NCBI GenBank assembly: GCA_021776335.1
Contig: JAJFGB010000004.1
Location: 124,001-188,000 of the forward strand
Reading direction: 5' to 3'
DNA from: Hyphococcus sp.
GTDB taxonomy: Bacteria; Pseudomonadota; Alphaproteobacteria; Caulobacterales; Parvularculaceae
Length of the DNA stretch: 64,000 nt
In this document: in pieces, positions 1 to 64,000 of the stretch
How the letters are laid out: the number at the start of each line of letters is the position of its first letter
How positions within the stretch are numbered: the stretch's first letter is position 1
The notes under the pieces: model-generated
The model's database searches: none
What the model was told of the DNA's origin: nothing
What the model saw: the letters and a program-made list of their open reading frames with translations, nothing else
Translations under genes and position numbers: made by a program

Positions 1-474
1 TTGCTCGCCTATGCGGCGAAACTGCCGATCTGGCCTTATTGCGCCCGGCGCTTGCCGCTTGTGCAACAGGCCGCACGGCGTCGGTCACACTGGCCTGACC
101 GCGCCGCCGCCCAGTCGTCTTATGCGCGCAAAAAACTTTTTGCAGGCTGGTCCGAGGGGGTGTTGTCCGACTATCTTGAAGACGGGCTGTGCGAGGACGG
201 GGAAGGCGTTAGCCTTGCTTGTGCGCCGCGCTGGGAAGCGGCGACTTTCGCTGCCCAGGCCAATCACTTCTGGAAAGCGGTCGCGGATGCGCCGGCTGCT
301 GTTTCGGTTCTCGCCGCAGATCATCCCTCTACAACGACCGGCTCCGTTGCGAGAAATCGTTTCAGCCGATTTGGGGCGTCTGTGGCGCTGGTTGGGGATG
401 TCAGCCATCTTGCGCCCATGGAAAATCCGGATTTGGTCGCCAAATTTGTCTTGAACGCGCGATATGACGCGTAG
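1..474 (+). CDS. alpha/beta hydrolase, C-terminal part (5' end outside the window)
   Basis: The frame is open from the first base, so the true start lies upstream and only the last 157 codons are visible. The visible part fits the cap region and C-terminal half of an alpha/beta-hydrolase. A segment with ADHPS (residues 106-110, D107 a candidate acid residue) is followed by SHLAPMENP (135-143), where H136 suits the catalytic histidine before the last helix. The nucleophile elbow would be upstream of the window, so the substrate cannot be told. The next gene is 148 bases downstream, with its own strong ribosome binding site. The family call is from the C-terminal pattern only. Confidence 0.6.
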   Translation: MLAYAAKLPIWPYCARRLPLVQQAARRRSHWPDRAAAQSSYARKKLFAGWSEGVLSDYLEDGLCEDGEGVSLACAPRWEAATFAAQANHFWKAVADAPAAVSVLAADHPSTTTGSVARNRFSRFGASVALVGDVSHLAPMENPDLVAKFVLNARYDA

Positions 475-622
475 AAATCAGCCGACTATGGTCCGGATAG
501 GCTTGGACACTGGCGGGCTTTTTGCTACTCGTCCGCGCGGATGGCGGGCCAGTGCGGCCCTGCGGCGCGAGACTGCGCTCAAAACCAGTATTTATGGGCC
601 AATTTTATAGGAGAGGCTTAAT

Positions 623-1414
623 ATGAGCGAAACAGAAAGTGGTCCGCAGGTAACCGGGAAATTGTTCCTTTTTGAGCGCCCGGAACTCATGACCAAAGAA
701 CAGCACGGTGAGCTTGCCTTAAGTGCGCCGGCAAAACGCTATCAGTTTTGCTCGAATGTACGGGCAATCCCGATCACGATCAGCGAAATCCCGGCGGCGA
801 TGAAAGACTATCCGGTCGTTTTGATGTCAGCTGAACAGCCGATCCCGTTGGCGATCATGGGCCTTGTCGACGATGTTAACCTGTTTGTTGATGAAAACGG
901 TGACTGGGAAGAAAACCGGTATATTCCGGGCTATGTGCGTCGATATCCCTTTGGTATCGCGGCGGAAGCCAGCGGTGAGCGCATGGCAATCGTTATTGAT
1001 GCAGGGTTTGAAGGTTTGGCGCCGGGCGGCGAGGCGCCGTTGTTTGAAAATGACGAGCCAGCCTCAAACACACAGACCGCGATCGAGTTTTGCAAGACTT
1101 ATGAACGTGATCGCATCATGACCGAGGAATTTACAAAACGGCTTGCGCCTTACGAGATTATTCACGGCCAGACGGCGCAGTACACGCCACAAGGCGCTGC
1201 AGAACCGCAAGCTTTTGCTCAGTATTTTGGCATAGACGAAGAAAAATTAAACGCGCTGAGTGACGAGCAGATTCTCGAATTGCGCAAATCCGGCATGCTG
1301 CCGATCCTCTACGCCATGATGATGTCTTTGGGTAACTGGCGTACGTTGCTGCAACGGCGTGCTAAGCGTTTTGGCCTCACCGAAACGCAGCTGCTGAATC
1401 AGGCTATCAATTAA
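623..1414 (+). CDS. SapC family protein
   Basis: A 263-residue protein without signal peptide or membrane segment. The N-terminal region with the short PVVLMSAEQPIPLAIMG stretch (about 66-82), the YIPGYVRRYPF motif (about 98-108) and the C-terminal LPILYAMMMSLGNW segment are typical of the SapC family (named after a Campylobacter S-layer-associated protein), which is widespread in alphaproteobacteria and has no settled biochemical role. The start is supported by GGAGAGG seven bases before the ATG. It appears to be a single transcription unit, because an intrinsic terminator follows directly. Confidence 0.8.
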   Translation: MSETESGPQVTGKLFLFERPELMTKEQHGELALSAPAKRYQFCSNVRAIPITISEIPAAMKDYPVVLMSAEQPIPLAIMGLVDDVNLFVDENGDWEENRYIPGYVRRYPFGIAAEASGERMAIVIDAGFEGLAPGGEAPLFENDEPASNTQTAIEFCKTYERDRIMTEEFTKRLAPYEIIHGQTAQYTPQGAAEPQAFAQYFGIDEEKLNALSDEQILELRKSGMLPILYAMMMSLGNWRTLLQRRAKRFGLTETQLLNQAIN

Positions 1415-1444
1415 GAATATATATAATTGAAATGTACGAATTGA

Positions 1445-1479
1445 GGGCCTGCCGCGTCAACGCGCTGCAGGCCCTTTTC
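1445..1479 (+). terminator. intrinsic terminator after the SapC-family gene
   Basis: GGGCCTGC (1445-1452) pairs with GCAGGCCC (1467-1474), with an inner CGCG-TCAA-CGCG pairing, and is followed by TTTTC. It lies 30 bases after the stop codon of the upstream gene. Confidence 0.8.
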
Positions 1480-1553
1480 ACATTTTGAAGAGCGGTTGAT
1501 AATTGTTCATGAAATTGATTGGCGCGCAGGGATTGCACAGGTAACTAATCCAT

Positions 1554-3653
1554 ATGATTTTATCGCGCCTGATATCTGTTTTGGCGGCCGTTTTTGCCAT
1601 TGGTGTTACCAGTGGGGCAGCGGCGCAAGCCCGTGTCGATACCGATTATACAACGACAGAAATTATTCTGGAGACAAACGGTTTTGTACCAGGGGAAACA
1701 ACATGGGTCGCTATCCGCCAGGAGGTCCGGGACGGCTGGCACGTATTTTGGACCAATCCCGGCGATGCGGGTCTGCCGCTCGCTTTGAGCTGGACGCTTC
1801 CCGAAGGGATTGAGGCTGGCGATATTCTCCACCCTGTTCCTGAATTTATTCCGGTCGGCCCGTTGGCAAGTTTCGCTCATGAAGGAACGCCAATATTTTT
1901 AGTGCCTGTGGTGGCGCCGGACAATCTCGTTGCTGGTGAAACGGTTCGTGTCGCCATTGATGCGACATGGCAGGCTTGTGAGGACATTTGCGTTCCTGAG
2001 GACGGCCGTTTTGAATTTGTTGTTCCGGTTATTGAACCGTCGCAAAGCAAAATGCAGAACCCGACGGTTTTCGCAGCGGCGCGTGACGCGTTGCCGGTTC
2101 CCTTGGATGGCGAGGCGACGTTTAGCGCACGCGATGAATTTTATGTTCTGGAATTGCCGCTGATTGACGGGCTTACGGACGACAGTGTTTTCTTTTTTCC
2201 GGGACTTGAAGGGCTGATCGAGCCAGCGGGCACACAACGCGCGATTGTTGCGAACGGGGTCATGTCGATCACCATGACGCCGGGCTATCTGGAAGGTTAC
2301 GCGGAAGATGCGCTTTACGGTATTCTGACATCTTTGGATGGGAATGGTGCGCGCCGCGGCATTGCGCTTAACGCGGCAGTGCCTGAACCAGTCGTCAAGC
2401 CTTCCCGTAACGCTTCGGCGCTCAACGCTGCGGCGGCGGCGAATGTTCCCGTTCTTTTGATGATGGCTTTTGCGGGCGGGATCATTCTCAACCTTATGCC
2501 ATGTGTATTTCCGATTCTCTTCGTAAAAGCCGCAGCTTTGATGCAAGCTGCCGGAGAAGATCGCGCCTCCATTCGCCGGCATGGGCTTCTTTATGCAGCC
2601 GGCGTGCTCTCTACGTTTCTCATGATTGGCGGGTTGTTGCTTGCGCTGCGTGCAGGCGGTGAACAGTTAGGTTGGGGTTTTCACCTGCAATCGCCAGCGG
2701 TTGTTGCGCTTTCCGCCTATGTTCTGTTTCTGGTGGGGCTCAATCTTTCAGGCGTTTATGTTGTTGGGGAGAGCTTTGCTGGAAGCGGGCAATCGCTTGC
2801 TGGTCGTGGCGGCGGGCTTGGTTCCTTTTTTACCGGCACGCTGACGGTGGTTGTCGCTGCGCCCTGCATCGGCCCTCTTTTGAGTGCGCCGTTGGGCGCG
2901 GCTCTTTTGCAGCCAGCATTAGTAGGGATGGCGATTTTCGCGATGCTCGCCTTGGGACTTGCGGCTCCCTATCTTGCTTTATCGTTCTCGCCGGCGCTTG
3001 GACGGTTATTGCCGCGTCCCGGCGCATGGATGAAGGTCTTTAAGCAGGCGCTTGCCTTTCCGGTGTTTGGCGCCGCTGCGTATTTTGTTTGGGTGTTTTC
3101 GCAGCAATCCGACGCTGCCGGGCTTGCATTTATTTTGTCGGGCGCCATTTTTCTGGCGCTGGGCGCCTGGCTTTTTGAGATCAGCAAAGGGGATGGAACA
3201 AGGGCGCTGGTCCTTCGCATATTATCGGCGCTCTTTGCGCTGGCGGCCCTTGCGCCGCTGTTGCGCCTTGAACCGATCGAGAAATCGACGGGCGATAGTG
3301 AAACTTATGGCGCCATTGCAGCCGAGCCTTATAGCGCCGCAGGACTTGACGAATACCGCGCTGCGGGTGTGCCGGTGTTTCTTGATTTCACGGCGGCTTG
3401 GTGTGTGACCTGTCAGTTCGACAAAGTACGCGTATTTTCAAGCCGTGATTTGGCGCGGGCCTTTGACCGGAATGGCGTTGTGTTGATGGTTGCAGATTGG
3501 ACGGTGCGTGATCCAGAGATTACGGCGGCGCTGCAATCTTTCGGGGCCAGCGGCGTGCCGCTCTATGTCTATTACCCCGCCCAGGGGGCCGCCGAGATTA
3601 TGCCCCTGCCCTTAACCCAAAAAGCCGTGATGGCCGCTATTGCTGGGCAATGA
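1554..3653 (+). CDS. thiol:disulfide interchange protein, DsbD/ScsB family
   Basis: A 699-residue membrane protein moving reducing power from cytoplasmic thioredoxin to the periplasm. A signal peptide ends near AAAQA (residues 22-26). A periplasmic beta-rich domain follows with a cysteine pair C142-C146 (ACEDIC). The membrane domain (about 297-560) carries MPCVFP (C317) and APCIGP, the two intramembrane cysteines of this family. The C-terminal thioredoxin-like domain has AWCVTC (C617, C620). All six expected cysteines are present. The domain order fits the ScsB-like DsbD form common in alphaproteobacteria. The ribosome binding site is weak. The oxidised client is not shown by context. Confidence 0.88.
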   Translation: MILSRLISVLAAVFAIGVTSGAAAQARVDTDYTTTEIILETNGFVPGETTWVAIRQEVRDGWHVFWTNPGDAGLPLALSWTLPEGIEAGDILHPVPEFIPVGPLASFAHEGTPIFLVPVVAPDNLVAGETVRVAIDATWQACEDICVPEDGRFEFVVPVIEPSQSKMQNPTVFAAARDALPVPLDGEATFSARDEFYVLELPLIDGLTDDSVFFFPGLEGLIEPAGTQRAIVANGVMSITMTPGYLEGYAEDALYGILTSLDGNGARRGIALNAAVPEPVVKPSRNASALNAAAAANVPVLLMMAFAGGIILNLMPCVFPILFVKAAALMQAAGEDRASIRRHGLLYAAGVLSTFLMIGGLLLALRAGGEQLGWGFHLQSPAVVALSAYVLFLVGLNLSGVYVVGESFAGSGQSLAGRGGGLGSFFTGTLTVVVAAPCIGPLLSAPLGAALLQPALVGMAIFAMLALGLAAPYLALSFSPALGRLLPRPGAWMKVFKQALAFPVFGAAAYFVWVFSQQSDAAGLAFILSGAIFLALGAWLFEISKGDGTRALVLRILSALFALAALAPLLRLEPIEKSTGDSETYGAIAAEPYSAAGLDEYRAAGVPVFLDFTAAWCVTCQFDKVRVFSSRDLARAFDRNGVVLMVADWTVRDPEITAALQSFGASGVPLYVYYPAQGAAEIMPLPLTQKAVMAAIAGQ

Positions 3654-3664
3654 TCTAGACACTG

Positions 3665-3844
3665 TTATCGCGCCTGCGGCGCAGGACCACTGCCAGCCGC
3701 GCTCGCGAGATCGGCGCGCAGAGCGCCTGCGAGATGCTCGCTTTCCAGCGCTTTTGCGCCGAATATGGCGGATATGGCGGCGATAGCAGCGAGGCTTGAG
3801 AGGGTCCGGCGTAATAGGAAGCGCGCTCGCGGTGTGTTTGTCAT
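3665..3844 (-). CDS. possible small secreted or membrane-anchored peptide (59 aa)
   Basis: An ATG-initiated frame of 59 codons in the 282-base space between the DsbD-like gene and pgi. It starts with a basic N-terminus (TPRARFLLRR), followed by an alanine/isoleucine/serine-rich hydrophobic stretch (about 14-30) and a polar alanine-rich tail, the shape of a signal peptide or membrane anchor. No good ribosome binding site is seen and I recognise no family. Chance open frames of this size are common, so it is only a candidate. Confidence 0.28.
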   Translation of the reverse strand: MTNTPRARFLLRRTLSSLAAIAAISAIFGAKALESEHLAGALRADLASAAGSGPAPQAR

Positions 3845-3935
3845 AATTGGTGAATATCAGTTCATCGTTAAAACGCGTTGAGGATAACGATTAAAATCCC
3901 TATCACCTCTAGGGAAACTCAAGACGCGGAAATCA

Positions 3936-5600
3936 ATGACCAAAATATCGCACTCAGCCGAATGGCAGGCGCTGGCCGCAGATGCGGAGGCGCTTGAAAA
4001 GACATCCATGCGTGCGCTCTTCTCGAATGATGCTGGCCGCTTCGACCGCTTCTCGATTGAGGCGGCCGGGCTGTTTCTGGATTATTCCAAGAACAAGATC
4101 ACCGATGAGGTCGTCGGCCATTTGATCGCCCTTGCCGATGCTACCGGGCTTGAGGACATGCGGCGGCGGATATTTGCGGGCGAGCACATCAATGTGACCG
4201 AAGATCGGGCGGTTCTTCATGCGGCATTGCGCGATTTTTCCATGCGCGCCTATCACCTTGACGGCGAAAATATTTCGCTGTTGGTTCGTCGCGAGCTTGA
4301 GAAAATAAAAAATTTCACAGTCAGGATTGTTAGCGGCGCCGATAAAGGGTTTTCCGGTAAGGCCCTCGACACTGTCGTCAATATTGGTATCGGCGGATCT
4401 GATCTCGGCCCGCATATGGCGGTCGAAGCCCTGCGGCCCTATTGGATCGATGGACGGCGAACTTTCTTTGTTTCCAATGTCGACGGCCAGCAGCTTGTTG
4501 ATACGCTGGAGCAAATCGATCCCAGCCGAACACTTTTCGTCATCGCGTCAAAAACTTTCACAACCCAGGAAACGATGACGAACGCGAAGAGCGCCAGAGA
4601 CTGGTTTCTCGCGCAGGGCGGTTCTGAAGGCGATGTTGCAAAGCACTTTGTTGCGCTGTCGACGAATGAAACTGCAGTAGAGGCGTTCGGAATCGATAAG
4701 GACAACATGTTTCAGTTCTGGGACTGGGTTGGCGGGCGCTATTCGCTTTGGTCGGCCATAGGTCTGTCGATTTCACTTGCGGTCGGGTTTGATAATTTTG
4801 AAAAACTCTTACGCGGCGCGCATGAGATGGACGAACATTTCCGCAGCGCGCCGCTGCGCCAGAACCTGCCCGTGATGATGGCGCTGACCGGCATATGGAA
4901 TCGCAATTTCATGGGCGCAGCCGCCCATGCAATATTGCCTTATGATCAGCATCTTTCGCATCTGCCCGCCTATTTGCAGCAAGCGGATATGGAATCGAAC
5001 GGTAAAGGAACAACTGCCGATGGCCAGCCTGTCGCGTGGGCCACAGGACCGGTGATTTTCGGCGAACCCGGCACCAACGGACAACACGCTTTTTATCAGC
5101 TTCTTCATCAGGGAACAGATTTAGTCTCGGCCGATTTTATAGCGCCGGCAATCAGCCAATCTGCGCTTGGCGATCATCATGAAAAATTGCTCGCCAATTT
5201 TCTGGCCCAAACAGAAGCGCTGATGCGTGGCAAGGCCATTGACGAAGCGCGGGCTGATCTAGCTGCAGAAGGCAAGGCGCCCCCGGATATCGATTTGCTG
5301 GCCCCCCACAAAGTTTTTCCCGGCGACCGGCCGTCCAATTCCATCTTAATGGAGAAGCTAACGCCGGAAATGCTCGGCGCACTGGTCGCTGCTTATGAGC
5401 ACAAGATTTTTTGCCAGGGCGTAATTTGGGGTGTCAACTCCTTTGATCAATGGGGTGTAGAGCTCGGCAAGGCATTGGCAAGTTCGATCCTGCCGGCGCT
5501 CGGCCCTGAAGGCGAAGAACAACCGAAGTCGACCGGCCATGATGCGTCAACCAATGGACTTTTAGACCGGATCAATAATGTTCGCCATCAGAACGGATAG
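3936..5600 (+). CDS. pgi: glucose-6-phosphate isomerase
   Basis: Interconverts glucose 6-phosphate and fructose 6-phosphate in the cytoplasm (glycolysis/gluconeogenesis). At 554 residues it has the usual length of the long bacterial form. Visible hallmarks are NIGIGGSDLGP (sugar-phosphate binding), TFTTQETMTNA, the signature WVGGRYSLWSAIG, QADMESNGKG, GTNGQHAFYQLLHQG (catalytic His region) and the C-terminal GVNSFDQWGVELGK. The ribosome binding site is weak (GGAAATCA before ATG). The cyclophilin gene follows after seven bases, so the two are probably cotranscribed. Confidence 0.97.
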   Translation: MTKISHSAEWQALAADAEALEKTSMRALFSNDAGRFDRFSIEAAGLFLDYSKNKITDEVVGHLIALADATGLEDMRRRIFAGEHINVTEDRAVLHAALRDFSMRAYHLDGENISLLVRRELEKIKNFTVRIVSGADKGFSGKALDTVVNIGIGGSDLGPHMAVEALRPYWIDGRRTFFVSNVDGQQLVDTLEQIDPSRTLFVIASKTFTTQETMTNAKSARDWFLAQGGSEGDVAKHFVALSTNETAVEAFGIDKDNMFQFWDWVGGRYSLWSAIGLSISLAVGFDNFEKLLRGAHEMDEHFRSAPLRQNLPVMMALTGIWNRNFMGAAAHAILPYDQHLSHLPAYLQQADMESNGKGTTADGQPVAWATGPVIFGEPGTNGQHAFYQLLHQGTDLVSADFIAPAISQSALGDHHEKLLANFLAQTEALMRGKAIDEARADLAAEGKAPPDIDLLAPHKVFPGDRPSNSILMEKLTPEMLGALVAAYEHKIFCQGVIWGVNSFDQWGVELGKALASSILPALGPEGEEQPKSTGHDASTNGLLDRINNVRHQNG

Positions 5601-5607
5601 AGGTCAG

Positions 5608-6204
5608 ATGTTTCATCTGCGCAATATTAGTTTTGTCATCGCCGCACTGTTCACTCTCTGCACAGTCGCGCATGCACAATCCATGGCCCATGCAAAAATT
5701 CAGACCTCTATGGGCGATATCATTGTCGAGCTATATCCTGAACAGGCGCCGGCGACCGTCGCCAATTTCCTGGAATATGCAAATGCCGGGCATTACGACC
5801 GGACGCTTTTTCATCGTGTCGTCAAAGACTATGTGATTCAGGGCGGTGGATATTCGCGGCTATATACAGAGCGCAATACGCGCGATCCCATCCCTTACGA
5901 AGGCGACAAGGGACTGAAGAATGAGCGCGGAACCATCGCCATGGCACGTGGCGATGATCCCGACAGCGCGCAGGCTCAATGGTTCATTAGCCTTCGAGAC
6001 AATGAAAGGTTTGACCATCGCGTCACTGACCTTGGCCCAATCTATGGCTATGCAGTTTTCGGCCGCGTTGTAGAGGGCATGAGTGTCGCCGACGTGATCG
6101 GCGATGTTGAAATCGGTGAAGCAGGTCCCTTTGACGATGAAGTTCCGTTGGAACAGATTTTCATCCAGCGTATTGATCCGGTGAGTTGGCCGGCGGCTGA
6201 GTGA
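5608..6204 (+). CDS. periplasmic peptidyl-prolyl cis-trans isomerase, cyclophilin type
   Basis: A 198-residue exported cyclophilin. The ATG at 5608 is chosen because AGAGG precedes it and it opens a clean signal peptide ending near AHAQS (residues 21-25); an ATG 30 bases earlier would overlap pgi and add a charged leader. The fold hallmarks TSMGDIIVELYPEQAPATVANF, HRVVKDYVIQGG and QAQWFISL are present. The core matches small bacterial PpiA/PpiB proteins, with an insertion around the IPYEGDKGLKNE stretch. It should catalyse proline isomerisation during folding of exported proteins. Confidence 0.92.
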   Translation: MFHLRNISFVIAALFTLCTVAHAQSMAHAKIQTSMGDIIVELYPEQAPATVANFLEYANAGHYDRTLFHRVVKDYVIQGGGYSRLYTERNTRDPIPYEGDKGLKNERGTIAMARGDDPDSAQAQWFISLRDNERFDHRVTDLGPIYGYAVFGRVVEGMSVADVIGDVEIGEAGPFDDEVPLEQIFIQRIDPVSWPAAE

Positions 6205-6210
6205 GGCAAA

Positions 6211-6807
6211 TTGCTCACTGATATTGTTGCTCTTTGCCTGGCTGTTATTGCTCTCCTTGGATCGCCGGGCCCGGGACCGCTGGCGCTGGCTGGCGTCGGC
6301 GCCGCCTTTGGGCCGCGACGGGGCGCGCCGTTCCTGTTCGGCATTCTTGCCGCCATTATCGTTGTGATGCTGCTCACGGCTCTGGGCGCATCAACGTTGT
6401 TGGCTGCGTCGCCAAAATTACGCGTCGTTGTACAGCTTCTGGCGCTCATTTACATTGTTTACGTTGCCTGGCGCATTGCTGGGGTTGCCGCGTTTACCAG
6501 CGGGGAAGAAGAAACCGCACCTTCATTCGCAGATGGTTTTCTCCTCAATATCCTCAACCCAAAAGCATATGCAGCATTCACGGCTATTTTCGCAGCGTTT
6601 TCCATTACGCATGTCGAGCCGCTCATATCGGCGGGTCTCACGGGCGCGGTCAGTTTTGTTTTGGTGGTTGTAATCGATACGGCCTGGCTGGCGGCGGGTG
6701 CGGGGCTGAGGCCAATCGCTGCTGATCCGGTACGTGGGCGCCCGTTGCGCATTGGGTTTGCGGTGATGATGGTTGCGGCTGCAGCTTATGGACTGACTCG
6801 TCTCTAG
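6211..6807 (+). CDS. LysE/RhtB family amino-acid exporter
   Basis: A 198-residue protein with about six hydrophobic segments. The N-terminal GSPGPGPLALAGVGAAFGPRRG and the middle FLLNILNPKAYAAF are the family signatures (the P-G-P loop and the N-P-K-A motif). It begins with TTG only six bases after the cyclophilin stop, with GTGAGGC in front, so the ATG-less start is accepted from spacing and length. The family exports amino acids or analogues such as lysine, homoserine or threonine; the substrate cannot be inferred here. Confidence 0.82.
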   Translation: MLTDIVALCLAVIALLGSPGPGPLALAGVGAAFGPRRGAPFLFGILAAIIVVMLLTALGASTLLAASPKLRVVVQLLALIYIVYVAWRIAGVAAFTSGEEETAPSFADGFLLNILNPKAYAAFTAIFAAFSITHVEPLISAGLTGAVSFVLVVVIDTAWLAAGAGLRPIAADPVRGRPLRIGFAVMMVAAAAYGLTRL

Positions 6808-6868
6808 GAAGGCTCCATTGCCCCGTTTGGCGGCATCGGCTAGACCGCCTCAATAAAGCGAAAAGATT

Positions 6869-8350
6869 ATGGCGAAGAAACAAAAAACATTCCGGCCCAA
6901 AGCAAGAGTTCCACGCGGGTTTAGAGACCGTCTCGGCGAAGAGCTTATTGCGGAACGCGAGATGCTGGCGCGTATCAGTGTGATTTATGAGGCGCATGGC
7001 TTTGATCCGCTGGAAACGCCCACCCTTGAATATACCGATGCACTCGGCAAATTCCTGCCCGACGTGGATCGACCGAATGAAGGCGTCTTTTCGCTGCAGG
7101 ACGACGATGATCAATGGATGAGCATGCGTTATGATTTGACAGCGCCGCTCGCCCGGTTCGTTGCAGAAAATTATGACGGCCTGCCGAAGCCCTTTCGCCG
7201 CTATCAGGTTGGTTCTGTCTGGCGCAATGAAAAGCCGGGCCCAGGTCGGTTTCGTCAGTTTACCCAATGTGATGCGGATAGTGTTGGCGCTCCGGCGCCT
7301 CATGCGGATGCAGAAATGTGTGCGCTTTTCGCAGAAGTGATCGAAGCCGCAGGCGTTCCAAAAACTGATTTCATTATTCGCGTCAATAACCGAAAGATTG
7401 TTGACGGGCTATTTGAAAAGCTCGGTCTGGCGAGTTTGGAGGGCGGTCAAACGCGCCTCAATGTCATGCGATCCATGGACAAGTTCGATCGGTTTGGTGA
7501 AGAGGGCGTGCGGTTGCTGCTCGGGCCGGGGCGAAAAGACGATAGCGGCGATTTCACCGAAGGTGTGAAATTGTCGGACCCCAACATCGACGCTGTGATT
7601 TCGTTTCTGACGTCGACTGTGGAGGGCGCCGGTCAGCAAACCCTCGATAATTTGATGTCGATATTAAGTGAAACCGATAGCGGAAAGTCGGGCATTGACG
7701 AATTGATCGAAATTTCGAGGCAAATACCTGACGCTTACAAAGGTTCCATTGCTGTCGATTGCTCGATCATTCGCGGTCTTGAGTATTACACAGGGCCGGT
7801 TTTCGAAGCGGATCTGACTTTTGAAGCGACAGACGAAAAGGGTCGGCCCGTGCGTCTCGGGTCGGTCGGCGGCGGCGGACGATATGACGGGCTTGTGAAA
7901 CGATTTAAGGGCGTGGAAGTTCCTGCGGTTGGTATTTCGGTCGGCGTGTCGCGCTTGCTTGCAGCGCTGGCTCTAAAAAACCCTGAAAGCGCCAAGCCGA
8001 AAGGGCCGGTTGTTGTGCTCGCTCTCGAAGCCGATCAAATGCCCGCTTACCAGGAGATGGCCGCAGAATTGCGCGCCGCAGGCTTGCGCGCCGAAGTTTA
8101 TCTCGGTGGCTCGAATTTCGGTAAGCAGTTGAAATATGCAGACAAGCGTGCAGCCCCCATTGCTGTTATTCAGGGTGAAGATGAGCGGACCAAAGGTGAA
8201 GTCACGATCAAAGATCTCATTCTTGGCGCCGAGTTATCGAAGAAGATCGAGGACAACGCAGAATGGCGCGAAGAGCAGCCAGCGCAGTTTGCGATTAAAC
8301 GCAGTGAGCTTGTCGAGGCTGTGAAGAAAACGCTAGCGCGTCACGCCTAG
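6869..8350 (+). CDS. hisS: histidine-tRNA ligase
   Basis: Class II aminoacyl-tRNA synthetase of 493 residues charging tRNA-His. Visible family marks include the N-terminal PRGFRD motif, the motif 2 region RNEKPGPGRFRQFTQCDADSVG, the histidine-A motif GLEYYTGPVFEA, and motif 3 GGGGRYDGLVKRF with GISVGVSRLL. The C-terminal anticodon-binding domain runs from about residue 375. It follows the LysE-type gene by 61 bases and ends at a weak hairpin shared with the convergent AEC gene. Confidence 0.96.
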   Translation: MAKKQKTFRPKARVPRGFRDRLGEELIAEREMLARISVIYEAHGFDPLETPTLEYTDALGKFLPDVDRPNEGVFSLQDDDDQWMSMRYDLTAPLARFVAENYDGLPKPFRRYQVGSVWRNEKPGPGRFRQFTQCDADSVGAPAPHADAEMCALFAEVIEAAGVPKTDFIIRVNNRKIVDGLFEKLGLASLEGGQTRLNVMRSMDKFDRFGEEGVRLLLGPGRKDDSGDFTEGVKLSDPNIDAVISFLTSTVEGAGQQTLDNLMSILSETDSGKSGIDELIEISRQIPDAYKGSIAVDCSIIRGLEYYTGPVFEADLTFEATDEKGRPVRLGSVGGGGRYDGLVKRFKGVEVPAVGISVGVSRLLAALALKNPESAKPKGPVVVLALEADQMPAYQEMAAELRAAGLRAEVYLGGSNFGKQLKYADKRAAPIAVIQGEDERTKGEVTIKDLILGAELSKKIEDNAEWREEQPAQFAIKRSELVEAVKKTLARHA

Positions 8351-8384
8351 GCGTTTCCGGGCGATAAATCGGAAACCGCTTTAT
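8351..8384. terminator. weak hairpin between convergent hisS and AEC carrier genes
   Basis: GTTTCCG (8353-8359) pairs with CGGAAAC (8370-8376) around a ten-base loop, followed by CGCTTTAT. It lies directly after hisS and before the end of the convergent gene. The U-tract is poor, so termination strength is uncertain. Confidence 0.4.
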
Positions 8385-8396
8385 CTCGAGCGCGCC

Positions 8397-9329
8397 TTAG
8401 GCAAACAAAATCAGAACGCCTGTTATCGTCAATACCGACAGCAACGTCGTGACGCTGATCGCGGCTGCGATTTCCGTCTGGTAAAGATCATATTGGCTCG
8501 CCATAATAAATGACCCGACCGCACATGGAACAAAAACAAAAAGCGCAAGGGCACCGAAATAGGCAGGATCGCTAAGCCCTAAAATATGCGCAACGCCGAG
8601 CGCGATAAATGGCAACGCGACCATTTTGATGGCGACAATTGAGGCGACACGCCCCGCGACCGCGCCAACAGCCGGGAATTGATGGGTCGCCAGAAACAAC
8701 CCGAGCGAAAACAGCGCCGTTGGCCCGGCGGCGCGGCCCAGAATATCAAAAAAGGATTCCAGTGGACCAGTCAGTGAAAGCCCGAGCGTGGAGAATAGAA
8801 ACCCGGCAGAGGCGCCTGCGACCAGAGGATTGCGGAAAGGGTCGGTAATGAGTTTTACAGCGCGTTTTGAAAGCGTCGTCGTATTGGTGCGAGGCGTCAT
8901 CAAAGCAGCGCCTATCGCGATAACAAAGATGCCTTCCACCAACATCAGAACGACAAAGGGGCGACCCCAGCCTTCGATTGTCAGCGCAATCGGCAGGCCG
9001 AGAAAAACCGCATTGCCCAATGTCGATGCAAAGCCATGGGCGCCGGCTTCCTCTTTTGTCAGGGGAAAGAGCAATTGCGATAAGAAATACCCGCCAAAAA
9101 TTGCTGCGAATGCTGCAACTCCATAGGAGAGCGCGAGAGATATATCCACAGCGCCCGGTGGCGCTGTTCCCGCCGTCAAGCCGAACAGTGCTGCAGGCAT
9201 GGCAAATCGGAAAACGAATTTATTAAGCGCCTGAGCTTCGCCACCTGTCATCAGCTTAAAGCGGCCGGCTGCAAGGCCGGCGGCGATAATAGCGAAAACC
9301 GGTAAAGCGAGGTCGATAACGGCGGACAT
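8397..9329 (-). CDS. AEC (auxin efflux carrier) family transporter
   Basis: A 310-residue inner-membrane protein with about ten hydrophobic helices in two halves, typical of the AEC family. Marks include ALPVFAIIAAGLAAGR near the start, LNKFVFRFAMPAALF, NAVFLGLPIAL in the first half and RNPLVAGASAGF at the start of the second half. Bacterial members move small carboxylates or amino acids, often malate-like; no neighbour points to a substrate. The ATG at 9329 fits the family N-terminus. A 313-base intergenic region with a structured element precedes it. Confidence 0.85.
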   Translation of the reverse strand: MSAVIDLALPVFAIIAAGLAAGRFKLMTGGEAQALNKFVFRFAMPAALFGLTAGTAPPGAVDISLALSYGVAAFAAIFGGYFLSQLLFPLTKEEAGAHGFASTLGNAVFLGLPIALTIEGWGRPFVVLMLVEGIFVIAIGAALMTPRTNTTTLSKRAVKLITDPFRNPLVAGASAGFLFSTLGLSLTGPLESFFDILGRAAGPTALFSLGLFLATHQFPAVGAVAGRVASIVAIKMVALPFIALGVAHILGLSDPAYFGALALFVFVPCAVGSFIMASQYDLYQTEIAAAISVTTLLSVLTITGVLILFA

Positions 9330-9420
9330 GGAAGCGGCCTTGGGGTGAGGTGATTGCTTCAGTCTGTCGGGCGGTTGGCCACAAGGGTCAAGCGCCGTGC
9401 GCGGTCATGTTGAGTGGCTT

Positions 9421-9511
9421 AAAAAAGGGCCGGACGGGTGATGAAAGCCTGATCTCCCGGGGGCTGGGGGCGATGGTTAAAACCGGAAAGCCCTGCTGTC
9501 ACCCGTCCGAC
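9421..9511 (-). ncRNA. candidate structured RNA upstream of the AEC carrier gene
   Basis: This is the main content of the 9330-9642 intergenic region. An 11-base perfect inverted repeat, CGGACGGGTGA (9431-9441) with TCACCCGTCCG (9499-9509), encloses 57 bases. Inside it GGGCT (9461-9465) pairs with AGCCC (9489-9493), and GGTT-AA-AACC (9475-9484) nests further. Read on the minus strand, the outer stem is followed by GCCC and six T residues, suggesting an RNA that ends there, possibly by termination. The minus-strand interior has C-rich single-stranded stretches. I do not recognise a known riboswitch core. The strand assignment rests on the T run only. Confidence 0.4.
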
Positions 9512-9642
9512 AGCTTGAATATGACGCTGGAATTGGGCGCTGAGAGGGATCAATTAAGGCTATTTTAAGAATAAAGCTCGCCCAATGGTTGTGTTTCGGC
9601 GCCGCCGGGGGCTTGCCTCCGGGTCTGGTCCAAGTGAGAATT

Positions 9643-9990
9643 ATGTCAATGCGTTCCAGCCCACCATCAGCGCCTCGAAAACCCCGCGCCGAACCTGTCG
9701 CGTTCACGCGCTCCGAACTGACCCGCATTCTTGGCGTTTATGGCTATTTCGTTGCTGCCGGTGATTGGCGTGATTATGCCATTGATTGTCTGAGCGACGC
9801 AGCAGTGTTTTCCATTTTCAGGCGCGCATCGGAGATGCCGCTCTACCGGATTGAAAAGCGGCCAAAGCTGGCGCGCAAACAGGGCGCCTTTGTTGTTGTC
9901 TCTATGTCGGGCGCTGTTTTGAAACGCGGCCATGATCTGGGTCAGATATTGCGATTTTTCGACAGGCAAAAACTAAAGCTCGCGCCCTAG
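9643..9990 (+). CDS. DUF2794 domain-containing protein
   Basis: A 115-residue cytoplasmic protein matching the alphaproteobacterial DUF2794 family: FTRSELTRILGVYG (about 20-33), GDWRDYAIDCLSD, RRASEMPLYRIEKRP and a C-terminal FDRQKLKL. The frame is open further upstream, but the ATG at 9643 follows GTGAGA and starts the conserved part; a second ATG at 9649 is possible. Function is unknown. It is convergent with the TPR gene, only eight bases away. Confidence 0.8.
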   Translation: MSMRSSPPSAPRKPRAEPVAFTRSELTRILGVYGYFVAAGDWRDYAIDCLSDAAVFSIFRRASEMPLYRIEKRPKLARKQGAFVVVSMSGAVLKRGHDLGQILRFFDRQKLKLAP

Positions 9991-9998
9991 ACCGGTCC

Positions 9999-11237
9999 CT
10001 ACTGCAATTGTGTAATCGATCGCTGATCAGCGTTTGTACATGCTTTATATGTCTCGACGAAAACATGACGTTGGGCATGGCTGCCGCCAATCTTTTGTAA
10101 GCGAGGTAAGACCGGCGCCAGTTTCGCGCTGGCTTTCTCATGCCGGCCTGCGACAAAGTCAGCGAGGCTTTCAGCCGCCGGTACGCAGACATCACGCCAG
10201 ATGACGCCGGACTCACTGCCCGATTGATTTGCATGATTGCGCATGGATGCCAGAAACTGGTCGGCTTCGCCATCATCGCCGGCGCGCGCCAGGGCATAAA
10301 GATAGTGAAGGTCATGAAACGGAAGAAGATGTTCACCGGCGCGCTTGCGTGCTTGCTCAACGACTGGCGTCCAGCGATCGCCAATATCGGCGCCACGCAA
10401 TTCCAGCCGCCAGAGCATTGAAACGGCGCCGATTTGTTCTTGCGGGAATTCCGGCCACTCGCCCCAAAGTCTTGCGTCGTAGATCGCGAGCGCTTCGCCA
10501 TGCTCGCCCAGCGCCAATCGGAACAAGGCGGCGTGCCACCAATTGTGGTCGCGAATAAACGTTCCTTTTTTCTCCCAGGTGTGCGCGCAATGGTCGAGCC
10601 AGCGCGCGCCCTCTTTGGCGCGGCCTTCGGTCTCCATGACATGGGCGACGGCGTGATGCGCCCATGCATCGTCAATCGCGATCTCTGCGGCGCGCAGCCC
10701 TTCTTTTTCAGCTTCCCGCAGGCGGTGATTTTGCTCGAGGGCAAATGCGATCATGCCATGAGCGTAAGGCGCGCCTTCATGAACAATCGCAGCGCGCTGA
10801 CCAAAGCGCAAAAGCGCCGCCTGATCGCCGAGATTAAAGGCGTGATATTGACCCCATTTGATCGCACAAAGATCTGCGGGCCAGCGGACGGTGAGCTCAT
10901 CAAGACAGGTGAGCGCGCCGGCGAAATCCTTTTGCGCCCACGCGCCGACAGCAGCGCAAAAAAGCTGCTCGCGCTCGTTCGTGACATTGGCGTGCGCATG
11001 CATGCGCGCAAGATAAGGTGCAGCAAAATCCCAGCCCTCGGCGCCCTCAAACGCCATATGAAGAGCTGCTGCATGGGCGTTGAGGAGGGGCGCGCCCGGG
11101 TTTTCATCGGCTATTGCAAACAGCTCTCGCAAATTTGCGCCATAGCTCAAAAACTCGGCGACATAGCGGTCATAGCCGCGTACGGCGTCCGCATCTGCGC
11201 CGCTGACCGGCAAGCTGAAACAATCTTTTATACTCAT
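9999..11237 (-). CDS. TPR-containing protein, TTC38-like
   Basis: A 412-residue soluble helical protein. Repeated helix pairs such as APYAHGMIAFALEQNHRLREAE, AWAHHAVAHVMETEGRAKEGARWLD and HNWWHAALFRLALGEHGEALAIYD follow the tetratricopeptide pattern, and HAVAHVMETEG with DHNWWHAALF is characteristic of the TTC38-like family in bacteria and eukaryotes. The open frame extends to a TTG at 11273, but the ATG at 11237 begins the conserved MSIKDCFSLPVSG region. No enzymatic role is known. Partners are not evident from the neighbours. Confidence 0.8.
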   Translation of the reverse strand: MSIKDCFSLPVSGADADAVRGYDRYVAEFLSYGANLRELFAIADENPGAPLLNAHAAALHMAFEGAEGWDFAAPYLARMHAHANVTNEREQLFCAAVGAWAQKDFAGALTCLDELTVRWPADLCAIKWGQYHAFNLGDQAALLRFGQRAAIVHEGAPYAHGMIAFALEQNHRLREAEKEGLRAAEIAIDDAWAHHAVAHVMETEGRAKEGARWLDHCAHTWEKKGTFIRDHNWWHAALFRLALGEHGEALAIYDARLWGEWPEFPQEQIGAVSMLWRLELRGADIGDRWTPVVEQARKRAGEHLLPFHDLHYLYALARAGDDGEADQFLASMRNHANQSGSESGVIWRDVCVPAAESLADFVAGRHEKASAKLAPVLPRLQKIGGSHAQRHVFVETYKACTNADQRSITQLQ

Positions 11238-11322
11238 GATCGGGACAATAAGGACCTGTTTGAGAGAGGGCAAATCGCGTTCACTGACATTCCATCACGC
11301 AGGCGTCAGAAAGGTGCATCAG

Positions 11323-11355
11323 AAAAAACCCCCGCGTAACAGGGCGGGGGTTTTT
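11323..11355 (-). terminator. strong symmetrical terminator after the Bax-inhibitor-1 family gene
   Basis: CCCCCGC (11329-11335) pairs with GCGGGGG (11344-11350) and is flanked by A6 on one side and T5 on the other, so it can end transcription in both directions. The gene that needs it is the minus-strand gene ending at 11375. Confidence 0.88.
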
Positions 11356-11374
11356 CCGGAACTATTTTTTGACG

Positions 11375-12103
11375 CTAATCACGCATGATTCCAAGAATAT
11401 TCAGGATGTGGATGAAGAGCGTGACGAAGGAGCCATAAAGCGCAAACGCGCCGAAGATCGCTGCCCGGTCATTTGTTGCGCTGCCGTCACGATACATCGA
11501 CTTGATCATCTGTGTTTCATAAGCCGTCACCGCGGAAAAGATGAGAACAACCAGTGACGATGTGATCAGACTCATCATGCCGCTTTGAAAGATGATCGCG
11601 TTGACGACGATTGCGATGAGCAGGCCGATCGTGGCCATAAAAAGAAAGCTCGCCCAGCCGGAGAGGTCTTTTTTCGTCGTATAACCGTAAAGGCTCACAG
11701 CGCCGAAGACCGATGCGGTGATGAAAAATGCCTTATAGATCTCCTGCGCGGCGCCTGCCTGTTGGAAGGAATAAAGCATTGGTGCGATGAGAACGCCCCA
11801 AAGCGCGGCATAGGTCCAGAACATCGCATGGGCGGCGACTTTCGAGCCGGAGAAAATCACGCGTGGCGCAAACCATCCCATGCCGAGGATGCCCACAAAG
11901 GCGACCCATTTCAGCGGTGATAGAGCGATCTGGAGGGCAAGAGCCTCGTTGCTTGCAATATACATCGAAACAAAGCCGGTGCCGGCGATGGCCAGCGCCA
12001 TATAATTGTAAACGCCAAGCATATATTGGCGCAGGCCCTGATCGATGGCGACGCCACCGGCATCCGCGACAGAGCCGCCAAATTGTCTGCGTGGTTCGTT
12101 CAT
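11375..12103 (-). CDS. Bax inhibitor-1 / YccA family membrane protein
   Basis: A 242-residue inner-membrane protein with seven hydrophobic segments. The ATG at 12103 is chosen over one 18 bases upstream because AAAGGACT lies at correct spacing before it. The family signature is seen in QMLGVYNYMALAIAGTGFVSMY-like and SPLKWVAFVGILGMGWFAPR stretches and in the C-terminal FGAFALYGSFVTLFIHIL. YccA in Escherichia coli interacts with the FtsH protease, and relatives may leak calcium or protons; the role here is inferred only from family. It ends at a strong terminator. Confidence 0.9.
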   Translation of the reverse strand: MNEPRRQFGGSVADAGGVAIDQGLRQYMLGVYNYMALAIAGTGFVSMYIASNEALALQIALSPLKWVAFVGILGMGWFAPRVIFSGSKVAAHAMFWTYAALWGVLIAPMLYSFQQAGAAQEIYKAFFITASVFGAVSLYGYTTKKDLSGWASFLFMATIGLLIAIVVNAIIFQSGMMSLITSSLVVLIFSAVTAYETQMIKSMYRDGSATNDRAAIFGAFALYGSFVTLFIHILNILGIMRD

Positions 12104-12283
12104 AAAATCAGTCCTTTGCATTCACTCGCCGGGTCTGTCATCAGCCCGCAATTCACTAGGGTAATATCGGGGGCTGCGGGCTCGCGATCAAGAGGCGAAA
12201 GCCCGGATTTCGTCGATTCTTGGCGGGCGTGATTTACTCTAAGATGCTTAATTTCTTTAAGAAATCCACAATAGGGCGCGAGA

Positions 12284-13615
12284 TTATCCGGCCATAACGA
12301 AACGTGCCGCGAAAAACCCGTCCATTCCACCGGCGGTCCCAAGCATTGAGGGCAACGTCCGTAAATCACCGTCCCGTGTGATCGCTTCTGAAAGGCCGCC
12401 GATTTCGTCGGCCGTCACCGCACGCCGCGAAAGCGCAGGGTGGCGTGCAAGGGCTTCCCGCGCCTGATTTTCACCTTCTGCTCGCTGCAGCGAACAGACG
12501 CAATAAACAAACACGCCGCCTGGTTTTAACATCGCCACGGCGTGATCGATCATTTTTGCCTGCAATTCAGCGAGGGCGACAACGTCGGTCTCGGATTTAG
12601 ACCATGGGATATCGGGATGACGGCGCACAGTGCCGGTCGCGGTGCAAGGCGCGTCGAGAAGAACCGCGTCAGCTTTTTCAGACGGGGTCCAGCGCAAAAC
12701 ATCTTCCGCAATGGTTTGTGCAGTGAGGCCGGTGCGCTGGAGGTTTTCGGTGAGCCGCAGCAATCGCGTCTCTGATTTATCAATGGCTGTCACCACGCCG
12801 CCACGCGCGGCAAGTTGTAGCGATTTACCGCCGGGCGCGGCGCATAAATCAATGACGTGCTTTCCATCAATATCTTCAAATAGCTTAACCGGCAGGCTGG
12901 CGGCCGCGTCCTGCACCCACCAGGCCCCTTCGTTGAAACCATCCAGCGCCGTGACGTCACTCACGCGGCTCAGGCGGAGCGATCCCGTCGGCAATGTTTC
13001 CGCATTGAGAAGGTCGCGCCATTTCGCGCTGTCTTCAGGATTCTTCAGCGTCAAATCAAGCGGCGGCTCCAAGCGATGGGCTTCTGCAATGGCGCGGGTT
13101 TTTTGCGGGCCGTAATTGCGTTCCCAGGCGCGCCAAAGCCAGGCGGGGGTGTCGGTGCGGGCGGGCAATTTGGCGAGCGCCGATGCGCCTCTGTCACTGA
13201 TTTTACGCGCCACCGCGTTGATGAGTTTGGCGTATCCCGCATTTTCGCGGCGTTCACTCGCAACGGAAACAGCTGTTGAAACCGCCGCATGGGGTGGGGT
13301 TTCCAAAAACAGGGTCTGCGCAGCCGCCAGGCGCAATATATCCATGACCCGCACAGCTTTTTTCGGCAGCGGGCGGTCGATGTAGGCGCCGATGATGTGA
13401 TCAAGTGACCCACGTCGCCGCAAGACGCTGGTCGCCAGGGCGCGTGCGAACCCGCGGTCTGGTCCTTTGAGTGCATCAAAGGACCGGCAGGCCCCAAGCG
13501 CCTCGTCAAGGGTTTGTCCGTCGCGGATGAGTTCAAGGATATCAAGCGCGGCGCGGCGCGCATCAAGGCCGTCCGGCGGACCGGCGGAGGCGGTTTTTTC
13601 TTGTGGATCAGTCAT
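12284..13615 (-). CDS. RsmB-type 16S rRNA (cytosine-C5) methyltransferase
   Basis: A 443-residue protein with two parts. An N-terminal NusB-like RNA-binding domain (about 20-150) begins RRAALDILELIRDGQTLDEAL. The C-terminal RsmB/NOP2 methyltransferase has motif I DLCAAPGGKSLQLA (SAM binding), VLLDAPCTATGTVRRHPDI (motif IV cysteine) and YCVCSLQRAEGENQ (motif VI catalytic cysteine). Family members make m5C967 in 16S rRNA; the exact target here is inferred. The ATG at 13615 follows a G-rich Shine-Dalgarno. It is divergent from the YbjN-like gene. Confidence 0.88.
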   Translation of the reverse strand: MTDPQEKTASAGPPDGLDARRAALDILELIRDGQTLDEALGACRSFDALKGPDRGFARALATSVLRRRGSLDHIIGAYIDRPLPKKAVRVMDILRLAAAQTLFLETPPHAAVSTAVSVASERRENAGYAKLINAVARKISDRGASALAKLPARTDTPAWLWRAWERNYGPQKTRAIAEAHRLEPPLDLTLKNPEDSAKWRDLLNAETLPTGSLRLSRVSDVTALDGFNEGAWWVQDAAASLPVKLFEDIDGKHVIDLCAAPGGKSLQLAARGGVVTAIDKSETRLLRLTENLQRTGLTAQTIAEDVLRWTPSEKADAVLLDAPCTATGTVRRHPDIPWSKSETDVVALAELQAKMIDHAVAMLKPGGVFVYCVCSLQRAEGENQAREALARHPALSRRAVTADEIGGLSEAITRDGDLRTLPSMLGTAGGMDGFFAARFVMAG

Positions 13616-13749
13616 AAGCCCCCGCGTAAACCACGGGGAGACGTGAATGTCACCAAAAACCGTCTTCTGGCGGCGCCGCTATTTTTGAGCTAGAGTGGCG
13701 GCGGGCGGAGATTGCTCATTTTGGGTATTGTTTGGGGAAGGCGAGGGTT

Positions 13750-14451
13750 ATGAAAAATACAATTGCAGTGATTTGCGCTGGTATCGCGGCGCTTTCGGGT
13801 GCGTCCGCTCAACAGGTCATTTCGAGCCCGAAGGTCATGATCGCGAATTTTGACCCAGCAACGCTGGGGCCTGTTCTCAGCGAGTTGGGCGTTGTCTGGC
13901 AGACTCAAAAGACAGAAAAAGGCCAAACATACATTGCTGCAAATGCTGGCGGCGTTATCAGTTTCATCCTTGCCCCAACTGCCTGCCGCGTGAACGGCGC
14001 GACGGACTGTGTCGGGCTTAACATGTTGGCGGTCTTCGACGGCAACCCCAATCCACAAACCGTTAGAGCGTTTAACCACCGCTATGCATTTGCCAGCGCG
14101 GGCATTGATCCGTCCGGATCGGCCTATATCAGCCGGTATGAGATTTCAGATTATGGCGTCGCACGCGGCAACGTCGCGACATCCATTCAGGTTTTTGTCA
14201 ATCAGGCAGTGTTGTTTGGATCCGAGTTGGAAACAGCGCGGCGCACCGTGAGCCTTGAGGGTTTCGCGGATGATCTTGCGGCGAAAGAAATGAACCGTCA
14301 GGCGCTCGTCAAGATGACCGGCGTTGAGATCCATGCGGCCAATCCCATTGACCGGCATCAGTATGGTCTTGAGGAAGGCGCCCTTGCGGTACGTCAGTAC
14401 ATTCGCGACAAATCGGCGCCGCGCAACAAGATCGATAATATCACGGAATGA
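13750..14451 (+). CDS. secreted YbjN-like protein of unknown function
   Basis: A 233-residue protein with a signal peptide ending near GASAQ (residues 17-21). The ATG at 13750 is preferred over one 18 bases earlier because GAGGG precedes it and the signal peptide starts there. The middle part, with GQTYIAANAGGVISFIL, LNMLAVFDG, and VRAFNHRYAFASAGID followed by an ISRYEISDYG strand, fits the YbjN/type-III-chaperone-like fold that reads as a small alpha/beta domain. No catalytic motif is visible. It lies alone between divergent and convergent neighbours. Confidence 0.55.
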   Translation: MKNTIAVICAGIAALSGASAQQVISSPKVMIANFDPATLGPVLSELGVVWQTQKTEKGQTYIAANAGGVISFILAPTACRVNGATDCVGLNMLAVFDGNPNPQTVRAFNHRYAFASAGIDPSGSAYISRYEISDYGVARGNVATSIQVFVNQAVLFGSELETARRTVSLEGFADDLAAKEMNRQALVKMTGVEIHAANPIDRHQYGLEEGALAVRQYIRDKSAPRNKIDNITE

Positions 14452-14626
14452 ATTGGGCGGGTATTTGCCGTTCGGTTTAGCGACATTGTCGCCAGATGAT
14501 TTCGTTGCAGGCCGGAAAAATGGCGGAGTACGTGGAAATGCTTCCGAGTCAATTGTCGACGGCAATGGCCGCGCCGTCAGTTCCATTGAGTTTTAACTAG
14601 TGTTTTTCGCGTCTGTACGCGCCTCT

Positions 14627-16801
14627 TTAGTCTGTGCCTGCCAGCCGCCGCGCGATCGAATGCAGAATTTTCCTGGCGTAGCTTCCGACGAGCCTAATTT
14701 GCGATTTTACGGAATAGGCGATGCCGAAAAGCAGCCACCCAAATACGAATAAACCTGAATAGTGCAAAGTCTTCAGCATCGTATTTTGGTATTTCATATC
14801 GATACGTGTGAGACCCTTGTCTACCGAAAATTTGAAGAAGCATGAATGGTCGTTGCGATATTCCTGACCATTCACGCGTACTCGCCACATATTGTCGTCA
14901 TGCATTGAGTAAACTAAATCACCAGAACGTTCGCTCTCAATGGTAAAGGACTGCTTATTGGCAGTATACTTTTGTACGGTAAGCCGCAGGCTATTGCCGC
15001 ACATATATGTTTCTTCGGCTGTCTGCTTGTCTCTGGCGCATTCCAGATTTGCATCGTCATTCAGCCAACGAAATACTGGCCGCGTTACGCCAATCCAATC
15101 AAGAAGTTCGGAAGTTTCCGTTGTGTCTTTGCGAGCTTCGTCGACTTTTGCCTTCAGGCAACGAGGCATGGCGCCGGTCTCAAAGCCCGCGACGAGGTGA
15201 CCGTCTTTTATGGGTAACGGGACATCTTTTTGATGCGCCGGCAATTGATTGGGAAATTTCGTATGCCCTAAGGAATTATTCTGGCGGAAAATATGAAACT
15301 GGAGATTGTGAAACTCATAGTTATTTTTCTCGGCCACAGAAATCACTCTGTTGACGCGATGGGACAATTGAATGTCGGGCCTGCTCAGCGCAATTGTTAG
15401 TGCGTGCACGTAAAAGAGCTCAAGCACGATTAGGCTCAAAATAACATACATTCGCGCCTGTGTTGGAATACACAAAAATATACCCGCCGCCAGCGCGGCG
15501 GTCGCCAAGGCGAGCGGCCACTGCCCGATAAGGATCATTGCGATTGCGGCGCACGATGTGACAAGAGATATTTTTTTGAGGCCAATATGAGAGCCGCTGA
15601 ATGTCGATGTCGATAGCGCCAGCGCGCCGAGAAACAACAATATTACTTTCAGCGGTCCCAGCGAAAAATTGTAATACCGAAAATCAATGAGCTTCCTTGC
15701 GCCATCGGGAAGCCAAAGAATAACGCCAGGATAAATAGCATAGAGAAAAAGTGGAACGGCAGCGCCGAACAGCAATAACTGTCTACGGTTTCGAACGTCC
15801 AGTGAAGATACCAGATAGATGAAAAGAACAAGAAATCCCACGCCAAAATAACCACCAATGTCTCTGGCGATGTAAAACTGCTCATCTCCCTTTCCGACTG
15901 TCAGCGGGTTCAATGCTGAAATTGTCATGCTTTTGGCGTCAAGATTGGTTTGATAATTCTTGATACGTGTTTCAAGCCCGCTTTGTCCCTGCTCAGTATT
16001 GCTTGAGGACAAATACCCGCCTGTCGTTCGCCCTCCGTAAAAATTATCGTCTTCATAGAGTTTGAAATTGCCATGAACGGTAAGGACAAAAAGGGAGGCC
16101 AGCAGGCCAATGGGAATCGCGCGTTTTAAAAACGCGATTTTTCCAAGCAACCCAGCGCCCAAAATCAGTAAGGGAATTTCCATCATGATGAAGCCGATAA
16201 TTTTTGCTCCCATGAGCAAACTGACGGCGCTTGCGGCAAGAAAGCTGACGTTTAGCCAGCTTGGGCTCCTGTAAGCTCTGAGTATGAAATATGTCGTCCA
16301 TAAGCCAAAAAAAACGATATCAAACGGCCAGCTCTGGGTGATCAGTGGGAACGAAAGCAAAATGATGAGAAAGCACAAAGACGATGCTAGGTCGCCTAGT
16401 TTAAGTTCGCGTCCGATCAATAGGCAGGCGCAAAGTAGCAGCAATGTTTCTACTAATCTTGATGCGGAGTAAATGATCGCATACGGGATGGCTACATGGA
16501 GAATGGAAAGAAGCTTGGCGATTATTGCATCTATAGAAAACACATAGTGCATGTGAAAGCCGGGCTGGACTTGTTGACCTGCATAAAGATATGGATTCCA
16601 GAATGCGGGCTCGCCATGCTTTATTTCATGATTGGCGATGTAGTAAACAATATCGTATTCCATCAAAGCGTCACCGCCGAGGCGAACGACAAAATAGACC
16701 GCTAAGCTATAGACAATGCACGCCGAAATCGCGGCGGCGATTCCCACATTATCCTGATTGTTTAGCTTGAGGCCTCTAAGGAATTTTATTCCGGTCGTCA
16801 T
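14627..16801 (-). CDS. YfhO-like polytopic membrane glycosyltransferase
   Basis: A 724-residue protein with about a dozen membrane segments in its first two thirds, a large extracytoplasmic domain (about 470-680), and one last membrane helix (about 690-710). The first loop reads EYDIVYYIANHEIKHGEPAFWNPY; the GEPAFWNPYLYAG pattern is typical of YfhO and related GT-C enzymes. The C-terminal MHDDNMWRVRVNGQEY matches the usual W-x-V-x-V-D/N-G strand motif before the last helix. YfhO of Firmicutes transfers sugars from undecaprenyl phosphate outside the membrane. It is visibly AT-richer than its neighbours and faces the glycan genes, so it is the likely final transferase. The exact acceptor is unknown. 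Confidence 0.62.
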   Translation of the reverse strand: MTTGIKFLRGLKLNNQDNVGIAAAISACIVYSLAVYFVVRLGGDALMEYDIVYYIANHEIKHGEPAFWNPYLYAGQQVQPGFHMHYVFSIDAIIAKLLSILHVAIPYAIIYSASRLVETLLLLCACLLIGRELKLGDLASSLCFLIILLSFPLITQSWPFDIVFFGLWTTYFILRAYRSPSWLNVSFLAASAVSLLMGAKIIGFIMMEIPLLILGAGLLGKIAFLKRAIPIGLLASLFVLTVHGNFKLYEDDNFYGGRTTGGYLSSSNTEQGQSGLETRIKNYQTNLDAKSMTISALNPLTVGKGDEQFYIARDIGGYFGVGFLVLFIYLVSSLDVRNRRQLLLFGAAVPLFLYAIYPGVILWLPDGARKLIDFRYYNFSLGPLKVILLFLGALALSTSTFSGSHIGLKKISLVTSCAAIAMILIGQWPLALATAALAAGIFLCIPTQARMYVILSLIVLELFYVHALTIALSRPDIQLSHRVNRVISVAEKNNYEFHNLQFHIFRQNNSLGHTKFPNQLPAHQKDVPLPIKDGHLVAGFETGAMPRCLKAKVDEARKDTTETSELLDWIGVTRPVFRWLNDDANLECARDKQTAEETYMCGNSLRLTVQKYTANKQSFTIESERSGDLVYSMHDDNMWRVRVNGQEYRNDHSCFFKFSVDKGLTRIDMKYQNTMLKTLHYSGLFVFGWLLFGIAYSVKSQIRLVGSYARKILHSIARRLAGTD

Positions 16802-17172
16802 ACGTAATCACAAATTTAAAGCCGGCGGCGCGGGTATTTTCGAACAAGCGAGCATGATAGGCTCGTTTCGTGACGGGTGGCCAGCTGTTACGTTTGTCCG
16901 TCGTAAACGAGGGGCAAAGATGTTCGGGGCGGCGGCATTTGCAGATATTTACTCGGACGGGGTTTTTGATTGCGCCGCAAATCGTTAAGGCCTGATGCGG
17001 GTTTCACGATATAGCGCAGATCGCCCGGGCTGTGATTCAGTCAACCAATGACTTGGCGTGCGGTTTTGGGTATCACCCTTATCGGCTGTGCTTACAAGCG
17101 GCTAAGTTTTTGATGCGCTCGGGTGCGTCCAGCCTTTGAGGATGTCGCCGGAAAATATGAAAGTGACGATGC
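16802..17172. other. intergenic region between divergent glycan genes
   Basis: These 371 bases separate the minus-strand YfhO-like gene from the plus-strand glycan genes and should hold promoters for both. I see only a small hairpin (CGAGC 16849-16853 with GCTCG 16861-16865) and a near-palindrome TGTGATTCAGTCAA (17031-17044), which does not match a FixK box. I find no convincing gene. Confidence 0.6.
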
Positions 17173-17553
17173 ATGTTTGCCTACAATATATCTTTGGCGA
17201 TCTTTGTTATCAGCCTTGGCTCGTTGGCCATATCACAGACGATAGCTAAGTGGCGATTTATGAAACTTAATCCTGATGAGGCCGGCGCTGCGGACAAAGT
17301 GGAGTTTATCACTCATGCGGCTTCGGATAGCTGGCTTTGGTTAGCCGGCGTTCTTGTGATCGTCAGCGCGGTTTCATGGTATACGGCGCTCAGTCGTCTT
17401 CCATTATCTCTTATGTTGCCGGTCGCCGCGATAATTGCACCGACCGGCGCTGTTCTTGCCTATCTATTTCTAAAGGAGCCGCTTAGCGGCGGGCAGGTGG
17501 GCGCGATTTCACTCATATTCATTGGCGTTGTTTGGCTTGGGTTCCAGCAATGA
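17173..17553 (+). CDS. half-size EamA-type membrane transporter (putative lipid-sugar flippase subunit)
   Basis: A 126-residue protein with four hydrophobic segments and the DMT/EamA end pattern LPLSLMLPVAAIIAPTGAVLAYLFLKEPLSGGQVGAISLIFIGV. It is half the usual ten-helix EamA length, like EmrE-type and ArnE/ArnF proteins; ArnEF flip undecaprenyl-phosphate-aminoarabinose. The loop between helices 1 and 2 is longer than usual (about 28-54). Its stop overlaps the ATG of the methyltransferase gene, so translation is coupled. In this context a flippase role for a lipid-linked sugar is a reasonable inference, not a demonstrated one. Confidence 0.68.
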   Translation: MFAYNISLAIFVISLGSLAISQTIAKWRFMKLNPDEAGAADKVEFITHAASDSWLWLAGVLVIVSAVSWYTALSRLPLSLMLPVAAIIAPTGAVLAYLFLKEPLSGGQVGAISLIFIGVVWLGFQQ

Positions 17554-18455
17554 CGAATAGGCCGGATACAGGTGAGTTGCAGGTCCGGCTGAAGGCTTTC
17601 ATCACATCCCTTGACAGGGATCGGCTAGTTGTCGCGGCGTCAGCGGCAGACGGCGGCGCACCGGATGAATATGCAAAACAGATTGACACCTATCTCGGTG
17701 AGGCGGCGGTCGCCCTGGATTTGGTAGGCCCAACGTTGAGCCGCGAACCGCGTCTCCTTGAAGTCGGCTGCGGCATCGGTGTACTGACGGCTTTTCTAAA
17801 AGCTGAGGGATTCGATATCATCGGTATTGAGCCGGGCGCCGCCGGCGGTTTCGGATTCATGCCGTCAATGCATGCCGCCATCGCCGAGCAGCTTCCCGCC
17901 GATGAGCGCCCGACAATCTTGCCCATACGGGCGGAGGCCCTGAATCTCGAAAGACATGGCGCTTTTGATGTCGTTTTTTCAGCTAACGTGATCGAGCACA
18001 TCATGGCGCTGGAAGAGGCTATGGCGGCCATGAGCAGTGTGTTAACCCCCAATGGAATGATGAGGCATCTTTGCCCAAATTATCATTTCCCTTTTGAGCC
18101 GCATCTTGGCATTCCCCTGATGCCTTGCGCACCCAAATTGACCCGCTTTGTTTTGCCGGCGGTGATAAAGCGCAACCAGCGGATATGGGATACGGTGAAC
18201 TTTGTCACCGCCTCGCGCCTGGGTAGACTGGCCCGGCAAAATGGCCTCAAAATGCGGATGGAAAGCGGTGTGATGGCCGGTTTTTTTGCTCGACTGCGTC
18301 GGGATCCCATATTCGCTGAGCGTCATAGTGGTTTCATCAAAAACATCGCGGCCACACCGCTTTTGGGTAAATTGATCGAGGGGACAATGCGCATTTTGCC
18401 TTCTGCCCTGGCAACGCCGATGATTGCTGATTTATCCCATCGTAAACTGCCATAA
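17550..18455 (+). CDS. class I SAM-dependent methyltransferase
   Basis: A 301-residue cytoplasmic protein with SAM-binding motif I LLEVGCGIGVLTAFL (from residue 69) and the acidic end of strand 2 in IIGIEPG. DVVFSANVIEHI fits motif II/post-I of ubiquinone/sugar-type methyltransferases. The C-terminal half (about 190-300) is helical and not a standard part of the fold. The ATG overlaps the stop of the EamA-like gene (ATGA). The setting suggests a sugar or lipid-sugar substrate, but methylation of another molecule is possible. Confidence 0.78.
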   Translation: MTNRPDTGELQVRLKAFITSLDRDRLVVAASAADGGAPDEYAKQIDTYLGEAAVALDLVGPTLSREPRLLEVGCGIGVLTAFLKAEGFDIIGIEPGAAGGFGFMPSMHAAIAEQLPADERPTILPIRAEALNLERHGAFDVVFSANVIEHIMALEEAMAAMSSVLTPNGMMRHLCPNYHFPFEPHLGIPLMPCAPKLTRFVLPAVIKRNQRIWDTVNFVTASRLGRLARQNGLKMRMESGVMAGFFARLRRDPIFAERHSGFIKNIAATPLLGKLIEGTMRILPSALATPMIADLSHRKLP

Positions 18456-18588
18456 TTGGCTATAACCTCATCGAAGCGGTTCATGTGAAAGTGGGCTTGT
18501 CTTTTCATGAGACAACAAGATATCTGATGCGGCTTACGACCACCTGGAATGCAACGGCTGCGGTGTCAAAAGGGGCTAAGAAAGTTTG

Positions 18589-19548
18589 ATGTCGGTAAAA
18601 TCGACCCATAGTTTGGACAACGTCATTGTTACAGGCGGCCTCGGCTTCATCGGCAAGCATTTTGTTCGCCGTTGTCTGGGGCTCGGCTGCGTCGTTAGAA
18701 ATATCGACAAGGTGAGTTATGCCGCCGATCTGATGACGAAGGCGGAATTCGAAAACCACCCGAATTATCGTCTGATGCAGGCCGACATCGCCGATATTGA
18801 TTATTTGCCTGAATCCGATGTGATTGTGAATTTTGCGGCTGAGAGCCATGTAGACAATGCTATCACCTCGAACCGAAAATTTTGCGAGACCAATTTTCTT
18901 GGCGTGCAGAATTTATTGGAATTGGTGCGCTGTAAGCAGCAATTGGAGCGCCCTTTGTTTGTGCAGATTTCTACGGATGAGGTTTATGGCGATATTTATG
19001 TCGGTCAGCATTCGGAGAGTGATATTCTCGTCCCATCCAACCCCTATTCGGCGACCAAAGCCGCTGCGGACATGTTGGTGAAAAGTTGGGGGCGAACATA
19101 CGGGATTGAGTGGAATATACTGCGACCGACAAATAATTACGGAGAACATCAGTATCCAGAAAAACTAATTCCGAAAAGCCTTTGGCGAATGAAGCGCGGC
19201 CAGCTGGCGCTGCTGCACGGCGATGGCAGCTATGTTCGTTCCTGGCTGCATGCAGAAGATACGGTCGACGCTATTCTGGCCGTTATTGAAAATGGTGAGC
19301 GCAACAGTATCTATAATGCCGGCGGCGCAACCGAACTGGAAAATATTGAGGTGTTGCGCGCGATCGCTGGCCATCTTGGCGTTCCTGAAAATGAGGCGTG
19401 GCAGACAACGGAAGACCGGCTTGGGCAGGATGTTCGTTACAGTCTTGATGACGGCCGATTGCAAGCGCTTGGGTGGAAGCCAGCCCGTCAATTTCATGAT
19501 GAATTGCCTGTCATCATCGACAGCTTCGATTTCAAGCGTTTTGCGTAG
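18589..19548 (+). CDS. NAD-dependent sugar-nucleotide 4,6-dehydratase, RfbB-like
   Basis: A 319-residue extended short-chain dehydrogenase. The N-terminal GGLGFIG (16-22) binds NAD, T129-D130-E131 matches the catalytic TDE of dTDP-glucose 4,6-dehydratases, and Y153-x3-K157 is the redox dyad. RPTNNYGEHQYPEKLIP is the substrate loop seen in RfbB. It should turn an NDP-hexose into an NDP-4-keto-6-deoxyhexose. No RfbA, RfbC or RfbD gene is nearby, so the product probably goes to the following aminotransferase. A TTG directly precedes the ATG; the ATG with AAGAAAG in front is preferred. Confidence 0.85.
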   Translation: MSVKSTHSLDNVIVTGGLGFIGKHFVRRCLGLGCVVRNIDKVSYAADLMTKAEFENHPNYRLMQADIADIDYLPESDVIVNFAAESHVDNAITSNRKFCETNFLGVQNLLELVRCKQQLERPLFVQISTDEVYGDIYVGQHSESDILVPSNPYSATKAAADMLVKSWGRTYGIEWNILRPTNNYGEHQYPEKLIPKSLWRMKRGQLALLHGDGSYVRSWLHAEDTVDAILAVIENGERNSIYNAGGATELENIEVLRAIAGHLGVPENEAWQTTEDRLGQDVRYSLDDGRLQALGWKPARQFHDELPVIIDSFDFKRFA

Positions 19549-19578
19549 TTGAATTTCAGTGAAAGGAAGCGGCGCGAG

Positions 19579-20739
19579 ATGAAGGTCGACTTTTATCGCC
19601 ATGGCCTGACGGCGGCTGACGCCAGCGCCGTTGCATCGGTGCTCGATAGCCCGTTCCTCACAACCGGCTCGGTGAGCCGGCAAGTCGAGACGCAGTTATG
19701 CGACTATTTCGGGACGCCCCATGCATTACTGACTTCCAGCTGGACCAATGGCGCGCTCGCGACCTTGTTGGCGATGGGCGTTGGCCCAGGGGACGAAGTA
19801 ATTGTTCCCGCAATGACCTTCATTGCAAGCGCCAATATCGTTGAACTGCTTGGTGCAAAAACGGTGCTCGTCGATGTGGATCCCGGAACATTGCTCATGA
19901 CGCCGGAGATTGCTGCTGCGGCAGTAAGTTCACACACGAAAGCGGTCATTCCTGTCCATCTTTACGGACAGATGGTGGATATGGCCGCTTTGCGCCAAAA
20001 CCTTGATGAGGCAGCCGCGCCGAACCAAAAAATTTATATTCTGGAGGATTGCGCCCATTGCTTTGAAGGGCGTTTCGATGGTTGTCGCCCCGGGACATAT
20101 TCGGATGCGGCCAGCTTTTCTTTTTACGCCACCAAAAATGTAACCTGCGGCGAGGGCGGCGCTGTTATCTTTCGAGAGGCCGGGCTTTACGAGCGGGCGC
20201 TTGAAACTCGAATGCACGGGATGACCGCTTCTGCCGTCGACCGTTTTAAGGGGGGCCGGTATAACCATTGGGATATGACCCGGTTGGGCGTTAAGGCAAA
20301 TTTGCCGGATCTACTGGCCGCTTTGCTGCCATCACAAATAGAAACCATAGATGGGCGCTTGCCAGAACGCCAAGCACTCAGCGAGCGTTATCGGGAACAG
20401 CTTTCTGATACGCCCATTCGCTTGCCTGGCAGGAGCGTCAATAGCCTTGACGCATGTCATCTGTTTGCCATCGGTGTTGCCGAAGGCTGTCGTGACCGGG
20501 CCATTTTTCTACTCAATGACGCCGGCATATCCGTCACGGTCAATTATCGTGCGTTACCGGAATTGCGTTATTATGGGGACCGTTATCCAGAAGCGGCGGA
20601 GCGCTGTCCGGCTGCCATGGCATGGGGGCGACAGACTATCAGCCTTCCCCTTTATCCCGGACTGCCGCGAGAAGCCCAAGATTTTGTCATCTCGGTGTTG
20701 AAGGAAAAGATTGTCCCGCTAATGAGTAAGGAGCGGTAA
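19579..20739 (+). CDS. DegT/DnrJ/EryC1/StrS family sugar aminotransferase
   Basis: A 386-residue PLP enzyme. D157 in LEDCAHCFEG contacts the pyridine nitrogen and K186 in SFYATKNVTCGEGGAV is the Schiff-base lysine. The N-terminal region with SSWTNGALATLLAMGVGPGDEVIVPAMTF is typical of the family. It should transaminate a keto sugar nucleotide, most simply the 4-keto (or isomerised 3-keto) product of the RfbB-like enzyme. An in-frame TTG exists 30 bases upstream, but ATG at 19579 with AAGGAAG in front is better supported. The gene follows the dehydratase closely. Confidence 0.88.
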   Translation: MKVDFYRHGLTAADASAVASVLDSPFLTTGSVSRQVETQLCDYFGTPHALLTSSWTNGALATLLAMGVGPGDEVIVPAMTFIASANIVELLGAKTVLVDVDPGTLLMTPEIAAAAVSSHTKAVIPVHLYGQMVDMAALRQNLDEAAAPNQKIYILEDCAHCFEGRFDGCRPGTYSDAASFSFYATKNVTCGEGGAVIFREAGLYERALETRMHGMTASAVDRFKGGRYNHWDMTRLGVKANLPDLLAALLPSQIETIDGRLPERQALSERYREQLSDTPIRLPGRSVNSLDACHLFAIGVAEGCRDRAIFLLNDAGISVTVNYRALPELRYYGDRYPEAAERCPAAMAWGRQTISLPLYPGLPREAQDFVISVLKEKIVPLMSKER

Positions 20740-20806
20740 CTGTCGGGTGATTGTGCCCACTAAAAAATACCAGGTCACGGCCCGCGACAAAAATCGAGAC
20801 AGAATT

Positions 20807-21664
20807 ATGGCGACAGGAACAATCCGATCTTACGGGGTTAAGGAACAGGCCCCCTCTGGGGACGAAATTTCACAAGCAGTAGAGAGCCTGCGCCTCGTCG
20901 GGTACGCCGTCATCGATAGCGGTTATTCCCCCGCGTCAAGAAGTGAGATCGCAGACGCATTTTCGCGGGCATATAAAATTCAGCTCGAATTGCACGGGGG
21001 AGGCGAGGCGCTCGCGCAAATTGACGAACATAATACAATCCGGGCCCCGCTTGCATATGAAGACGCGTTTGTTGACCTCGCGTGCAACGCCAACATTCTA
21101 AAACTCGCCAAAATGCTGTTTGGCGGTTCACATATGACGGGGACCTATGTTGTCAATCAGCAAAACGGCGTCATCAACCCGCGAAAGGGAAACGCTTATG
21201 GTCAATCCGCGTTTCATCGCGACCTTCCCTATCAGCATTTCGTGACATCACGCCCGATCGCGTTAAGTGCGCTTTATTGTGTTGATCCGTTTACCGCTTC
21301 CAATGGCGCGACTTTGGTCGTGCCTGGCTCGCATAAGGAAGAAAAATTCCCATCGGCGGAAACGGCAAACAAGATCGCGACACCGATCGAAGCGCCGGCA
21401 GGGTCTTTTTTGGTTCTCGACAGTATGATCTATCATGCGGGCGGTACGAACAATACCGAGCGGGACCGGCGCGCGGTGAACACTGTCTATAGTTTGCCAC
21501 TGATCCGGCAGCAGATAGAACTTGCCGGTGTGGTTGGAGAGGGGCGCAGCCTTAGCGAGGATGCGGTGCATTTGCTTGGGCTGAATTATCCGTCAGTTGG
21601 CAATATTGACGAATACTATCATAATAAACGCGCCAAGATCGCCAGAGCCAACAACAAAAATTAG
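20807..21664 (+). CDS. phytanoyl-CoA dioxygenase (PhyH) family protein
   Basis: A 285-residue non-haem iron/2-oxoglutarate oxygenase. The metal triad is readable as H137-x-D139 (FHRDLPYQH) and H210 (DSMIYHAGGTNN), with R221 or R222 in place to bind 2-oxoglutarate. The family hydroxylates diverse small molecules, including sugars and lipids. A GTG 60 bases upstream keeps the frame open, but the ATG at 20807 fits better with the start of the conserved region; its ribosome binding site is weak. Its location suggests hydroxylation of a sugar or its acyl group, which is inference. Confidence 0.82.
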   Translation: MATGTIRSYGVKEQAPSGDEISQAVESLRLVGYAVIDSGYSPASRSEIADAFSRAYKIQLELHGGGEALAQIDEHNTIRAPLAYEDAFVDLACNANILKLAKMLFGGSHMTGTYVVNQQNGVINPRKGNAYGQSAFHRDLPYQHFVTSRPIALSALYCVDPFTASNGATLVVPGSHKEEKFPSAETANKIATPIEAPAGSFLVLDSMIYHAGGTNNTERDRRAVNTVYSLPLIRQQIELAGVVGEGRSLSEDAVHLLGLNYPSVGNIDEYYHNKRAKIARANNKN

Positions 21665-21718
21665 CACCCAACCGCGCCTCACTGTTGGCGTGCGCAAAGA
21701 AACCAAAGCCAACAATTT

Positions 21719-22441
21719 ATGTCCAGGACAGTCGTCATTTTGCAATCGAACTATATCCCATGGAAAGGATATCTCGATTTACTGAACGCCGCGGACATGT
21801 TTGTTATCTATGATGAGGTGCAGTTTACAAGACGTGACTGGCGCAACCGTAACAAAATTGTTCTGGACGGCGAAACTAAATGGCTGACAATTCCCGTCGA
21901 CAGCAAGGGAAGCTATCTTCAACCAATCAACGACATCAAAGTTTCTGACCCGCGCTGGGCTGAAAAGCATTGGGCGTCTATCAAGCATGCTTATGGCAAG
22001 GCGCCATTTTTTAAAGAATACCGAGATCATCTCGATTCCATTTATGAGGCGGCCGAAGATTTTACACTCCTTACGGAGGTAAATGAGCTGTTTTTGCGCG
22101 AACTGGCGTCTTTGCTCGACATCAAAACAGAAATTTCACGCAGCGACAGAGTGGAGCGCCAGGCCACGGCCCCCGCCGAGCGTCTGATAGAAATTTGTCT
22201 TGCCCATGGGGCGACTACTTATCTTTCCGGTCCTGCAGCTAAAAGCTATATTGACCCTGAGCTTTTTGAACGCGCCGGTCTGCGTCTTGCCTATGCTGAC
22301 TATTCAAACTATCCGGTCTATGATCAACGCAGCGATGCGTTCGAGCACGGGGTAAGCATCATAGACTTGCTAATGCGCGTCGGTCCTGAGGCTGCGAGCC
22401 ATTTAAAATCGGCAAAAAGTTCGGCGGGGCTTATGGAATGA
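21719..22441 (+). CDS. WbqC family protein
   Basis: A 240-residue cytoplasmic protein with the WbqC pattern: VILQSNYIPWKGYLDLLNAADMFVIYDEVQFTRRDWRNRN at the start, then WLTIPV, and YLSGPAAKSYIDPELF later. WbqC proteins occur in O-antigen and capsule clusters; a role in attaching amino acids or acyl groups to amino sugars has been suggested, but the reaction is not settled. It sits between the dioxygenase and the GT2 fusion in the same direction. The ATG at 21719 opens the conserved region directly. Confidence 0.85.
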   Translation: MSRTVVILQSNYIPWKGYLDLLNAADMFVIYDEVQFTRRDWRNRNKIVLDGETKWLTIPVDSKGSYLQPINDIKVSDPRWAEKHWASIKHAYGKAPFFKEYRDHLDSIYEAAEDFTLLTEVNELFLRELASLLDIKTEISRSDRVERQATAPAERLIEICLAHGATTYLSGPAAKSYIDPELFERAGLRLAYADYSNYPVYDQRSDAFEHGVSIIDLLMRVGPEAASHLKSAKSSAGLME

Positions 22442-22557
22442 TATTGTCCCTTCGATCGATATAAAGTCCCGCCTTGTTCTGGGTTTGATTTTCACCTGTA
22501 ACTCGCACAACATGATTTCTGGTTTTTCTGTTACATTCATCAGCAACGAAAACATCT

Positions 22558-24162
22558 ATGCGCATTTCCCTCGTCACGCCCCTTTTTAAGAGCGAACCCT
22601 ATGTGGAAGAGCTTTATCAACGGGCTGTCGACAGTATCACCGTACTTACCCACGACTATGAAATAGTTTTTGTCAATGATGGCTCGCCGGACAAAAGTCT
22701 CGAAGTCGCAAGGCGACTGGCTGCCCGTGACCCGAGGGTCACCGTCATCGATTTATCACGCAACTTCGGACAACATCCGGCGCTGGTAACCGGGCTACGG
22801 GCCGCAACCGGCGATTTTGTTTTTATCTGTGACAGCGATCTTGAAGAAGATCCAAAATGGATTATTCCGTTCTACGAAACGATGCAGGAAAAAGAATGCG
22901 ATGTCGTTTATGGCGTTCAGACAGCGAAGAAAGGGGGCTTGCTCTATCGGGCGGCCCGCCGCTTGTTTTATGGTTCGCTGGTTCTTCTCTCAGGCATTGA
23001 TTTTCCAGGAAATATTACAACAGCGCGGCTGATGAGCCGACGTTATCTTGACGCCATGCTGGAGTATCAAGAGCGCGAATTGTTTGCCGCAGGAATCTGG
23101 CACATGGTTGGATTCGATCAAGCGCCCTACCAAGTCGCCAAGCAGGGTACCAGTGCAACAACCTACCGCATTGGCGCTTTGGTCAGCAATTTTGTCAACG
23201 CCATAACTGCGTTTTCGACGCGCCCGCTTCAGGTCATCTCTATCGCCGGAATAGTGCTCTCCGCAACAGCGATGGTTTTCATTGGCAGCCTGCTCTACCG
23301 AAAATTGATTTTAAACGCAGCGTTAGAAGGCTGGACCTCAGTGATGGCGTCGATAATGTTGATTGGCGGTATCTTGCTGTTTTTCAACGGGATCATCGCG
23401 ATTTACATCGCCAAAATATTCGTTGAAGTGAAGCAAAGGCCGGTTGCGAGTGTTCGAAGCGTCATTGGCGGTTCAACCGACAGTAAATACGAAGCGTCAC
23501 GGCCACAAAGGGCTCAACAACCGCACCCGCCTGATCCACAATCTTACAACAGTATCGTTCAGCACTATGAGCGCTGCCTTGCTGAGCATGGCGATGGTTC
23601 GCGCGCTGTCGACTGGAACAGTGAGGAAAGCGCTGCTGTCAGATATGATGTGATGCTTGATCTTCTTTCTGCTAAGTCGGGACCTGTTTCATTGCTCGAT
23701 TTTGGTTGTGGTCTGGGGGAATTGAAACACCACATTGAGCGTCGAGGGCTTTCCCACGTCCAATATGAAGGGCTCGATATATCCCAGGCCTATGCTGACG
23801 CCGCACGCGAAAGATTGCCTGGGACAACCATACACTGCGTTGATGTGCTAGATGGCGCTGCTCATCTTCCTGACTACGACTATATTGTTATGAACGGAAT
23901 TTTCACGCGCCGTGAAAATCTTTCTCATCGTGAAATGCTGTTATATATGGAGCGGCTGACAAAGCGGCTCTTTGAGAATACACGGCGGGGCCTCGCCTTC
24001 AATGTGATGTCGACATGCGCGGACTGGAAGAGCGATGAACTTTTTCATCCCAGCTTTGACGAACTGGCTGAGATGATTTGTGGGTCGCTGTCGCCGCAGA
24101 TGACGTTGCGGAATGACTATGGGCTTTACGAGACGACTTGCTATGTTTATCGAAAATCCTAG
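22558..24162 (+). CDS. fusion: polyprenyl-phosphate GT2 glycosyltransferase + class I methyltransferase
   Basis: A 534-residue two-domain protein. Residues 1-225 form a GT2 domain of the DPMS/CsbB/ArnC type with VFVNDGSPDKSLE and the D92-S-D94 metal motif. Two membrane helices (about 225-247 and 260-286) follow, as in polyprenyl-phosphate glycosyltransferases. A proline/glutamine-rich linker (about 305-330) leads to a class I methyltransferase with motif I DFGCGLGE (381-388) and GLDIS (405-409). The reading frame is continuous across the junction, so this is a real fusion or at least an intact one. It should place a sugar on undecaprenyl phosphate; the methyltransferase presumably acts on the same sugar. 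Confidence 0.82.
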   Translation: MRISLVTPLFKSEPYVEELYQRAVDSITVLTHDYEIVFVNDGSPDKSLEVARRLAARDPRVTVIDLSRNFGQHPALVTGLRAATGDFVFICDSDLEEDPKWIIPFYETMQEKECDVVYGVQTAKKGGLLYRAARRLFYGSLVLLSGIDFPGNITTARLMSRRYLDAMLEYQERELFAAGIWHMVGFDQAPYQVAKQGTSATTYRIGALVSNFVNAITAFSTRPLQVISIAGIVLSATAMVFIGSLLYRKLILNAALEGWTSVMASIMLIGGILLFFNGIIAIYIAKIFVEVKQRPVASVRSVIGGSTDSKYEASRPQRAQQPHPPDPQSYNSIVQHYERCLAEHGDGSRAVDWNSEESAAVRYDVMLDLLSAKSGPVSLLDFGCGLGELKHHIERRGLSHVQYEGLDISQAYADAARERLPGTTIHCVDVLDGAAHLPDYDYIVMNGIFTRRENLSHREMLLYMERLTKRLFENTRRGLAFNVMSTCADWKSDELFHPSFDELAEMICGSLSPQMTLRNDYGLYETTCYVYRKS

Positions 24163-24196
24163 TATTAACTTTTAGTCCAACCAGATAAGTGGATAA

Positions 24197-24865
24197 GTGA
24201 CAAACAAGCCCATCATCATATTCGGCCTAGGCGAATTGGCCGAAGTTGCAAAATTCTACTTTGATAATGATACGACGCGGAATGTGGCCGGGTTTTCAGT
24301 AGACGGCGCACATCTAAAGGAAGACCGTTTTCATAAACTTCCGGTTGTTGCTTTCGAAGAGGTAGACACCGCGTTTTCATGTGAAGAGTATGATCTGTTT
24401 GTCGCCATCGGTTATTCAAAGGTCAACGGCCTGCGCCAGGAGAAATGTTTGGCGGCCCTCGACAAGGGCTATCATTTGGCAAGCTATGTCTCTTCGAAGG
24501 CGACGGTGTTCGATGATTTGAGCCATGGCGATAATTGTTTCATCCTTGAGGACAATACCATCCAGCCCTTTGCGAAGGTCGGCAGAGGCGTAACACTCTG
24601 GAGCGGTAATCATATTGGGCACCACGCAAGCATCGGTGATTTTGCGTTTATTAGCTCTCACGTAGTGATATCCGGCGGCGTATCTGTGGGCGAGCGCAGC
24701 TTTATGGGTGTGAATTCAACAACCAATGATCACATAGCCATCGGCGCGCGCTGTGTCATTGGATCAGGCGCCATTGTTACGCGCAATGTCGATGATGAGG
24801 GCGTCGTGCTGGCCGAACCCGGAAAGCTTTCGAAAGTTCCAAGTTCAAGACTAAGGAATCTATGA
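24197..24865 (+). CDS. NeuD/PglD-type sugar O- or N-acyltransferase
   Basis: A 222-residue protein with an N-terminal Rossmann-like domain (IIIFGLGELAEVAKFYF, about 5-21) and a C-terminal left-handed beta-helix of hexapeptide repeats (about 105-205, for example VGRGVTLWSGNHIGHHASIGDFAFISSH). The histidines in GNHIGHHASIG are where the catalytic base sits in PglD and NeuD. Relatives acetylate UDP-4-amino sugars or sialic acid. The start is GTG at 24197. Together with the aminotransferase it suggests an N-acylated amino sugar. The stop overlaps the ATG of the next gene. Confidence 0.82.
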   Translation: MTNKPIIIFGLGELAEVAKFYFDNDTTRNVAGFSVDGAHLKEDRFHKLPVVAFEEVDTAFSCEEYDLFVAIGYSKVNGLRQEKCLAALDKGYHLASYVSSKATVFDDLSHGDNCFILEDNTIQPFAKVGRGVTLWSGNHIGHHASIGDFAFISSHVVISGGVSVGERSFMGVNSTTNDHIAIGARCVIGSGAIVTRNVDDEGVVLAEPGKLSKVPSSRLRNL

Positions 24866-25782
24866 CGTTAAAGGTAAAACGTCTCGGACGGATATTCGGC
24901 GCCGAAGACGGGCCGGACTGGATGTGCAGCCATGCTGCCTATGCCGCCCCGCTATTGATTGGTGCAGATCGTCTGAGGATTTATATCGTGGCAAGAGACC
25001 AGGATAATCGCGGCAGCGTTGGCTTTGTTGATGTGAGCGCGAGTGATCCAACGCGTTGCCTGGACGTATCGCAGCACCCTTGCCTTGAGCCCGGAGCGCT
25101 TGGCAGTTTTGATGACAGCGGCATCTCCATAGGGTCCGTCAATCGCATTGGCGATGAAATCTGGCTTTATTATATGGGTTGGAACAAAGCCGTGAATGTT
25201 CCGTTCCGTAATGCGATCGGTCTGGCCGTTTGCAGGGACAATAAGGGGGATCGGTTCGAGCGACCCCACAAAGGGCCTTTGCTGGATCGCAGTCGGTATG
25301 ATCCTTTTACTATCAGCTACCCTTTTGTTGCGCCGCCGGAGGAGAAGCGCGACGCCTGGCAAATGTTTTACGGTACAAATCGCGCTGGTGGAGACAATGA
25401 AGAAAATATGCAGCATATTCTGACCGATGCTGCTTCAGATGACGGCATTGATTGGCGACCGTCAGGACGCGAAGTTGTATCTCTGGCGCCTGGCGACTAT
25501 GGCCTCTCGCGGCCCTGGCGTATCGACCTGGCGGGCCGGCGGCTTCTGTTTTACTCGATCCGCCGCAAAAAATACACGATCGGTGTTTCTGAATTTGATC
25601 AGGGCGAGGGCGAGTGGAACAGGATAACCGGCGATCTGCTGGGGCCTTCTGACGCGCCATGGGAAAATGAGGCCTCTTGTTATCCTGCAGTGATAAAGGT
25701 TGAAGACAGGGTACTGCTTTTTTACAATGGCAACGATTACGGTCGCACCGGCCTGGGGGTCGCGGAGCTGACGGACGGTTAA
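24862..25782 (+). CDS. five-bladed beta-propeller glycosidase-like protein
   Basis: A 306-residue protein with repeated beta-strand patterns such as DEIWLYYMGWNKA, AWQMFYGTNRAGG, RRLLFYSIRRKKY and DRVLLFYNGNDYGRTGLGVAEL. These are the aromatic-tipped blades of GH43/GH62/GH130-like five-bladed propellers. No clear catalytic acid set can be assigned, so an inactive or sugar-binding role is as likely as a glycoside phosphorylase or hydrolase. There is no signal peptide, so it acts in the cytoplasm. It is translationally coupled to the acyltransferase (ATGA overlap) and closes the island. Confidence 0.68.
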   Translation: MTLKVKRLGRIFGAEDGPDWMCSHAAYAAPLLIGADRLRIYIVARDQDNRGSVGFVDVSASDPTRCLDVSQHPCLEPGALGSFDDSGISIGSVNRIGDEIWLYYMGWNKAVNVPFRNAIGLAVCRDNKGDRFERPHKGPLLDRSRYDPFTISYPFVAPPEEKRDAWQMFYGTNRAGGDNEENMQHILTDAASDDGIDWRPSGREVVSLAPGDYGLSRPWRIDLAGRRLLFYSIRRKKYTIGVSEFDQGEGEWNRITGDLLGPSDAPWENEASCYPAVIKVEDRVLLFYNGNDYGRTGLGVAELTDG

Positions 25783-25926
25783 TGATCCGCGCCGTGAAAA
25801 ATCCTTCGTTTTAGGATAGAGTTCTTGACGCCGTCTTCCTGATTGTGAAGGTTGCCAATGCCAACAGCGCCTACCGTTGCTAACGGATGTTCTGCAAAAA
25901 GAGCTCTCCGTTCTGACGGCCCCCCC

Positions 25927-27099
25927 TCAGGCTTTGAGCGCCAGCGCCTTGCCGCCGCGGGTCATGACGGCGCCCATTCCCAAAACATATGCGAATAGCC
26001 AGACCAGTGCGCCGAGAAACGGGATTAGCCCGACAATCACCAACGCGCCGGCCGCCAGTGCTGACCAGGCAATACGTGCGCCGATCCCGGGGTCTCCGCG
26101 ACCACCTGCTATTGCGCGGCGTCCCTGCATGCCGATGAAGTAGACAAAGGCGGCGATCGCAAGGGGCGCTGCTGCGAGATAGATGACGCCGATCAGCATA
26201 GCCAGAGGGACACCCAAGACCGTTGCAAAAAGCAACGCAATAATAGCGGGGGCCGCCGCAACGATCAAAAAACCAACGCCCAGCGTAGACAATGGTTTTT
26301 CGCCAATCATCGCGGCAGCGCTGTTCATAAGGCTGGGAAGTGTGAGAGCAACTATTACAACAAGAAGGCTCATGCCAATCAGAAATGCGAGCGCGAACAC
26401 TGCTATAGTGGCTGCTGCGGCGATGCCCCATTTTTCCATGTCGGGCCGTGTTGGCGATTCAAGTTCGATGATCTCGCCGGTAATGACGGCGTCCGGCGAG
26501 ATGTCGATTTTTTCTGCGCGGTGACGCAAATCGCCGCCAATGCGTGTTTCCGGACCGATAACGATTTTATCGCCGACAAGATGAGCGTCGCCTTCGACGC
26601 TGGCGTTCAGGCGAAGGTCGCCGGCAGCGGCGCGCAGTTCACCGCCAACAGCTGCGTTTATATCGACATCACCACCGCTGAGGACTGCGGATCCGCCGAT
26701 GTTGAAGTCTGCCTGAACGTTCAGATCGCCGCCCGCGGCGACAAGGTCGTCTGTGACTGTGCCACTGATGAAATCGATATCGCCTCCTGCGGCAATAAGG
26801 TCATGAAAAGCGACATCGGTAATAACAATATCGCCGCCCGCCGCGATCATATGATCAGCCTGCGCCTCGTTGATCGTTACGTCCCCACCCACCGCGAAAA
26901 TATCGTCGCTCGACTTGGCGGTGACGTTCAAATTCCCGCCCGCGAAGAATGCCATGTCGGGAAATACATCATTCGCATCAACATGATCGCCTGTTCGGGT
27001 TTCAATCTGGGCCATGAGTGCGCCGGCGGCAAACAACAAAATAGCTGCTAGCACGATCATGAACAAAAGACGGTGTGTAAAACGATGACTGAGGGCCAT
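25927..27099 (-). CDS. membrane protein with bactofilin-like beta-repeat domain
   Basis: A 390-residue protein. A signal or anchor helix (about 12-32) is followed by a repeat domain (about 45-195) built on AAGGDI-type units roughly every 19 residues (IFAVGGDVTI, MIAAGGDIVI, LIAAGGDIDF, LVAAGGDLNV, VLSGGDVDI), which should fold as a beta-solenoid like polymer-forming bactofilins. From about residue 225 there are several membrane helices. The ATG at 27099 is chosen because GAGGAG precedes it; the frame stays open further up. A perfect FixK-type box lies 94 bases upstream. Role unknown, probably envelope organisation. Confidence 0.72.
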   Translation of the reverse strand: MALSHRFTHRLLFMIVLAAILLFAAGALMAQIETRTGDHVDANDVFPDMAFFAGGNLNVTAKSSDDIFAVGGDVTINEAQADHMIAAGGDIVITDVAFHDLIAAGGDIDFISGTVTDDLVAAGGDLNVQADFNIGGSAVLSGGDVDINAAVGGELRAAAGDLRLNASVEGDAHLVGDKIVIGPETRIGGDLRHRAEKIDISPDAVITGEIIELESPTRPDMEKWGIAAAATIAVFALAFLIGMSLLVVIVALTLPSLMNSAAAMIGEKPLSTLGVGFLIVAAAPAIIALLFATVLGVPLAMLIGVIYLAAAPLAIAAFVYFIGMQGRRAIAGGRGDPGIGARIAWSALAAGALVIVGLIPFLGALVWLFAYVLGMGAVMTRGGKALALKA

Positions 27100-27192
27100 G
27101 GGAACTCCTCTGATTTGGCGAGCGCATGCCGCGATATTGCGAAGACGCGCAAGCTTTGCTGGGCATCGTGCCATCAGCAAGCCTTTGCGCCT

Positions 27193-27206
27193 TTGATATG
27201 AATCAA
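27193..27206. promoter_or_regulatory. FixK/FNR-type box TTGATATGAATCAA
   Basis: Perfect TTGAT-N4-ATCAA palindrome. It lies 94 bases before the beta-repeat membrane protein gene (minus strand); a centre at -41.5 would place that transcript start near 27158. Confidence 0.75.
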
Positions 27207-27247
27207 CGCGTAAAAGTTTTTGAAAGGACTTTCACGTTACGGAGGTT

Positions 27248-28312
27248 TTATCGATCACGAAGTGCGGCCGGTGTCGGCCGGCTGGGCAGGAATTCTCGCT
27301 GAATAATAAAAAAACCAGGGACCAGGGGCAGCCAAAGCGATAGCCCGCGATAAAGAAGCGTCGCCGTTAAGGCCGCTTCAACCGGAACGCCAAAGACTGC
27401 CAACGCCGCGACCATGCCCGCCTCGAAAGTTCCTAACCCCATGGGAATGGGGCCGAGTGTTGCTGTTAGCGACGCAATTACAACGCCAACAAAGCACACG
27501 CCAAAAGCAGCTGGCTGACCAATGGCGATGAAAATAATATACAAAGTTAGGCCATCCAATACGCGCACTAAAAACTGCAATGCGGCCGCCTCCGCCAGCA
27601 ATCCGGGGTCCGATACTACTTGCGTGATTGCGGTCGACGAAAGTTTGATCGCTTCGCGCATACCTGGAATGCGCAAAAACCAGTCACGCATAAAAAGGGG
27701 ATGAAAATAGGTAATCGCTGTTACCAACATAACGAGTAAAATGATAATGAGAAAAAACACGCCGGCGCCAATTGACAGGGCTGTCACGCCACCGCCGACA
27801 ACGGACAAAGATATCAGGCTGACGATTGTGGCGGTTAAGAATGCAGCAAAAAATCCGACTGTTGTGAAAATGAATGTAGCAAAAGCTTGCTGACGCGGAA
27901 CGTCTCGCCGTCCCAGAGCATGAAAAAAGAACAGCGCCCCGGAGACCCCGCCGGATGGCAGCGCTTGATCGGCGAAGAGTTTCGCAATCGCTAGTGGAAA
28001 AAGACTGAACAAGGACCTGTCCTGATAAATTCGGATGAGCACGCGCCTCCACACGAAAGCAATACAGAAATAGGTGGCGATTTGAGATACAGCCGCCAAT
28101 ACAAGCCATGATGGTTTCGCTTGTGACATCTGTGTTGCAAAAGCGCTGATCTCTCCAAGGTTGATAACAACGATAACGACCGTGGCAAGCGTGAGTACGC
28201 CAACAATCAACAACGCCACGCGCGGTCCGCTAAGCGATAAGTGCTTTATGTCGCGGGCGTCGCTATGCGCTGTTTTATTCTGATGGTCGGGTCGGGGGGG
28301 CGGTTTATGCAT
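27248..28312 (-). CDS. lysylphosphatidylglycerol-synthase-type flippase-like membrane protein
   Basis: A 354-residue protein with about eight membrane helices and no soluble C-terminal transferase domain, matching the stand-alone LPG_synthase_TM/YbhN family. Marks are FCIAFVWRRVLIRIYQ, ADQALPSGGVSGALFFF and LGPIPMGLGTFEAGMVAALA (about 300-320). The open frame extends to a TTG at 28429 that overlaps the upstream gene by 56 bases; the ATG at 28312 is preferred, although its ribosome binding site is poor. Members translocate lipids or are accessory to glycolipid synthesis; the substrate is not indicated. Confidence 0.72.
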   Translation of the reverse strand: MHKPPPRPDHQNKTAHSDARDIKHLSLSGPRVALLIVGVLTLATVVIVVINLGEISAFATQMSQAKPSWLVLAAVSQIATYFCIAFVWRRVLIRIYQDRSLFSLFPLAIAKLFADQALPSGGVSGALFFFHALGRRDVPRQQAFATFIFTTVGFFAAFLTATIVSLISLSVVGGGVTALSIGAGVFFLIIILLVMLVTAITYFHPLFMRDWFLRIPGMREAIKLSSTAITQVVSDPGLLAEAAALQFLVRVLDGLTLYIIFIAIGQPAAFGVCFVGVVIASLTATLGPIPMGLGTFEAGMVAALAVFGVPVEAALTATLLYRGLSLWLPLVPGFFIIQREFLPSRPTPAALRDR

Positions 28313-28373
28313 TTCCGGTTGGCTTGGCGATATCTTTTCAGAAGTGTTGACGCCTGAGAGCTCTCCCTTGAGT

Positions 28374-29681
28374 TTAGCCGCCTGCGAATGTAGCCGCCGC
28401 AGATGCGGCTCCTGCGATGGCGACAACAATCAACGCGCGCGCTGCGTGGCGCATCATGGCGGCGCTGCCGGCGATAGCGGTTAATCCGATTTTGACCAGC
28501 GTATTCGTAACGACGGCAACGATAATAGCAATCGACGCTACCTGAAGGTCGAGGCCGTCCCGGGCGAAGCGGCTGACGGAAAGCGTCAGCGCATCGACAT
28601 CGGCGAGCCCAGATGCAAAAGCGACGGCATAAACGCCTTCCGGACCGAAGGTCGCTTCCAGCCATCGCGACGCCAGCATGATAATCGATAACAAACCAGC
28701 GAAAAACAATGCTGGCACAAGTTCCAGCGGATTCGCGACCTCTGGCGTTTCGGCGATCTTTTTCGGCTGTTGTTTCAATTGAAACGCAGGCAACACAACA
28801 CCTGATAAAATCATGACAACAACCGGAGTCCCGATGCGCGGCAGCAATGGCGGCCATACAATACCGGCGATTATCGCAACACGCGCAATCATGATGGTTG
28901 TTGCAATAATTATGGCGACAGCGAACGTGCTTTCCAGCCCCGGCTGGCGCCTGCCCATTCGGGCAAATGACAATGTTACCGCCGTTGAAGAAACAAACCC
29001 GCCAAGAATCGCAGCGCCCAAAATTCCCCGGCTCGCGCGAAAAACGCGTACGCTAATATAGCCCACGAAAGACAACCCGCTGATCAACACGACCATCAGC
29101 CATATCTCGAATGGATTGATGGCGTCATAAGGGCCGAAGTTTTCATTTGGCGCCAACGGCCAGATCACCGCCGCGATTAGCAGAAATTGCAGGGCTGCGA
29201 ATATTTCCGTTTGATCAAGCCGGCTGACAAATCGGTGAAGCCGCTCTTTAACACCCAAGACAAGGGCGACCGAAACAGCCGTCGCGGTTGCGGGTACGAA
29301 TGCGCCCGCCGCAGCCAAACCGCCGCAGCCATAGGCCGCAAAACCTGCAAAAATAGTTGTAACGCCCATGAATTTATCGCCATGGGATCGGCGCCAATAG
29401 GCGATCGTCATAACCACAAGCACAAACACCAAGCCCGTCGAAAACAGGCCCGGAAATCGTTCGTTAAGAATCCCCGCAACCCCGCCGCTGAGGCTGATCA
29501 GCCCGAAAGTGCGAACACCAGCCGGTCGAGCACCGCCTTCGTGGTCACGTTCTCGCCATTCGCGCTCGACGCCAATGATAAGACCAAGCGCTAATGACAG
29601 AGCGAGCATGTATATCACATTGAGATTATCCGCGTCATTCACCAGGCCGCCAGTGTCGACGGGCATCGCGAAAATGTGCAT
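28374..29681 (-). CDS. MgtC/SapB family membrane protein with DUF4010
   Basis: A 435-residue polytopic protein. The N-terminal ALGLIIGVEREWRERD is the MgtC/SapB family start, and the C-terminal half with GLADVDALTLSVSRFARDG is typical of DUF4010 members. About twelve membrane segments can be counted. MgtC-like proteins are linked to survival in low magnesium and acid, but this longer form is functionally uncharacterised. Start is ATG at 29681 with a weak ribosome binding site. It is on the same strand as the flippase-like gene and close to it. Confidence 0.82.
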   Translation of the reverse strand: MHIFAMPVDTGGLVNDADNLNVIYMLALSLALGLIIGVEREWRERDHEGGARPAGVRTFGLISLSGGVAGILNERFPGLFSTGLVFVLVVMTIAYWRRSHGDKFMGVTTIFAGFAAYGCGGLAAAGAFVPATATAVSVALVLGVKERLHRFVSRLDQTEIFAALQFLLIAAVIWPLAPNENFGPYDAINPFEIWLMVVLISGLSFVGYISVRVFRASRGILGAAILGGFVSSTAVTLSFARMGRRQPGLESTFAVAIIIATTIMIARVAIIAGIVWPPLLPRIGTPVVVMILSGVVLPAFQLKQQPKKIAETPEVANPLELVPALFFAGLLSIIMLASRWLEATFGPEGVYAVAFASGLADVDALTLSVSRFARDGLDLQVASIAIIVAVVTNTLVKIGLTAIAGSAAMMRHAARALIVVAIAGAASAAATFAGG

Positions 29682-29706
29682 GTCTGAGCTTTCTTAACGC
29701 AGGCTC

Positions 29707-30297
29707 TCATTCCGCCCGCGCACCATAGGAACGCATGCGAGAGAGCAGGCGCTCGATCTGTTTAGGGCTTAAAATATCTACGGCGCCGACAAGCGTATCC
29801 CGGATCGGTTTGAAGCCTGACATAGCAAGAATGCCGTTTTCAAACGCCTTCACGCCATGCGCGCCGAAAAAGACTTTATAGGCAGCGCTCGGCATGCCCA
29901 TGGTGACAACAACGCGTGCAGATTTTCCTTTCAGCATTTTCCGCGGCCACCCGCCGCTCTCCGATTGCTCTATCGCAAATTCATGTCGCGATATTTGTTC
30001 AAAAAAAGCTTTGACCAGGGCCGGCATCGTTCCAAGCCAAAGCGGATAAACAGTAACAAGGTGGTCGGCGGATTTTATTATCTGTTGTGCGTCAACGATT
30101 TGTTGTGGCGGCGGTTCTTTAAAATCATCAGGGTTGTGAAGAAATGGAATGTCCATTGTCGCCAGGGTGATCTTTTCGATGCTTAGTCCTGCCTCCTGGG
30201 AGCCCTGCTCATAGGCATCGGCCAATGCATGACACAGATGATTCTGTTCCTCATGAGGGTGACCTTGCAAGAGGCATATTTTCTTTCGATTGGCCAT
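29707..30297 (-). CDS. NAD(P)H-dependent flavin oxidoreductase, quinone-reductase (KefF/MdaB) type
   Basis: A 196-residue flavodoxin-fold protein. ICLLQGHPHEEQNHLCHALADAY binds the FMN/FAD phosphate, and VTVYPLWLGTMPALVKAFFEQ with MGMPSAAYKVFFGAHG are the conserved regions of the NQO1-like family. It should reduce quinones or act as a potassium-efflux regulator subunit. Its ATG has AGGAA in front. A FixK box lies 64 bases upstream, with CATGAT at -10 spacing from it, so micro-oxic control is likely. It is divergent from the host-attachment gene. Confidence 0.85.
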   Translation of the reverse strand: MANRKKICLLQGHPHEEQNHLCHALADAYEQGSQEAGLSIEKITLATMDIPFLHNPDDFKEPPPQQIVDAQQIIKSADHLVTVYPLWLGTMPALVKAFFEQISRHEFAIEQSESGGWPRKMLKGKSARVVVTMGMPSAAYKVFFGAHGVKAFENGILAMSGFKPIRDTLVGAVDILSPKQIERLLSRMRSYGARAE

Positions 30298-30360
30298 TTC
30301 CTAGCTCCAGTGCTTTCTCAAGCGTTGTTCAAATCATGTCTCGCGCCTGCGTTCAGTATG

Positions 30361-30374
30361 TTGACGCATATCAA
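30361..30374. promoter_or_regulatory. FixK/FNR-type box TTGACGCATATCAA
   Basis: Lies between the divergent oxidoreductase and host-attachment genes. Measured for the oxidoreductase, a class II arrangement puts CATGAT (plus 30333-30338) at the -10 position with a start near 30326. The plus side has a weaker CATTCT at the same spacing. Confidence 0.72.
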
Positions 30375-30485
30375 TTCTTCTTCGCAAAAGTTGGGCATTC
30401 TGGCGCTGGCGCATTTCTGGAAAGCCGGGAACCACTTTATCTCGGAAACGCCCTGGGAGTTTCGTAGATTGATCGGCAGGTATTT

Positions 30486-30935
30486 ATGTTGATGCCTAAA
30501 AGGAGGACGTGGTTTTTTATCGCTGATGGCGCTAAGGCCCGGCTATTTGAAAGCTCCGGCTTTCGCGAGCCATGGCGTCTTAAAAACGAATGGCGGGAAG
30601 AAACTGCGCGCTTGCCAGCCCGTGACCTTGAAAGCGAAAGGCCGGGGCGCGGCCATGCTATTGGGTCCGGCGGTCGCTACGCAATTGAAAAAAACTCCAA
30701 ACACGATGCTGCTGAAAGTGAATTCATCAGAAGCAAAACAGAAATCATCAATTCTTCGCTTGAAGAGTACGATCAACTCGTTCTTGCGGCCTCGCCGGGC
30801 GTGCTTGGCGAGATGCGAAAATGCTTGTCCGTCGAGGTCACTGCAAAATTTATCGGCGTGTTTGACAAAGACCTCACCAATATGCCCGATCAACAGCTTC
30901 ACGCATATTTCGAAAAACATCTGGAGCGCTGGTAA
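30486..30935 (+). CDS. host attachment protein family (AtsE-like)
   Basis: A 149-residue protein with RTWFFIADGAKARLFESSG at the start and YDQLVLAASPGVLGEMRKCLS and DKDLTNMPDQQLHAYFEKHL in the second half, the pattern of the family named after Agrobacterium attachment genes and common in alphaproteobacteria. The fold resembles a release-factor/eRF1-type domain, and no attachment activity is proven for it. The ATG at 30486 follows GGCAGG at five bases; an ATG two codons later is less likely. It shares an upstream FixK box with the divergent oxidoreductase. Confidence 0.82.
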   Translation: MLMPKRRTWFFIADGAKARLFESSGFREPWRLKNEWREETARLPARDLESERPGRGHAIGSGGRYAIEKNSKHDAAESEFIRSKTEIINSSLEEYDQLVLAASPGVLGEMRKCLSVEVTAKFIGVFDKDLTNMPDQQLHAYFEKHLERW

Positions 30936-31055
30936 TTTAACTGGCTGAGCTGGCCTCGTATCGTTGGCGCTGCAGTTTTTCAGGGCGGGGACGCTTTCGG
31001 TGGGCGACTATGTGAGCGGCGCGCTGCGACACCAAACCAAATTCGCAGGTGAGAG

Positions 31056-31069
31056 TTGATGCAGCTCAA
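31056..31069. promoter_or_regulatory. FixK/FNR-type box TTGATGCAGCTCAA (one mismatch)
   Basis: TTGAT-N4-CTCAA located 153 bases before the CBS-domain gene. A start about 41 bases downstream would give a leader of about 119 bases that includes the palindromic repeat at 31146-31192. Confidence 0.6.
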
Positions 31070-31145
31070 TGATTTCAGTAGCGCCGTCTCTAGTTTGGTT
31101 CTGAGTTTGCGCTGACGCATATGGCCTCGCATGTGCTTTGCCCTA

Positions 31146-31192
31146 GCGCATTTTCGGAAAAGTGAGGCCCAATTTTCCGATAAGAAATGCGC
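31146..31192. repeat. dispersed palindromic repeat, copy 1
   Basis: GCGCATTT (31146-31153) pairs with AAATGCGC (31185-31192), and TCGGAAAA (31154-31161) pairs with TTTTCCGA (31173-31180). The core GGAAAAGTG...TTTTCCG matches the two copies near 48.8 kb and resembles a palindromic intergenic repeat I know from other alphaproteobacteria. It lies in the leader of the CBS gene. Confidence 0.7.
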
Positions 31193-31222
31193 TCAAATAA
31201 AAGACCAAAAAGGAGAAAATAG

Positions 31223-31657
31223 ATGCTGGTACGCGAAGTCATGACAGCAGGCATCCGCATTGCCGAGCCGGAGGAGAAACTTCCCCATGCCGCAAAAAAG
31301 ATGCGCACACAAAACATTGGAGCGCTGCCGGTCGTCGAAAACGGCAAGCTTGTCGGCATGCTTACGGATCGTGACATTGCGATTCGCGCTGTCGGCGCCA
31401 ATAGAGACCCCGCAACTACAGACGTTCGCGAGGTGATGTCAGATGAGTGTTTTTGGTGTGCGGAAAGCGAGCAGCTTGATGATGCGGTCCGAATTATGGA
31501 GTCCAATCAGGTGCGACGTCTTCCCGTCATGAATAACAAAAGAGAAATTGTCGGCATGCTCAGTATTGAAGATGTGGCCGTGCATGCGCCGGAATCTCTT
31601 ACCGGTGAAGTGCTTAAAGCTGTTGCCACAAGAAAGCACGAATTGGCGAGTATTTGA
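31223..31657 (+). CDS. two-CBS-domain protein
   Basis: A 144-residue protein made of two CBS motifs: VREVMTAGIRIAEPEEKL with IGALPVVENGKLVGMLTDRDI (about 3-54), and VREVMSDECFWCAESEQL with VRRLPVMNNKREIVGMLSIEDVA (about 68-123). Such pairs bind adenine nucleotides and act as energy or stress sensors. AAGGAG precedes the ATG at a good distance. It is flanked by FixK boxes on both sides, and the second one overlaps its stop codon. It forms a group with the universal-stress gene. Confidence 0.88.
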   Translation: MLVREVMTAGIRIAEPEEKLPHAAKKMRTQNIGALPVVENGKLVGMLTDRDIAIRAVGANRDPATTDVREVMSDECFWCAESEQLDDAVRIMESNQVRRLPVMNNKREIVGMLSIEDVAVHAPESLTGEVLKAVATRKHELASI

Positions 31658-31667
31658 CTCCAGTCAA
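31654..31667. promoter_or_regulatory. FixK/FNR-type box TTGACTCCAGTCAA overlapping a stop codon
   Basis: A symmetrical TTGAC-N4-GTCAA. The TGA inside it (31655-31657) is the stop codon of the CBS gene. It lies 177 bases upstream of the next box, before the universal-stress gene. Confidence 0.55.
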
Positions 31668-31830
31668 CAAAATGCCGCCTCTAAAACCATTTTGCTTGTG
31701 TCCGGCTGCAAATGAGCTCCGCGCGCATTGAACGACGTCCCTGATATCGACCACGCCAGGCTCACTCTGACGCGGCCAAGTAATTTTTCATTGCCCTGAC
31801 AATTTTCCGATTTGCATCGCCGCAGCGTTC

Positions 31831-31844
31831 TTGATCCGCGTCAA
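31831..31844. promoter_or_regulatory. FixK/FNR-type box TTGATCCGCGTCAA with promoter
   Basis: TTGAT-N4-GTCAA with CATACT (31867-31872) at class II -10 spacing, giving a start near 31879 and a short leader before ATG 31896. This is the best-looking FixK-type promoter in the window for spacing. Confidence 0.78.
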
Positions 31845-31895
31845 TGTGCGTGAAGCGTCAGTTCATCATACTTCAGAAAAACAAGGAGCAGTGAT

Positions 31896-32768
31896 ATGGC
31901 GATCAAAACCATTCTTGTGCCAATGCAGACAGAAGCTGCCGCGACGGAAGCATTGGAGCCGGCCATTGTGTTAGCGAAGGCGTTGAACGCGCATGTTGTC
32001 GCCCACCATATCAGGCAACGACCAACGCTCGCGGCGCCGTCCGGGTATGAGCCCTTGGCGGTTGCTTATATTCGGGAAAATTCTGATGAGTTCGTCAAGG
32101 AGCAGAACCGGCACAGTGAAGCGTTAAAGGCAGAGTTTCTCGTGGCGTGTGAGGAGCAGTCGGTCCGCGTGATCCTGCCGGAAGAACACGCGCATAATAA
32201 AGCCGCCAGCGCATCGTGGCGGGACGAAGAGGGTAACCTGCCTTATGATGTTGCACGCGCTGCTCGTCTGGCGGATCTCACGGTTTTGCAAGGATCAGGC
32301 GAAGACGCCTCAATGTCGGAAATTGCACTTGCAGAGGAAGTGCTTTTTCAATCCGCCCGCCCGGTTTTGATTGTGCCAAATGAAGGGCTTCGAAAACTTC
32401 CGGAAACGATTGTCGTGGGTTGGGACGGCGGGCTGGAAGCGGCAAGGGCGATGAATTCAGCGCTGCCGGTCTTGCAGCAAGCGCGCAAGGTTATTGTGTT
32501 GACAATTGACAAGCCAAAACTAGCCACGCCTGACGCCGAAAGCGCGGCGGCCTATCTGTGCATGCATGACGTTAACGCCACTTTTGACGAAGTTTCGCGG
32601 GTCAAGGAAAAGAAAGAAACTGTATTCTATGAGGCGGCGCGTGACAGAGGCGCCGACCTTCTCGTTATCGGGGGGTATTCCCACAATCGCTGGCGGGAGA
32701 CAGTGCTTGGAGGGTTTACGCGTTACATGCTTCGCCATGCAGACATTCCGGTGCTATTGGCACACTAA
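31896..32768 (+). CDS. universal stress protein with tandem UspA domains
   Basis: A 290-residue cytoplasmic protein with two UspA-like halves. The first starts KTILVPMQTEAAATEAL. The second begins ETIVVGWDGGLEAARAMNSALPVL (about 169-192) and ends LLVIGGYSHNRWRETVLGGFTRYMLRHADIPVLLAH, which keeps the glycine-rich ATP-binding shape; the first half has lost it. GGAG precedes the ATG at good spacing. The promoter contains a FixK box, which agrees with the micro-oxic induction of universal stress proteins known in rhizobia. Confidence 0.88.
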   Translation: MAIKTILVPMQTEAAATEALEPAIVLAKALNAHVVAHHIRQRPTLAAPSGYEPLAVAYIRENSDEFVKEQNRHSEALKAEFLVACEEQSVRVILPEEHAHNKAASASWRDEEGNLPYDVARAARLADLTVLQGSGEDASMSEIALAEEVLFQSARPVLIVPNEGLRKLPETIVVGWDGGLEAARAMNSALPVLQQARKVIVLTIDKPKLATPDAESAAAYLCMHDVNATFDEVSRVKEKKETVFYEAARDRGADLLVIGGYSHNRWRETVLGGFTRYMLRHADIPVLLAH

Positions 32769-32862
32769 TGAATTGGTTCGCCGGAATTTGTACTCTGCGA
32801 ATTTTGGCGGCGCCTGACGATAGATCTGCTGATTAATGCCGGCTGACGGCGCCTCATAAGAC

Positions 32863-32898
32863 AGCAGGGCTTCTCCAAAACGCGTAAGAAGCCCTGCT
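32863..32898. terminator. hairpin between convergent universal-stress and fixK genes
   Basis: AGCAGGGCTTCT (32863-32874) pairs perfectly with AGAAGCCCTGCT (32887-32898) around a 12-base loop. There is no long T run on either strand, so termination would be weak or Rho-assisted. Confidence 0.5.
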
Positions 32899-32951
32899 GC
32901 TGCGCGCGCCTCTATGGGCGGGGCAACGCGCCGCACGAAGCAATTTCTAAT

Positions 32952-33644
32952 TTAGTGCGCCGCGCTGCTTCCATGGGCGATTTCATCCAGGATTTCATCA
33001 TCTGGTATGGAAAACACGCGCGCTGAAGGCATAATGATTACGTCTTTTTTTCTGAGCTCGGTCAGGGCGCGACAAACCGTTTCGATGGTCAGACCAAGAT
33101 GGTCAGCAATATCCTGACGGCTCATTGCAAGCTGGATATTGTCTGTTCTGCATTGCTGGGATGAAAGCCGGATGAGGAACGCAGCGACCCGCTGCATGGC
33201 GCTCATGCGGCCAAGCATGACCATTCTTTCGCGCGCGTGGTGGAGCCGCGTCATCAGCGTGTCCAGAAACTGGTGTGAGAGTTCGGGTGATACCGAAACC
33301 GCATGAAGCAGGCTGTCGCGAGGATAACAACGGACGGCGCAATCGGCTATCGCCTCGGCGGTATGCAATTGCTCGTCTAGTTCGGAAATACCGAAAAGCT
33401 CCCCAATACCGTAAAAGTCCGCGACTTGACGGCGGCCATCTTCGAGGGTGTTGTACTCTTTAACGACGCCGGTCACGACCTGATAGCAATAGGGCGCTGC
33501 GTCGCCTTCGACGAAAATAGTTTCGCCGGATTTATAGCGCCTGACATTGGCGCTTGCGGCAAGCCCGGCGATCTCAAGCTGCGGCTGGGATGTCGCCGAT
33601 GTTTTCGGATCTCGAAGTTCACCAAGATGTTGGAGTGCTGACAT
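32952..33644 (-). CDS. fixK: Crp/FNR-family transcription regulator, FixK type
   Basis: A 230-residue regulator with a cyclic-nucleotide-like beta-barrel (about 25-115), a dimer helix (about 120-148) and a winged helix-turn-helix (MSRQDIADHLGLTIETVCRALTEL, about 174-197). It lacks the N-terminal cysteine cluster that holds iron-sulfur in FNR, so it does not sense oxygen itself and belongs with FixK. The recognition helix has E188 and R192, as in FNR-type readers of TTGAT-N4-ATCAA; C191 takes the place of the usual serine. fixJ and fixL are on the same strand nearby, and seven such boxes lie around. Confidence 0.86.
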   Translation of the reverse strand: MSALQHLGELRDPKTSATSQPQLEIAGLAASANVRRYKSGETIFVEGDAAPYCYQVVTGVVKEYNTLEDGRRQVADFYGIGELFGISELDEQLHTAEAIADCAVRCYPRDSLLHAVSVSPELSHQFLDTLMTRLHHARERMVMLGRMSAMQRVAAFLIRLSSQQCRTDNIQLAMSRQDIADHLGLTIETVCRALTELRKKDVIIMPSARVFSIPDDEILDEIAHGSSAAH

Positions 33645-33889
33645 AACCTACCCCTTTTGCTTGAAGCTGCCCTGTGCGCTACTGGGCTAAGATATGCTCA
33701 AAAACCCTGATAAGGAGTTGGGACGAATACCTAGGGTGGTGTTAGTTGAGAGCTGGGCGCACTGACGCCCTCACAGGAAAATGTCGTGGAAATTCGCTTT
33801 GAAACGCTGCGGCGGGGTGTTCTTTCAGATCGCTTGGGCGCCCCGCTCTTTATGCCCCTAAGTAGAAATACGTAGATCGATAAAGCAGG

Positions 33890-34630
33890 TCAGGGCGCTG
33901 CGACAAATTTCAAAAGGTCGCCAATGAAATAAGCGGCGGCAGCTGCAAATAGACCAATCCCAAGTGTTTCGAAGCCGGATATCCACCAGCGAACGGTTGA
34001 CCATTTCGATTTCAGCGACCCGATGGCGAAGAAGACCGCCGCGGTAGCGATTGTTGCGATCGTGAAACTGTAAGGTGCGCCGATCAGATAGGGGATAAGC
34101 GGGACGGCGCCGCAAATCACGAAAGCGCCAAATGTGATAAGCGCTGACATTTTGGCCGGGCGCTCGACGGGCGGGGCGCCAAATTCTTCCGCGAGCATAA
34201 AATCAATCCATCTTTGTTTATCCGCCGTAATGATGGCAACGGCACGGTTAAGGTCCTCACCTTCAAATCCTTTGTTTTGAAAAATCTGTCGAACTTCTTC
34301 GCGTTCTCCTTCGGGGGTTTGCTCGACGTGACGCTGCTCCATTTCTTTCAGTCGGCGATAGTCGTCATTTTCCGCTTTGACACCGCTGAAATTTCCCGCC
34401 GCCATCGAGATTCCATCGGCCACAAGATTTGCAACACCGAGAATGATGATGATGCTGTGTGAGAGCCCTGCGCCGGCGACACCGGCAACAATAGCGAATG
34501 TGGTGATGGCGCCGTCGATGCCGCCAAGCACCCAATCGCGCAAATAGCTGGGCTTCGGCGGTTGGGAAAGGCGCTCGGCGATTGCCTCGGCGGTGTGCGT
34601 GTGTTCGAGATCAGTGGCATCGTGCGGCAT
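33890..34630 (-). CDS. VIT1/CCC1 family membrane transporter
   Basis: A 246-residue protein. LRDWVLGGIDGAITTFAIVAGVAGAGL (about 30-56), VANLVADGISMAAGNF and a C-terminal set of three helices are the hallmarks of VIT1/CCC1 iron or manganese exporters. A charged cytoplasmic segment (about 85-150) with several glutamates separates helices 2 and 3, as in the metal-binding domain of the family. It is probably an iron or manganese transporter. It stands between fixK and fixJ on the same strand, but with gaps of 245 and 56 bases. Confidence 0.86.
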   Translation of the reverse strand: MPHDATDLEHTHTAEAIAERLSQPPKPSYLRDWVLGGIDGAITTFAIVAGVAGAGLSHSIIIILGVANLVADGISMAAGNFSGVKAENDDYRRLKEMEQRHVEQTPEGEREEVRQIFQNKGFEGEDLNRAVAIITADKQRWIDFMLAEEFGAPPVERPAKMSALITFGAFVICGAVPLIPYLIGAPYSFTIATIATAAVFFAIGSLKSKWSTVRWWISGFETLGIGLFAAAAAYFIGDLLKFVAAP

Positions 34631-34686
34631 GCTGCGCCTTTCATGATATTGGCGAGACGGGAAGGGAGCTCAGTTCTGGGGGCAGG

Positions 34687-35313
34687 TCAAATATCAAGCG
34701 CAACGGCCATGCGCACGAGCTCGGCCAGGCTTCCGGCGTCCATTTTGAGCATGACATTATGGCGATGCACTTCCACGGTACGCGGGCTCAGTTCAAGAGA
34801 ACGCCCAATTCCCTTGTTTGTCCCGCCATCGACAATTGCTTGAAACACGTCGGTTTCTCGGGGCGTTAGTGACTCAAACTTGTCACGGAGCGCTGGCGAC
34901 GCGCTGCTCACCAGTTTTGGAACTGGCCGCGCCATGGAGAGTGCCCGGTCCAGCGCGGTTATGACTTCATCAACGGTGAATGGTTTCTCAAGGAAATCGA
35001 TGGCCCCGTTCTGCATGGCGCGGACAGCCATGGGTACATCGCCATGGGCCGTCATAACAATAATCGGTAGTTCCACGCCCTGTGCGTTCAATCTTTCCTG
35101 AAGCTCCAACCCCTGAATACCTGGCATGCAGACATCAACCAGAGCCGCGGCGTTTTCGATGTCGAGATCTCCCAGCCTCGATAGAAAATCGTTTCCGGAA
35201 TCGAAAATGGTCACAGCGTAGTCAGCTGCTGTCAACAGCGCGGCAACGCCACGCTGCACGGCGACATCATCATCGACGACGAATACTGCTCGGCTATGGG
35301 TTTTGTTCTGCAT
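34687..35313 (-). CDS. fixJ: two-component response regulator FixJ
   Basis: A 208-residue regulator. The receiver domain has D14-D16 acidic residues (VVDDD), phospho-acceptor D60 (LVDVCMPG) and the LEKPF lysine; the C-terminal LuxR-type HTH has LTPRETDVFQAIVDGGTNKGIGRSLELSPRTVEVHRHNVM, as in FixJ/NarL. The start at 35313 is chosen because GGAGG lies nine bases ahead; the ATG six bases upstream has only three. It overlaps the end of fixL by 20 bases, so it is translationally coupled to the kinase. It should activate fixK. Confidence 0.9.
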   Translation of the reverse strand: MQNKTHSRAVFVVDDDVAVQRGVAALLTAADYAVTIFDSGNDFLSRLGDLDIENAAALVDVCMPGIQGLELQERLNAQGVELPIIVMTAHGDVPMAVRAMQNGAIDFLEKPFTVDEVITALDRALSMARPVPKLVSSASPALRDKFESLTPRETDVFQAIVDGGTNKGIGRSLELSPRTVEVHRHNVMLKMDAGSLAELVRMAVALDI

Positions 35314-36811
35314 CGTCATGTGCCTCCGGCGGCAATCGGAATATGAACACACAGCCTGATGGTTTGTTGTCCGCTACCAATAAATCGCCTCGATGCGCGT
35401 CAATAATCGACTTTGAAATCGACAGGCCAACACCGAGCCCATCTTCCTTACTCGTGACAAAAGCTTCAAACAGACGGCTTTTCAATTCTTTCGGTATCCC
35501 GAAACCGGTATCGGCGACCTTGACCTCGATCAATCCATTTCGGCGTTCGGTCGAAATCGTGAGCTCTTTCTTCGGGCTGTTGTGCATCGCATCAATGGCG
35601 TTGCGGACAAGGTTTGTGACAACTTGCTGGATTTGGGTTCGGTCCAGCTGCGCCGCGCCGGCATTGGCCTGAAAGTCGGTTTTGACGCTAATGCCTTCAG
35701 CCTCGGCGCCGATCACGGCGATCGCGCAAGCCTCCTCAACGACTTTGTTGATGTCGTGAAGGCTTTTCGCTGTTTTGCGCTTGCGCACAAAGTCTCTCAT
35801 CTGCCGAATAATGTCACTGGCGCGGCGAATTTCACCGACCGCGTCGTCAAGAAGGGCGATCACGCCGTCTCGGCCCGAGAAATCAACTTTCTTGAGTGTC
35901 AGGGCGGCCGCGCCCGCCAAACTTGCTGAGGCTGTGAGCGGTTGGTTCAATTCATGGGCGATTGATGTCGCCATCTCGCCCATCTCGCCGACACGCCCGG
36001 CATGTTGAAGTTGCACCTGCGTTTCTTTCAGCCGGCTTTCGATTGCCGCCTGGCTGGAAACATCTTCAACAAAGCCAACAAAAACCCGACTGCCGTCTGC
36101 GAATTCCGTGACATGCAATATCGCAGGAAAGATCTCGCCACTCTTTCTCTGCGCCTTGACCGCCCGCGCTTTGCCGATGATGCGGTGTTCGCCGGTTTCC
36201 AGATAGCCGCGGATATAGCCGTCATGGGCCGACCGGTCCGGTTCGGGCATAAGAGCATTGATATTGCTGCCAAGAAGTTCAGCTTCTTCATAGCCAAATG
36301 TTTTCTCGGCTTCGTGGCTGAATGTGAGAATGTTTCCTTTGTCGTCGATGGTGATCACCGCTACAGGTGAGGCGTCAATGATGGAGCGTAAAAACGCCTT
36401 GCTTTCTGAAAGCGCGACTTCGCGTGATTTCGACTCGGTTATATCGATGCCCGTCGCAAGGATGTAAGCGACTTCGCCTTCCTCGTCGTTGAGGCGTTGG
36501 TTGGACCATTCAATAAGACGCCGTTCACCTTTTTTCGTCTTCCAGTAATTGACAAAATGCGTTGGCGTGCTGGCGCCGCATGTCTCCTCAAAGATGGTGC
36601 GCACAGCCTCAATTTCTTCATCAAGAATCAAGAATTCCCAGATTTTTCGGTCAAGGATCTCGGTTGCAGCGAAGCCGGTCAGCCGCTCGCTTGCTTCGTT
36701 AAAGCGAACAACGGCGCCATTGCGATCAAGGACAACGATGGGCGTTTCGACGGTTTTCAAGATTTCGTCTTCGAGAGAACCATCAAAGCCGGATAATGCT
36801 GAGCCGCGCAT
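35294..36811 (-). CDS. fixL: oxygen-sensing PAS histidine kinase FixL
   Basis: A 505-residue soluble kinase with two PAS domains (about 15-125 and 140-255) and no membrane segment. In the second PAS, EPDRSAHDGYI supplies H196, the proximal haem ligand position, and IIGKAR supplies R216, twenty residues later, the same spacing as H200/R220 in Bradyrhizobium FixL. The kinase has H286 in IAHELNQPLTAS and the N, G1 and G2 boxes (NLVRNAIDAM, DTGFGI, GLGVGLSIS). ATG at 36811 follows AAGAGG; the TTG before it is not needed. It senses low oxygen and phosphorylates FixJ. Confidence 0.9.
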   Translation of the reverse strand: MRGSALSGFDGSLEDEILKTVETPIVVLDRNGAVVRFNEASERLTGFAATEILDRKIWEFLILDEEIEAVRTIFEETCGASTPTHFVNYWKTKKGERRLIEWSNQRLNDEEGEVAYILATGIDITESKSREVALSESKAFLRSIIDASPVAVITIDDKGNILTFSHEAEKTFGYEEAELLGSNINALMPEPDRSAHDGYIRGYLETGEHRIIGKARAVKAQRKSGEIFPAILHVTEFADGSRVFVGFVEDVSSQAAIESRLKETQVQLQHAGRVGEMGEMATSIAHELNQPLTASASLAGAAALTLKKVDFSGRDGVIALLDDAVGEIRRASDIIRQMRDFVRKRKTAKSLHDINKVVEEACAIAVIGAEAEGISVKTDFQANAGAAQLDRTQIQQVVTNLVRNAIDAMHNSPKKELTISTERRNGLIEVKVADTGFGIPKELKSRLFEAFVTSKEDGLGVGLSISKSIIDAHRGDLLVADNKPSGCVFIFRLPPEAHDDAEQNP

Positions 36812-36987
36812 CAAGACCTCTTAAGCGCCCCACATATCCGGGGCGGTTGGGGCCAACAGAAAATAGCAATATGACTTATGCGCCCGTGGCCAATGTCATA
36901 TCCGAGGACCTGAGGCGCGACAAGTTGAACCATAAAGGGGGAATGAATGCTGACGCCCTTTGCAAGATCATATGCAGGAATAATGTT

Positions 36988-37497
36988 CTATGAGCGTGAA
37001 AGCGCCTTTCGAATTTCTTCCGGTTCGAAGCGCGGGCCCGCCACGATCCGTCCATTGTCCAGAAGAAAAGTCATGGCAAGTCCTGTCTCAACAGAGGCCT
37101 GCAGCGTTTCACGCACGACCTCTGCCGTATAGGTTGTGATATGCGTACACTCCACCTCAACGTCGTTGATGCGCATCCCGCATACACAATTATCTTCAAG
37201 CATTTTGAAATCCGGTGTGGCCCCGCCACTCAGCGTGATTTTCTTGATTGGTGACGCCATGCCTTTTGCATGAACGGCCTGAATTTGGATCTCAAAATTT
37301 TCCTGGGCGCTGCCGCTGTCATAAACAGCCAGCCGTGCCGAATAGTCCGTGACGTCTCGGCTCGTATCAAATGCCGCGCATGTGCTGGATTTCGAATAGA
37401 CTTCAGGCTCTTCGCCATTTTCCTGTGCGCCAGCTGTCACCACAAGAAGAGTGATAAAACCAAAGCAACGAAACGCAGAAGCCAGCGAATTGAACAT
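36988..37497 (-). CDS. unknown secreted protein divergent from ccoNOQP
   Basis: A 169-residue protein with a signal peptide ending near VTAGAQ (residues 20-25). The ATG at 37497 has GGAG in front, better than an ATG 24 bases upstream. The mature part has few recognisable features: cysteines in SSTCAAF, in DNCVCGMR and in VECTHI, and a C-terminal AMTFLLDNGRIVAGPRFEPEEI stretch. I do not recognise a family. It sits between fixL and ccoN with a FixK-like box 51 bases upstream, so it may be an envelope protein of the low-oxygen response. Confidence 0.65.
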   Translation of the reverse strand: MFNSLASAFRCFGFITLLVVTAGAQENGEEPEVYSKSSTCAAFDTSRDVTDYSARLAVYDSGSAQENFEIQIQAVHAKGMASPIKKITLSGGATPDFKMLEDNCVCGMRINDVEVECTHITTYTAEVVRETLQASVETGLAMTFLLDNGRIVAGPRFEPEEIRKALSRS

Positions 37498-37547
37498 AAC
37501 GCTCTCCTGTTTTGACCGCATATTTCAGGATTTCGGAAATGAGGGCC

Positions 37548-37561
37548 TTGATTTCGCTCAA
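37548..37561. promoter_or_regulatory. FixK/FNR-type box TTGATTTCGCTCAA (one mismatch)
   Basis: TTGAT-N4-CTCAA located 51 bases before the unknown secreted protein gene (minus strand) and about 75 bases before the ccoN box. It shares the same N4 (TTCG) as the ccoN box. Confidence 0.6.
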
Positions 37562-37635
37562 TAGATGAGAAGGCGCGCGGCGTTTTGTCAGTTTTGCGCC
37601 ATTTGATTCGCTTGTCGGATCTTTGACGCAGGGCA

Positions 37636-37649
37636 TTGATTTCGATCAA
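37636..37649. promoter_or_regulatory. FixK/FNR-type box TTGATTTCGATCAA upstream of ccoN
   Basis: Perfect TTGAT-N4-ATCAA. With a class II start near 37684 the leader before ATG 37746 would be about 60 bases. It fits FixK activation of the oxidase operon. Confidence 0.85.
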
Positions 37650-37745
37650 TTTCTTACCGCGACTCACGCTACACAGCTTCTGAAGCAAGCGCGTCGGGGG
37701 CCGTCCACCTCCGGTTGCGGCAGATAAATCAGAGCGGGGATATCC

Positions 37746-39407
37746 ATGACAGAGCAGCGAGCAACTCCACAGGGGCTGGGGACTGACGGGATGCTGATCG
37801 CGTCCTTTCTTGGGCTCGGCGTCATATATTGGTTGTTCATCCTTGCGCGCGCCGCCGATCCATTGATCACATTTCACGCTTATGTTTTCATACTGGCCTT
37901 TATCCTGGGGCTATTCGGCCTTGTCATTCGCGCGACAAACCCGCCATCCGACGGCCGAGGCGCTTACGCGATGGATGTCGTTAAAGCTGGCGTTTTTGCG
38001 TCGGTTTTCTGGGGTATTGCTGGATTTCTGGTTGGCGTAGTCATCGCCTTTCAGCTCGCCTTTCCGGAGATTTTTTACTTTGAAAACGCGCCATGGACTA
38101 ATTTCGGGCGCCTAAGACCGCTTCATACTTCGGCAGTGATTTTCGCCTTTGGCGGTAATGTGTTGATCGCGACATCGTTTTATGTGGTGCAGCGGACCTG
38201 CAGGGCGCGTCTTGCGGGCGGCCTTGCGCCCTGGTTTGTGTTTTGGGGATATAATCTTTTCATTGTCATCGCGGCGACCGGCTATCTCATTGGTGTTACG
38301 CAATCGCGAGAATATGCTGAGCCGGAATGGTATGCGGATCTCTGGCTGACACTTGTTTGGGTCGCCTACCTGTTTGTTTTCCTTGGAACGATCTGGAAAC
38401 GTAAAGAACCGCATATTTATGTGGCGAACTGGTTTTATCTTTCCTTCATTGTCACGGTCGCGATGTTGCATATCGTCAATAATCTGGCGATGCCGATCTC
38501 ATTGGCGAATTCCAAGAGTTATTCATTGTTTGCAGGCGTTCAGGATGCGCTGACGCAATGGTGGTACGCCCATAACGCCGTCGGGTTTTTTCTGACCACC
38601 GGTTTCCTGGCGATCATGTATTACTTCATTCCGAAACGCGCCGAACGACCGGTCTTTTCCTATCGTCTTTCGATCGTGCATTTCTGGTCTCTGATCTTCA
38701 TCTATATCTGGGCGGGGCCGCACCATCTGCACTACACCGCCTTACCTGAATGGGCGCAGACACTCGGCATGACATTTTCGATTATGCTGTGGATGCCGTC
38801 CTGGGGCGGCATGATCAACGGTCTCATGACCCTGTCGGGCGCATGGGACAAGCTTCGCACCGATCCGGTCTTGCGTATGATGGTCGCCTCTGTCGCTTTT
38901 TACGGCATGTCGACCTTTGAAGGCCCGGTGATGTCGATCCGCGCCGTCAATGCGCTTTCCCATTATACGGATTGGACCATCGGTCACGTGCATTCCGGCG
39001 CGCTTGGCTGGGTTGGTTATATCAGCTTTGGCGCCCTCTATTGTCTGGTGCCGTGGCTTTGGAAACGCAAACGTCTCTATTCCAATGCGATGGTGGAGTG
39101 GCATTTCTGGATATCGACGATTGGGATCGTTCTCTACATCACCTCGATGTGGGTTTCCGGTATTACCCAGGGATTGATGTGGCGCGCCTATAATGAATTT
39201 GGCTTCTTGCAACATTCATTTGTTGAAACTGTACAGGCAATGCATCCCTATTATGCTATTCGGGCGTTTGGCGGGACGCTGTTTCTTATCGGCGCGCTGA
39301 TCATGGCCTATAATTTGTGGCGTACTGCGCGCGGCGATATTCGCGCGGCGGAGCCGCAGCCGCAGCCGCAGCCGCAGCCGCTCGCCGCATCTGTGCCGGC
39401 ATTATAG
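37746..39407 (+). CDS. ccoN: cbb3-type cytochrome c oxidase subunit I
   Basis: A 553-residue haem-copper oxidase subunit with about fourteen membrane helices. Visible ligands lie in [36 protein letters not shown] (copper B histidine and the helix tyrosine region), [15 protein letters not shown] (two copper B histidines) and [16 protein letters not shown] (haem histidines). The C-terminus has an extra proline-glutamine tract (PQPQPQPQP) encoded by five AGCCGC repeats, after which CcoO follows in ten bases. It forms the reduction site of the terminal oxidase used at low oxygen. FixK-dependent promoter upstream. Confidence 0.97.
39352..39381 (+). repeat. tandem AGCCGC hexamer (5 copies) in the 3' end of ccoN
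   Basis: Five in-frame copies of AGCCGC encode the alternating Pro-Gln tract near the C-terminus. Slippage in steps of six would change the tract by two residues without frameshift. Confidence 0.8.
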
Positions 39408-39417
39408 GGAGGGCGCT

Positions 39418-40146
39418 ATGTTGAACCGGCATGAGTTTTTTGAAAAGCACGGCATATTCCTCACGATCGGAATTTTGATCGCGGTTTCTATCGGCGGTAT
39501 CGTTGAAATCGCACCGTTGTTTTATCTCGAAAGCACGATTGAGAAGGTTGATGGCGTGCGGCCTTATTCGCCCCTCGAGCTTGCGGGCCGCAATATCTAC
39601 GTGCGTGAAGGTTGCTATACATGCCACAGCCAGCAGGTGCGGCCATTGCGCGATGAAGTCGAGCGCTATGGGCATTATTCGTTGGCCGCTGAAAGCATGT
39701 ATGATCACCCGTTTCAATGGGGGTCCAAACGGACCGGGCCTGATCTCGCGCGCCTCGGTGGTAAATATTCTGATGAATGGCATCGCCAGCATATGCAGGA
39801 CCCGCGCAGCCTGGTGCCGGAATCGGTGATGCCGCCATATGCATTTCTATCCAGGAGAGCGCTTGACTACCGGAGCATCGAAGGCGCGTTAAAAGCCAAT
39901 CGCGCTGTGGGCGTACCCTATACGGATGAAATGATTGAATATGCCGTGAGGGATCTCGAAGCGCAGGTTGATCCGTTTTCCGCTAATTATGATGCGCTGC
40001 TGGCGCGTTATCCCAAGGCGCAAATTCGCAATTTTGACGGCGATGCGCGGCAAATCACCGAAATGGATGCGTTAATCGCATACCTGCAGGTGCTTGGCGT
40101 CATGGTTGATTTTGAAGAATACCAGGCTGAAGAAAATTACAGATGA
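39418..40146 (+). CDS. ccoO: cbb3 oxidase monohaem cytochrome c subunit
   Basis: A 242-residue subunit with one N-terminal membrane anchor ([18 protein letters not shown] region, about 15-33) and one covalent haem site, [12 protein letters not shown]. The axial methionine is provided by VMPPYAFL. It receives electrons from CcoP and passes them to CcoN. It follows ccoN by ten bases and is part of the ccoNOQP operon. Confidence 0.96.
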
Positions 40147-40155
40147 GGCAGCGCG

Positions 40156-40317
40156 ATGTATGAGTTTTTAGCGGGCATTGCCCAGACCTGGGGCCTGTTG
40201 GTTTTTGTTTTCGCATTCATTCTTGTGCTGATCTACGCATTTTTGCCTGCCAATCGCCAGGCATTTGATCGCGCAAGACGCATTCCCCTCGATGAGGATC
40301 AAGAGCACGATGGCTGA
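40156..40317 (+). CDS. ccoQ: cbb3 oxidase small subunit
   Basis: A 53-residue protein with one membrane helix (LLVFVFAFILVLIYAFLP, about 14-31) and a polar C-terminus with NRQAFDRARRIPLDED. This matches CcoQ/FixQ, which stabilises the oxidase in some organisms. It lies nine bases after ccoO and overlaps the ccoP start by eight bases, so the four genes are coupled. Confidence 0.93.
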   Translation: MYEFLAGIAQTWGLLVFVFAFILVLIYAFLPANRQAFDRARRIPLDEDQEHDG

Positions 40318-41179
40318 TCAGGATATCGACGAACATTCAGGCGTGGAAACGACCGGTCATGAATGGGATGGCATCAAAGAGCTGAACAATCCCCTGCCGC
40401 GCTGGTGGTTGATTGTCTTTTATATCAGCGTGATCTGGGCCGTGGGTTATTGGGTCTTGATGCCGGCATGGCCCGGCATTTCCGGTTACACCAAGGGGCT
40501 GCGCGATCATTCCGAAAGAGCCAATGTCGCCGCCGATATCGCGGCGCTGGATGAGGCGCGCGCCGAAGCGACACAGCGCCTGATCAATGCGCCGTCAATG
40601 CAGGCGATTGAAAATGACCCAGGGTTGCAGCAATTTGCGCTCGCCGCCGGCAGGTCTCTCTTTGGTGATAATTGTGCGACCTGTCATGGTTCCGGCGGGC
40701 AGGGATTTCCCGGCTATCCCAATCTCAATGACGATGCCTGGATTTGGGGCGGCGCGCTTGAGGATATCAAGACAACGATTGCCTATGGAAGGCGATCTGA
40801 TCATCCGGAGACAACCAATACCATCATGATGGCCTATGGCCGCGATGGATTGCTGCCCGCTGATGATGTGAGCGACCTTACCAATTATGTGCTCAGTCTT
40901 TCCGGTCAGGATCATGACGCGGCGGCGGCGCAACGGGCGCCGCAGATTTTTGCAAGCCAATGCGCTGTCTGCCATGGCGCTGACGGAAGCGGCGATCGTG
41001 CGCAGGGCGCGCCGAATCTGACCGACGCGATCTGGCTCTTTGGCGGTGATCGCGCGACGATCTATGAAACAATCTGGAATGGCCGCGCCGGCGTTATGCC
41101 GGCCTGGGAGGGCCGCCTGTCAGAAGCGGAAATCACCGCGCTGGCCGTCTATGTTCATTCCCTTGGCGGCGGCGAGTAG
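40310..41179 (+). CDS. ccoP: cbb3 oxidase dihaem cytochrome c subunit
   Basis: A 289-residue protein. The N-terminal GHEWDGIKELNNPLPRWW and the following helix are the family start; two haem-binding sites, CATCHGSGGQGFPGYP and CAVCHGADGSGDRAQG, follow. Each has its downstream methionine region (MMAYG and VMPAWEG). The start at 40310 overlaps ccoQ; an earlier TTG at 40265 would add an alien leader. It delivers electrons from cytochrome c to CcoO. Confidence 0.96.
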   Translation: MADQDIDEHSGVETTGHEWDGIKELNNPLPRWWLIVFYISVIWAVGYWVLMPAWPGISGYTKGLRDHSERANVAADIAALDEARAEATQRLINAPSMQAIENDPGLQQFALAAGRSLFGDNCATCHGSGGQGFPGYPNLNDDAWIWGGALEDIKTTIAYGRRSDHPETTNTIMMAYGRDGLLPADDVSDLTNYVLSLSGQDHDAAAAQRAPQIFASQCAVCHGADGSGDRAQGAPNLTDAIWLFGGDRATIYETIWNGRAGVMPAWEGRLSEAEITALAVYVHSLGGGE

Positions 41180-41213
41180 ATAAGCCGCCGTCATATTGTT
41201 GGAGTTTTAAATA

Positions 41214-42713
41214 ATGGACGCCGATCCTGCATCGCGATCCGGAAAGTCGGTTGGCCGCACGGGCGACATAGAGCGCTTCGAGGTCGAGGCGATCAATGCT
41301 GCAGAGACACGGACGCTCTATAGCGCACGTACGCAGATTTATCCCAAACGCGTTCAAGGCGTTTTTCGAAAGCTCAAATGGTTTATTCTCGCAGCGACGC
41401 TCGGCCTTTATTATCTCTTGCCCTGGGTGCGCTGGCCGCGCGGCGTTAACGAGCCGGACCAGGCAATTCTTGTGGATTTCGCCGGACGCCGGTTTTATTT
41501 CTTTTTTATCGAGATTTGGCCGGACGAGCTCTATTATCTGACCGGGCTTTTGGTCATCGCTGCCATGGGAATATTTCTGTCGTCCGCTTTATTCGGGCGT
41601 GTTTGGTGCGGCTACTCCTGCCCACAAACTGTATGGACGGATCTATTTGTTGCGGTGGAGAGATTTATCGAGGGCGATCGCAACAAACGCATCAAACTTG
41701 ATAGGGCGCCATGGTCGTTCGATAAAATTCGAAAGAAAACTGCCAAACATTTGATCTGGATTCTGATCGGCATGGCGACAGGCGGCGCCTGGATACTTTA
41801 TTTCCATGATGCGCCGACAATTGCGCGTGATTTTCTTCGCGGCGAAGCGCCGTTTACAGCCTATTTCTTTTTCGCGCTCCTGACGCTGACAACATATATT
41901 TTCGCAGGCTCTCTGCGCGAACAGGTCTGCACCTATATGTGCCCATGGCCGCGCATTCAGGCTGCGCTAACCGACGAAGAAACACTGGAAGTCACTTACA
42001 AAAAGGACCGAGGAGAGCCTCGCGGCGCCCATAAAAAAGGTGATAGCTGGGATGGTCGAGGCGACTGCGTCTCGTGCCGGGCCTGCGTTGTCGCCTGTCC
42101 CATGGGTATAGATATTCGCGACGGCGCCCAGCTGGAATGCATCAATTGCGCGCTTTGCATTGATGCGTGCGATGAAATTATGGTGAAGGTCGGACGGCCA
42201 ACGGGTCTGATCGCCTACGACACTGACGCGAATATGGCGCGCCGCGAGGCTGGATCGGCGCCGACGATCAAGATTTTCAGGCCGCGGGTTTTTGTCTATG
42301 CAGGGGCTTTGTTGCTCACTGCATTTGTGATGGTTGCGGCGATGTCATCGCGCGCGACGATGAACGTCAATGTTTTGCGCGACCGCAGTTTGCCTTTCGT
42401 GATGTTGTCTGACGGATCGGTGCGCAATGCCTATACCGTGAAGATCGTCAATCGCGATAATGTCGAACGGATATTTCAGATTGATGTCGACGGGCCGGAG
42501 GGAATGGCCGTTACCGCCATTGGCGAAAAGCCGGTGGAGAATGCTCTGGAGGTCGCAGCTGCCGGCGACGCCGTTCGGTCATTGCGCATGTTTATCACGA
42601 TGACGCCGGAAGCGCTTGGGTCCGCATCAATGCCGGTTACCATCAGTGTCTCGGATATCGAAACTGGAGAGGAAGCGGTGAATTCGACGGTCTTTCTATC
42701 GGGCGACCGATGA
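41214..42713 (+). CDS. ccoG: cbb3 oxidase accessory iron-sulfur protein
   Basis: A 499-residue membrane protein of the FixG/RdxA type. It has an early VWCGYSCPQTVWTDLF motif, further helices, two 4Fe-4S sites CVSCRACVVACPMGIDI and CINCALCIDACDEI, and a C-terminal Ig-like domain (about 390-499) outside the membrane. CcoG reduces copper(II) for delivery to the oxidase. The stop overlaps the ccoH start. It belongs to ccoGHIS, the assembly half of the oxidase locus. Confidence 0.95.
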   Translation: MDADPASRSGKSVGRTGDIERFEVEAINAAETRTLYSARTQIYPKRVQGVFRKLKWFILAATLGLYYLLPWVRWPRGVNEPDQAILVDFAGRRFYFFFIEIWPDELYYLTGLLVIAAMGIFLSSALFGRVWCGYSCPQTVWTDLFVAVERFIEGDRNKRIKLDRAPWSFDKIRKKTAKHLIWILIGMATGGAWILYFHDAPTIARDFLRGEAPFTAYFFFALLTLTTYIFAGSLREQVCTYMCPWPRIQAALTDEETLEVTYKKDRGEPRGAHKKGDSWDGRGDCVSCRACVVACPMGIDIRDGAQLECINCALCIDACDEIMVKVGRPTGLIAYDTDANMARREAGSAPTIKIFRPRVFVYAGALLLTAFVMVAAMSSRATMNVNVLRDRSLPFVMLSDGSVRNAYTVKIVNRDNVERIFQIDVDGPEGMAVTAIGEKPVENALEVAAAGDAVRSLRMFITMTPEALGSASMPVTISVSDIETGEEAVNSTVFLSGDR

Positions 42714-43201
42714 TGCCAAAGGGCGCAGGCATAACCGGTCGTCATGTTTTCTTCATGCTTGTGGCTTTTTTTGGCGTTATCATTGGTGCGAACGTTATCT
42801 TTGTCAGCATCGCGCTAAAGAGTTTCCCTGGTGAGTCCCAAAAGAAATCATATCTTCAGGGGCTTCAATATAACGCCACGCTGACTGAGCGAGCAGCTCA
42901 GGAGCGCCTGGGCTGGCGCGCGCAAATCATCCGCGTGGAACGGGCAGGAGCGGGCGCAATTATAGAGATGCGGCTCTCTGATGCGCGCGCTCAACCGTTG
43001 CACGTCATGGTCACTGATGGGGATTTGCAACGGCCGACGCATCATCGCGAAGACCAGCCAATAGCCTTTGTCGCATTGGGCGACGGCGTTTATCGCGGCG
43101 AATTGGAAGTGCTTGCGCCGGGCGTTTGGGAGTTCGCTGCAGTGGCGACGAATGCGCGCGACGAAGTGTTTGATATTCGCGCACGGATCACCATCCCATG
43201 A
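42713..43201 (+). CDS. ccoH: FixH/CcoH family oxidase assembly protein
   Basis: A 162-residue protein with one N-terminal membrane helix (HVFFMLVAFFGVIIGANVIFV) and an extracytoplasmic beta domain. The YLQGLQYNATLTERAAQERLGW segment after the helix is the FixH hallmark. It starts inside the ccoG stop (ATGATG) and its own stop overlaps ccoI, consistent with tight coupling. An adjacent ATG at 42710 is equally possible. Confidence 0.9.
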   Translation: MPKGAGITGRHVFFMLVAFFGVIIGANVIFVSIALKSFPGESQKKSYLQGLQYNATLTERAAQERLGWRAQIIRVERAGAGAIIEMRLSDARAQPLHVMVTDGDLQRPTHHREDQPIAFVALGDGVYRGELEVLAPGVWEFAAVATNARDEVFDIRARITIP

Positions 43202-45456
43202 GCACGGCAGATATTATTTCACCTGAATTTGCGGCCGCCGATGCGCCGTCATTTCCAGATGATGCGCGCATTGCGGATCCGGCGCCGTTTGTGAGGTTTT
43301 TACCCGACGGCACAAAGCGACTGGACCTGTCCATCAGCGGCGCCCGATGCGGCGGGTGTATTGTCAAAATCGAAAATGGTCTCGGCGCCATGTCCGGTGT
43401 GGAGGCGGCGCGTCTCAATCTCTCGACCGGCCGGCTTTGTGTCACATGGCGCGGCGACAGAGTGGCGCCAAAGGCGATCGTCGCCAAAATCACTGATCTT
43501 GGTTTTCGCGCCACGGCTTTTGATCCAGTGGCGGCGCAATCCGAAGAGGACAGCGAAGGTAAATTCCTGCTGCGGTGTCTTGCTGTTGCGGGGTTTGCGG
43601 CCGCGAATATCATGCTGTTATCGGTTGCGGTCTGGGCGGGTCAGGACGGCGAGATGGGGCCGGCGACACGCACCATGCTGCACTGGGTTTCTGCCGCTAT
43701 TGCCTTGCCGGCGGCTGCCTTTGCGGGGCGTCCGTTCTTTCGATCTGCGGCGGGCGCGCTTAAAGCGCGTCGCGCCAATATGGATGTGCCGATTTCACTC
43801 GCGGTGATTCTGGCACTGGGGATGAGCGTCTATGAAACGCTCAATCATGGGCGTGATGCGTATTTTGACGCGGCGGCGATGTTGCTCTTTTTTCTGTTGA
43901 TTGGCCGTTACCTTGATCACCACCTGCGCGCGAAAGCCCGAGCATCGGCAAAAAAGCTTTTATCGCTGCAAGCGAGCGTCGCAACACGACTAAAGCAAGA
44001 CGGTGATGTTGAAGTCGTCTCCGCACGCGACATTGAACCTGGCGATCAAATTCTTTTAGCGCCGGGTGATCGTGCGCCTGTCAATGGGTGCATCGTCGAC
44101 GGCGGTTCCGATGTTGATATATCTCTGGTGACGGGTGAAAGCGCGCCGGTCTATAAAAAAGCCGGGGACAAACTTTACGCGGGCGTTCTCAATCTCTCGT
44201 CGCGCCTTATTCTGGAGGCGCGGGCAAAAACCGAAGATTCACTGATTGCAGATCTGACGCGTCTCATTGAGGCGGGCGAACAGGCCAAAAGCAATTATGT
44301 GCGCCTCGCGGATCGGGCGGCGGCGCTTTATGTGCCGCTGGTGCATTCGCTGGCATTACTCACTTTTGCCGGCTGGTTTTTTATCGGCGATGCAGGCCTG
44401 CGCGTCTCGATCATGAATGCGGTCGCCGTGTTGATTATCACCTGTCCATGCGCCCTTGGCCTTGCGGCGCCAGCGGTGCAGGTCGTCGCGACAGGGCGGC
44501 TTTTTCGTGAAGGCGTACTTGTCAAATCCGGCGATGCGCTGGAACGGCTTGCGGATGTTGATGCGATTTTCTTTGATAAAACCGGCACGCTGACCCTCGG
44601 GCGCTTTCGCCTCACCAATCGTGACGAGATCCCACAATATATGATGAAGAAAGCGGCGATGCTGGCGCGCGCAAGCCGTCACCCGCTCGCACGCGCGATT
44701 GCTGAAGCGGCGGGCATCGGGCCGCTTGCAGAAGGCGCGACGGAAACACCCGGCTGCGGCATTGAGGGCGACGTCCATGGCGTATTGGCGCGATTGGGCC
44801 GCGCTGAGTGGGTCGGTGGTAATGGCGATAGTGTTGGTGGCGCGGCGGGCGCAACCGAGACCTGGTTTCAAATAGGCGACGCGCCGCCGGTGCGGTTTTT
44901 GTTCGAAGATCTCATGCGCGCCGATGCGCGGGAAACCGTGCGTGCATTCAAAGATAGCGGTGTTGTGGTCGAGATGCTCTCCGGCGATCTTGCAGCACCA
45001 GCGCGCCATATTGCGGAGGCGGCTGGCATTGATCAATGGCGCGCCGCGCTGTCGCCGGAAGACAAAATTGCGCGGCTCGACGAACTTGGCCGCGCGGGTA
45101 TGAAAGTCGCGATGGTCGGAGACGGTCTCAATGATGCGCCGTCACTTGCCGCAGCTCATGCGTCACTGTCGCCAGGCTCTGCCGCAGACGCCAGTCAGGC
45201 CGCTGCGGATTTTGTGTTTCAGGGCGACAGTTTGGCGCCGGTCTTTGCAGCATACGAGATATCAAAAAAAGCGCGCCGCCGCATGGTTGAAAATTTTGCA
45301 TTCGCGGCGCTCTACAATGCCTGCGCCATACCGTTGGCGGTCTTTGGCGTGGTGACGCCGCTAATTGCGGCGCTTGCAATGTCGGGTTCTTCGATCATCG
45401 TGACGCTCAATGCGCTGCGGTTGGCATCGGGCCCGAGGAAGGCGCGCGTGCAATGA
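43198..45456 (+). CDS. ccoI: copper-transporting P1B-type ATPase of cbb3 assembly
   Basis: A 752-residue copper ATPase (FixI/CcoI). An N-terminal heavy-metal domain has GARCGGCI (about 49-56), and the membrane metal site is CPCALGLAAP. Catalytic motifs are TGES, the phosphorylation site DKTGTLTLG, HPLARAI and the hinge GDGLNDAPSLA. In this family it exports Cu(I) for CcoN copper B insertion. It overlaps ccoH and ccoS by ATGA. It has the usual CcoI length and a polar extra N-terminus of about 40 residues. Confidence 0.95.
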   Translation: MSTADIISPEFAAADAPSFPDDARIADPAPFVRFLPDGTKRLDLSISGARCGGCIVKIENGLGAMSGVEAARLNLSTGRLCVTWRGDRVAPKAIVAKITDLGFRATAFDPVAAQSEEDSEGKFLLRCLAVAGFAAANIMLLSVAVWAGQDGEMGPATRTMLHWVSAAIALPAAAFAGRPFFRSAAGALKARRANMDVPISLAVILALGMSVYETLNHGRDAYFDAAAMLLFFLLIGRYLDHHLRAKARASAKKLLSLQASVATRLKQDGDVEVVSARDIEPGDQILLAPGDRAPVNGCIVDGGSDVDISLVTGESAPVYKKAGDKLYAGVLNLSSRLILEARAKTEDSLIADLTRLIEAGEQAKSNYVRLADRAAALYVPLVHSLALLTFAGWFFIGDAGLRVSIMNAVAVLIITCPCALGLAAPAVQVVATGRLFREGVLVKSGDALERLADVDAIFFDKTGTLTLGRFRLTNRDEIPQYMMKKAAMLARASRHPLARAIAEAAGIGPLAEGATETPGCGIEGDVHGVLARLGRAEWVGGNGDSVGGAAGATETWFQIGDAPPVRFLFEDLMRADARETVRAFKDSGVVVEMLSGDLAAPARHIAEAAGIDQWRAALSPEDKIARLDELGRAGMKVAMVGDGLNDAPSLAAAHASLSPGSAADASQAAADFVFQGDSLAPVFAAYEISKKARRRMVENFAFAALYNACAIPLAVFGVVTPLIAALAMSGSSIIVTLNALRLASGPRKARVQ

Positions 45457-45617
45457 CCGCGCTGTTCTTCCTGATCCCGATTGCGCTTTTTCTCGGCGCA
45501 GTGGGCCTGGCGGCGTTTATCTGGTCGGTGAAATCAGGACAATATGAGGATCTCGACGGCGCAGCGGAGCGCGTCTTGAACGACGATGATCTGGATGAGG
45601 AAGACGCACCGGAATAG
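45453..45617 (+). CDS. ccoS: cbb3 oxidase maturation protein
   Basis: A 54-residue protein with one membrane helix (FFLIPIALFLGAVGLAAFIW) followed by SVKSGQYEDLDGAAERVL, the standard CcoS ending in an acidic tail. It overlaps the stop of ccoI by four bases and ends the operon. CcoS is needed for cofactor insertion into CcoN. Confidence 0.93.
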   Translation: MTALFFLIPIALFLGAVGLAAFIWSVKSGQYEDLDGAAERVLNDDDLDEEDAPE

Positions 45618-45706
45618 GCGTGCTTTCAGAAGTGTCGGCGATAGCGTGAGGGAAAAATCAGAGGTTTTTTTCGGACTGCATTTGCTTTGCAAATGGTCTC
45701 GAAAAA

Positions 45707-45781
45707 TGGTGGGCGCACCGGGTTTCGAACCTGGGACCTCTACCATGTCAAGGTAGCGCTCTACCCCTGAGCTATGCGCCC
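45707..45781 (-). tRNA. tRNA-Val (anticodon GAC)
   Basis: On the minus strand a full cloverleaf can be drawn: acceptor GGGCGCA/TGCGCCC, the D-arm AGCTCAGGGGTAGAGC region, anticodon stem CTACC-TTGACAT-GGTAG with anticodon GAC, and a T-arm with GGTTCGAAACC. The 3' CCA is encoded. The discriminator is A. It reads GUC/GUU valine codons. Confidence 0.96.
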
Positions 45782-45862
45782 GACCGGGGCGAGGCCCCGT
45801 TCGAAGACCGGCTCTCTAACGAGAAATTTCCGAAGTGGCAAGCCGGGTGGGCGCGGGCGCCG

Positions 45863-46222
45863 TCAGGCGGCGATGACGCGCTCGACTTCCTGCACGAGGT
45901 CTTTCAGATGGAAGGGCTTGGACAGCACCTTGGCATCTTCCGGCGCCTGATTGGCGGCGTTAAGGGCGACCGCCGCAAATCCGGTAATAAACATGATGCG
46001 CATTTCCGGATCGATTTCAGCGGCACGGCGCGCCAGCTCAATCCCGTCCATCACCGGCATCACAATATCAGTGAGCAGGAGGTCAAACTCCCGTAATTGC
46101 AGCTCGGTCAGGGCTTCATCGCCCTGCGCCGCATCAATCACAGTGTGCCCAGCCCGCTCCAGCGCCTTCTTTAGAAAGCGCCGCATCGACTCATCGTCTT
46201 CCGCCAAAAGAATCGCCGCCAT
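45863..46222 (-). CDS. cpdR: CpdR-type single-domain response regulator
   Basis: A 119-residue receiver without output domain. The acidic pocket is AEDDES (about 8-13), the phospho-acceptor is D52 (LLTDIVMP), and the lysine is in LSKPFHLKDL. The protein ends in -AlaAla, as in Caulobacter CpdR, where unphosphorylated CpdR brings ClpXP and its substrates together and is itself degraded by it. The ATG at 46222 is chosen over the TTG at 46231. It is divergent from the amidohydrolase gene. Confidence 0.85.
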   Translation of the reverse strand: MAAILLAEDDESMRRFLKKALERAGHTVIDAAQGDEALTELQLREFDLLLTDIVMPVMDGIELARRAAEIDPEMRIMFITGFAAVALNAANQAPEDAKVLSKPFHLKDLVQEVERVIAA

Positions 46223-46259
46223 ACTCGCCAAACCCTTTTGTTGCCTATTCGACCTGTTC

Positions 46260-46295
46260 GAGAACGGGAATCAAGGCGTTCCCATTCTCTTTTCC
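46260..46295 (+). terminator. terminator-like hairpin in a divergent promoter region
   Basis: GAGAACGGGAA (46260-46270) pairs with TTCCCATTCTC (46279-46289, one mismatch) around eight bases, and TTTTCC follows on the plus strand. No plus-strand gene lies upstream within the space, so its role is unclear; it could mark a short RNA or attenuation before 46416. Confidence 0.35.
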
Positions 46296-46415
46296 AGTAT
46301 GCCCCATGCAATATACACTCCGTTAGGGCGAGTAATATGCCCGGCGGTCTTAACGTAACCTGCAAGATCGCGCTAACATGCCCCAACTTAGGTCGATTTC
46401 AAGACTGGATCGTTA

Positions 46416-47321
46416 ATGCCGGATCAGGATCAGGAACTTACTCCCTATCACAACCGCGCCTCTATTGAGGTGTTGGCGCCGGCCGCGCTGTCTTCGCCAA
46501 TTATTTTCGCTTCTCCCCATTCCGGCCGCGACTATCCTCAGGAATTGCTTCGCATATCCCGGCTAGACCGCCACGGGCTCCGCCAGTCCGAAGACAGCTA
46601 TGTGGATCTCTTGTTCGATGATGCGCCAGGCGCTGGCACACCCTTGCTGCGAGCGCTGTTTCCGCGCGCTTTCGTTGATGTTAATCGGGCGCGCAATGAG
46701 CTGGACCCACGGATGTTTGCCGATATGCTGCCCAAGGACGCAGATACGCGCTCCAGCAGGGTGATCGCCGGACTGGGGGTTATTCCCCGGATCGTTGCCG
46801 ATGGGCACGATATTTACGCCAGAAAGCTCTATTTTATTGAGGCGCGGCGGCGCCTGGGCGCCTGTTACGACCCTTATCATCAGGCGCTTTCTCAACTTAT
46901 TGACGAGGCGCGCGCCCAGTTCGGTTGCGCCATTGTTATTGATTGTCATTCCATGCCGTCGGCTGGCGGCGCCCCGTTCCGAGAGGGTGAGCCGCGCATT
47001 GACTTTGTCCTGGGCGACCGATTTGGATCGTCCTGCGCCCCGTCGGTAACGCATCTGGCGGAGGAAACCCTTTGTGGACAAAATTACGAGGTCGCCCGTA
47101 ATGCGCCCTATGCTGGCGGGTTTGTCGCCTCATCCTATGGCCGGCCAAAAAGTAACGTTCATGTGCTGCAGATCGAGATCAACCGGGCGCTCTATCTGGA
47201 TGAACGTCGCATTGCCCGGACCGAAGGCTTCGAGGCGCTTCGAAAGAATATGAACACGCTGATCGAGAGATTGGCGGTGTTGCGGTCCAATGACCTCTGG
47301 GCGGCCCAGGCTGCAGAGTAG
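46416..47321 (+). CDS. N-formylglutamate amidohydrolase family protein
   Basis: A 301-residue zinc hydrolase-like protein. FASPHSGRDYP (about 28-38), LRQSEDSYVDLLFD (about 55-68), FVDVNRARNELDP and VIDCHSMPSAGG are the metal and substrate motifs of the HutG-like family, which deformylates N-formyl amino acids or similar. No histidine-utilisation genes are adjacent, so N-formylglutamate itself is not proven as substrate. Start ATG at 46416 opens the frame. Confidence 0.85.
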   Translation: MPDQDQELTPYHNRASIEVLAPAALSSPIIFASPHSGRDYPQELLRISRLDRHGLRQSEDSYVDLLFDDAPGAGTPLLRALFPRAFVDVNRARNELDPRMFADMLPKDADTRSSRVIAGLGVIPRIVADGHDIYARKLYFIEARRRLGACYDPYHQALSQLIDEARAQFGCAIVIDCHSMPSAGGAPFREGEPRIDFVLGDRFGSSCAPSVTHLAEETLCGQNYEVARNAPYAGGFVASSYGRPKSNVHVLQIEINRALYLDERRIARTEGFEALRKNMNTLIERLAVLRSNDLWAAQAAE

Positions 47322-47342
47322 CGGCGGCTGAATAGGCTCCAC

Positions 47343-47445
47343 AAAAAAGGCCGCGGGACGAACCCGCGGCCAAGTCATAGGGAGGAAACGCCCAAAAATT
47401 GGGCAGCAGCGACAGGATCGCTGCGAGGGCGAGAATAAGCTCGCC
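47343..47445 (-). ncRNA. candidate trans-acting small RNA, suhB/MmgR-like
   Basis: On the minus strand four stem-loops follow each other: GGCGAG/CTCGCC (47440-47445 with 47428-47433), GCAGCGA/TCGCTGC (47418-47424 with 47406-47412), GCCCAA/TTGGGC (47399-47404 with 47390-47395), and GGCCGCGGG/CCCGCGGCC (47363-47371 with 47349-47357) followed by six T residues. Between the third and the last hairpin lies an unpaired GTTTCCTCCCTATGACTT stretch, whose CCTCCC can pair with ribosome binding sites. This layout recalls the alphaproteobacterial suhB/MmgR (alpha-r8) RNAs from memory. The exact 5' end is not known. Confidence 0.62.
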
Positions 47446-47571
47446 AATGTTGCGTTGCAACAATATATTGCGGCGCAACAAAAGTTTTTGGTGTGAATGC
47501 AGGCTTGTTTGTAAAAGCAGCTTTATTGGCTTACGCCATTCCATCTTTTTCCACATCGACAAAGGGATCCC

Positions 47572-48768
47572 ATGAGCGATCGCGACACCATCAATGCAGC
47601 GAAATCGGAGAAAAAATCGGAAAAAAAGAAAGGCGCTCTAAGTCGCCTCGGTTCCGGTGTCGGCCGGTTGACCCGGCCCAAGCAGCGTTTCGATATGCCG
47701 AGTGGTGACAGCGGGTTGAGGATTGTCATTGCAACCGATGCATGGAAACCGCAGCTCAACGGTGTTGTGCGAACGCTTGATACGCTGGGCCAGATTCTGA
47801 CCGGTTTCGGTAATGAAGTTCTCTATATTACGCCCAATGAGTTCAAATCGATTCCCCTGCCGTCTTATCCGGAAATTCGACTGTCGCTGATGCCGAACCG
47901 GAAAGTCGCAAAGATAATTAACAACTTCAAACCTGATGCGATCCACATCGCCACCGAAGGGCCGATCGGCCGCGCATCGCGGCGCTTTTGTAAACGCCGA
48001 CGGTATCCTTTCACCACAAGCTTTCACACGCGCTTTGCCGAATACGCCAATGAGCGTTGGAAGCTGCCGACAAAATGGGGCTACGCGGTGCTGAAGGATT
48101 TTCACAAAGATGGCGAGACCATGATGGTTGCAACGCCGGGCTTGGTGGAAGAGCTTAGTGAACGCGGTTTTGTGGATATGAAACTTTGGGCGCGTGGTGT
48201 CGATCTTGAGCAGTTTACGCCGGGCGACCGCGCTTTGCTGGATTGCCATGAGCGCCCGGTTTTCCTTTATGTGGGCAGGCTGGCGGTTGAAAAAAGCATC
48301 GAGGACTTTCTCCAGGCCGACTTACCGGGCACTAAAGTTGTCGTCGGTGATGGGCCGCAAAGAGAAGAGCTCGAAGAAAGATATAAGGATGCGGTTTTTA
48401 CCGGGCCCAAATATGGCGATGAGCTAACCAAATATTATCAGGCAGCGGACGTATTTGTATTCCCGTCGCGTACAGACACATTCGGTCTGGTTAACGTAGA
48501 AGCGCTGGCGTGCGGCGTGCCGGTCGCCGCCTATCCCGTGCGCGGGCCGCTCGAAATACTCGATGGCGCCCCGGCGGGTTGTGGCGCCATGGATGAGAAC
48601 CTCACCACGGCCTGTCTCAAGGCTTATGAACATCGCGACCCTGAGGCTTGCCGGCAATGGGCGGAGAATTTTTCCTGGGATGCAGCATCGCGCCAGTTCA
48701 TCGCCAATCTGGAAACGCCGGGATTTGACGATCAGTTCTGGCTGCGTTCAGCGAAAATGATCGATTAG
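47572..48768 (+). CDS. GT4 family glycosyltransferase (mannosyl/glucosyltransferase type)
   Basis: A 398-residue GT-B enzyme acting at the cytoplasm or inner membrane. A basic N-terminal tail (about 1-45, lysine-rich) precedes the two Rossmann domains. Marks are DAWKPQLNGVVRTLDTLG, SFHTRFAEYANERW, VGRLAVEKSIEDFLQA and FPSRTDTFGLVNVEALACGVPVAAYP, the donor-binding E-x7-E region. The closest named group is the GDP-mannose/UDP-glucose-dependent lipid glycosyltransferases such as MgtA. It is alone after the small RNA, so its acceptor may be a diacylglycerol or lipid. Confidence 0.85.
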   Translation: MSDRDTINAAKSEKKSEKKKGALSRLGSGVGRLTRPKQRFDMPSGDSGLRIVIATDAWKPQLNGVVRTLDTLGQILTGFGNEVLYITPNEFKSIPLPSYPEIRLSLMPNRKVAKIINNFKPDAIHIATEGPIGRASRRFCKRRRYPFTTSFHTRFAEYANERWKLPTKWGYAVLKDFHKDGETMMVATPGLVEELSERGFVDMKLWARGVDLEQFTPGDRALLDCHERPVFLYVGRLAVEKSIEDFLQADLPGTKVVVGDGPQREELEERYKDAVFTGPKYGDELTKYYQAADVFVFPSRTDTFGLVNVEALACGVPVAAYPVRGPLEILDGAPAGCGAMDENLTTACLKAYEHRDPEACRQWAENFSWDAASRQFIANLETPGFDDQFWLRSAKMID

Positions 48769-48823
48769 GGCGTGATCAGGAAAAGTGGTTACCGGTTTTC
48801 CGGTTCGATCACGCGAAAAGTAT
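48766..48823 (+). repeat. dispersed palindromic repeat, copy 2
   Basis: Starts at the stop of the upstream gene. The 34-base segment 48766-48799 is identical to 48832-48865, 66 bases downstream. This copy is completed by GATCACGC (48808-48815 region), which pairs with GCGTGATC near its start, making a large hairpin with the core GGAAAAGTGGTTACCGG. Confidence 0.75.
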
Positions 48824-48831
48824 AATTCTGG

Positions 48832-48890
48832 TAGGGCGTGATCAGGAAAAGTGGTTACCGGTTTTGGCGCAATCTCGCGAAAAGTAAGAT
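48832..48890 (+). repeat. dispersed palindromic repeat, copy 3 (decayed)
   Basis: The first 34 bases are identical to copy 2, but the second arm is changed to GCAATCTCGCG, so the outer stem is broken. The tail GCGAAAAGTA is shared by both copies. Together with copy 1 at 31.1 kb this shows a repeat family with a GAAAAGTGG-ACCGGTTTT core. Confidence 0.7.
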
Positions 48891-49189
48891 GCCAGAGCTG
48901 AATCTGCCCCAATCTTGGGTGGTCTTGCTCTAATAAACTTTACTGTGCTGAAATAGCACATCTCTTGGGATAGGTTCCCGCATAAGGCGTTTTCCTCGCC
49001 TCGCGCGGGAATGCGGCTTGGCAGCGCGCATTTCTCGTTGAATATTTCCCTTCAATTTCCGCTGCTTATCCCGCATCTGGCGAAGCCTCGACATGTTTTT
49101 CGCCCCAGCGGCATGGGCCTTGCGTTTCCCCCCGTCGGTAGTGGGCAATCACGATTTCAATGCGCTCGCTGTACTGTGGAGAGTAAACG
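48891..49189. other. intergenic remainder upstream of the XRE regulator
   Basis: With the two repeats this makes a 421-base space. Between 48891 and 49189 I see no convincing gene; a 72-codon open frame on the minus strand is very basic and has no family resemblance. The promoter of the XRE gene should lie here. Confidence 0.5.
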
Positions 49190-49585
49190 ATGATGCACCC
49201 GATCGATATTCATGTAGGCCGCCGGTTGCGCCAGCGCCGCCGCCTGCTGGCGTTGACCCAGGAGAAACTGGCGCAGGCGGTCGATATCCGATTTCAGCAG
49301 ATTCAAAAATATGAAAGCGGCGCCAACCGTATTTCAGCGTCGCGGCTTTGGTCGCTGGCGAAAGCGCTCGATGTTTCGGTTGCCTATTTCTTTGAAGGTA
49401 TGAATGGACACGAGCCGACAAGTGAATATGAACTCCATGGCGAGTATGGCCTCGCCACAGCGCCTGCGCAGGACGTGTTGGAAGATAAAGAAACCATCGA
49501 TCTTGTGCGCTATTATTACCAGCTCAACAAAGAACCACGTCGTCGGTTGCTCGATCTCGCCAAGGCGATGTCCGGCAGCGAATAA
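49190..49585 (+). CDS. XRE family HTH regulator
   Basis: A 131-residue protein with an N-terminal Cro/C1-type HTH (VGRRLRQRRRLLALTQEKLAQAVDIRFQQIQKYESGANRISASRLWSLAKAL, about 9-60) and an acidic C-terminal half that ends in a helical LVRYYYQLNKEPRRRLLDLAKAM. Proteins of this shape are common regulators in alphaproteobacteria, and the target is unknown. GGAGAG lies in front of the ATG at good spacing; a second ATG follows directly. It is followed by a hairpin that also contains the next start codon. Confidence 0.85.
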   Translation: MMHPIDIHVGRRLRQRRRLLALTQEKLAQAVDIRFQQIQKYESGANRISASRLWSLAKALDVSVAYFFEGMNGHEPTSEYELHGEYGLATAPAQDVLEDKETIDLVRYYYQLNKEPRRRLLDLAKAMSGSE

Positions 49586-49640
49586 AACCTATCCCTCCTG
49601 ACCGCATTCGCCTTTTATTGAATGCGCTCTGACTTGCACA

Positions 49641-49673
49641 CATAGGCGGCGATCTTCATGATCGTCGCCTATG
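49641..49673 (+). promoter_or_regulatory. hairpin enclosing the start codon of the histidinol-phosphatase gene
   Basis: Bases 49641-49654 pair with 49660-49673 over 14 positions (one G-T wobble) around TTCAT. The 3' arm ends with the ATG at 49671, so the start codon is fully base-paired. There is no T run, so a terminator for the XRE gene is less likely. No Shine-Dalgarno is visible. Confidence 0.6.
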
Positions 49674-50480
49674 TCATTTTCAGAGCAAGAATTGCGCGAC
49701 TACGCCGCCTTTGCCGAAGGGTTGGCTGATGCGGCGCGCATCGAAACGCTGCCGCGGTTTCGCGACGGTGTGAGCGTTTCAAACAAAGCCGGCGCCTCAT
49801 TTGACCCCGTAACCGATGCTGATCGGGAAGGTGAACGGGTCCAGCGTGAGATGATCGCAAAAACCTATCCAGAGCACGGCATCATTGGCGAAGAGTTTGG
49901 CGCTAGCAATCCTGAGCGTTCATGGCGTTGGGTGCTGGATCCCGTGGATGGGACACGTGCTTTTGTTTGCGGAATTGCCTCATGGGCGACGCTGATCGCT
50001 TTGGAATATGATCAAAAACCTGTTCTTAGCGTTATCGATCAGCCGTTCACGGATGAGCGCTGGATCGCAACGGGTGGCAAAACCATATTTCGCCGGGGCG
50101 GCGCACTAACGGCCTGCACCACCAGCGGTGTCACCGACATATCGACGGCGCGTATTTCCACATCGGATCCGCGGCCGCTTGCTTATTTCAACGATCAGGA
50201 GGCGGCAGCGTTCGCACGCGTTGCCGAACATGGGCGGCTCGCGCGATTTAGCCTTGACGCTTATGCCTACGCTCTTCTGGCGCTTGGCGAGTTCGACCTC
50301 GTCATCGAAGCCGGCCTTCAGCACCATGATTATGCGGCGCTGATCCCCGTGGTCGAAGGCGCCGGCGGCGTCATCACCAATTGGCGGGGCGAACCAGTCG
50401 GTTCTGATGATCGCAACGAAACGCTCGCTGCGGCAACGCCGGAATTGCACGCAGCAGCGATGGATGTGCTGGGCGGGTAG
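49671..50480 (+). CDS. hisN: inositol-monophosphatase-type histidinol-phosphatase
   Basis: A 269-residue magnesium-dependent phosphatase. IIGEEFG (about 64-70), LDPVDGTRAFVCGI (metal site) and the late HHDYAALIPVVEGAGGVITNWRG are the IMPase-superfamily metal motifs; the TRAFVCGI ending of motif B, rather than TxNFxxG, points to the HisN branch acting on histidinol phosphate. The reaction is inferred from that motif. The ATG at 49671 has no visible Shine-Dalgarno and lies inside a hairpin stem. Confidence 0.83.
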   Translation: MSFSEQELRDYAAFAEGLADAARIETLPRFRDGVSVSNKAGASFDPVTDADREGERVQREMIAKTYPEHGIIGEEFGASNPERSWRWVLDPVDGTRAFVCGIASWATLIALEYDQKPVLSVIDQPFTDERWIATGGKTIFRRGGALTACTTSGVTDISTARISTSDPRPLAYFNDQEAAAFARVAEHGRLARFSLDAYAYALLALGEFDLVIEAGLQHHDYAALIPVVEGAGGVITNWRGEPVGSDDRNETLAAATPELHAAAMDVLGG

Positions 50481-50579
50481 GGTGCTTTGACCAACGCTTT
50501 CACCGTCTTAATTTGACGGATTGGGTTTTGCGTACAGTCCGAACGCCTGCATTATAGCTTCGCATATCGAGGGTGAGAT

Positions 50580-51314
50580 GTGAGCGGACCTGATATTGAT
50601 ACGGATGAAAAAAACGCTGTCGGCGGGATCGACAGGTTTGTTTTAAATATCGCACTCGTTGCGCTGAGCGTATTTCCAACGCTGTTTGCGATTATCGCAA
50701 TGCCTTGGCGAATAGCGCCGCTTTTGTTGAAACAAGAACCGGACGGACGGCGCGGCATGCTGCTCGGCCCCGGCATTTTCTTTGTCGCCTCAATTACGGT
50801 GACCATGCTGGTGTCCGGCCTCTTTGCAACGCCGGAAACCATGGCGAGCAATACTGGATTAATTGGCCCCGCTTACTCAAAAAGCGTTAGTACGGCGGTC
50901 ACCGGCGGTGACGCCTGGCGCGTTGCCGCCTTGATTGGTCCGATATACGCCTTGGCGGTGGTGATCGGCGCATTTAGCAGCTTGCTTCGCCGGTTTTTGA
51001 CGCCCGCGTGGACGCTCAGTGTGAGTTTGCGCGCCAGTTTTTATCAAATGGCGAGTTCGATCTGCTGGATCCTTTTGACAAGTACGGTCATTGACACAAT
51101 CGGTCTTATTGGAAACCAGGAATTGTCGCGACAGCTCTATATGTTAAATGCTGCGCCTATCGTGATTTTGCCAATCTGGCAGTATTTCTGGTTTTTCAGA
51201 CGGGCTGGTGATGTATCGCCGCCGCGCGCTGCAGTAATCGCGGTTTTGATTTTGGTCATGATTGCGGCGTCAATTTTTCTGATCGACTTCATTACATCCG
51301 TCATATCAGCTTAG
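50580..51314 (+). CDS. multi-pass membrane protein, unknown (Yip1-like layout)
   Basis: A 244-residue protein with about six hydrophobic segments (around 22-45, 60-82, 118-137, 148-172, 185-205, 215-242) and a short acidic N-terminus. No catalytic motif is visible. The order of helices resembles Yip1-domain proteins, but I cannot confirm this. GTG start at 50580 with GAGGGTGA just before it. The cobU gene begins 35 bases after its stop, so read-through from this gene into cobU is likely. Confidence 0.6.
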   Translation: MSGPDIDTDEKNAVGGIDRFVLNIALVALSVFPTLFAIIAMPWRIAPLLLKQEPDGRRGMLLGPGIFFVASITVTMLVSGLFATPETMASNTGLIGPAYSKSVSTAVTGGDAWRVAALIGPIYALAVVIGAFSSLLRRFLTPAWTLSVSLRASFYQMASSICWILLTSTVIDTIGLIGNQELSRQLYMLNAAPIVILPIWQYFWFFRRAGDVSPPRAAVIAVLILVMIAASIFLIDFITSVISA

Positions 51315-51349
51315 ACTAAGCTGAAGTTTTTTGATTGTGACATTTGACG

Positions 51350-51859
51350 ATGACAGCAACGCTTATTCTTGGTGGCGCCCGTTCAGGAAAAAGCGCTTAT
51401 GCATTGGAGTGCGCTGAATTAGCGGCAGATACGAGGGTGTTTATTGCAACGGCGGAAGCGCTTGATGAAGAAATGGCGGCGCGGATCGCGCATCATCGTG
51501 CGGAAAGACACGAGAGTTGGCAAACGATAGAGGCGCCGGTTGACCTTGCCGATGCAATCGCTGCGCATGGCGATCACGATAATGCTTTGCTGGTCGATTG
51601 TTTGACCCTTTGGTTATCGAATGTTGTGCATCATGAGCGCGATGTGGAAATCGAAACTGCAGCGCTTGTTGCGGCAATTGAGAATATTACGGGAAATATT
51701 TTTCTCGTGTCCAATGAAATCGGGCTCGGACTTGTGCCGGAAACACCGCTTGGGCGCAGCTTTCGAGACGCCCAGGGCAGACTTAATCAACGCGTCGCTG
51801 CTGTGTGCCATGTTGTTGAGTTTATCGCGGCGGGCCTGCCCATCAGGTTAAAAGGCTAA
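51350..51859 (+). CDS. cobU: adenosylcobinamide kinase / adenosylcobinamide-phosphate guanylyltransferase
   Basis: A 169-residue P-loop protein. GGARSGKS (8-15) binds the nucleotide, H48-H49 in IAHHRAERHESW give the guanylylated histidine, and VDCLTLWLSN (Walker B region) and FLVSNEIGLGLVPETPLGRSFRDAQG are standard. It activates adenosylcobinamide to GDP-cobinamide. The ATG at 51350 is preferred to a TTG two codons upstream. It is convergent with the decarboxylase gene and overlaps it by 17 bases at the 3' ends. Confidence 0.94.
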   Translation: MTATLILGGARSGKSAYALECAELAADTRVFIATAEALDEEMAARIAHHRAERHESWQTIEAPVDLADAIAAHGDHDNALLVDCLTLWLSNVVHHERDVEIETAALVAAIENITGNIFLVSNEIGLGLVPETPLGRSFRDAQGRLNQRVAAVCHVVEFIAAGLPIRLKG

Positions 51860-52841
51860 GCGCAGCGGCGAGGCGACTCTCTGAGGTTTCATCCGGCGGC
51901 AACCCAATGCGCAAATGGCGCTTTGTCCACTCAAATCGCCGCACATAAATCCCCTGCTGTGCAAGTTGCGACCAATGGGCGGGCGCATCATCGGTGTCAA
52001 CAAAAGCAAAGAGGTCTGTACCGCCGCAAATTGTGAGGCCCGATTCTGATAAAAGTGTGTCCAGCCTGGCGCGGGCTTTACGCAAACGCTTTCGTATCTC
52101 TTCTCGCCAAACAACATCGCGATAGGCGTCTGATGCGATTTTCAGAGCGGGCCCGGAGATACTCCATACGCCGAGGCGCTGCGCTAAACGATCCAGTATA
52201 TCCGGCGGCGCGATCATCGCGCCCATACGCAAACCAGCAAGACCGTAAAACTTGCCCATGGACCGCAATATGATCAGCCCTTCAGCGCCGCCATAGGGAG
52301 CCACACTCTTCGCGGGCTCAAGATCTGCGTAAGCTTCATCAATGATCAGCCATCCATTGCGGGCGGCAAGAATGCTGCGCGCAGCATCGACTGCAGCCGG
52401 TGCAAAGCTTCTGCCATCCGGATTGTTGGGATTGCAGAGGACAACCGCATCGGTGCGATCAGCATATGACAGCGGATCATCGGTCTCTACGATATCGCAG
52501 CCTTGCGCCGCCCAGATGTTTTTGTGGTCGCTATAGGTCCGGGAGAGAATCGCAATCTTTTGTGGTTGAATGAGTGTCGGCAAAAGGCGGATCAAAAGCT
52601 CACTGCCGGGCCCGGGCAACAGACTCGTAGGATGAGCGCCGAAAGCCGCCGCCATCGCCCGCTGCGCAGCGTCAAACGCTTCCGCCGTCGGCAGGCGGTT
52701 TATAACTTCACCGTGAATTGCCTCTGCGGGCCAAGGCCACGGATTGATACCGGTCGATAGATCTATCCAGGGCTGCACGGCGTTTGGGAAAGTCTTGCGC
52801 ATATGATCAAGGCTGCCACCATGGAGAAGATCACGGGTCAT
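51843..52841 (-). CDS. cobD: threonine-phosphate decarboxylase (aminotransferase fold)
   Basis: A 332-residue PLP enzyme making (R)-1-amino-2-propanol O-2-phosphate, the linker of the nucleotide loop. It is named cobD in Salmonella and cobC in Pseudomonas. Visible marks are CNPNNPDGR (137-144 region), D168 in IIDEAYADLE and K197 in LRSMGKFYGLAGLRMG, which binds PLP. Its start overlaps the end of the cbiB gene by four bases, so it ends the minus-strand cobalamin operon. Confidence 0.9.
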   Translation of the reverse strand: MTRDLLHGGSLDHMRKTFPNAVQPWIDLSTGINPWPWPAEAIHGEVINRLPTAEAFDAAQRAMAAAFGAHPTSLLPGPGSELLIRLLPTLIQPQKIAILSRTYSDHKNIWAAQGCDIVETDDPLSYADRTDAVVLCNPNNPDGRSFAPAAVDAARSILAARNGWLIIDEAYADLEPAKSVAPYGGAEGLIILRSMGKFYGLAGLRMGAMIAPPDILDRLAQRLGVWSISGPALKIASDAYRDVVWREEIRKRLRKARARLDTLLSESGLTICGGTDLFAFVDTDDAPAHWSQLAQQGIYVRRFEWTKRHLRIGLPPDETSESRLAAALSLLT

Positions 52842-53788
52842 GATGTTGCGCCGATGAAAAGGATTGATGCGAGCAACAAGGCGCCAATGCCCATGGCGAA
52901 ACTATAGAGGCGAAGCCCATTTTTTATATCGCCAGCTTTTGGATCGCGTGCGGCGGCGTTGAGCCAGGCATCTGCACTCATTTTGTCACCATAGCGTCGC
53001 GGACCGGAAAGGCGCACGCCAAGTGCGCCGGCCATCGCAGCTTCAGGCCACCCGGCGTTCGGTGAGCGATGCCGGCGACCATCACGCACCATTATTTGAA
53101 ATGTCTTCCAGTTAAAACTCGCCATGCTGAAGAATAGCCCGGTTAGTCGGGCGGGAACGAAATTCACGAGATCGTCGAGGCGCGCTGCAAAACCGCCAAA
53201 TGCGCCATAGCGTGCAGTGCGATGTCCAAACATTGAATCAAGCGTATTGATTGCTTTATAGGCTGTAAGCCCGGGCAATCCGAAGATCGCGCCCCAAAAA
53301 AGCGGCGCAATAACGCCGTCCGATGCATTCTCTGCGAGGCTTTCAAGACCCGCTCTGGCGATATCGGCCTCATTCATTTCATTTGTGTCTCTGCCGACGA
53401 TATCTGCAACGGCGCTGCGCGCATATTCGATGTTGCCTTCGCAGAGCGCGCGAAACACCGCCAGAACATGGGTATAAAGACTGCGCGATGCGATCATGCT
53501 CGATGCGAGGACAGCTTCGATCGCTGTTCCCGTCCCTGTATCGGGAAGAAAATGACTTGCCGCTGCAGCGACAAACGCCGCCCCGGCGATGACGACCAGG
53601 CTGCTTAACGCCCCGGCGCTGTAGCGCGCCTTGTGTGACCAGGTTAGCCGGTTGAACGCACGCTCACATGTAGTTGCTGACCGGCCAATCCATACAACGG
53701 GATGACGAATGCTCCGAAAGAGCCAATCCGGCCACCCGAACAAGGCCTCGATAGCCCATGCGGCGAGCATCAATCCCGCGGAGAACAT
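52838..53788 (-). CDS. cbiB: adenosylcobinamide-phosphate synthase
   Basis: A 316-residue inner-membrane protein (CbiB in Salmonella, CobD in Pseudomonas). Hallmarks are HPVVWIGRSATTCE near the start, ENASDGVIAPLFWGAIFGLPG, DSMFGHRTARYGAFGGFAARLDDLVNFVPAR and the PNAGWPEAAMAGALGVRLSGPRRYG loop. It joins cobyric acid and the aminopropanol phosphate. It lies between cobQ and cobD with small gaps and overlap, consistent with successive steps. Confidence 0.94.
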   Translation of the reverse strand: MFSAGLMLAAWAIEALFGWPDWLFRSIRHPVVWIGRSATTCERAFNRLTWSHKARYSAGALSSLVVIAGAAFVAAAASHFLPDTGTGTAIEAVLASSMIASRSLYTHVLAVFRALCEGNIEYARSAVADIVGRDTNEMNEADIARAGLESLAENASDGVIAPLFWGAIFGLPGLTAYKAINTLDSMFGHRTARYGAFGGFAARLDDLVNFVPARLTGLFFSMASFNWKTFQIMVRDGRRHRSPNAGWPEAAMAGALGVRLSGPRRYGDKMSADAWLNAAARDPKAGDIKNGLRLYSFAMGIGALLLASILFIGATS

Positions 53789-53801
53789 GAAACGCTAGAT
53801 T

Positions 53802-55292
53802 TCACGGCGCCGCGCCTGGCGACCAGCCGGGTTGCCGTGCACGGGAAAACAGCGCGTCGATATCAAGCGCGGCTTCAAGACCGTCTGCGAGTGAATTAAG
53901 TGCAGCCTCGACTGCTGCATCGTATGCTGTGGTCGATGAAACACCCGCACGCATTCTTTCCAGCCATCCGGCGCGGAATTTATCGCTGGTAAAAAGCCCA
54001 TGTACATAAGTTCCCTCAATGCGGGAATTTTCGCTGCGGGCGCCGTCGAGATCGCCATCAAGCACCAGCATCGGCCGCTCGAGATCGCGGCCAGAGGTTT
54101 TGCCGGTATGAATTTCATAACCGGCAATTGGTGTTTCGGCGATCGAGCATCGGCCCGTCACTGGTTTGACCGTCTTGTCGTCCGACATGACGGTTTTTAT
54201 GCGCAATAAGCCAAGCCCGTCCGCGCCGCCTACATTTCCGTCGGTTCCGTTCGGATCGTCGATGCGGTCGCCCAACATTTGAAAGCCGCCGCAAATGCCG
54301 AGCACATGACCGCCAGCGCGCGCATGGGCGATGATGTCATGATCCCACCCCTGCGATCTCAGAAATTCAAGATCGCCAAGGGTCGATTTTGTTCCGAACA
54401 AGATAATGACGTCGATGTCTCGTGGTATCGGTTTGCCTGGCGCTATCCATTGAAAATCGACATTAGGTTCAAGCAGAAGCGGGTCCGCATCGTCAAAATT
54501 GGCAATCCTGGAAAGCATCGGAGCTGCGATACGGATCTTTCCGTCGTTTCGTTTTGTGGGTGTTGTCAGCGTCACGGCATCTTCCGCCGGCAGACGCGCT
54601 GTTGCGTCAAGCCATGGGATTACGCCAAAACAAGGCCAGTCTGTTCGCGCTTCAATTTCCTGAACGCCCGCCGTAAACAATGCGGGATCACCGCGAAATT
54701 TGTTGACGGCAAAACCGGTGATCATCGCTGCATCATCAGGGTCGATTACCGACTTTGTCCCAACGACGCTGGCGATAACGCCGCCTTTTTCGATGTCGCC
54801 AACCAGAAGAACCGGAACCCCGGCTGCGCGGGCAAAGCCCATATTGGCAATATCGCGATCGCGCAGGTTGATTTCGGCGGGGCTGCCGGCGCCTTCGACC
54901 AAAATAAAATCATAGTCTGCCGCGAGCCGATTAAAACTTTCCAGGACGGCGCCCAGTAGTTGATTTCTCTTGGCCATATAGTCCGCCGCCTCCAGAACAT
55001 CGATGGCTTTTCCGTGAACGACGACCTGGCTGGTGCGATCTGACTGGGGCTTTAACAACACCGGATTGAAATCCGTATGCGGTTCAAGGCCTGCGGCTTT
55101 CGCCTGCAGCGCTTGTGCGCGGCCGATTTCGCCCCCATCAGCGCAGGCAGCTGCATTGTTCGACATATTCTGGGGTTTGAAGGGCGCTACCATAAGGCCG
55201 CGACGCCTGGCAAGGCGGCAAAGGCCTGCAGTGATGACGGATTTTCCGACATCAGATCCGGTCCCTTGAATCATCAGCGCCTTTGCAGTCAT
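53802..55292 (-). CDS. cobQ: cobyric acid synthase
   Basis: A 496-residue glutamine-dependent amidase of adenosylcobyrinic acid diamide. The N-terminal P-loop-like GTGSDVGKS (10-18) binds ATP, EGAGSPAEINLRDRDIANM is typical, and the C-terminal glutaminase has C334 in LGICGGFQMLG with a later H in GTYVHGLF. The usual length is about 490. It overlaps btuD by four bases. Confidence 0.95.
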   Translation of the reverse strand: MTAKALMIQGTGSDVGKSVITAGLCRLARRRGLMVAPFKPQNMSNNAAACADGGEIGRAQALQAKAAGLEPHTDFNPVLLKPQSDRTSQVVVHGKAIDVLEAADYMAKRNQLLGAVLESFNRLAADYDFILVEGAGSPAEINLRDRDIANMGFARAAGVPVLLVGDIEKGGVIASVVGTKSVIDPDDAAMITGFAVNKFRGDPALFTAGVQEIEARTDWPCFGVIPWLDATARLPAEDAVTLTTPTKRNDGKIRIAAPMLSRIANFDDADPLLLEPNVDFQWIAPGKPIPRDIDVIILFGTKSTLGDLEFLRSQGWDHDIIAHARAGGHVLGICGGFQMLGDRIDDPNGTDGNVGGADGLGLLRIKTVMSDDKTVKPVTGRCSIAETPIAGYEIHTGKTSGRDLERPMLVLDGDLDGARSENSRIEGTYVHGLFTSDKFRAGWLERMRAGVSSTTAYDAAVEAALNSLADGLEAALDIDALFSRARQPGWSPGAAP

Positions 55293-56050
55293 AGGGCTCC
55301 GTCGATTTCAACGCGCAAACCGTCGATATGCGACTTCACGCCATAAAGATCGGCAAGGCGTTTTTCAGTCAGCGTTTCTTCGGGTGGGCCGTCGGCGATA
55401 ATCGCGCCCTCGGCCATCCAGATCAGACGATCTGCATAGCGCGCCGCCAGGCCAATATCATGGAGAACGACCAGCGCGCCGCCGCCATCGCGAACAAAAT
55501 TTTCGATTAGATCCATGACTCGGAACTGATGGCGCGGGTCGAGGGCGGCAACGGGCTCATCGGCAATGAACAAGGGTGTTTGCGCCGCGAATGCCCTGGC
55601 GCAGTGGACGCGGGCAAGTTCGCCGCCAGACAACGTATCGGCTTTGCGATTTGAAAGATGATCAATATCGCAAGCAGCGATCGCCTTATTGACGGCATCG
55701 GCGTCAGCGCCCTTCAGGCGGCTAAGCGCTGCGCCGTGAGAAAACCGCCCCAGGGCGACGATGTCGCGCACCACGCTCGGCCAGGCGAGCGGACGCGTTT
55801 GTGGCAGGTAAGATAATTTAAGCGCGCGTGATATCGGATCGAGCGTTGCTGTCTCAGCGCCGCCTAACGTCGCAGCGCCGCCAGATTTTTTTTCTAGGCC
55901 AAGTGCGGCGCGCAGCATTTTAGTTTTACCGGCGCCGTTTGGTCCCAGTAATGCAACCATTTCACCAGGATTCAATCTAAACGAAACCTCCTTGACCAGC
56001 GCTGCATCGCCAATCGCAACGCTTAAACGGTCGACAACAAGCTCAGTCAC
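55289..56050 (-). CDS. btuD: vitamin B12-type ABC transporter ATPase
   Basis: A 253-residue ABC ATPase. Walker A GPNGAGKT, signature LSGGELARV, Walker B FIADEP and the switch histidine in VLHDIG are readable. The GTG at 56050 is chosen because it overlaps the permease stop as in the rest of the operon and opens the usual V-x-x-L-S-V-A start; an upstream ATG would add a 20-residue leader reading through the permease. Together with BtuC and BtuF-like proteins it should import corrinoids. Confidence 0.88.
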   Translation of the reverse strand: MTELVVDRLSVAIGDAALVKEVSFRLNPGEMVALLGPNGAGKTKMLRAALGLEKKSGGAATLGGAETATLDPISRALKLSYLPQTRPLAWPSVVRDIVALGRFSHGAALSRLKGADADAVNKAIAACDIDHLSNRKADTLSGGELARVHCARAFAAQTPLFIADEPVAALDPRHQFRVMDLIENFVRDGGGALVVLHDIGLAARYADRLIWMAEGAIIADGPPEETLTEKRLADLYGVKSHIDGLRVEIDGAL

Positions 56051-57035
56051 TGGCCGCCCTCCGTTGTGCAGCGATCCAGGCAAATGCCGGCGCTCCGATA
56101 AGTGCTGCAACCACGCCGAGTTTTAGCTCGGAACTGGTCGGCAGAACACGAACGGCGATATCGGCGAGAACAAGGATAATGCCGGCGAGGAGTGCCGACG
56201 GTAAAAGTGATCGCGCGGGGTCATGGGCGACGAAAGGCCGAACAAGATGCGGCGCCACGATGCCGACAAAACCGATGGCGCCTGCAATGGCGACCGCAGC
56301 GCCTGCGGTCAGCCCGGCGCCTGTAACGACTGCGATCCGCAGGCGTCGAAGGTCGACGCCGATCCCGCTTGCAGCTTCTTCGCCGAGCGTTAGCGCAGAA
56401 AGACCCCGGCGGTTGGCAAACAAAATAATCAGCCCGGCAAACAAAAACGGCGTCGCCATTTTCAAATCATCAAAACTGCGATTGGCGACTGAGCCGAGCA
56501 TCCAGTTGATCATATCCGACAAGGAAAACGGATTGGGCGCCAAATTCATCAAAAGGCTCATTGCGGCGCCCGCAAAACTTGAAAGCCCGACGCCAACAAG
56601 GATTAACGTGACAACCGATTGTGTTCGAATGGCGACGAATGAAATCAGCGCTGTGGCGGCAAGAGCGCCAAGAATGGCGGCTGCGGGCAGCGCCCAGGGA
56701 CTAAGCGCGGCGAAACCATAATAAAGCGCGAATGTTGCGCCAAGCGAAGCGGACGCCGATACGCCAAGAACGCCGGGCTCTGCAAGCGGATTGCGCAACA
56801 GACCCTGTAAGGCGGCGCCGCTGGCGCCGAGTGCGGCGCCGACGATAAAGGCTGCAAGCGCACGCGGTAATCTTATTTGCCAGATGACGAGCGTATCGCC
56901 AGCGTCCGCGAATCCGAAAAGCGCGGCGATGACGCGCCCCGGTCCAAGTGGTGTCGAGCCGAGTAAACATGCAGCGATCAAACTCGCCAGCGAAACAATG
57001 ACGAGAACAGGTATGACGAGGCGTTCTCTATTCAT
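56043..57035 (-). CDS. btuC: FecCD/BtuC family ABC permease
   Basis: A 330-residue permease with about ten helices. RLPRALAAFIVGAALGASGAALQGLLRNPLAEPGVLG and IGFVGIVAPHLVRPFVAHDPARSLLPSALLAG are the two conserved family regions. The ATG at 57035 overlaps the binding-protein stop by eight bases. The family moves iron siderophores or cobalamin; the riboswitch and the neighbours favour cobalamin here. Confidence 0.92.
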   Translation of the reverse strand: MNRERLVIPVLVIVSLASLIAACLLGSTPLGPGRVIAALFGFADAGDTLVIWQIRLPRALAAFIVGAALGASGAALQGLLRNPLAEPGVLGVSASASLGATFALYYGFAALSPWALPAAAILGALAATALISFVAIRTQSVVTLILVGVGLSSFAGAAMSLLMNLAPNPFSLSDMINWMLGSVANRSFDDLKMATPFLFAGLIILFANRRGLSALTLGEEAASGIGVDLRRLRIAVVTGAGLTAGAAVAIAGAIGFVGIVAPHLVRPFVAHDPARSLLPSALLAGIILVLADIAVRVLPTSSELKLGVVAALIGAPAFAWIAAQRRAASD

Positions 57036-57888
57036 TGCCTGCACCCTTTGCCCGTCCGTTTGCAAGCGCTTCCACCGCATCCATCAGGAACCAGCCGCCG
57101 CAAGCCGTCCATGCGCCGTTCAATGAAACCCTTGGCCGTTCGCGCAATTGCGCGCGCGCGATAGGATGCGCCATCGCGCTCCACGCATCAGGGTGATTGG
57201 TTTTTGCGTCAAAAAAGGCGGTTGCAACCATATCCGGCTGTTCATAGGCAAGCCGTTCCAGGGGAAGGGATCGCCAGCCGGGCTGTTCCTGGAAGTTATC
57301 AAGATTGGCGGCGCGCAGCATCTCATGCACCAACGATCCCGGTCCCGTGGTGACGCCGGCAGGCGTCATATAAAGCGCCGTTCGGGGTTCATTTGCGCTG
57401 AGCGCCTCAAGGCGGGCGTTCATCTCTGCAACAACTAATTGTCCTCGTTCCGGCTCGCTAAGCCCTTCGGCCATTTCCAGTATGACGCGCTTAACGCTTT
57501 CAATGTCGCTCGCCCAGCCAACATTAAGAACAGGAACGCCTGCGCGCTCGAAAAATGCCGCGGCGTTCGGTCCGCCGCCGTATGATCGAACGACGAGATC
57601 GGGCTTTAAAACAAGTGCGTCCTCAGCAACCGGGCGCACAACCGGAACGCCGGCTGCTTCATTGCGCATATAGGAAAAATCTGCGTCCGCATCCGGCGAT
57701 ACGGCTAGAATTCGGTCGCGATCAACCAGCTTCAGTACGAACTGATCGGCGCAAAAATCAAGACTGAGGATGCGGGTCGGGCGGCTGGCGGGACGATTGT
57801 CAGCTTCAGCGACTGGCGCCGGTCCGCCGCATCCGGCAAGCAACGCGAACACTGCGGCCAAGAAAATCAATCGTCCCGCAAGCGCCAT
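57028..57888 (-). CDS. periplasmic corrinoid-binding lipoprotein, BtuF-like
   Basis: A 286-residue protein with a lipoprotein signal: AVFALLAGCGG with the lipid-bearing cysteine at about residue 20. The mature part begins with RILSLDFCADQFVLKLVD, the BtuF/FecB-family first lobe, with a second lobe around NVGWASDIESVKRVI. The stop overlaps the permease start. It probably captures cobalamin from the outer-membrane receptor, although the ligand pocket cannot be judged from sequence alone. Confidence 0.82.
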   Translation of the reverse strand: MALAGRLIFLAAVFALLAGCGGPAPVAEADNRPASRPTRILSLDFCADQFVLKLVDRDRILAVSPDADADFSYMRNEAAGVPVVRPVAEDALVLKPDLVVRSYGGGPNAAAFFERAGVPVLNVGWASDIESVKRVILEMAEGLSEPERGQLVVAEMNARLEALSANEPRTALYMTPAGVTTGPGSLVHEMLRAANLDNFQEQPGWRSLPLERLAYEQPDMVATAFFDAKTNHPDAWSAMAHPIARAQLRERPRVSLNGAWTACGGWFLMDAVEALANGRAKGAGNE

Positions 57889-59724
57889 CTAGAACCTCGC
57901 CCTGACGCCGCCAAAGACGGATGCGGGAGCAGTGCCATAGCCAAGATTATCCTGATAATCCGCATCGGTTGCATTCTCGACACGTGCGAATAATTCAAGC
58001 TGGTCACTCACCGCATAGGCTGCGCGGACATTTACGAGAACAAAATCATCAAGCACTGCAGCACCGTCGATCTCTTCGCCATTATAGGAAACGCCCACAG
58101 AGAGGGTCAGCCGATCAACAGGTTGCGCTGATAATTCAATGCTAATCCGATCCTCGGGCTGATTTCCAGCGGCGATAGTCGTAGAGAGATTAACCGCATC
58201 CGTATAGGTATAGCTGGCGGCAAGGGTCAGCCAATCATAGATATTGGCGTCGAGCGCAATCTCGACGCCTTTGGTCGAAAACTCCTGAATATTGACAAAC
58301 GTGAAAGCGGAAAGATCAAACGCGATCAGATCATCGATCTTTTGATCAAAATAGGTAGCGCTCAAACGCGCCCTGTCGCCAAACAGCGGTTGCTCAATGC
58401 CGATATCCCAGCCATCGCTGAATTCCGCAAACAAGTTTGGATTAAAGCCCAGTTCCCCGGCGGTCGGCGCACGAAAACCTTCTGCAAAGCTGCCGCGTAA
58501 GATTGTCTTGGTCTGCGGTATCTCGATTGCGGTTGAAACGCTGAAGGTTGTTTCATCGCTGAAGTCGGAGCTTGCATCGTGGCGCACGCCTGCATTGAAA
58601 GTTATAAATGATACAGGTTGAAGCTGAACGAGACCGAAGCCGCTGATGGTTTCAATTTCCTGATTGCCACCAAATCCAACTGTTACTTCGGATTCCTGTT
58701 CGTCATATTCGGCGCCGGCAATGATCGATATCCAGTCAGCGGGTTTGATCGTTCCCTGATATTCATAGGAAATTCGTTTGCCGAGGGCGTCAAAAGTCGG
58801 CGTGCTGCTGGAAAGATTGAGCCGGTCATTGCGCAAATAGGTTATCGACAGCCTGTTTTCCAGTAAACCTTGAAATGCGCTGTGCGTTGCGAAGCCGGCA
58901 ATGGAAAATTCTTCGCTCTCTCCAATTTCATCTGCGTCGACGGGACCGCCAGAGAAACCATCGAACTCGTTTTCGCTGTTCTGATATTGAGCGACAAGTT
59001 CGAAAGTGAGATTTGCAGCGGGCGCAAACCGGCTTTTTGAGGATATGGTAGTATTTTCAAATCCGTCATCTTCAACATTGCCGTTCGCCTCGTCTGCCGA
59101 CGAAAACCCCTTGGTCGTCACGCCGCTGATTGTAATTCGGCCCGATGCCCGCTCATTGCCAGCGAGAAGACTTGCCGCGCCGCGATAGGTTCCAAAGGAC
59201 CCGCCTTCAATAAACGCCTCTCCCCCAAGGCCTTCCCGGCCATCCTTGGTGACGATGTTTATGACACCGCCAATCGCATCGGAGCCATAAAGCGTTGATT
59301 GCGCGCCGCGCAGCACTTCGATGCGTTCGACGACCGCGGTGTCGAAATTGGCGAAATTAAAACTGTTGCCGAAGGAAGAGGGATTGTTGAGAACGACGCC
59401 GTCCTGAACGACCAGCGTTTGATCGCTCGGCAATCCGCGCAGGGAAACGCTGGCGAGCGCACCAAAACTACCGGACCGGGTTACTTGAACGCCGGGCACG
59501 CTGTTTAATACGTCGAACAGAAAATGTTGTTGACGGATTTCAATTTGCTCTTTGCTGATGACGCTGACCGATCGGCCGATCTGGTCGAGCGGCGTCTCAA
59601 AACGCGTGCCGGTGACGATGATGGTGTCGCGTGCGTCGGTATCCTGAGCCGAGACAGGCTGCGCGATAGTCAAAAGCGGCGCAGCGAGGATCGCTGCCTT
59701 TAGTGTTGGTGAATTGTAAGCCAT
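57889..59724 (-). CDS. btuB: TonB-dependent outer-membrane receptor, BtuB-like
   Basis: A 611-residue receptor. The signal peptide ends near PVSAQD. DTIIVTGTRFETP (about 32-44) contains a TonB-box-like start. The plug carries VPGVQVTRSGSFGALASVSLRGLPSDQTLVVQDGV and RGAQSTLYGSDAIGGVINIVTKDGREG. The beta-barrel ends with VFGGVRARF, a C-terminal phenylalanine as expected. The gene follows a cobalamin riboswitch and directly abuts the binding-protein gene. It should import cobalamin with TonB. Confidence 0.93.
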   Translation of the reverse strand: MAYNSPTLKAAILAAPLLTIAQPVSAQDTDARDTIIVTGTRFETPLDQIGRSVSVISKEQIEIRQQHFLFDVLNSVPGVQVTRSGSFGALASVSLRGLPSDQTLVVQDGVVLNNPSSFGNSFNFANFDTAVVERIEVLRGAQSTLYGSDAIGGVINIVTKDGREGLGGEAFIEGGSFGTYRGAASLLAGNERASGRITISGVTTKGFSSADEANGNVEDDGFENTTISSKSRFAPAANLTFELVAQYQNSENEFDGFSGGPVDADEIGESEEFSIAGFATHSAFQGLLENRLSITYLRNDRLNLSSSTPTFDALGKRISYEYQGTIKPADWISIIAGAEYDEQESEVTVGFGGNQEIETISGFGLVQLQPVSFITFNAGVRHDASSDFSDETTFSVSTAIEIPQTKTILRGSFAEGFRAPTAGELGFNPNLFAEFSDGWDIGIEQPLFGDRARLSATYFDQKIDDLIAFDLSAFTFVNIQEFSTKGVEIALDANIYDWLTLAASYTYTDAVNLSTTIAAGNQPEDRISIELSAQPVDRLTLSVGVSYNGEEIDGAAVLDDFVLVNVRAAYAVSDQLELFARVENATDADYQDNLGYGTAPASVFGGVRARF

Positions 59725-59899
59725 TAAAAACTTTCCCGATCCAGTCCCGCCGCCCGGCCGGGACCAATTGATAACGACATGTCTGACCTCACCGATAAGC
59801 CGGTGCAGGCGGTCAGGCCCTTTTCAGGTGTCGTTTCAAAGGAAAGTCATCAGGCTTTCCCGCCGACAGAGAACATTTCCCGGTCTCCGGACGAACGAC

Positions 59900-60070
59900 G
59901 CGATGACAGGTCTCCTGGCTTGCCGATCAGCGCTTCGGGCCGCCTTCCCAGGAAATAATTTCCCAGTGGCTTGATTGGCCTTCAGCTCCCGGCTGACAGT
60001 TGCGGGTACAGCCCCGGATTTTCACCGGGTTCCCTCTTTTTGGCCGTCTTCATGACGGCGCCATCTATGA
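59900..60070 (-). promoter_or_regulatory. cobalamin riboswitch
   Basis: On the minus strand the core GAGGGAACCCGGTGAAAATC followed by CCGGGGCTGTACCCGCAACTG (read in pieces) is the cobalamin class consensus, and GCCAGGAGACCTG (about 59907-59920) is the B12 box. A GGCGCC-GTC...GAC stem starts it near 60068. It should shut down btuB when cobalamin is plentiful. Confidence 0.93.
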
Positions 60071-60073
60071 TTG

Positions 60074-60102
60074 CGTATCTTGCAATCAGGGAGGTTTGTC
60101 AA
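60074..60102 (-). promoter_or_regulatory. promoter of the riboswitch-controlled btuB operon
   Basis: TTGACA (60097-60102 on the minus strand) and GATACG (60074-60079) are separated by 17 bases. The predicted start falls at the first base of the riboswitch. The -10 is only three of six. Confidence 0.5.
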
Positions 60103-60138
60103 TGAAGCGTGAGCGCCGGGCGCTCTGGCGCGATGCTT

Positions 60139-60741
60139 CTAAAAGTCGATGCCGCGCTGCGCTTTGATGCCGGATTTAAAGGGATGCTTGACCTCCCGCA
60201 TTTCGCTGACGAGATCCGCATAATCGCAGATCTCCGGTTTTGCATCCCGGCCGGTCAAAATGACGCTGGTGCGTGTCGACCGGGCCTTTAGGCCCTTAAG
60301 CACCGTTGCTGCGGAAAGGTAATCATAGCGCAGCGCTATATTAATTTCGTCGAGGACAATCAGATCATAATTGCCGCTTTCCAACATTTCGCGGGCGCGG
60401 GCGAAAGCGGCCTCGGCCGCCGCGATGTCACGCTCCTGATCCTGGGTCTCCCAGGTAAAACCTTCGCCCATTGTGTGCCAGTCGATTTGATCCGGAAATT
60501 TATTGAAGAACTGACGCTCACCGGTGATCCAGGTGCCTTTTATAAACTGCACCACGCCAACGCGGTGACCCCAGCCGAGTGCGCGGATGATCACGCCGAA
60601 AGCTGAGCTTGATTTGCCTTTGCCATCGCCGGTGTGAACGAGAATTAAACCGCGACCTGGATCTTGTGCTTCGGAAGTTTTCTTTTTTTGCTCAGCCTTT
60701 AGGGCCTGCATATCTTTCTTATGCTGATCATTATCGCTCAT
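60139..60741 (-). CDS. cobO: cob(I)yrinic acid a,c-diamide adenosyltransferase
   Basis: A 200-residue P-loop adenosyltransferase (CobA type). TGDGKGKSSSAFG (G38-S44 the P-loop) binds ATP in the reversed orientation of this family; FIKGTWITGERQFF and LDEINIALRYDYL are conserved. It adds the adenosyl ligand to the corrin cobalt. Its ATG overlaps the end of the phosphatase gene by four bases. It lies upstream of the riboswitch, so it is not under it. Confidence 0.95.
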   Translation of the reverse strand: MSDNDQHKKDMQALKAEQKKKTSEAQDPGRGLILVHTGDGKGKSSSAFGVIIRALGWGHRVGVVQFIKGTWITGERQFFNKFPDQIDWHTMGEGFTWETQDQERDIAAAEAAFARAREMLESGNYDLIVLDEINIALRYDYLSAATVLKGLKARSTRTSVILTGRDAKPEICDYADLVSEMREVKHPFKSGIKAQRGIDF

Positions 60742-61277
60742 AATGCGCTCCTGATGAGGCTGTCGGGCAGGGTGATAGCGCCGCCAAAATCGACATGGGT
60801 TGAAAAATCATCGGCGCTGTCGCCGTCTGACAATGCGGCCTTAATGACGCCTGCATGGGTAATCAGAATATGTCGGTGATCGCGTGTGCCATAATCTGCA
60901 ACCGCATCACCGGTCCGGTCACGCAGCATCGCAACGCTTTCGCCTCCATGGGGGCGGGCGTTTAGAAAGTCTGCCGCCCAGGCGTCGAGTTCGATTTTTG
61001 GAATATCCGCCCAGCGCTGTCCTTCCCAGGCGCCGAAATTCATTTCCTGAAGGCGGATGTCCAGTTGCACCGTAAGGCCGCGCGCCGCGGCGATATAGTG
61101 TGCGAGTTTTTGGCAACGGGTGAGCGGGCTGGAGATAATCACATCTGCTTCTGGCGCAGCCTTCAAAACGATACGGGCTTCATCCTCAAACGTATTTGCA
61201 ACATCGAGATCCGTGCGCCCGTAACAGACGCCATCAGCCAATTTTAGTTTTGTGTGGCGGATCAGCGTCACACCCAT
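60738..61277 (-). CDS. cobC: alpha-ribazole phosphatase (histidine phosphatase family)
   Basis: A 179-residue histidine phosphatase. LIRHTKLKL carries R7-H8, the catalytic core; SSPLTRCQKLAHYIA, LQEMNFGAWEGQRWADI and the late THAGVIKAA histidine complete it. The ATG at 61277 is chosen because it overlaps the cobS stop by ten bases and the conserved core starts there; the frame upstream is antisense-like and unconserved. In this context it dephosphorylates alpha-ribazole phosphate, although other phosphoesters are possible. Confidence 0.87.
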   Translation of the reverse strand: MGVTLIRHTKLKLADGVCYGRTDLDVANTFEDEARIVLKAAPEADVIISSPLTRCQKLAHYIAAARGLTVQLDIRLQEMNFGAWEGQRWADIPKIELDAWAADFLNARPHGGESVAMLRDRTGDAVADYGTRDHRHILITHAGVIKAALSDGDSADDFSTHVDFGGAITLPDSLIRSAL

Positions 61278-62038
61278 GCGACAAGCCCTAAATAAACGCC
61301 AATTTCGCTCGTTTGCTGTACAGCGCCAAGTGTGTCGCCGGTATAGCCGCCAAGCTTCCGCTCGAAAATTGCGCGCATAAAAACATGCCCGGCGCAAAGA
61401 CCGGCTGCAGACCACAAAGCAGCGGCCGGCGAGAGAAAATAGGCGATGACCGTAAGGCAAAGGGCGGCGGTTATTGTCGCCACCGTAAGACCGGCGCCGC
61501 TGATCCCTTGTGAGGTATGTTTGCCAGCGCCCTCAGCGCGAACATAGCGACTTGTCGCGATCACGATGACGCTTGAAAATCGCGACAATCCGTGCGCCGC
61601 AACGAGGCCGATAACAATTGATTGCGGCTCCAGTGAAGAGAGCGCTGCAATTTTTATCGAGAGGGCGAGTATCAACGCAGCGGCGCCAAATACACCGATC
61701 CTGCTGTCTTTCATGATGTCGAGCGCGCGATCCTTTGAGGCGCCGCCGCCGATCCCGTCAAATGTGTCGGCAAGACCGTCCTCGTGGAATGCGCCGGTTA
61801 AAAAAAGACCTGCTGCTGTCGACAAAAGGACGGCAATAAGAACCGGCAAGATGAGATGGACGCCATAGAAAACGCCGGCGCTGATCAATCCGACGATCAT
61901 GCCGATCAACGGATAGTAACGTGTCGCAGCGGTGAGGCGTTCCGACGTAAATCCCGCATCGCGCGGCGTCGGCAGGCGTGTCATGAATTGAATTGCCAGC
62001 AGGAAAACCGCAATCTCGCTGCCGATTATTTTCTTCAT
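61268..62038 (-). CDS. cobS: adenosylcobinamide-GDP ribazoletransferase
   Basis: A 256-residue membrane enzyme joining GDP-cobinamide and alpha-ribazole. FHEDGLADTFDGIGGGASKDRALDIMKDSRIGVFG is the catalytic motif; an early FMTRLPTP and several hydrophobic helices follow the family layout. It overlaps cobT by four bases and cobC by ten. Confidence 0.94.
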   Translation of the reverse strand: MKKIIGSEIAVFLLAIQFMTRLPTPRDAGFTSERLTAATRYYPLIGMIVGLISAGVFYGVHLILPVLIAVLLSTAAGLFLTGAFHEDGLADTFDGIGGGASKDRALDIMKDSRIGVFGAAALILALSIKIAALSSLEPQSIVIGLVAAHGLSRFSSVIVIATSRYVRAEGAGKHTSQGISGAGLTVATITAALCLTVIAYFLSPAAALWSAAGLCAGHVFMRAIFERKLGGYTGDTLGAVQQTSEIGVYLGLVAWV

Positions 62039-63057
62039 GCAGGACCGCTGACCTGTGCGTCGTCAAATGTCGCCATATCATTCAACATAGCGGCGGCGGC
62101 CTTAACAAGCGGCCAGGCGAGCAGGGCGCCCGTGCCTTCTCCAAGACGCATACCAAGATCAAGCAATGGATCGGCGTCGAGCGCTTTTAATATGAGACCA
62201 TGCCCGACCTCTTTTGACCGATGTCCATATACGAGGTTTGCGCTGATTTTTTCGTCGAGCATCTGGGCTGCCAGCGCTGCCGACATTGCAATAAAGCCAT
62301 CGACGATAATCAGTTTGCCGGCGGATGCGGCGCCAAGCATCGCGCCTGCCATCATGGTAATTTCAAAGCCGCCATATTCAGCGAGCGCGTCTTCGGCGGG
62401 CAATATGTCGGCGGTTCGTTTCGCGGCTTCTTCGAGGAGGGTGTTTTTGCGTGCAAGTGTATCGTCGTCCACGCCGGTGCCGCGCCCGATCAGCGGCGCG
62501 AGAGGCAGTCCAAGAATTTTGTGGGCGAGCAGGCTTGCGGAGGATGTGTTGCCGATGCCCATTTCGCCATAACAAACCGCATCAGTTTTTTCACCGGCGC
62601 CAATCTCGCGCCCCGCGGCAATCGCCTCATCCCGTTGCGATGCGGTCATTGCCGGTTCGACAATTGCATTTGCCGTGCCGGCGCCGATGCGGCGTGCGAC
62701 AAGCGCCTCATTTAATATTGGCGCGCCGGCAACCCCCGCATCGACAACTTGGACGTCGATATCAAGGGTATTTGCAAATATATTGGCGGCGGCGCCGCCT
62801 TCCAGAAAATTAAAAACCATCTGGCGCGTTACTTCCTGGGGAAATGCCGATACGCCCGCCGACGCCATGCCGTGATCGCCGGCAAAGATCGTCAGGCGGC
62901 AGCTTTTCATTTGCGGCTTTAGCGTTCCTTGCAAAGCGGCGATCTGAAACGCCAGCGTTTCAAGCCTTCCGAGCGACCCGACCGGTTTTGTCTTGGTGTC
63001 GATTGCGCGTCTGATCTCGTCATGGAACGCGCTGGAGGATGATAAATTAGGTGTCAT
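62035..63057 (-). CDS. cobT: nicotinate-nucleotide-dimethylbenzimidazole phosphoribosyltransferase
   Basis: A 340-residue enzyme forming alpha-ribazole phosphate. KPVGSLGRLETLA near the start, IFAGDHGMASAGVSAFPQEVT, MGIGNTSSASLL and the C-terminal LDLGMRLGEGTGALLA with catalytic E307 are family signatures. Its overlap with cobS makes cobT-cobS-cobC-cobO a coupled unit. No riboswitch precedes it within the 127-base gap. Confidence 0.95.
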   Translation of the reverse strand: MTPNLSSSSAFHDEIRRAIDTKTKPVGSLGRLETLAFQIAALQGTLKPQMKSCRLTIFAGDHGMASAGVSAFPQEVTRQMVFNFLEGGAAANIFANTLDIDVQVVDAGVAGAPILNEALVARRIGAGTANAIVEPAMTASQRDEAIAAGREIGAGEKTDAVCYGEMGIGNTSSASLLAHKILGLPLAPLIGRGTGVDDDTLARKNTLLEEAAKRTADILPAEDALAEYGGFEITMMAGAMLGAASAGKLIIVDGFIAMSAALAAQMLDEKISANLVYGHRSKEVGHGLILKALDADPLLDLGMRLGEGTGALLAWPLVKAAAAMLNDMATFDDAQVSGPA

Positions 63058-63184
63058 CCTCTTTTGGTATTTGGTTCTGAGGCAGACCGCAAAGGAAAAG
63101 CGCCGTCCATCAGGTTTAATCGCGGGGTTGGGCGTCAGAGCGCCCCTAAGCGTGGATTATGGTTTTCGACATTATGAACCAGCT

Positions 63185-64000
63185 TCAAAAAACCGGTGCG
63201 GTAAATTCATCAAACGCCGTCCAGTATTGATCGCGTATCTCGTCGCGCTCCATCAGAATTTCATGTAGCGCGCCTTTAACGGTGACGCAGTCAATGGCGC
63301 TGCTCGCAGCGGCAAGCTCGCCGTGATCTTTGGAATCAATGAGAGAATCGTTTTCCGCTGAAATGATCAATACCGGCGTTTTGATGTTGGCGAGGCGTTC
63401 CGGATTATGAATATCGTCAACGGCTTTGATGGCGGCGTTGAGCCAGCCATAAGTCGGCGCCAGGATACAGGCATTGGGGGCCGCGGCCTGGAGTTCCCGA
63501 AACCGCTCGTGGCGCTGGGGATCTGATGTCAGGATATTGCCTTCAAATTTCAGGGAATGTTCTTTGACGCCGGCAATCGATTGACGCGATGCGCCAAGAT
63601 TGCACAGGGCGCCCGCCATGGTGCGCGTATAGATGCGCATCGGCGCGCTTGCGAAAAACCGCGTCATTGGTGCGCATAATACGGCGCGTGAAAATTTGTC
63701 ATAGCTGTCTGCGAGCAGCGACAGCGCCGGCATGCCGCCCATGGAATGGGTCATCAAAATATGCGGACCGTGAAAACGCGGTTGCACATGATCTTCAAAG
63801 AAAATCCGCAAGTCTGATTTGAATGTGTTGAAATCGTTGATGTGGCCTTTTTCCGACACCGGCAACAGGCGAGAGGAAAGCCCCTGGCCGCGCCAGTCCA
63901 TGGTCGCAACCGAAAAACCACGTTTGCGCAAATCTTCGATCACTTCAAAATATTTCTCGATAAACTCGCACCGGCCGTTCAACAACGTGACGCAGCCGCG
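63185..64000 (-). CDS. lysophospholipase-type alpha/beta hydrolase (5' end outside the window)
   Basis: The reading frame runs past the window edge (the residues before the first visible start codon read RGCVTLLNGRCEFIEKYF), so the N-terminus is missing. The family pattern of PldB-like lipases is clear: MDWRGQG (oxyanion loop region), THSMGGMP with the catalytic serine, ISAENDSLID with the acid residue and GALHEILME with the histidine. It probably hydrolyses lysophospholipids or monoglycerides at the membrane. The gap to cobT is 127 bases, so it may be cotranscribed with it. Confidence 0.85.
   Translation of the reverse strand, partial: RGCVTLLNGRCEFIEKYFEVIEDLRKRGFSVATMDWRGQGLSSRLLPVSEKGHINDFNTFKSDLRIFFEDHVQPRFHGPHILMTHSMGGMPALSLLADSYDKFSRAVLCAPMTRFFASAPMRIYTRTMAGALCNLGASRQSIAGVKEHSLKFEGNILTSDPQRHERFRELQAAAPNACILAPTYGWLNAAIKAVDDIHNPERLANIKTPVLIISAENDSLIDSKDHGELAAASSAIDCVTVKGALHEILMERDEIRDQYWTAFDEFTAPVF

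Follow-up and report, generated by a model that had tools for sequence, protein, structure and literature searches.

The gene island at positions 14627 to 25782 of the window (the whole 64,000-nucleotide stretch of Hyphococcus DNA analysed) seems on balance to encode a three-component transmembrane glycosylation system for a decorated amino sugar, and was probably acquired horizontally. Our inferred course, from substrates and carrier to the sequence of steps, the flipping and transfer of the sugar and its acceptor, is as follows. An RfbB-like dehydratase and a DegT-family aminotransferase would form an NDP-4-amino-4,6-dideoxyhexose, whose amine would be acylated by WbqC and NeuD proteins; a PhyH-family enzyme may hydroxylate the sugar and methyltransferases may methylate it. 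The finished sugar would be loaded onto undecaprenyl phosphate by a GT2 domain, flipped in its lipid-linked form by a half-size EamA protein and passed by a 724-aa polytopic protein to a periplasmic acceptor encoded outside the island. The original prediction of a three-part undecaprenyl-phosphate system is upheld in part: a GT2 enzyme, a four-helix EamA protein and a protein of 13 or 14 predicted helices lie beside amino-sugar genes, and the flippase role is backed by exchanges with GtrA in related loci.

All of the open reading frames named in that prediction are present, long and open. The polytopic gene (14627 to 16801, reverse strand) is separated by a 371-bp intergenic region (16802 to 17172, assigned to neither strand) from a divergent forward-strand operon. 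This begins with the EamA-type candidate flippase (17173 to 17553) and a SAM methyltransferase (17550 to 18455; Methyltransf_23, 56.9 bits), followed by the RfbB-like NDP-hexose 4,6-dehydratase (18586 to 19548; GDP_Man_Dehyd, 176 bits), the DegT-family sugar aminotransferase (19549 to 20739; 297 bits), the PhyH-family hydroxylase (20747 to 21664; 77 bits) and a WbqC-family protein (21719 to 22441), a proposed aminoacyl-aminosugar ligase. The last three genes encode a GT2 domain (residues ~1-310) fused to a SAM methyltransferase (residues ~345-534; 22558 to 24162), a NeuD/PglD/VioB-family sugar acyltransferase (24197 to 24865) and a GH130-like protein (24862 to 25782). Pfam and NCBIfam bear out the earlier calls for the methyltransferase, RfbB-like, DegT, PhyH, WbqC, GT2 and NeuD genes. 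The methyltransferase frame begins at TTG 17532 in the ORF list; counted from the ATG at 17550, it shares 4 bases with the end of the EamA frame. The GH130-like gene overlaps the NeuD gene by 4 bases as well. Between 13600 and 17400 there was no Rfam match at E 0.1. Promoter-like sites numbered 17 (11.7, sd 3.8, in shuffles) and terminator-like sites 33 (15.2, sd 4.0), most of the latter within genes.

The dehydratase reaches 301.4 bits against the dTDP-glucose 4,6-dehydratase equivalog model TIGR01181 (cut-off 365.1). RmlA is encoded elsewhere in the same genome (499 bits, above cut-off), so dTDP-glucose should be available. ArnB (1mdo, E 6e-64) is the nearest solved structure to the aminotransferase, which falls below the cut-offs of the NCBIfam ArnB and PseC models. 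The NeuD-type protein passes that of TIGR03570 (171 against 160.8 bits). The GH130-like gene, left unnamed by the original prediction, belongs by sequence to a family akin to the GH130 mannoside phosphorylases: the best match to a profile of five relatives is mannoside phosphorylase 9fj8 (E 6e-9).

To compare related cassettes, we used the GH130-like gene as a marker. It has 354 relatives in the genome contigs searched, of which the best 80 were kept, and 84 loci with a GH130-like gene were compared. DegT is present in 73 of the 84 loci, NeuD in 71, GT2 in 70, WbqC in 61, a methyltransferase domain in 55, PhyH in 32, RfbB in 31 and RfbA in 21. The order WbqC-GT2-methyltransferase-NeuD-GH130-like occurs uninterrupted in 22 of them when only role-labelled genes are considered. 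As a control, neither WbqC, NeuD nor GH130-like genes were found in seven loci, each only 3.3-3.9 kb, around other GT2 genes of the same genome. By record title, the GH130-like relatives include Gamma-, Beta- and Deltaproteobacteria, Bacteroidetes, Planctomycetes and a cyanobacterium; similar cassettes are not confined to alphaproteobacteria, a point missing from the original prediction. The expected linkage of GT2, EamA and sugar genes does recur in other genomes, but the 724-aa protein was found in none of those searched. On a cassette tree of the 60 rows having NeuD, GH130-like and WbqC, the window forms one clade with loci L016 (Mesorhizobium albiziae) and L017 (Notoacmeibacter marinus) (SH-aLRT 100). 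L017 has the gene order of the window and is the sole fetched locus with GT2 and methyltransferase fused in the same way, for which reason it was left out of an identity comparison whose 44 rows, one of them the window, each have all six roles. The two are separate, adjoining genes in plasmid loci L010-L013 and L015. No description of the cassette was recognised among literature titles and abstract openings, which cover few subscription journals.

Residues ~1-310 of the fusion agree with the earlier description of a GT2 enzyme with two C-terminal helices, but residues ~345-534 are a class I SAM methyltransferase that it had not named (Pfam Methyltransf_12, residues 380-452). The solved structures closest to the GT2 part are GtrB sll0501 (5ekp, E 2e-40, residues 2-301) and ArnC (9hwj, E 9e-26, residues 2-307), both polyprenyl-phosphate enzymes, which argues for a lipid-linked route. 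D94 is conserved in all 71 aligned GT2 rows, window included, and D92 in 70; this DxD motif, the nearest relatives and the helices that follow point to a membrane-linked polyprenyl-phosphate GT-A enzyme. The best NCBIfam match of the GT2 part is PgfS of Streptococcus (NF047588), at 160.6 bits against a cut-off of 500.

The EamA protein has four hydrophobic stretches. Taken alone, its earlier identification as a half-size EamA falls short of the Pfam cut-offs (EamA, 21 against 28.2 bits; NIPA, 25.2 against 26.2), but the corresponding protein of plasmid locus L010 clears that for EamA (31.2 bits), and a Notoacmeibacter protein in the matching slot aligns with the window protein at 108 bits. Among the 84 loci (best 80 of 354 relatives kept), EamA occurs in 25, GtrA in 10 and both in none (chance 0.023, kinship ignored); when role-labelled genes alone are counted, EamA comes directly after the GH130-like gene in 12 and GtrA in 6. 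At least six switches between EamA and GtrA are required on the 60-row tree, and the sister loci L012 and L033 differ in their flippase. That some loci have GtrA in place of EamA supports a flippase role for EamA, and both context and sequence suggest a small dedicated flippase.

The 724-aa protein is a candidate terminal transferase on the basis of its topology and a C-terminal match to YfhO. It has 13 or 14 predicted helices, depending on the threshold, with the N-terminus inside and 212 residues outside ahead of the final helix. When its genome was searched with PF09586 (YfhO) at E 10, it was the sole match (E 8.2e-5 for one genome). The label YfhO-like, given to the whole protein in the original prediction, applies to the C-terminus: the match covers profile positions 744-830, or 87 of 835, at 22.2 bits (curated cut-off 28.5), and a Pfam hmmscan at E 0.1 returned nothing. 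A plasmid search at E 1 gave two Listeria C-terminal matches, among them a YfhO-family protein aligned with residues 611-693 (E 0.01). A PDB sequence search found nothing at E 10, and a single-sequence structure model (pLDDT 41.7) was too poor for the fold to be read. Among 100 relatives and 398 genomes of the phylum the protein matched only itself, and 16 cassette genomes gave three short chance-like matches at E 10. Alignment by hhalign to two profiles of polytopic locus proteins, A5 (E 0.002, probability 13%) and A6 (E 0.11), was too weak to indicate kinship; against the PDB these profiles gave nothing, or chance-like acetylcholine receptor matches and one other.

The 724-aa protein might also be an unrelated neighbour, with the true terminal transferase elsewhere and the rest of the system as proposed. 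Its gene lies on the opposite strand in DNA of lower GC content (0.494 at 14001-16000 and 0.477 at 15001-17000, in 2-kb steps), and neither the 67 polytopic ORFs of the loci nor iterative searching of locus ORFs yielded a relative. However, its place and orientation beside EamA match those of the polytopic gene in L017 and L124. The L017 protein (655 aa) is of another family (hhalign to A6, E 4e-20) that recurs in seven loci, and its gene diverges from EamA as the 724-aa gene does. Together with the C-terminal YfhO match, this makes the unrelated-neighbour explanation unlikely. Alternatively, the 724-aa protein could be a Wzy that has diverged strongly, or a different membrane enzyme.

Equally improbable in our estimate is a Wzx/Wzy-type surface polysaccharide, in which the sugar would enter an undecaprenyl diphosphate repeat unit and the EamA and 724-aa proteins would be bystanders, or the latter a divergent polymerase. 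Consistent with this, excerpts of PMC5532660 describe a WbqC protein, DegT and GT2 in an exopolysaccharide locus with Wzx, and 31 of 64 strong-GT2 loci (best 80 of 354 relatives; 12 of the 31 Bacteroidetes by record title) lack both EamA and GtrA. Pfam also gives the 724-aa protein no name; the Pfam scan of polytopic proteins covered 60 of 67 from the loci and that of the window. Against it, Pfam finds just one glycosyltransferase domain in the island, of the GtrB/ArnC type, and among the ten proteins it recognises neither Wzx nor Wzy, nor any initiating transferase or chain-length protein; EamA and GtrA as alternatives also fit a polyprenyl-monophosphate sugar. A further alternative is that the GT2 glycosylates a protein such as flagellin directly in the cytoplasm with a modified viosamine-like sugar. 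The viosamine island of Pseudomonas syringae, with its proposed N-acylated, 2-O-methylated viosamine donor (excerpts of PMC3927599), offers a precedent. This is very unlikely given that the GT2 has as its nearest solved relatives enzymes that load polyprenyl phosphate, that EamA or GtrA is linked in part of the loci and that Pfam detects no flagellar protein among the ten.

The proposed three-component system shares features with known ones and differs from each in others. ArnC-ArnEF-ArnT, which handles lipid A aminoarabinose, carries a 4-amino sugar on undecaprenyl phosphate and has a half-size EamA/SMR-like flippase. The island shares with it ArnB- and ArnC-like enzymes, a half-size EamA protein and the proposed 4-amino sugar, but has a 4,6-dehydratase in place of the UDP-glucuronate route, adds WbqC, NeuD, PhyH and methyltransferases, and encodes one EamA protein among its ten rather than the two of Arn (ArnE and ArnF). 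CsbB-GtcA-YfhO and its kin, as excerpted from PMC8035078, likewise combine a membrane-linked GT-A enzyme, a small flippase and a large polytopic transferase, the last poorly conserved between systems; a YfhO-like C-terminus is also shared. Glucose, galactose and GlcNAc are the sugars named there, whereas the island brings amino-sugar genes of its own together with acyl, methyl and hydroxyl genes, and has a fused GT2-methyltransferase and an EamA-type flippase. The three-component system of Citrobacter youngae has, according to excerpts of PMC11127046, its own sugar supply, a dedicated flippase and a terminal transferase dissimilar to all earlier GT families, but its sugar is a pentofuranose made from PRPP and its flippase is of the MATE type.

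The WbqC protein clears the PF08889 cut-off (250.7 against 21.3 bits), and its predicted fold resembles BshC over 227 of 240 residues, although the BshC chain of structure 4wbd has 540 aa. BshC, of bacillithiol synthesis, acts on the amine of an amino sugar. The link lies in the predicted fold, without detectable sequence similarity: a Pfam scan at E 0.1 returned WbqC alone and no BshC (PF10079), PDB sequences gave no match, a plain Foldseek search had no match at E 0.001, and hhalign of 55 WbqC rows against seven BshC proteins peaked at E 0.13 at another part of the chain. The WbqC alignment holds the window and 54 of 62 matches, omitting L010-L014 (plasmid records), L042 and L062 (both incomplete) and L078; the BshC set represents seven of eight loci, the eighth having an in-frame stop.

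In our proposal, WbqC would join an amino acid to the sugar amine by an amide bond and NeuD would acylate it, giving an N-acyl-aminoacyl group. If WbqC is a ligase with the BshC fold, as may be the case, this would explain aminoacyl-Qui4N residues in O antigens. The Shigella dysenteriae 7 and E. coli O121 antigens correspond, as the words 'Shigella-like' in a cited title also indicate, and are built from repeat units, unlike the route proposed for the island. WbqC, called functionally uncharacterised in excerpts of PMC5532660 (2017), is reported there from the S. dysenteriae 7 cluster, and excerpts of PMC3210612 cite the O121 antigen for N-acetylglycyl on Qui4N. More tentatively, the cross-phylum module of WbqC, GtrB-like GT2, methyltransferase, NeuD and GH130-like genes may load one class of aminoacylated amino sugar onto undecaprenyl phosphate and pair with unrelated flippases and terminal transferases, with WbqC founding a group of BshC-fold ligases of amino acids to sugar amines; we consider this possible rather than probable. 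If the overall interpretation of the island is right, it would make a widespread modification of surface glycans recognisable by sequence and provide a testable function for WbqC. Flippase exchange would be a natural experiment, since related donor modules with EamA or GtrA make specificity testable, and gene neighbourhood could perhaps reveal terminal transferases of such systems that sequence searches miss. A blastn search of E. coli genomes with Vibrio wbqC found no match, and WbqC was observed in three unannotated phage records.

The ten open reading frames of the island (14627-25782) were confirmed at their coordinates. Nine lie on the forward strand, and their head-to-tail order, with neighbours separated by no more than about 130 bases or overlapping by 4 (EamA/methyltransferase at 17550, NeuD/GH130-like at 24862), makes a single operon likely; the gene for the 724-aa polytopic protein, a candidate terminal transferase (14627-16801, reverse strand), is divergent from this run, with 371 bases between. 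Domain scans bore out the gene identities of the original prediction, except that the GT2 protein, described there as a glycosyltransferase with two C-terminal helices, also has a C-terminal methyltransferase, and the operon content has to be amended in that its last gene is GH130-like. Among 87 aligned rows of this GH130-like family (the window protein, 24862-25782, and 86 relatives), R45 is kept in 84 and D84 in 85, along with other polar residues; at two positions the window protein departs from the majority, with D212 in place of E (83 rows) and E268 in place of D (79 rows).

The island represents one instance of a cassette that recurs in other genomes. In a tblastn search of plasmids with the GT2 protein, six of 536 records had a single site accounting for 80% or more of the query, and the seven plasmid WbqC records above 40% identity (H23-H29, of 65) coincide with the top seven GT2 records (H1-H7). 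WbqC, GT2, methyltransferase, acetyltransferase, and GH130-like genes stand in a row on plasmids of Peteryoungia, Azospirillum (both checked with Pfam), and Rhizobium Q54. This row is followed by EamA in Peteryoungia and by GtrA in Rhizobium Q54; the Azospirillum plasmid has its EamA gene upstream, on the opposite strand. A GH130-like alignment scan of genome contigs confirmed 354 relatives, of which the best 80 were kept. Role profiles across 84 loci found DegT in 73, NeuD in 71, GT2 in 70, WbqC in 61, a methyltransferase domain in 55, relatives of the island's 307-aa methyltransferase in 47, PhyH in 32, RfbB in 31, EamA in 25, RfbA in 21, and GtrA in 10; since the profiles were built from the very loci scanned, borderline members (e.g., of the 307-aa group) may be other methyltransferases. 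Within 5.5 kb of the GH130-like gene and on its strand were NeuD (68 loci), GT2 (56), WbqC (55), DegT (54), the methyltransferase domain (49), and PhyH (22), and the order WbqC-GT2-methyltransferase-NeuD-GH130-like occurs in 22 of the 84 when role-labelled genes alone are counted. WbqC-like stretches (27% to 30% identity) were also seen in three unannotated phage records from human faeces (MT836330.1, MT838042.1, and MT835991.1).

This recurrence is a larger result than the original prediction, in which the island links a modified amino sugar to undecaprenyl phosphate, flips it with a replaced flippase subunit, and transfers it outside; judged from sequence, that proposal is broadly the best reading of the island. 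Regarding the candidate flippases, none of the 84 loci has both EamA and GtrA (P = 0.023, kinship ignored). According to a quick tree (60 rows) built from the NeuD, GH130-like, and WbqC proteins, at least six switches between EamA and GtrA are needed, and L012 (GtrA) and L033 (EamA) are sister loci with a support of 99. Counting against such an exchange, neither gene is present in 31 of the 64 loci where GT2 matched strongly.

The polytopic neighbours of the cassette belong to several families, one in seven loci (including L017 and L124), one in four, and another, of about 540 aa, in seven (L023, L042, L054, L063, L079, L089, and L091, with L042 and L079 counted from fragments only). A Pfam scan of 61 polytopic proteins (E 0.01) identified six PMT_2, three YfhO, and one GT87, together with single, plainly unrelated cases (AcrB, amino acid permease, MBOAT, FtsX, acyltransferase, and others), so some of these neighbours are not part of the cassette. 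Below the cut-off, one member of the 540-aa family has a weak PMT_2 match (E = 0.004) and one member of the four-locus family has a C-terminal YfhO match (22.4 bits), like that of the window protein. The 724-aa protein itself matched none of the cassette polytopic families by phmmer or hmmsearch. Such variety would be expected if one donor module were paired with different acceptor-specific transferases, and some of it may come from genes that are neighbours by chance.

The profile evidence for the 724-aa protein consists of the C-terminal YfhO match and a weak Listeria match. Both ends are predicted inside and positive (K+R in 3 of 16 N-terminal and 6 of 28 C-terminal residues), the first outside loop has 47 residues, and a 212-residue outside stretch precedes the last helix; the charge bias of the short loops is modest (0.14 inside versus 0.085 outside). 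Such helices, positively charged inner ends, and outside loops are features of YfhO-type proteins.

The window forms one clade (SH-aLRT 100) with L016 (Mesorhizobium albiziae) and L017 (Notoacmeibacter marinus). A comparison covering the 44 rows in which all six roles are present puts the identity of the window DegT at 66% to L016 and no more than 31% to any other row; for its methyltransferase domain the corresponding values are 57% and no more than 32%. Since the three also have in common an RfbB-like gene, PhyH, and a relative of the 307-aa methyltransferase, the sugar-making part has probably changed in this subtype as well. Their polytopic proteins all differ (724 aa in the window; 655 aa, from the A6 family, in L017 and L124; and a 553-aa singleton in L016). 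RmlA is encoded elsewhere in the window genome, making a dTDP-glucose supply for the island possible.

When 28 genomes of the genus, not all of them complete, were searched with the GH130-like profile, only the window genome matched; among 100 relatives six matched, window genome included. In the close relative G017, counterparts of RsmB, 13732-14451, and 25927-27180, with neighbours, are collinear with the window flanks (76% to 84% identity), and the island site (L117:3752-6207) is occupied by two other genes, one thymidine-phosphorylase-like and one PRPP-synthetase-like, both named by eye from translations. Two further genus genomes examined (L118 and L119) keep the flank in part only. Given this rarity and the other genes between collinear flanks, the island was probably acquired and may have replaced the two genes of the G017 site. 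The flanking gene at 25927-27180 (reverse strand) encodes a protein of 417 aa in which glycine-rich turns recur, with hydrophobic stretches at the C-terminal end; it looks bactofilin-like by eye only, a Pfam scan gave no match, and matches to it are present in nine of 28 genus genomes, its own included. Elsewhere in the window, the reverse strand carries a suhB/mmgR sRNA family match (47334-47411, 59.7 bits) and a cobalamin riboswitch (59888-60080, 118 bits).
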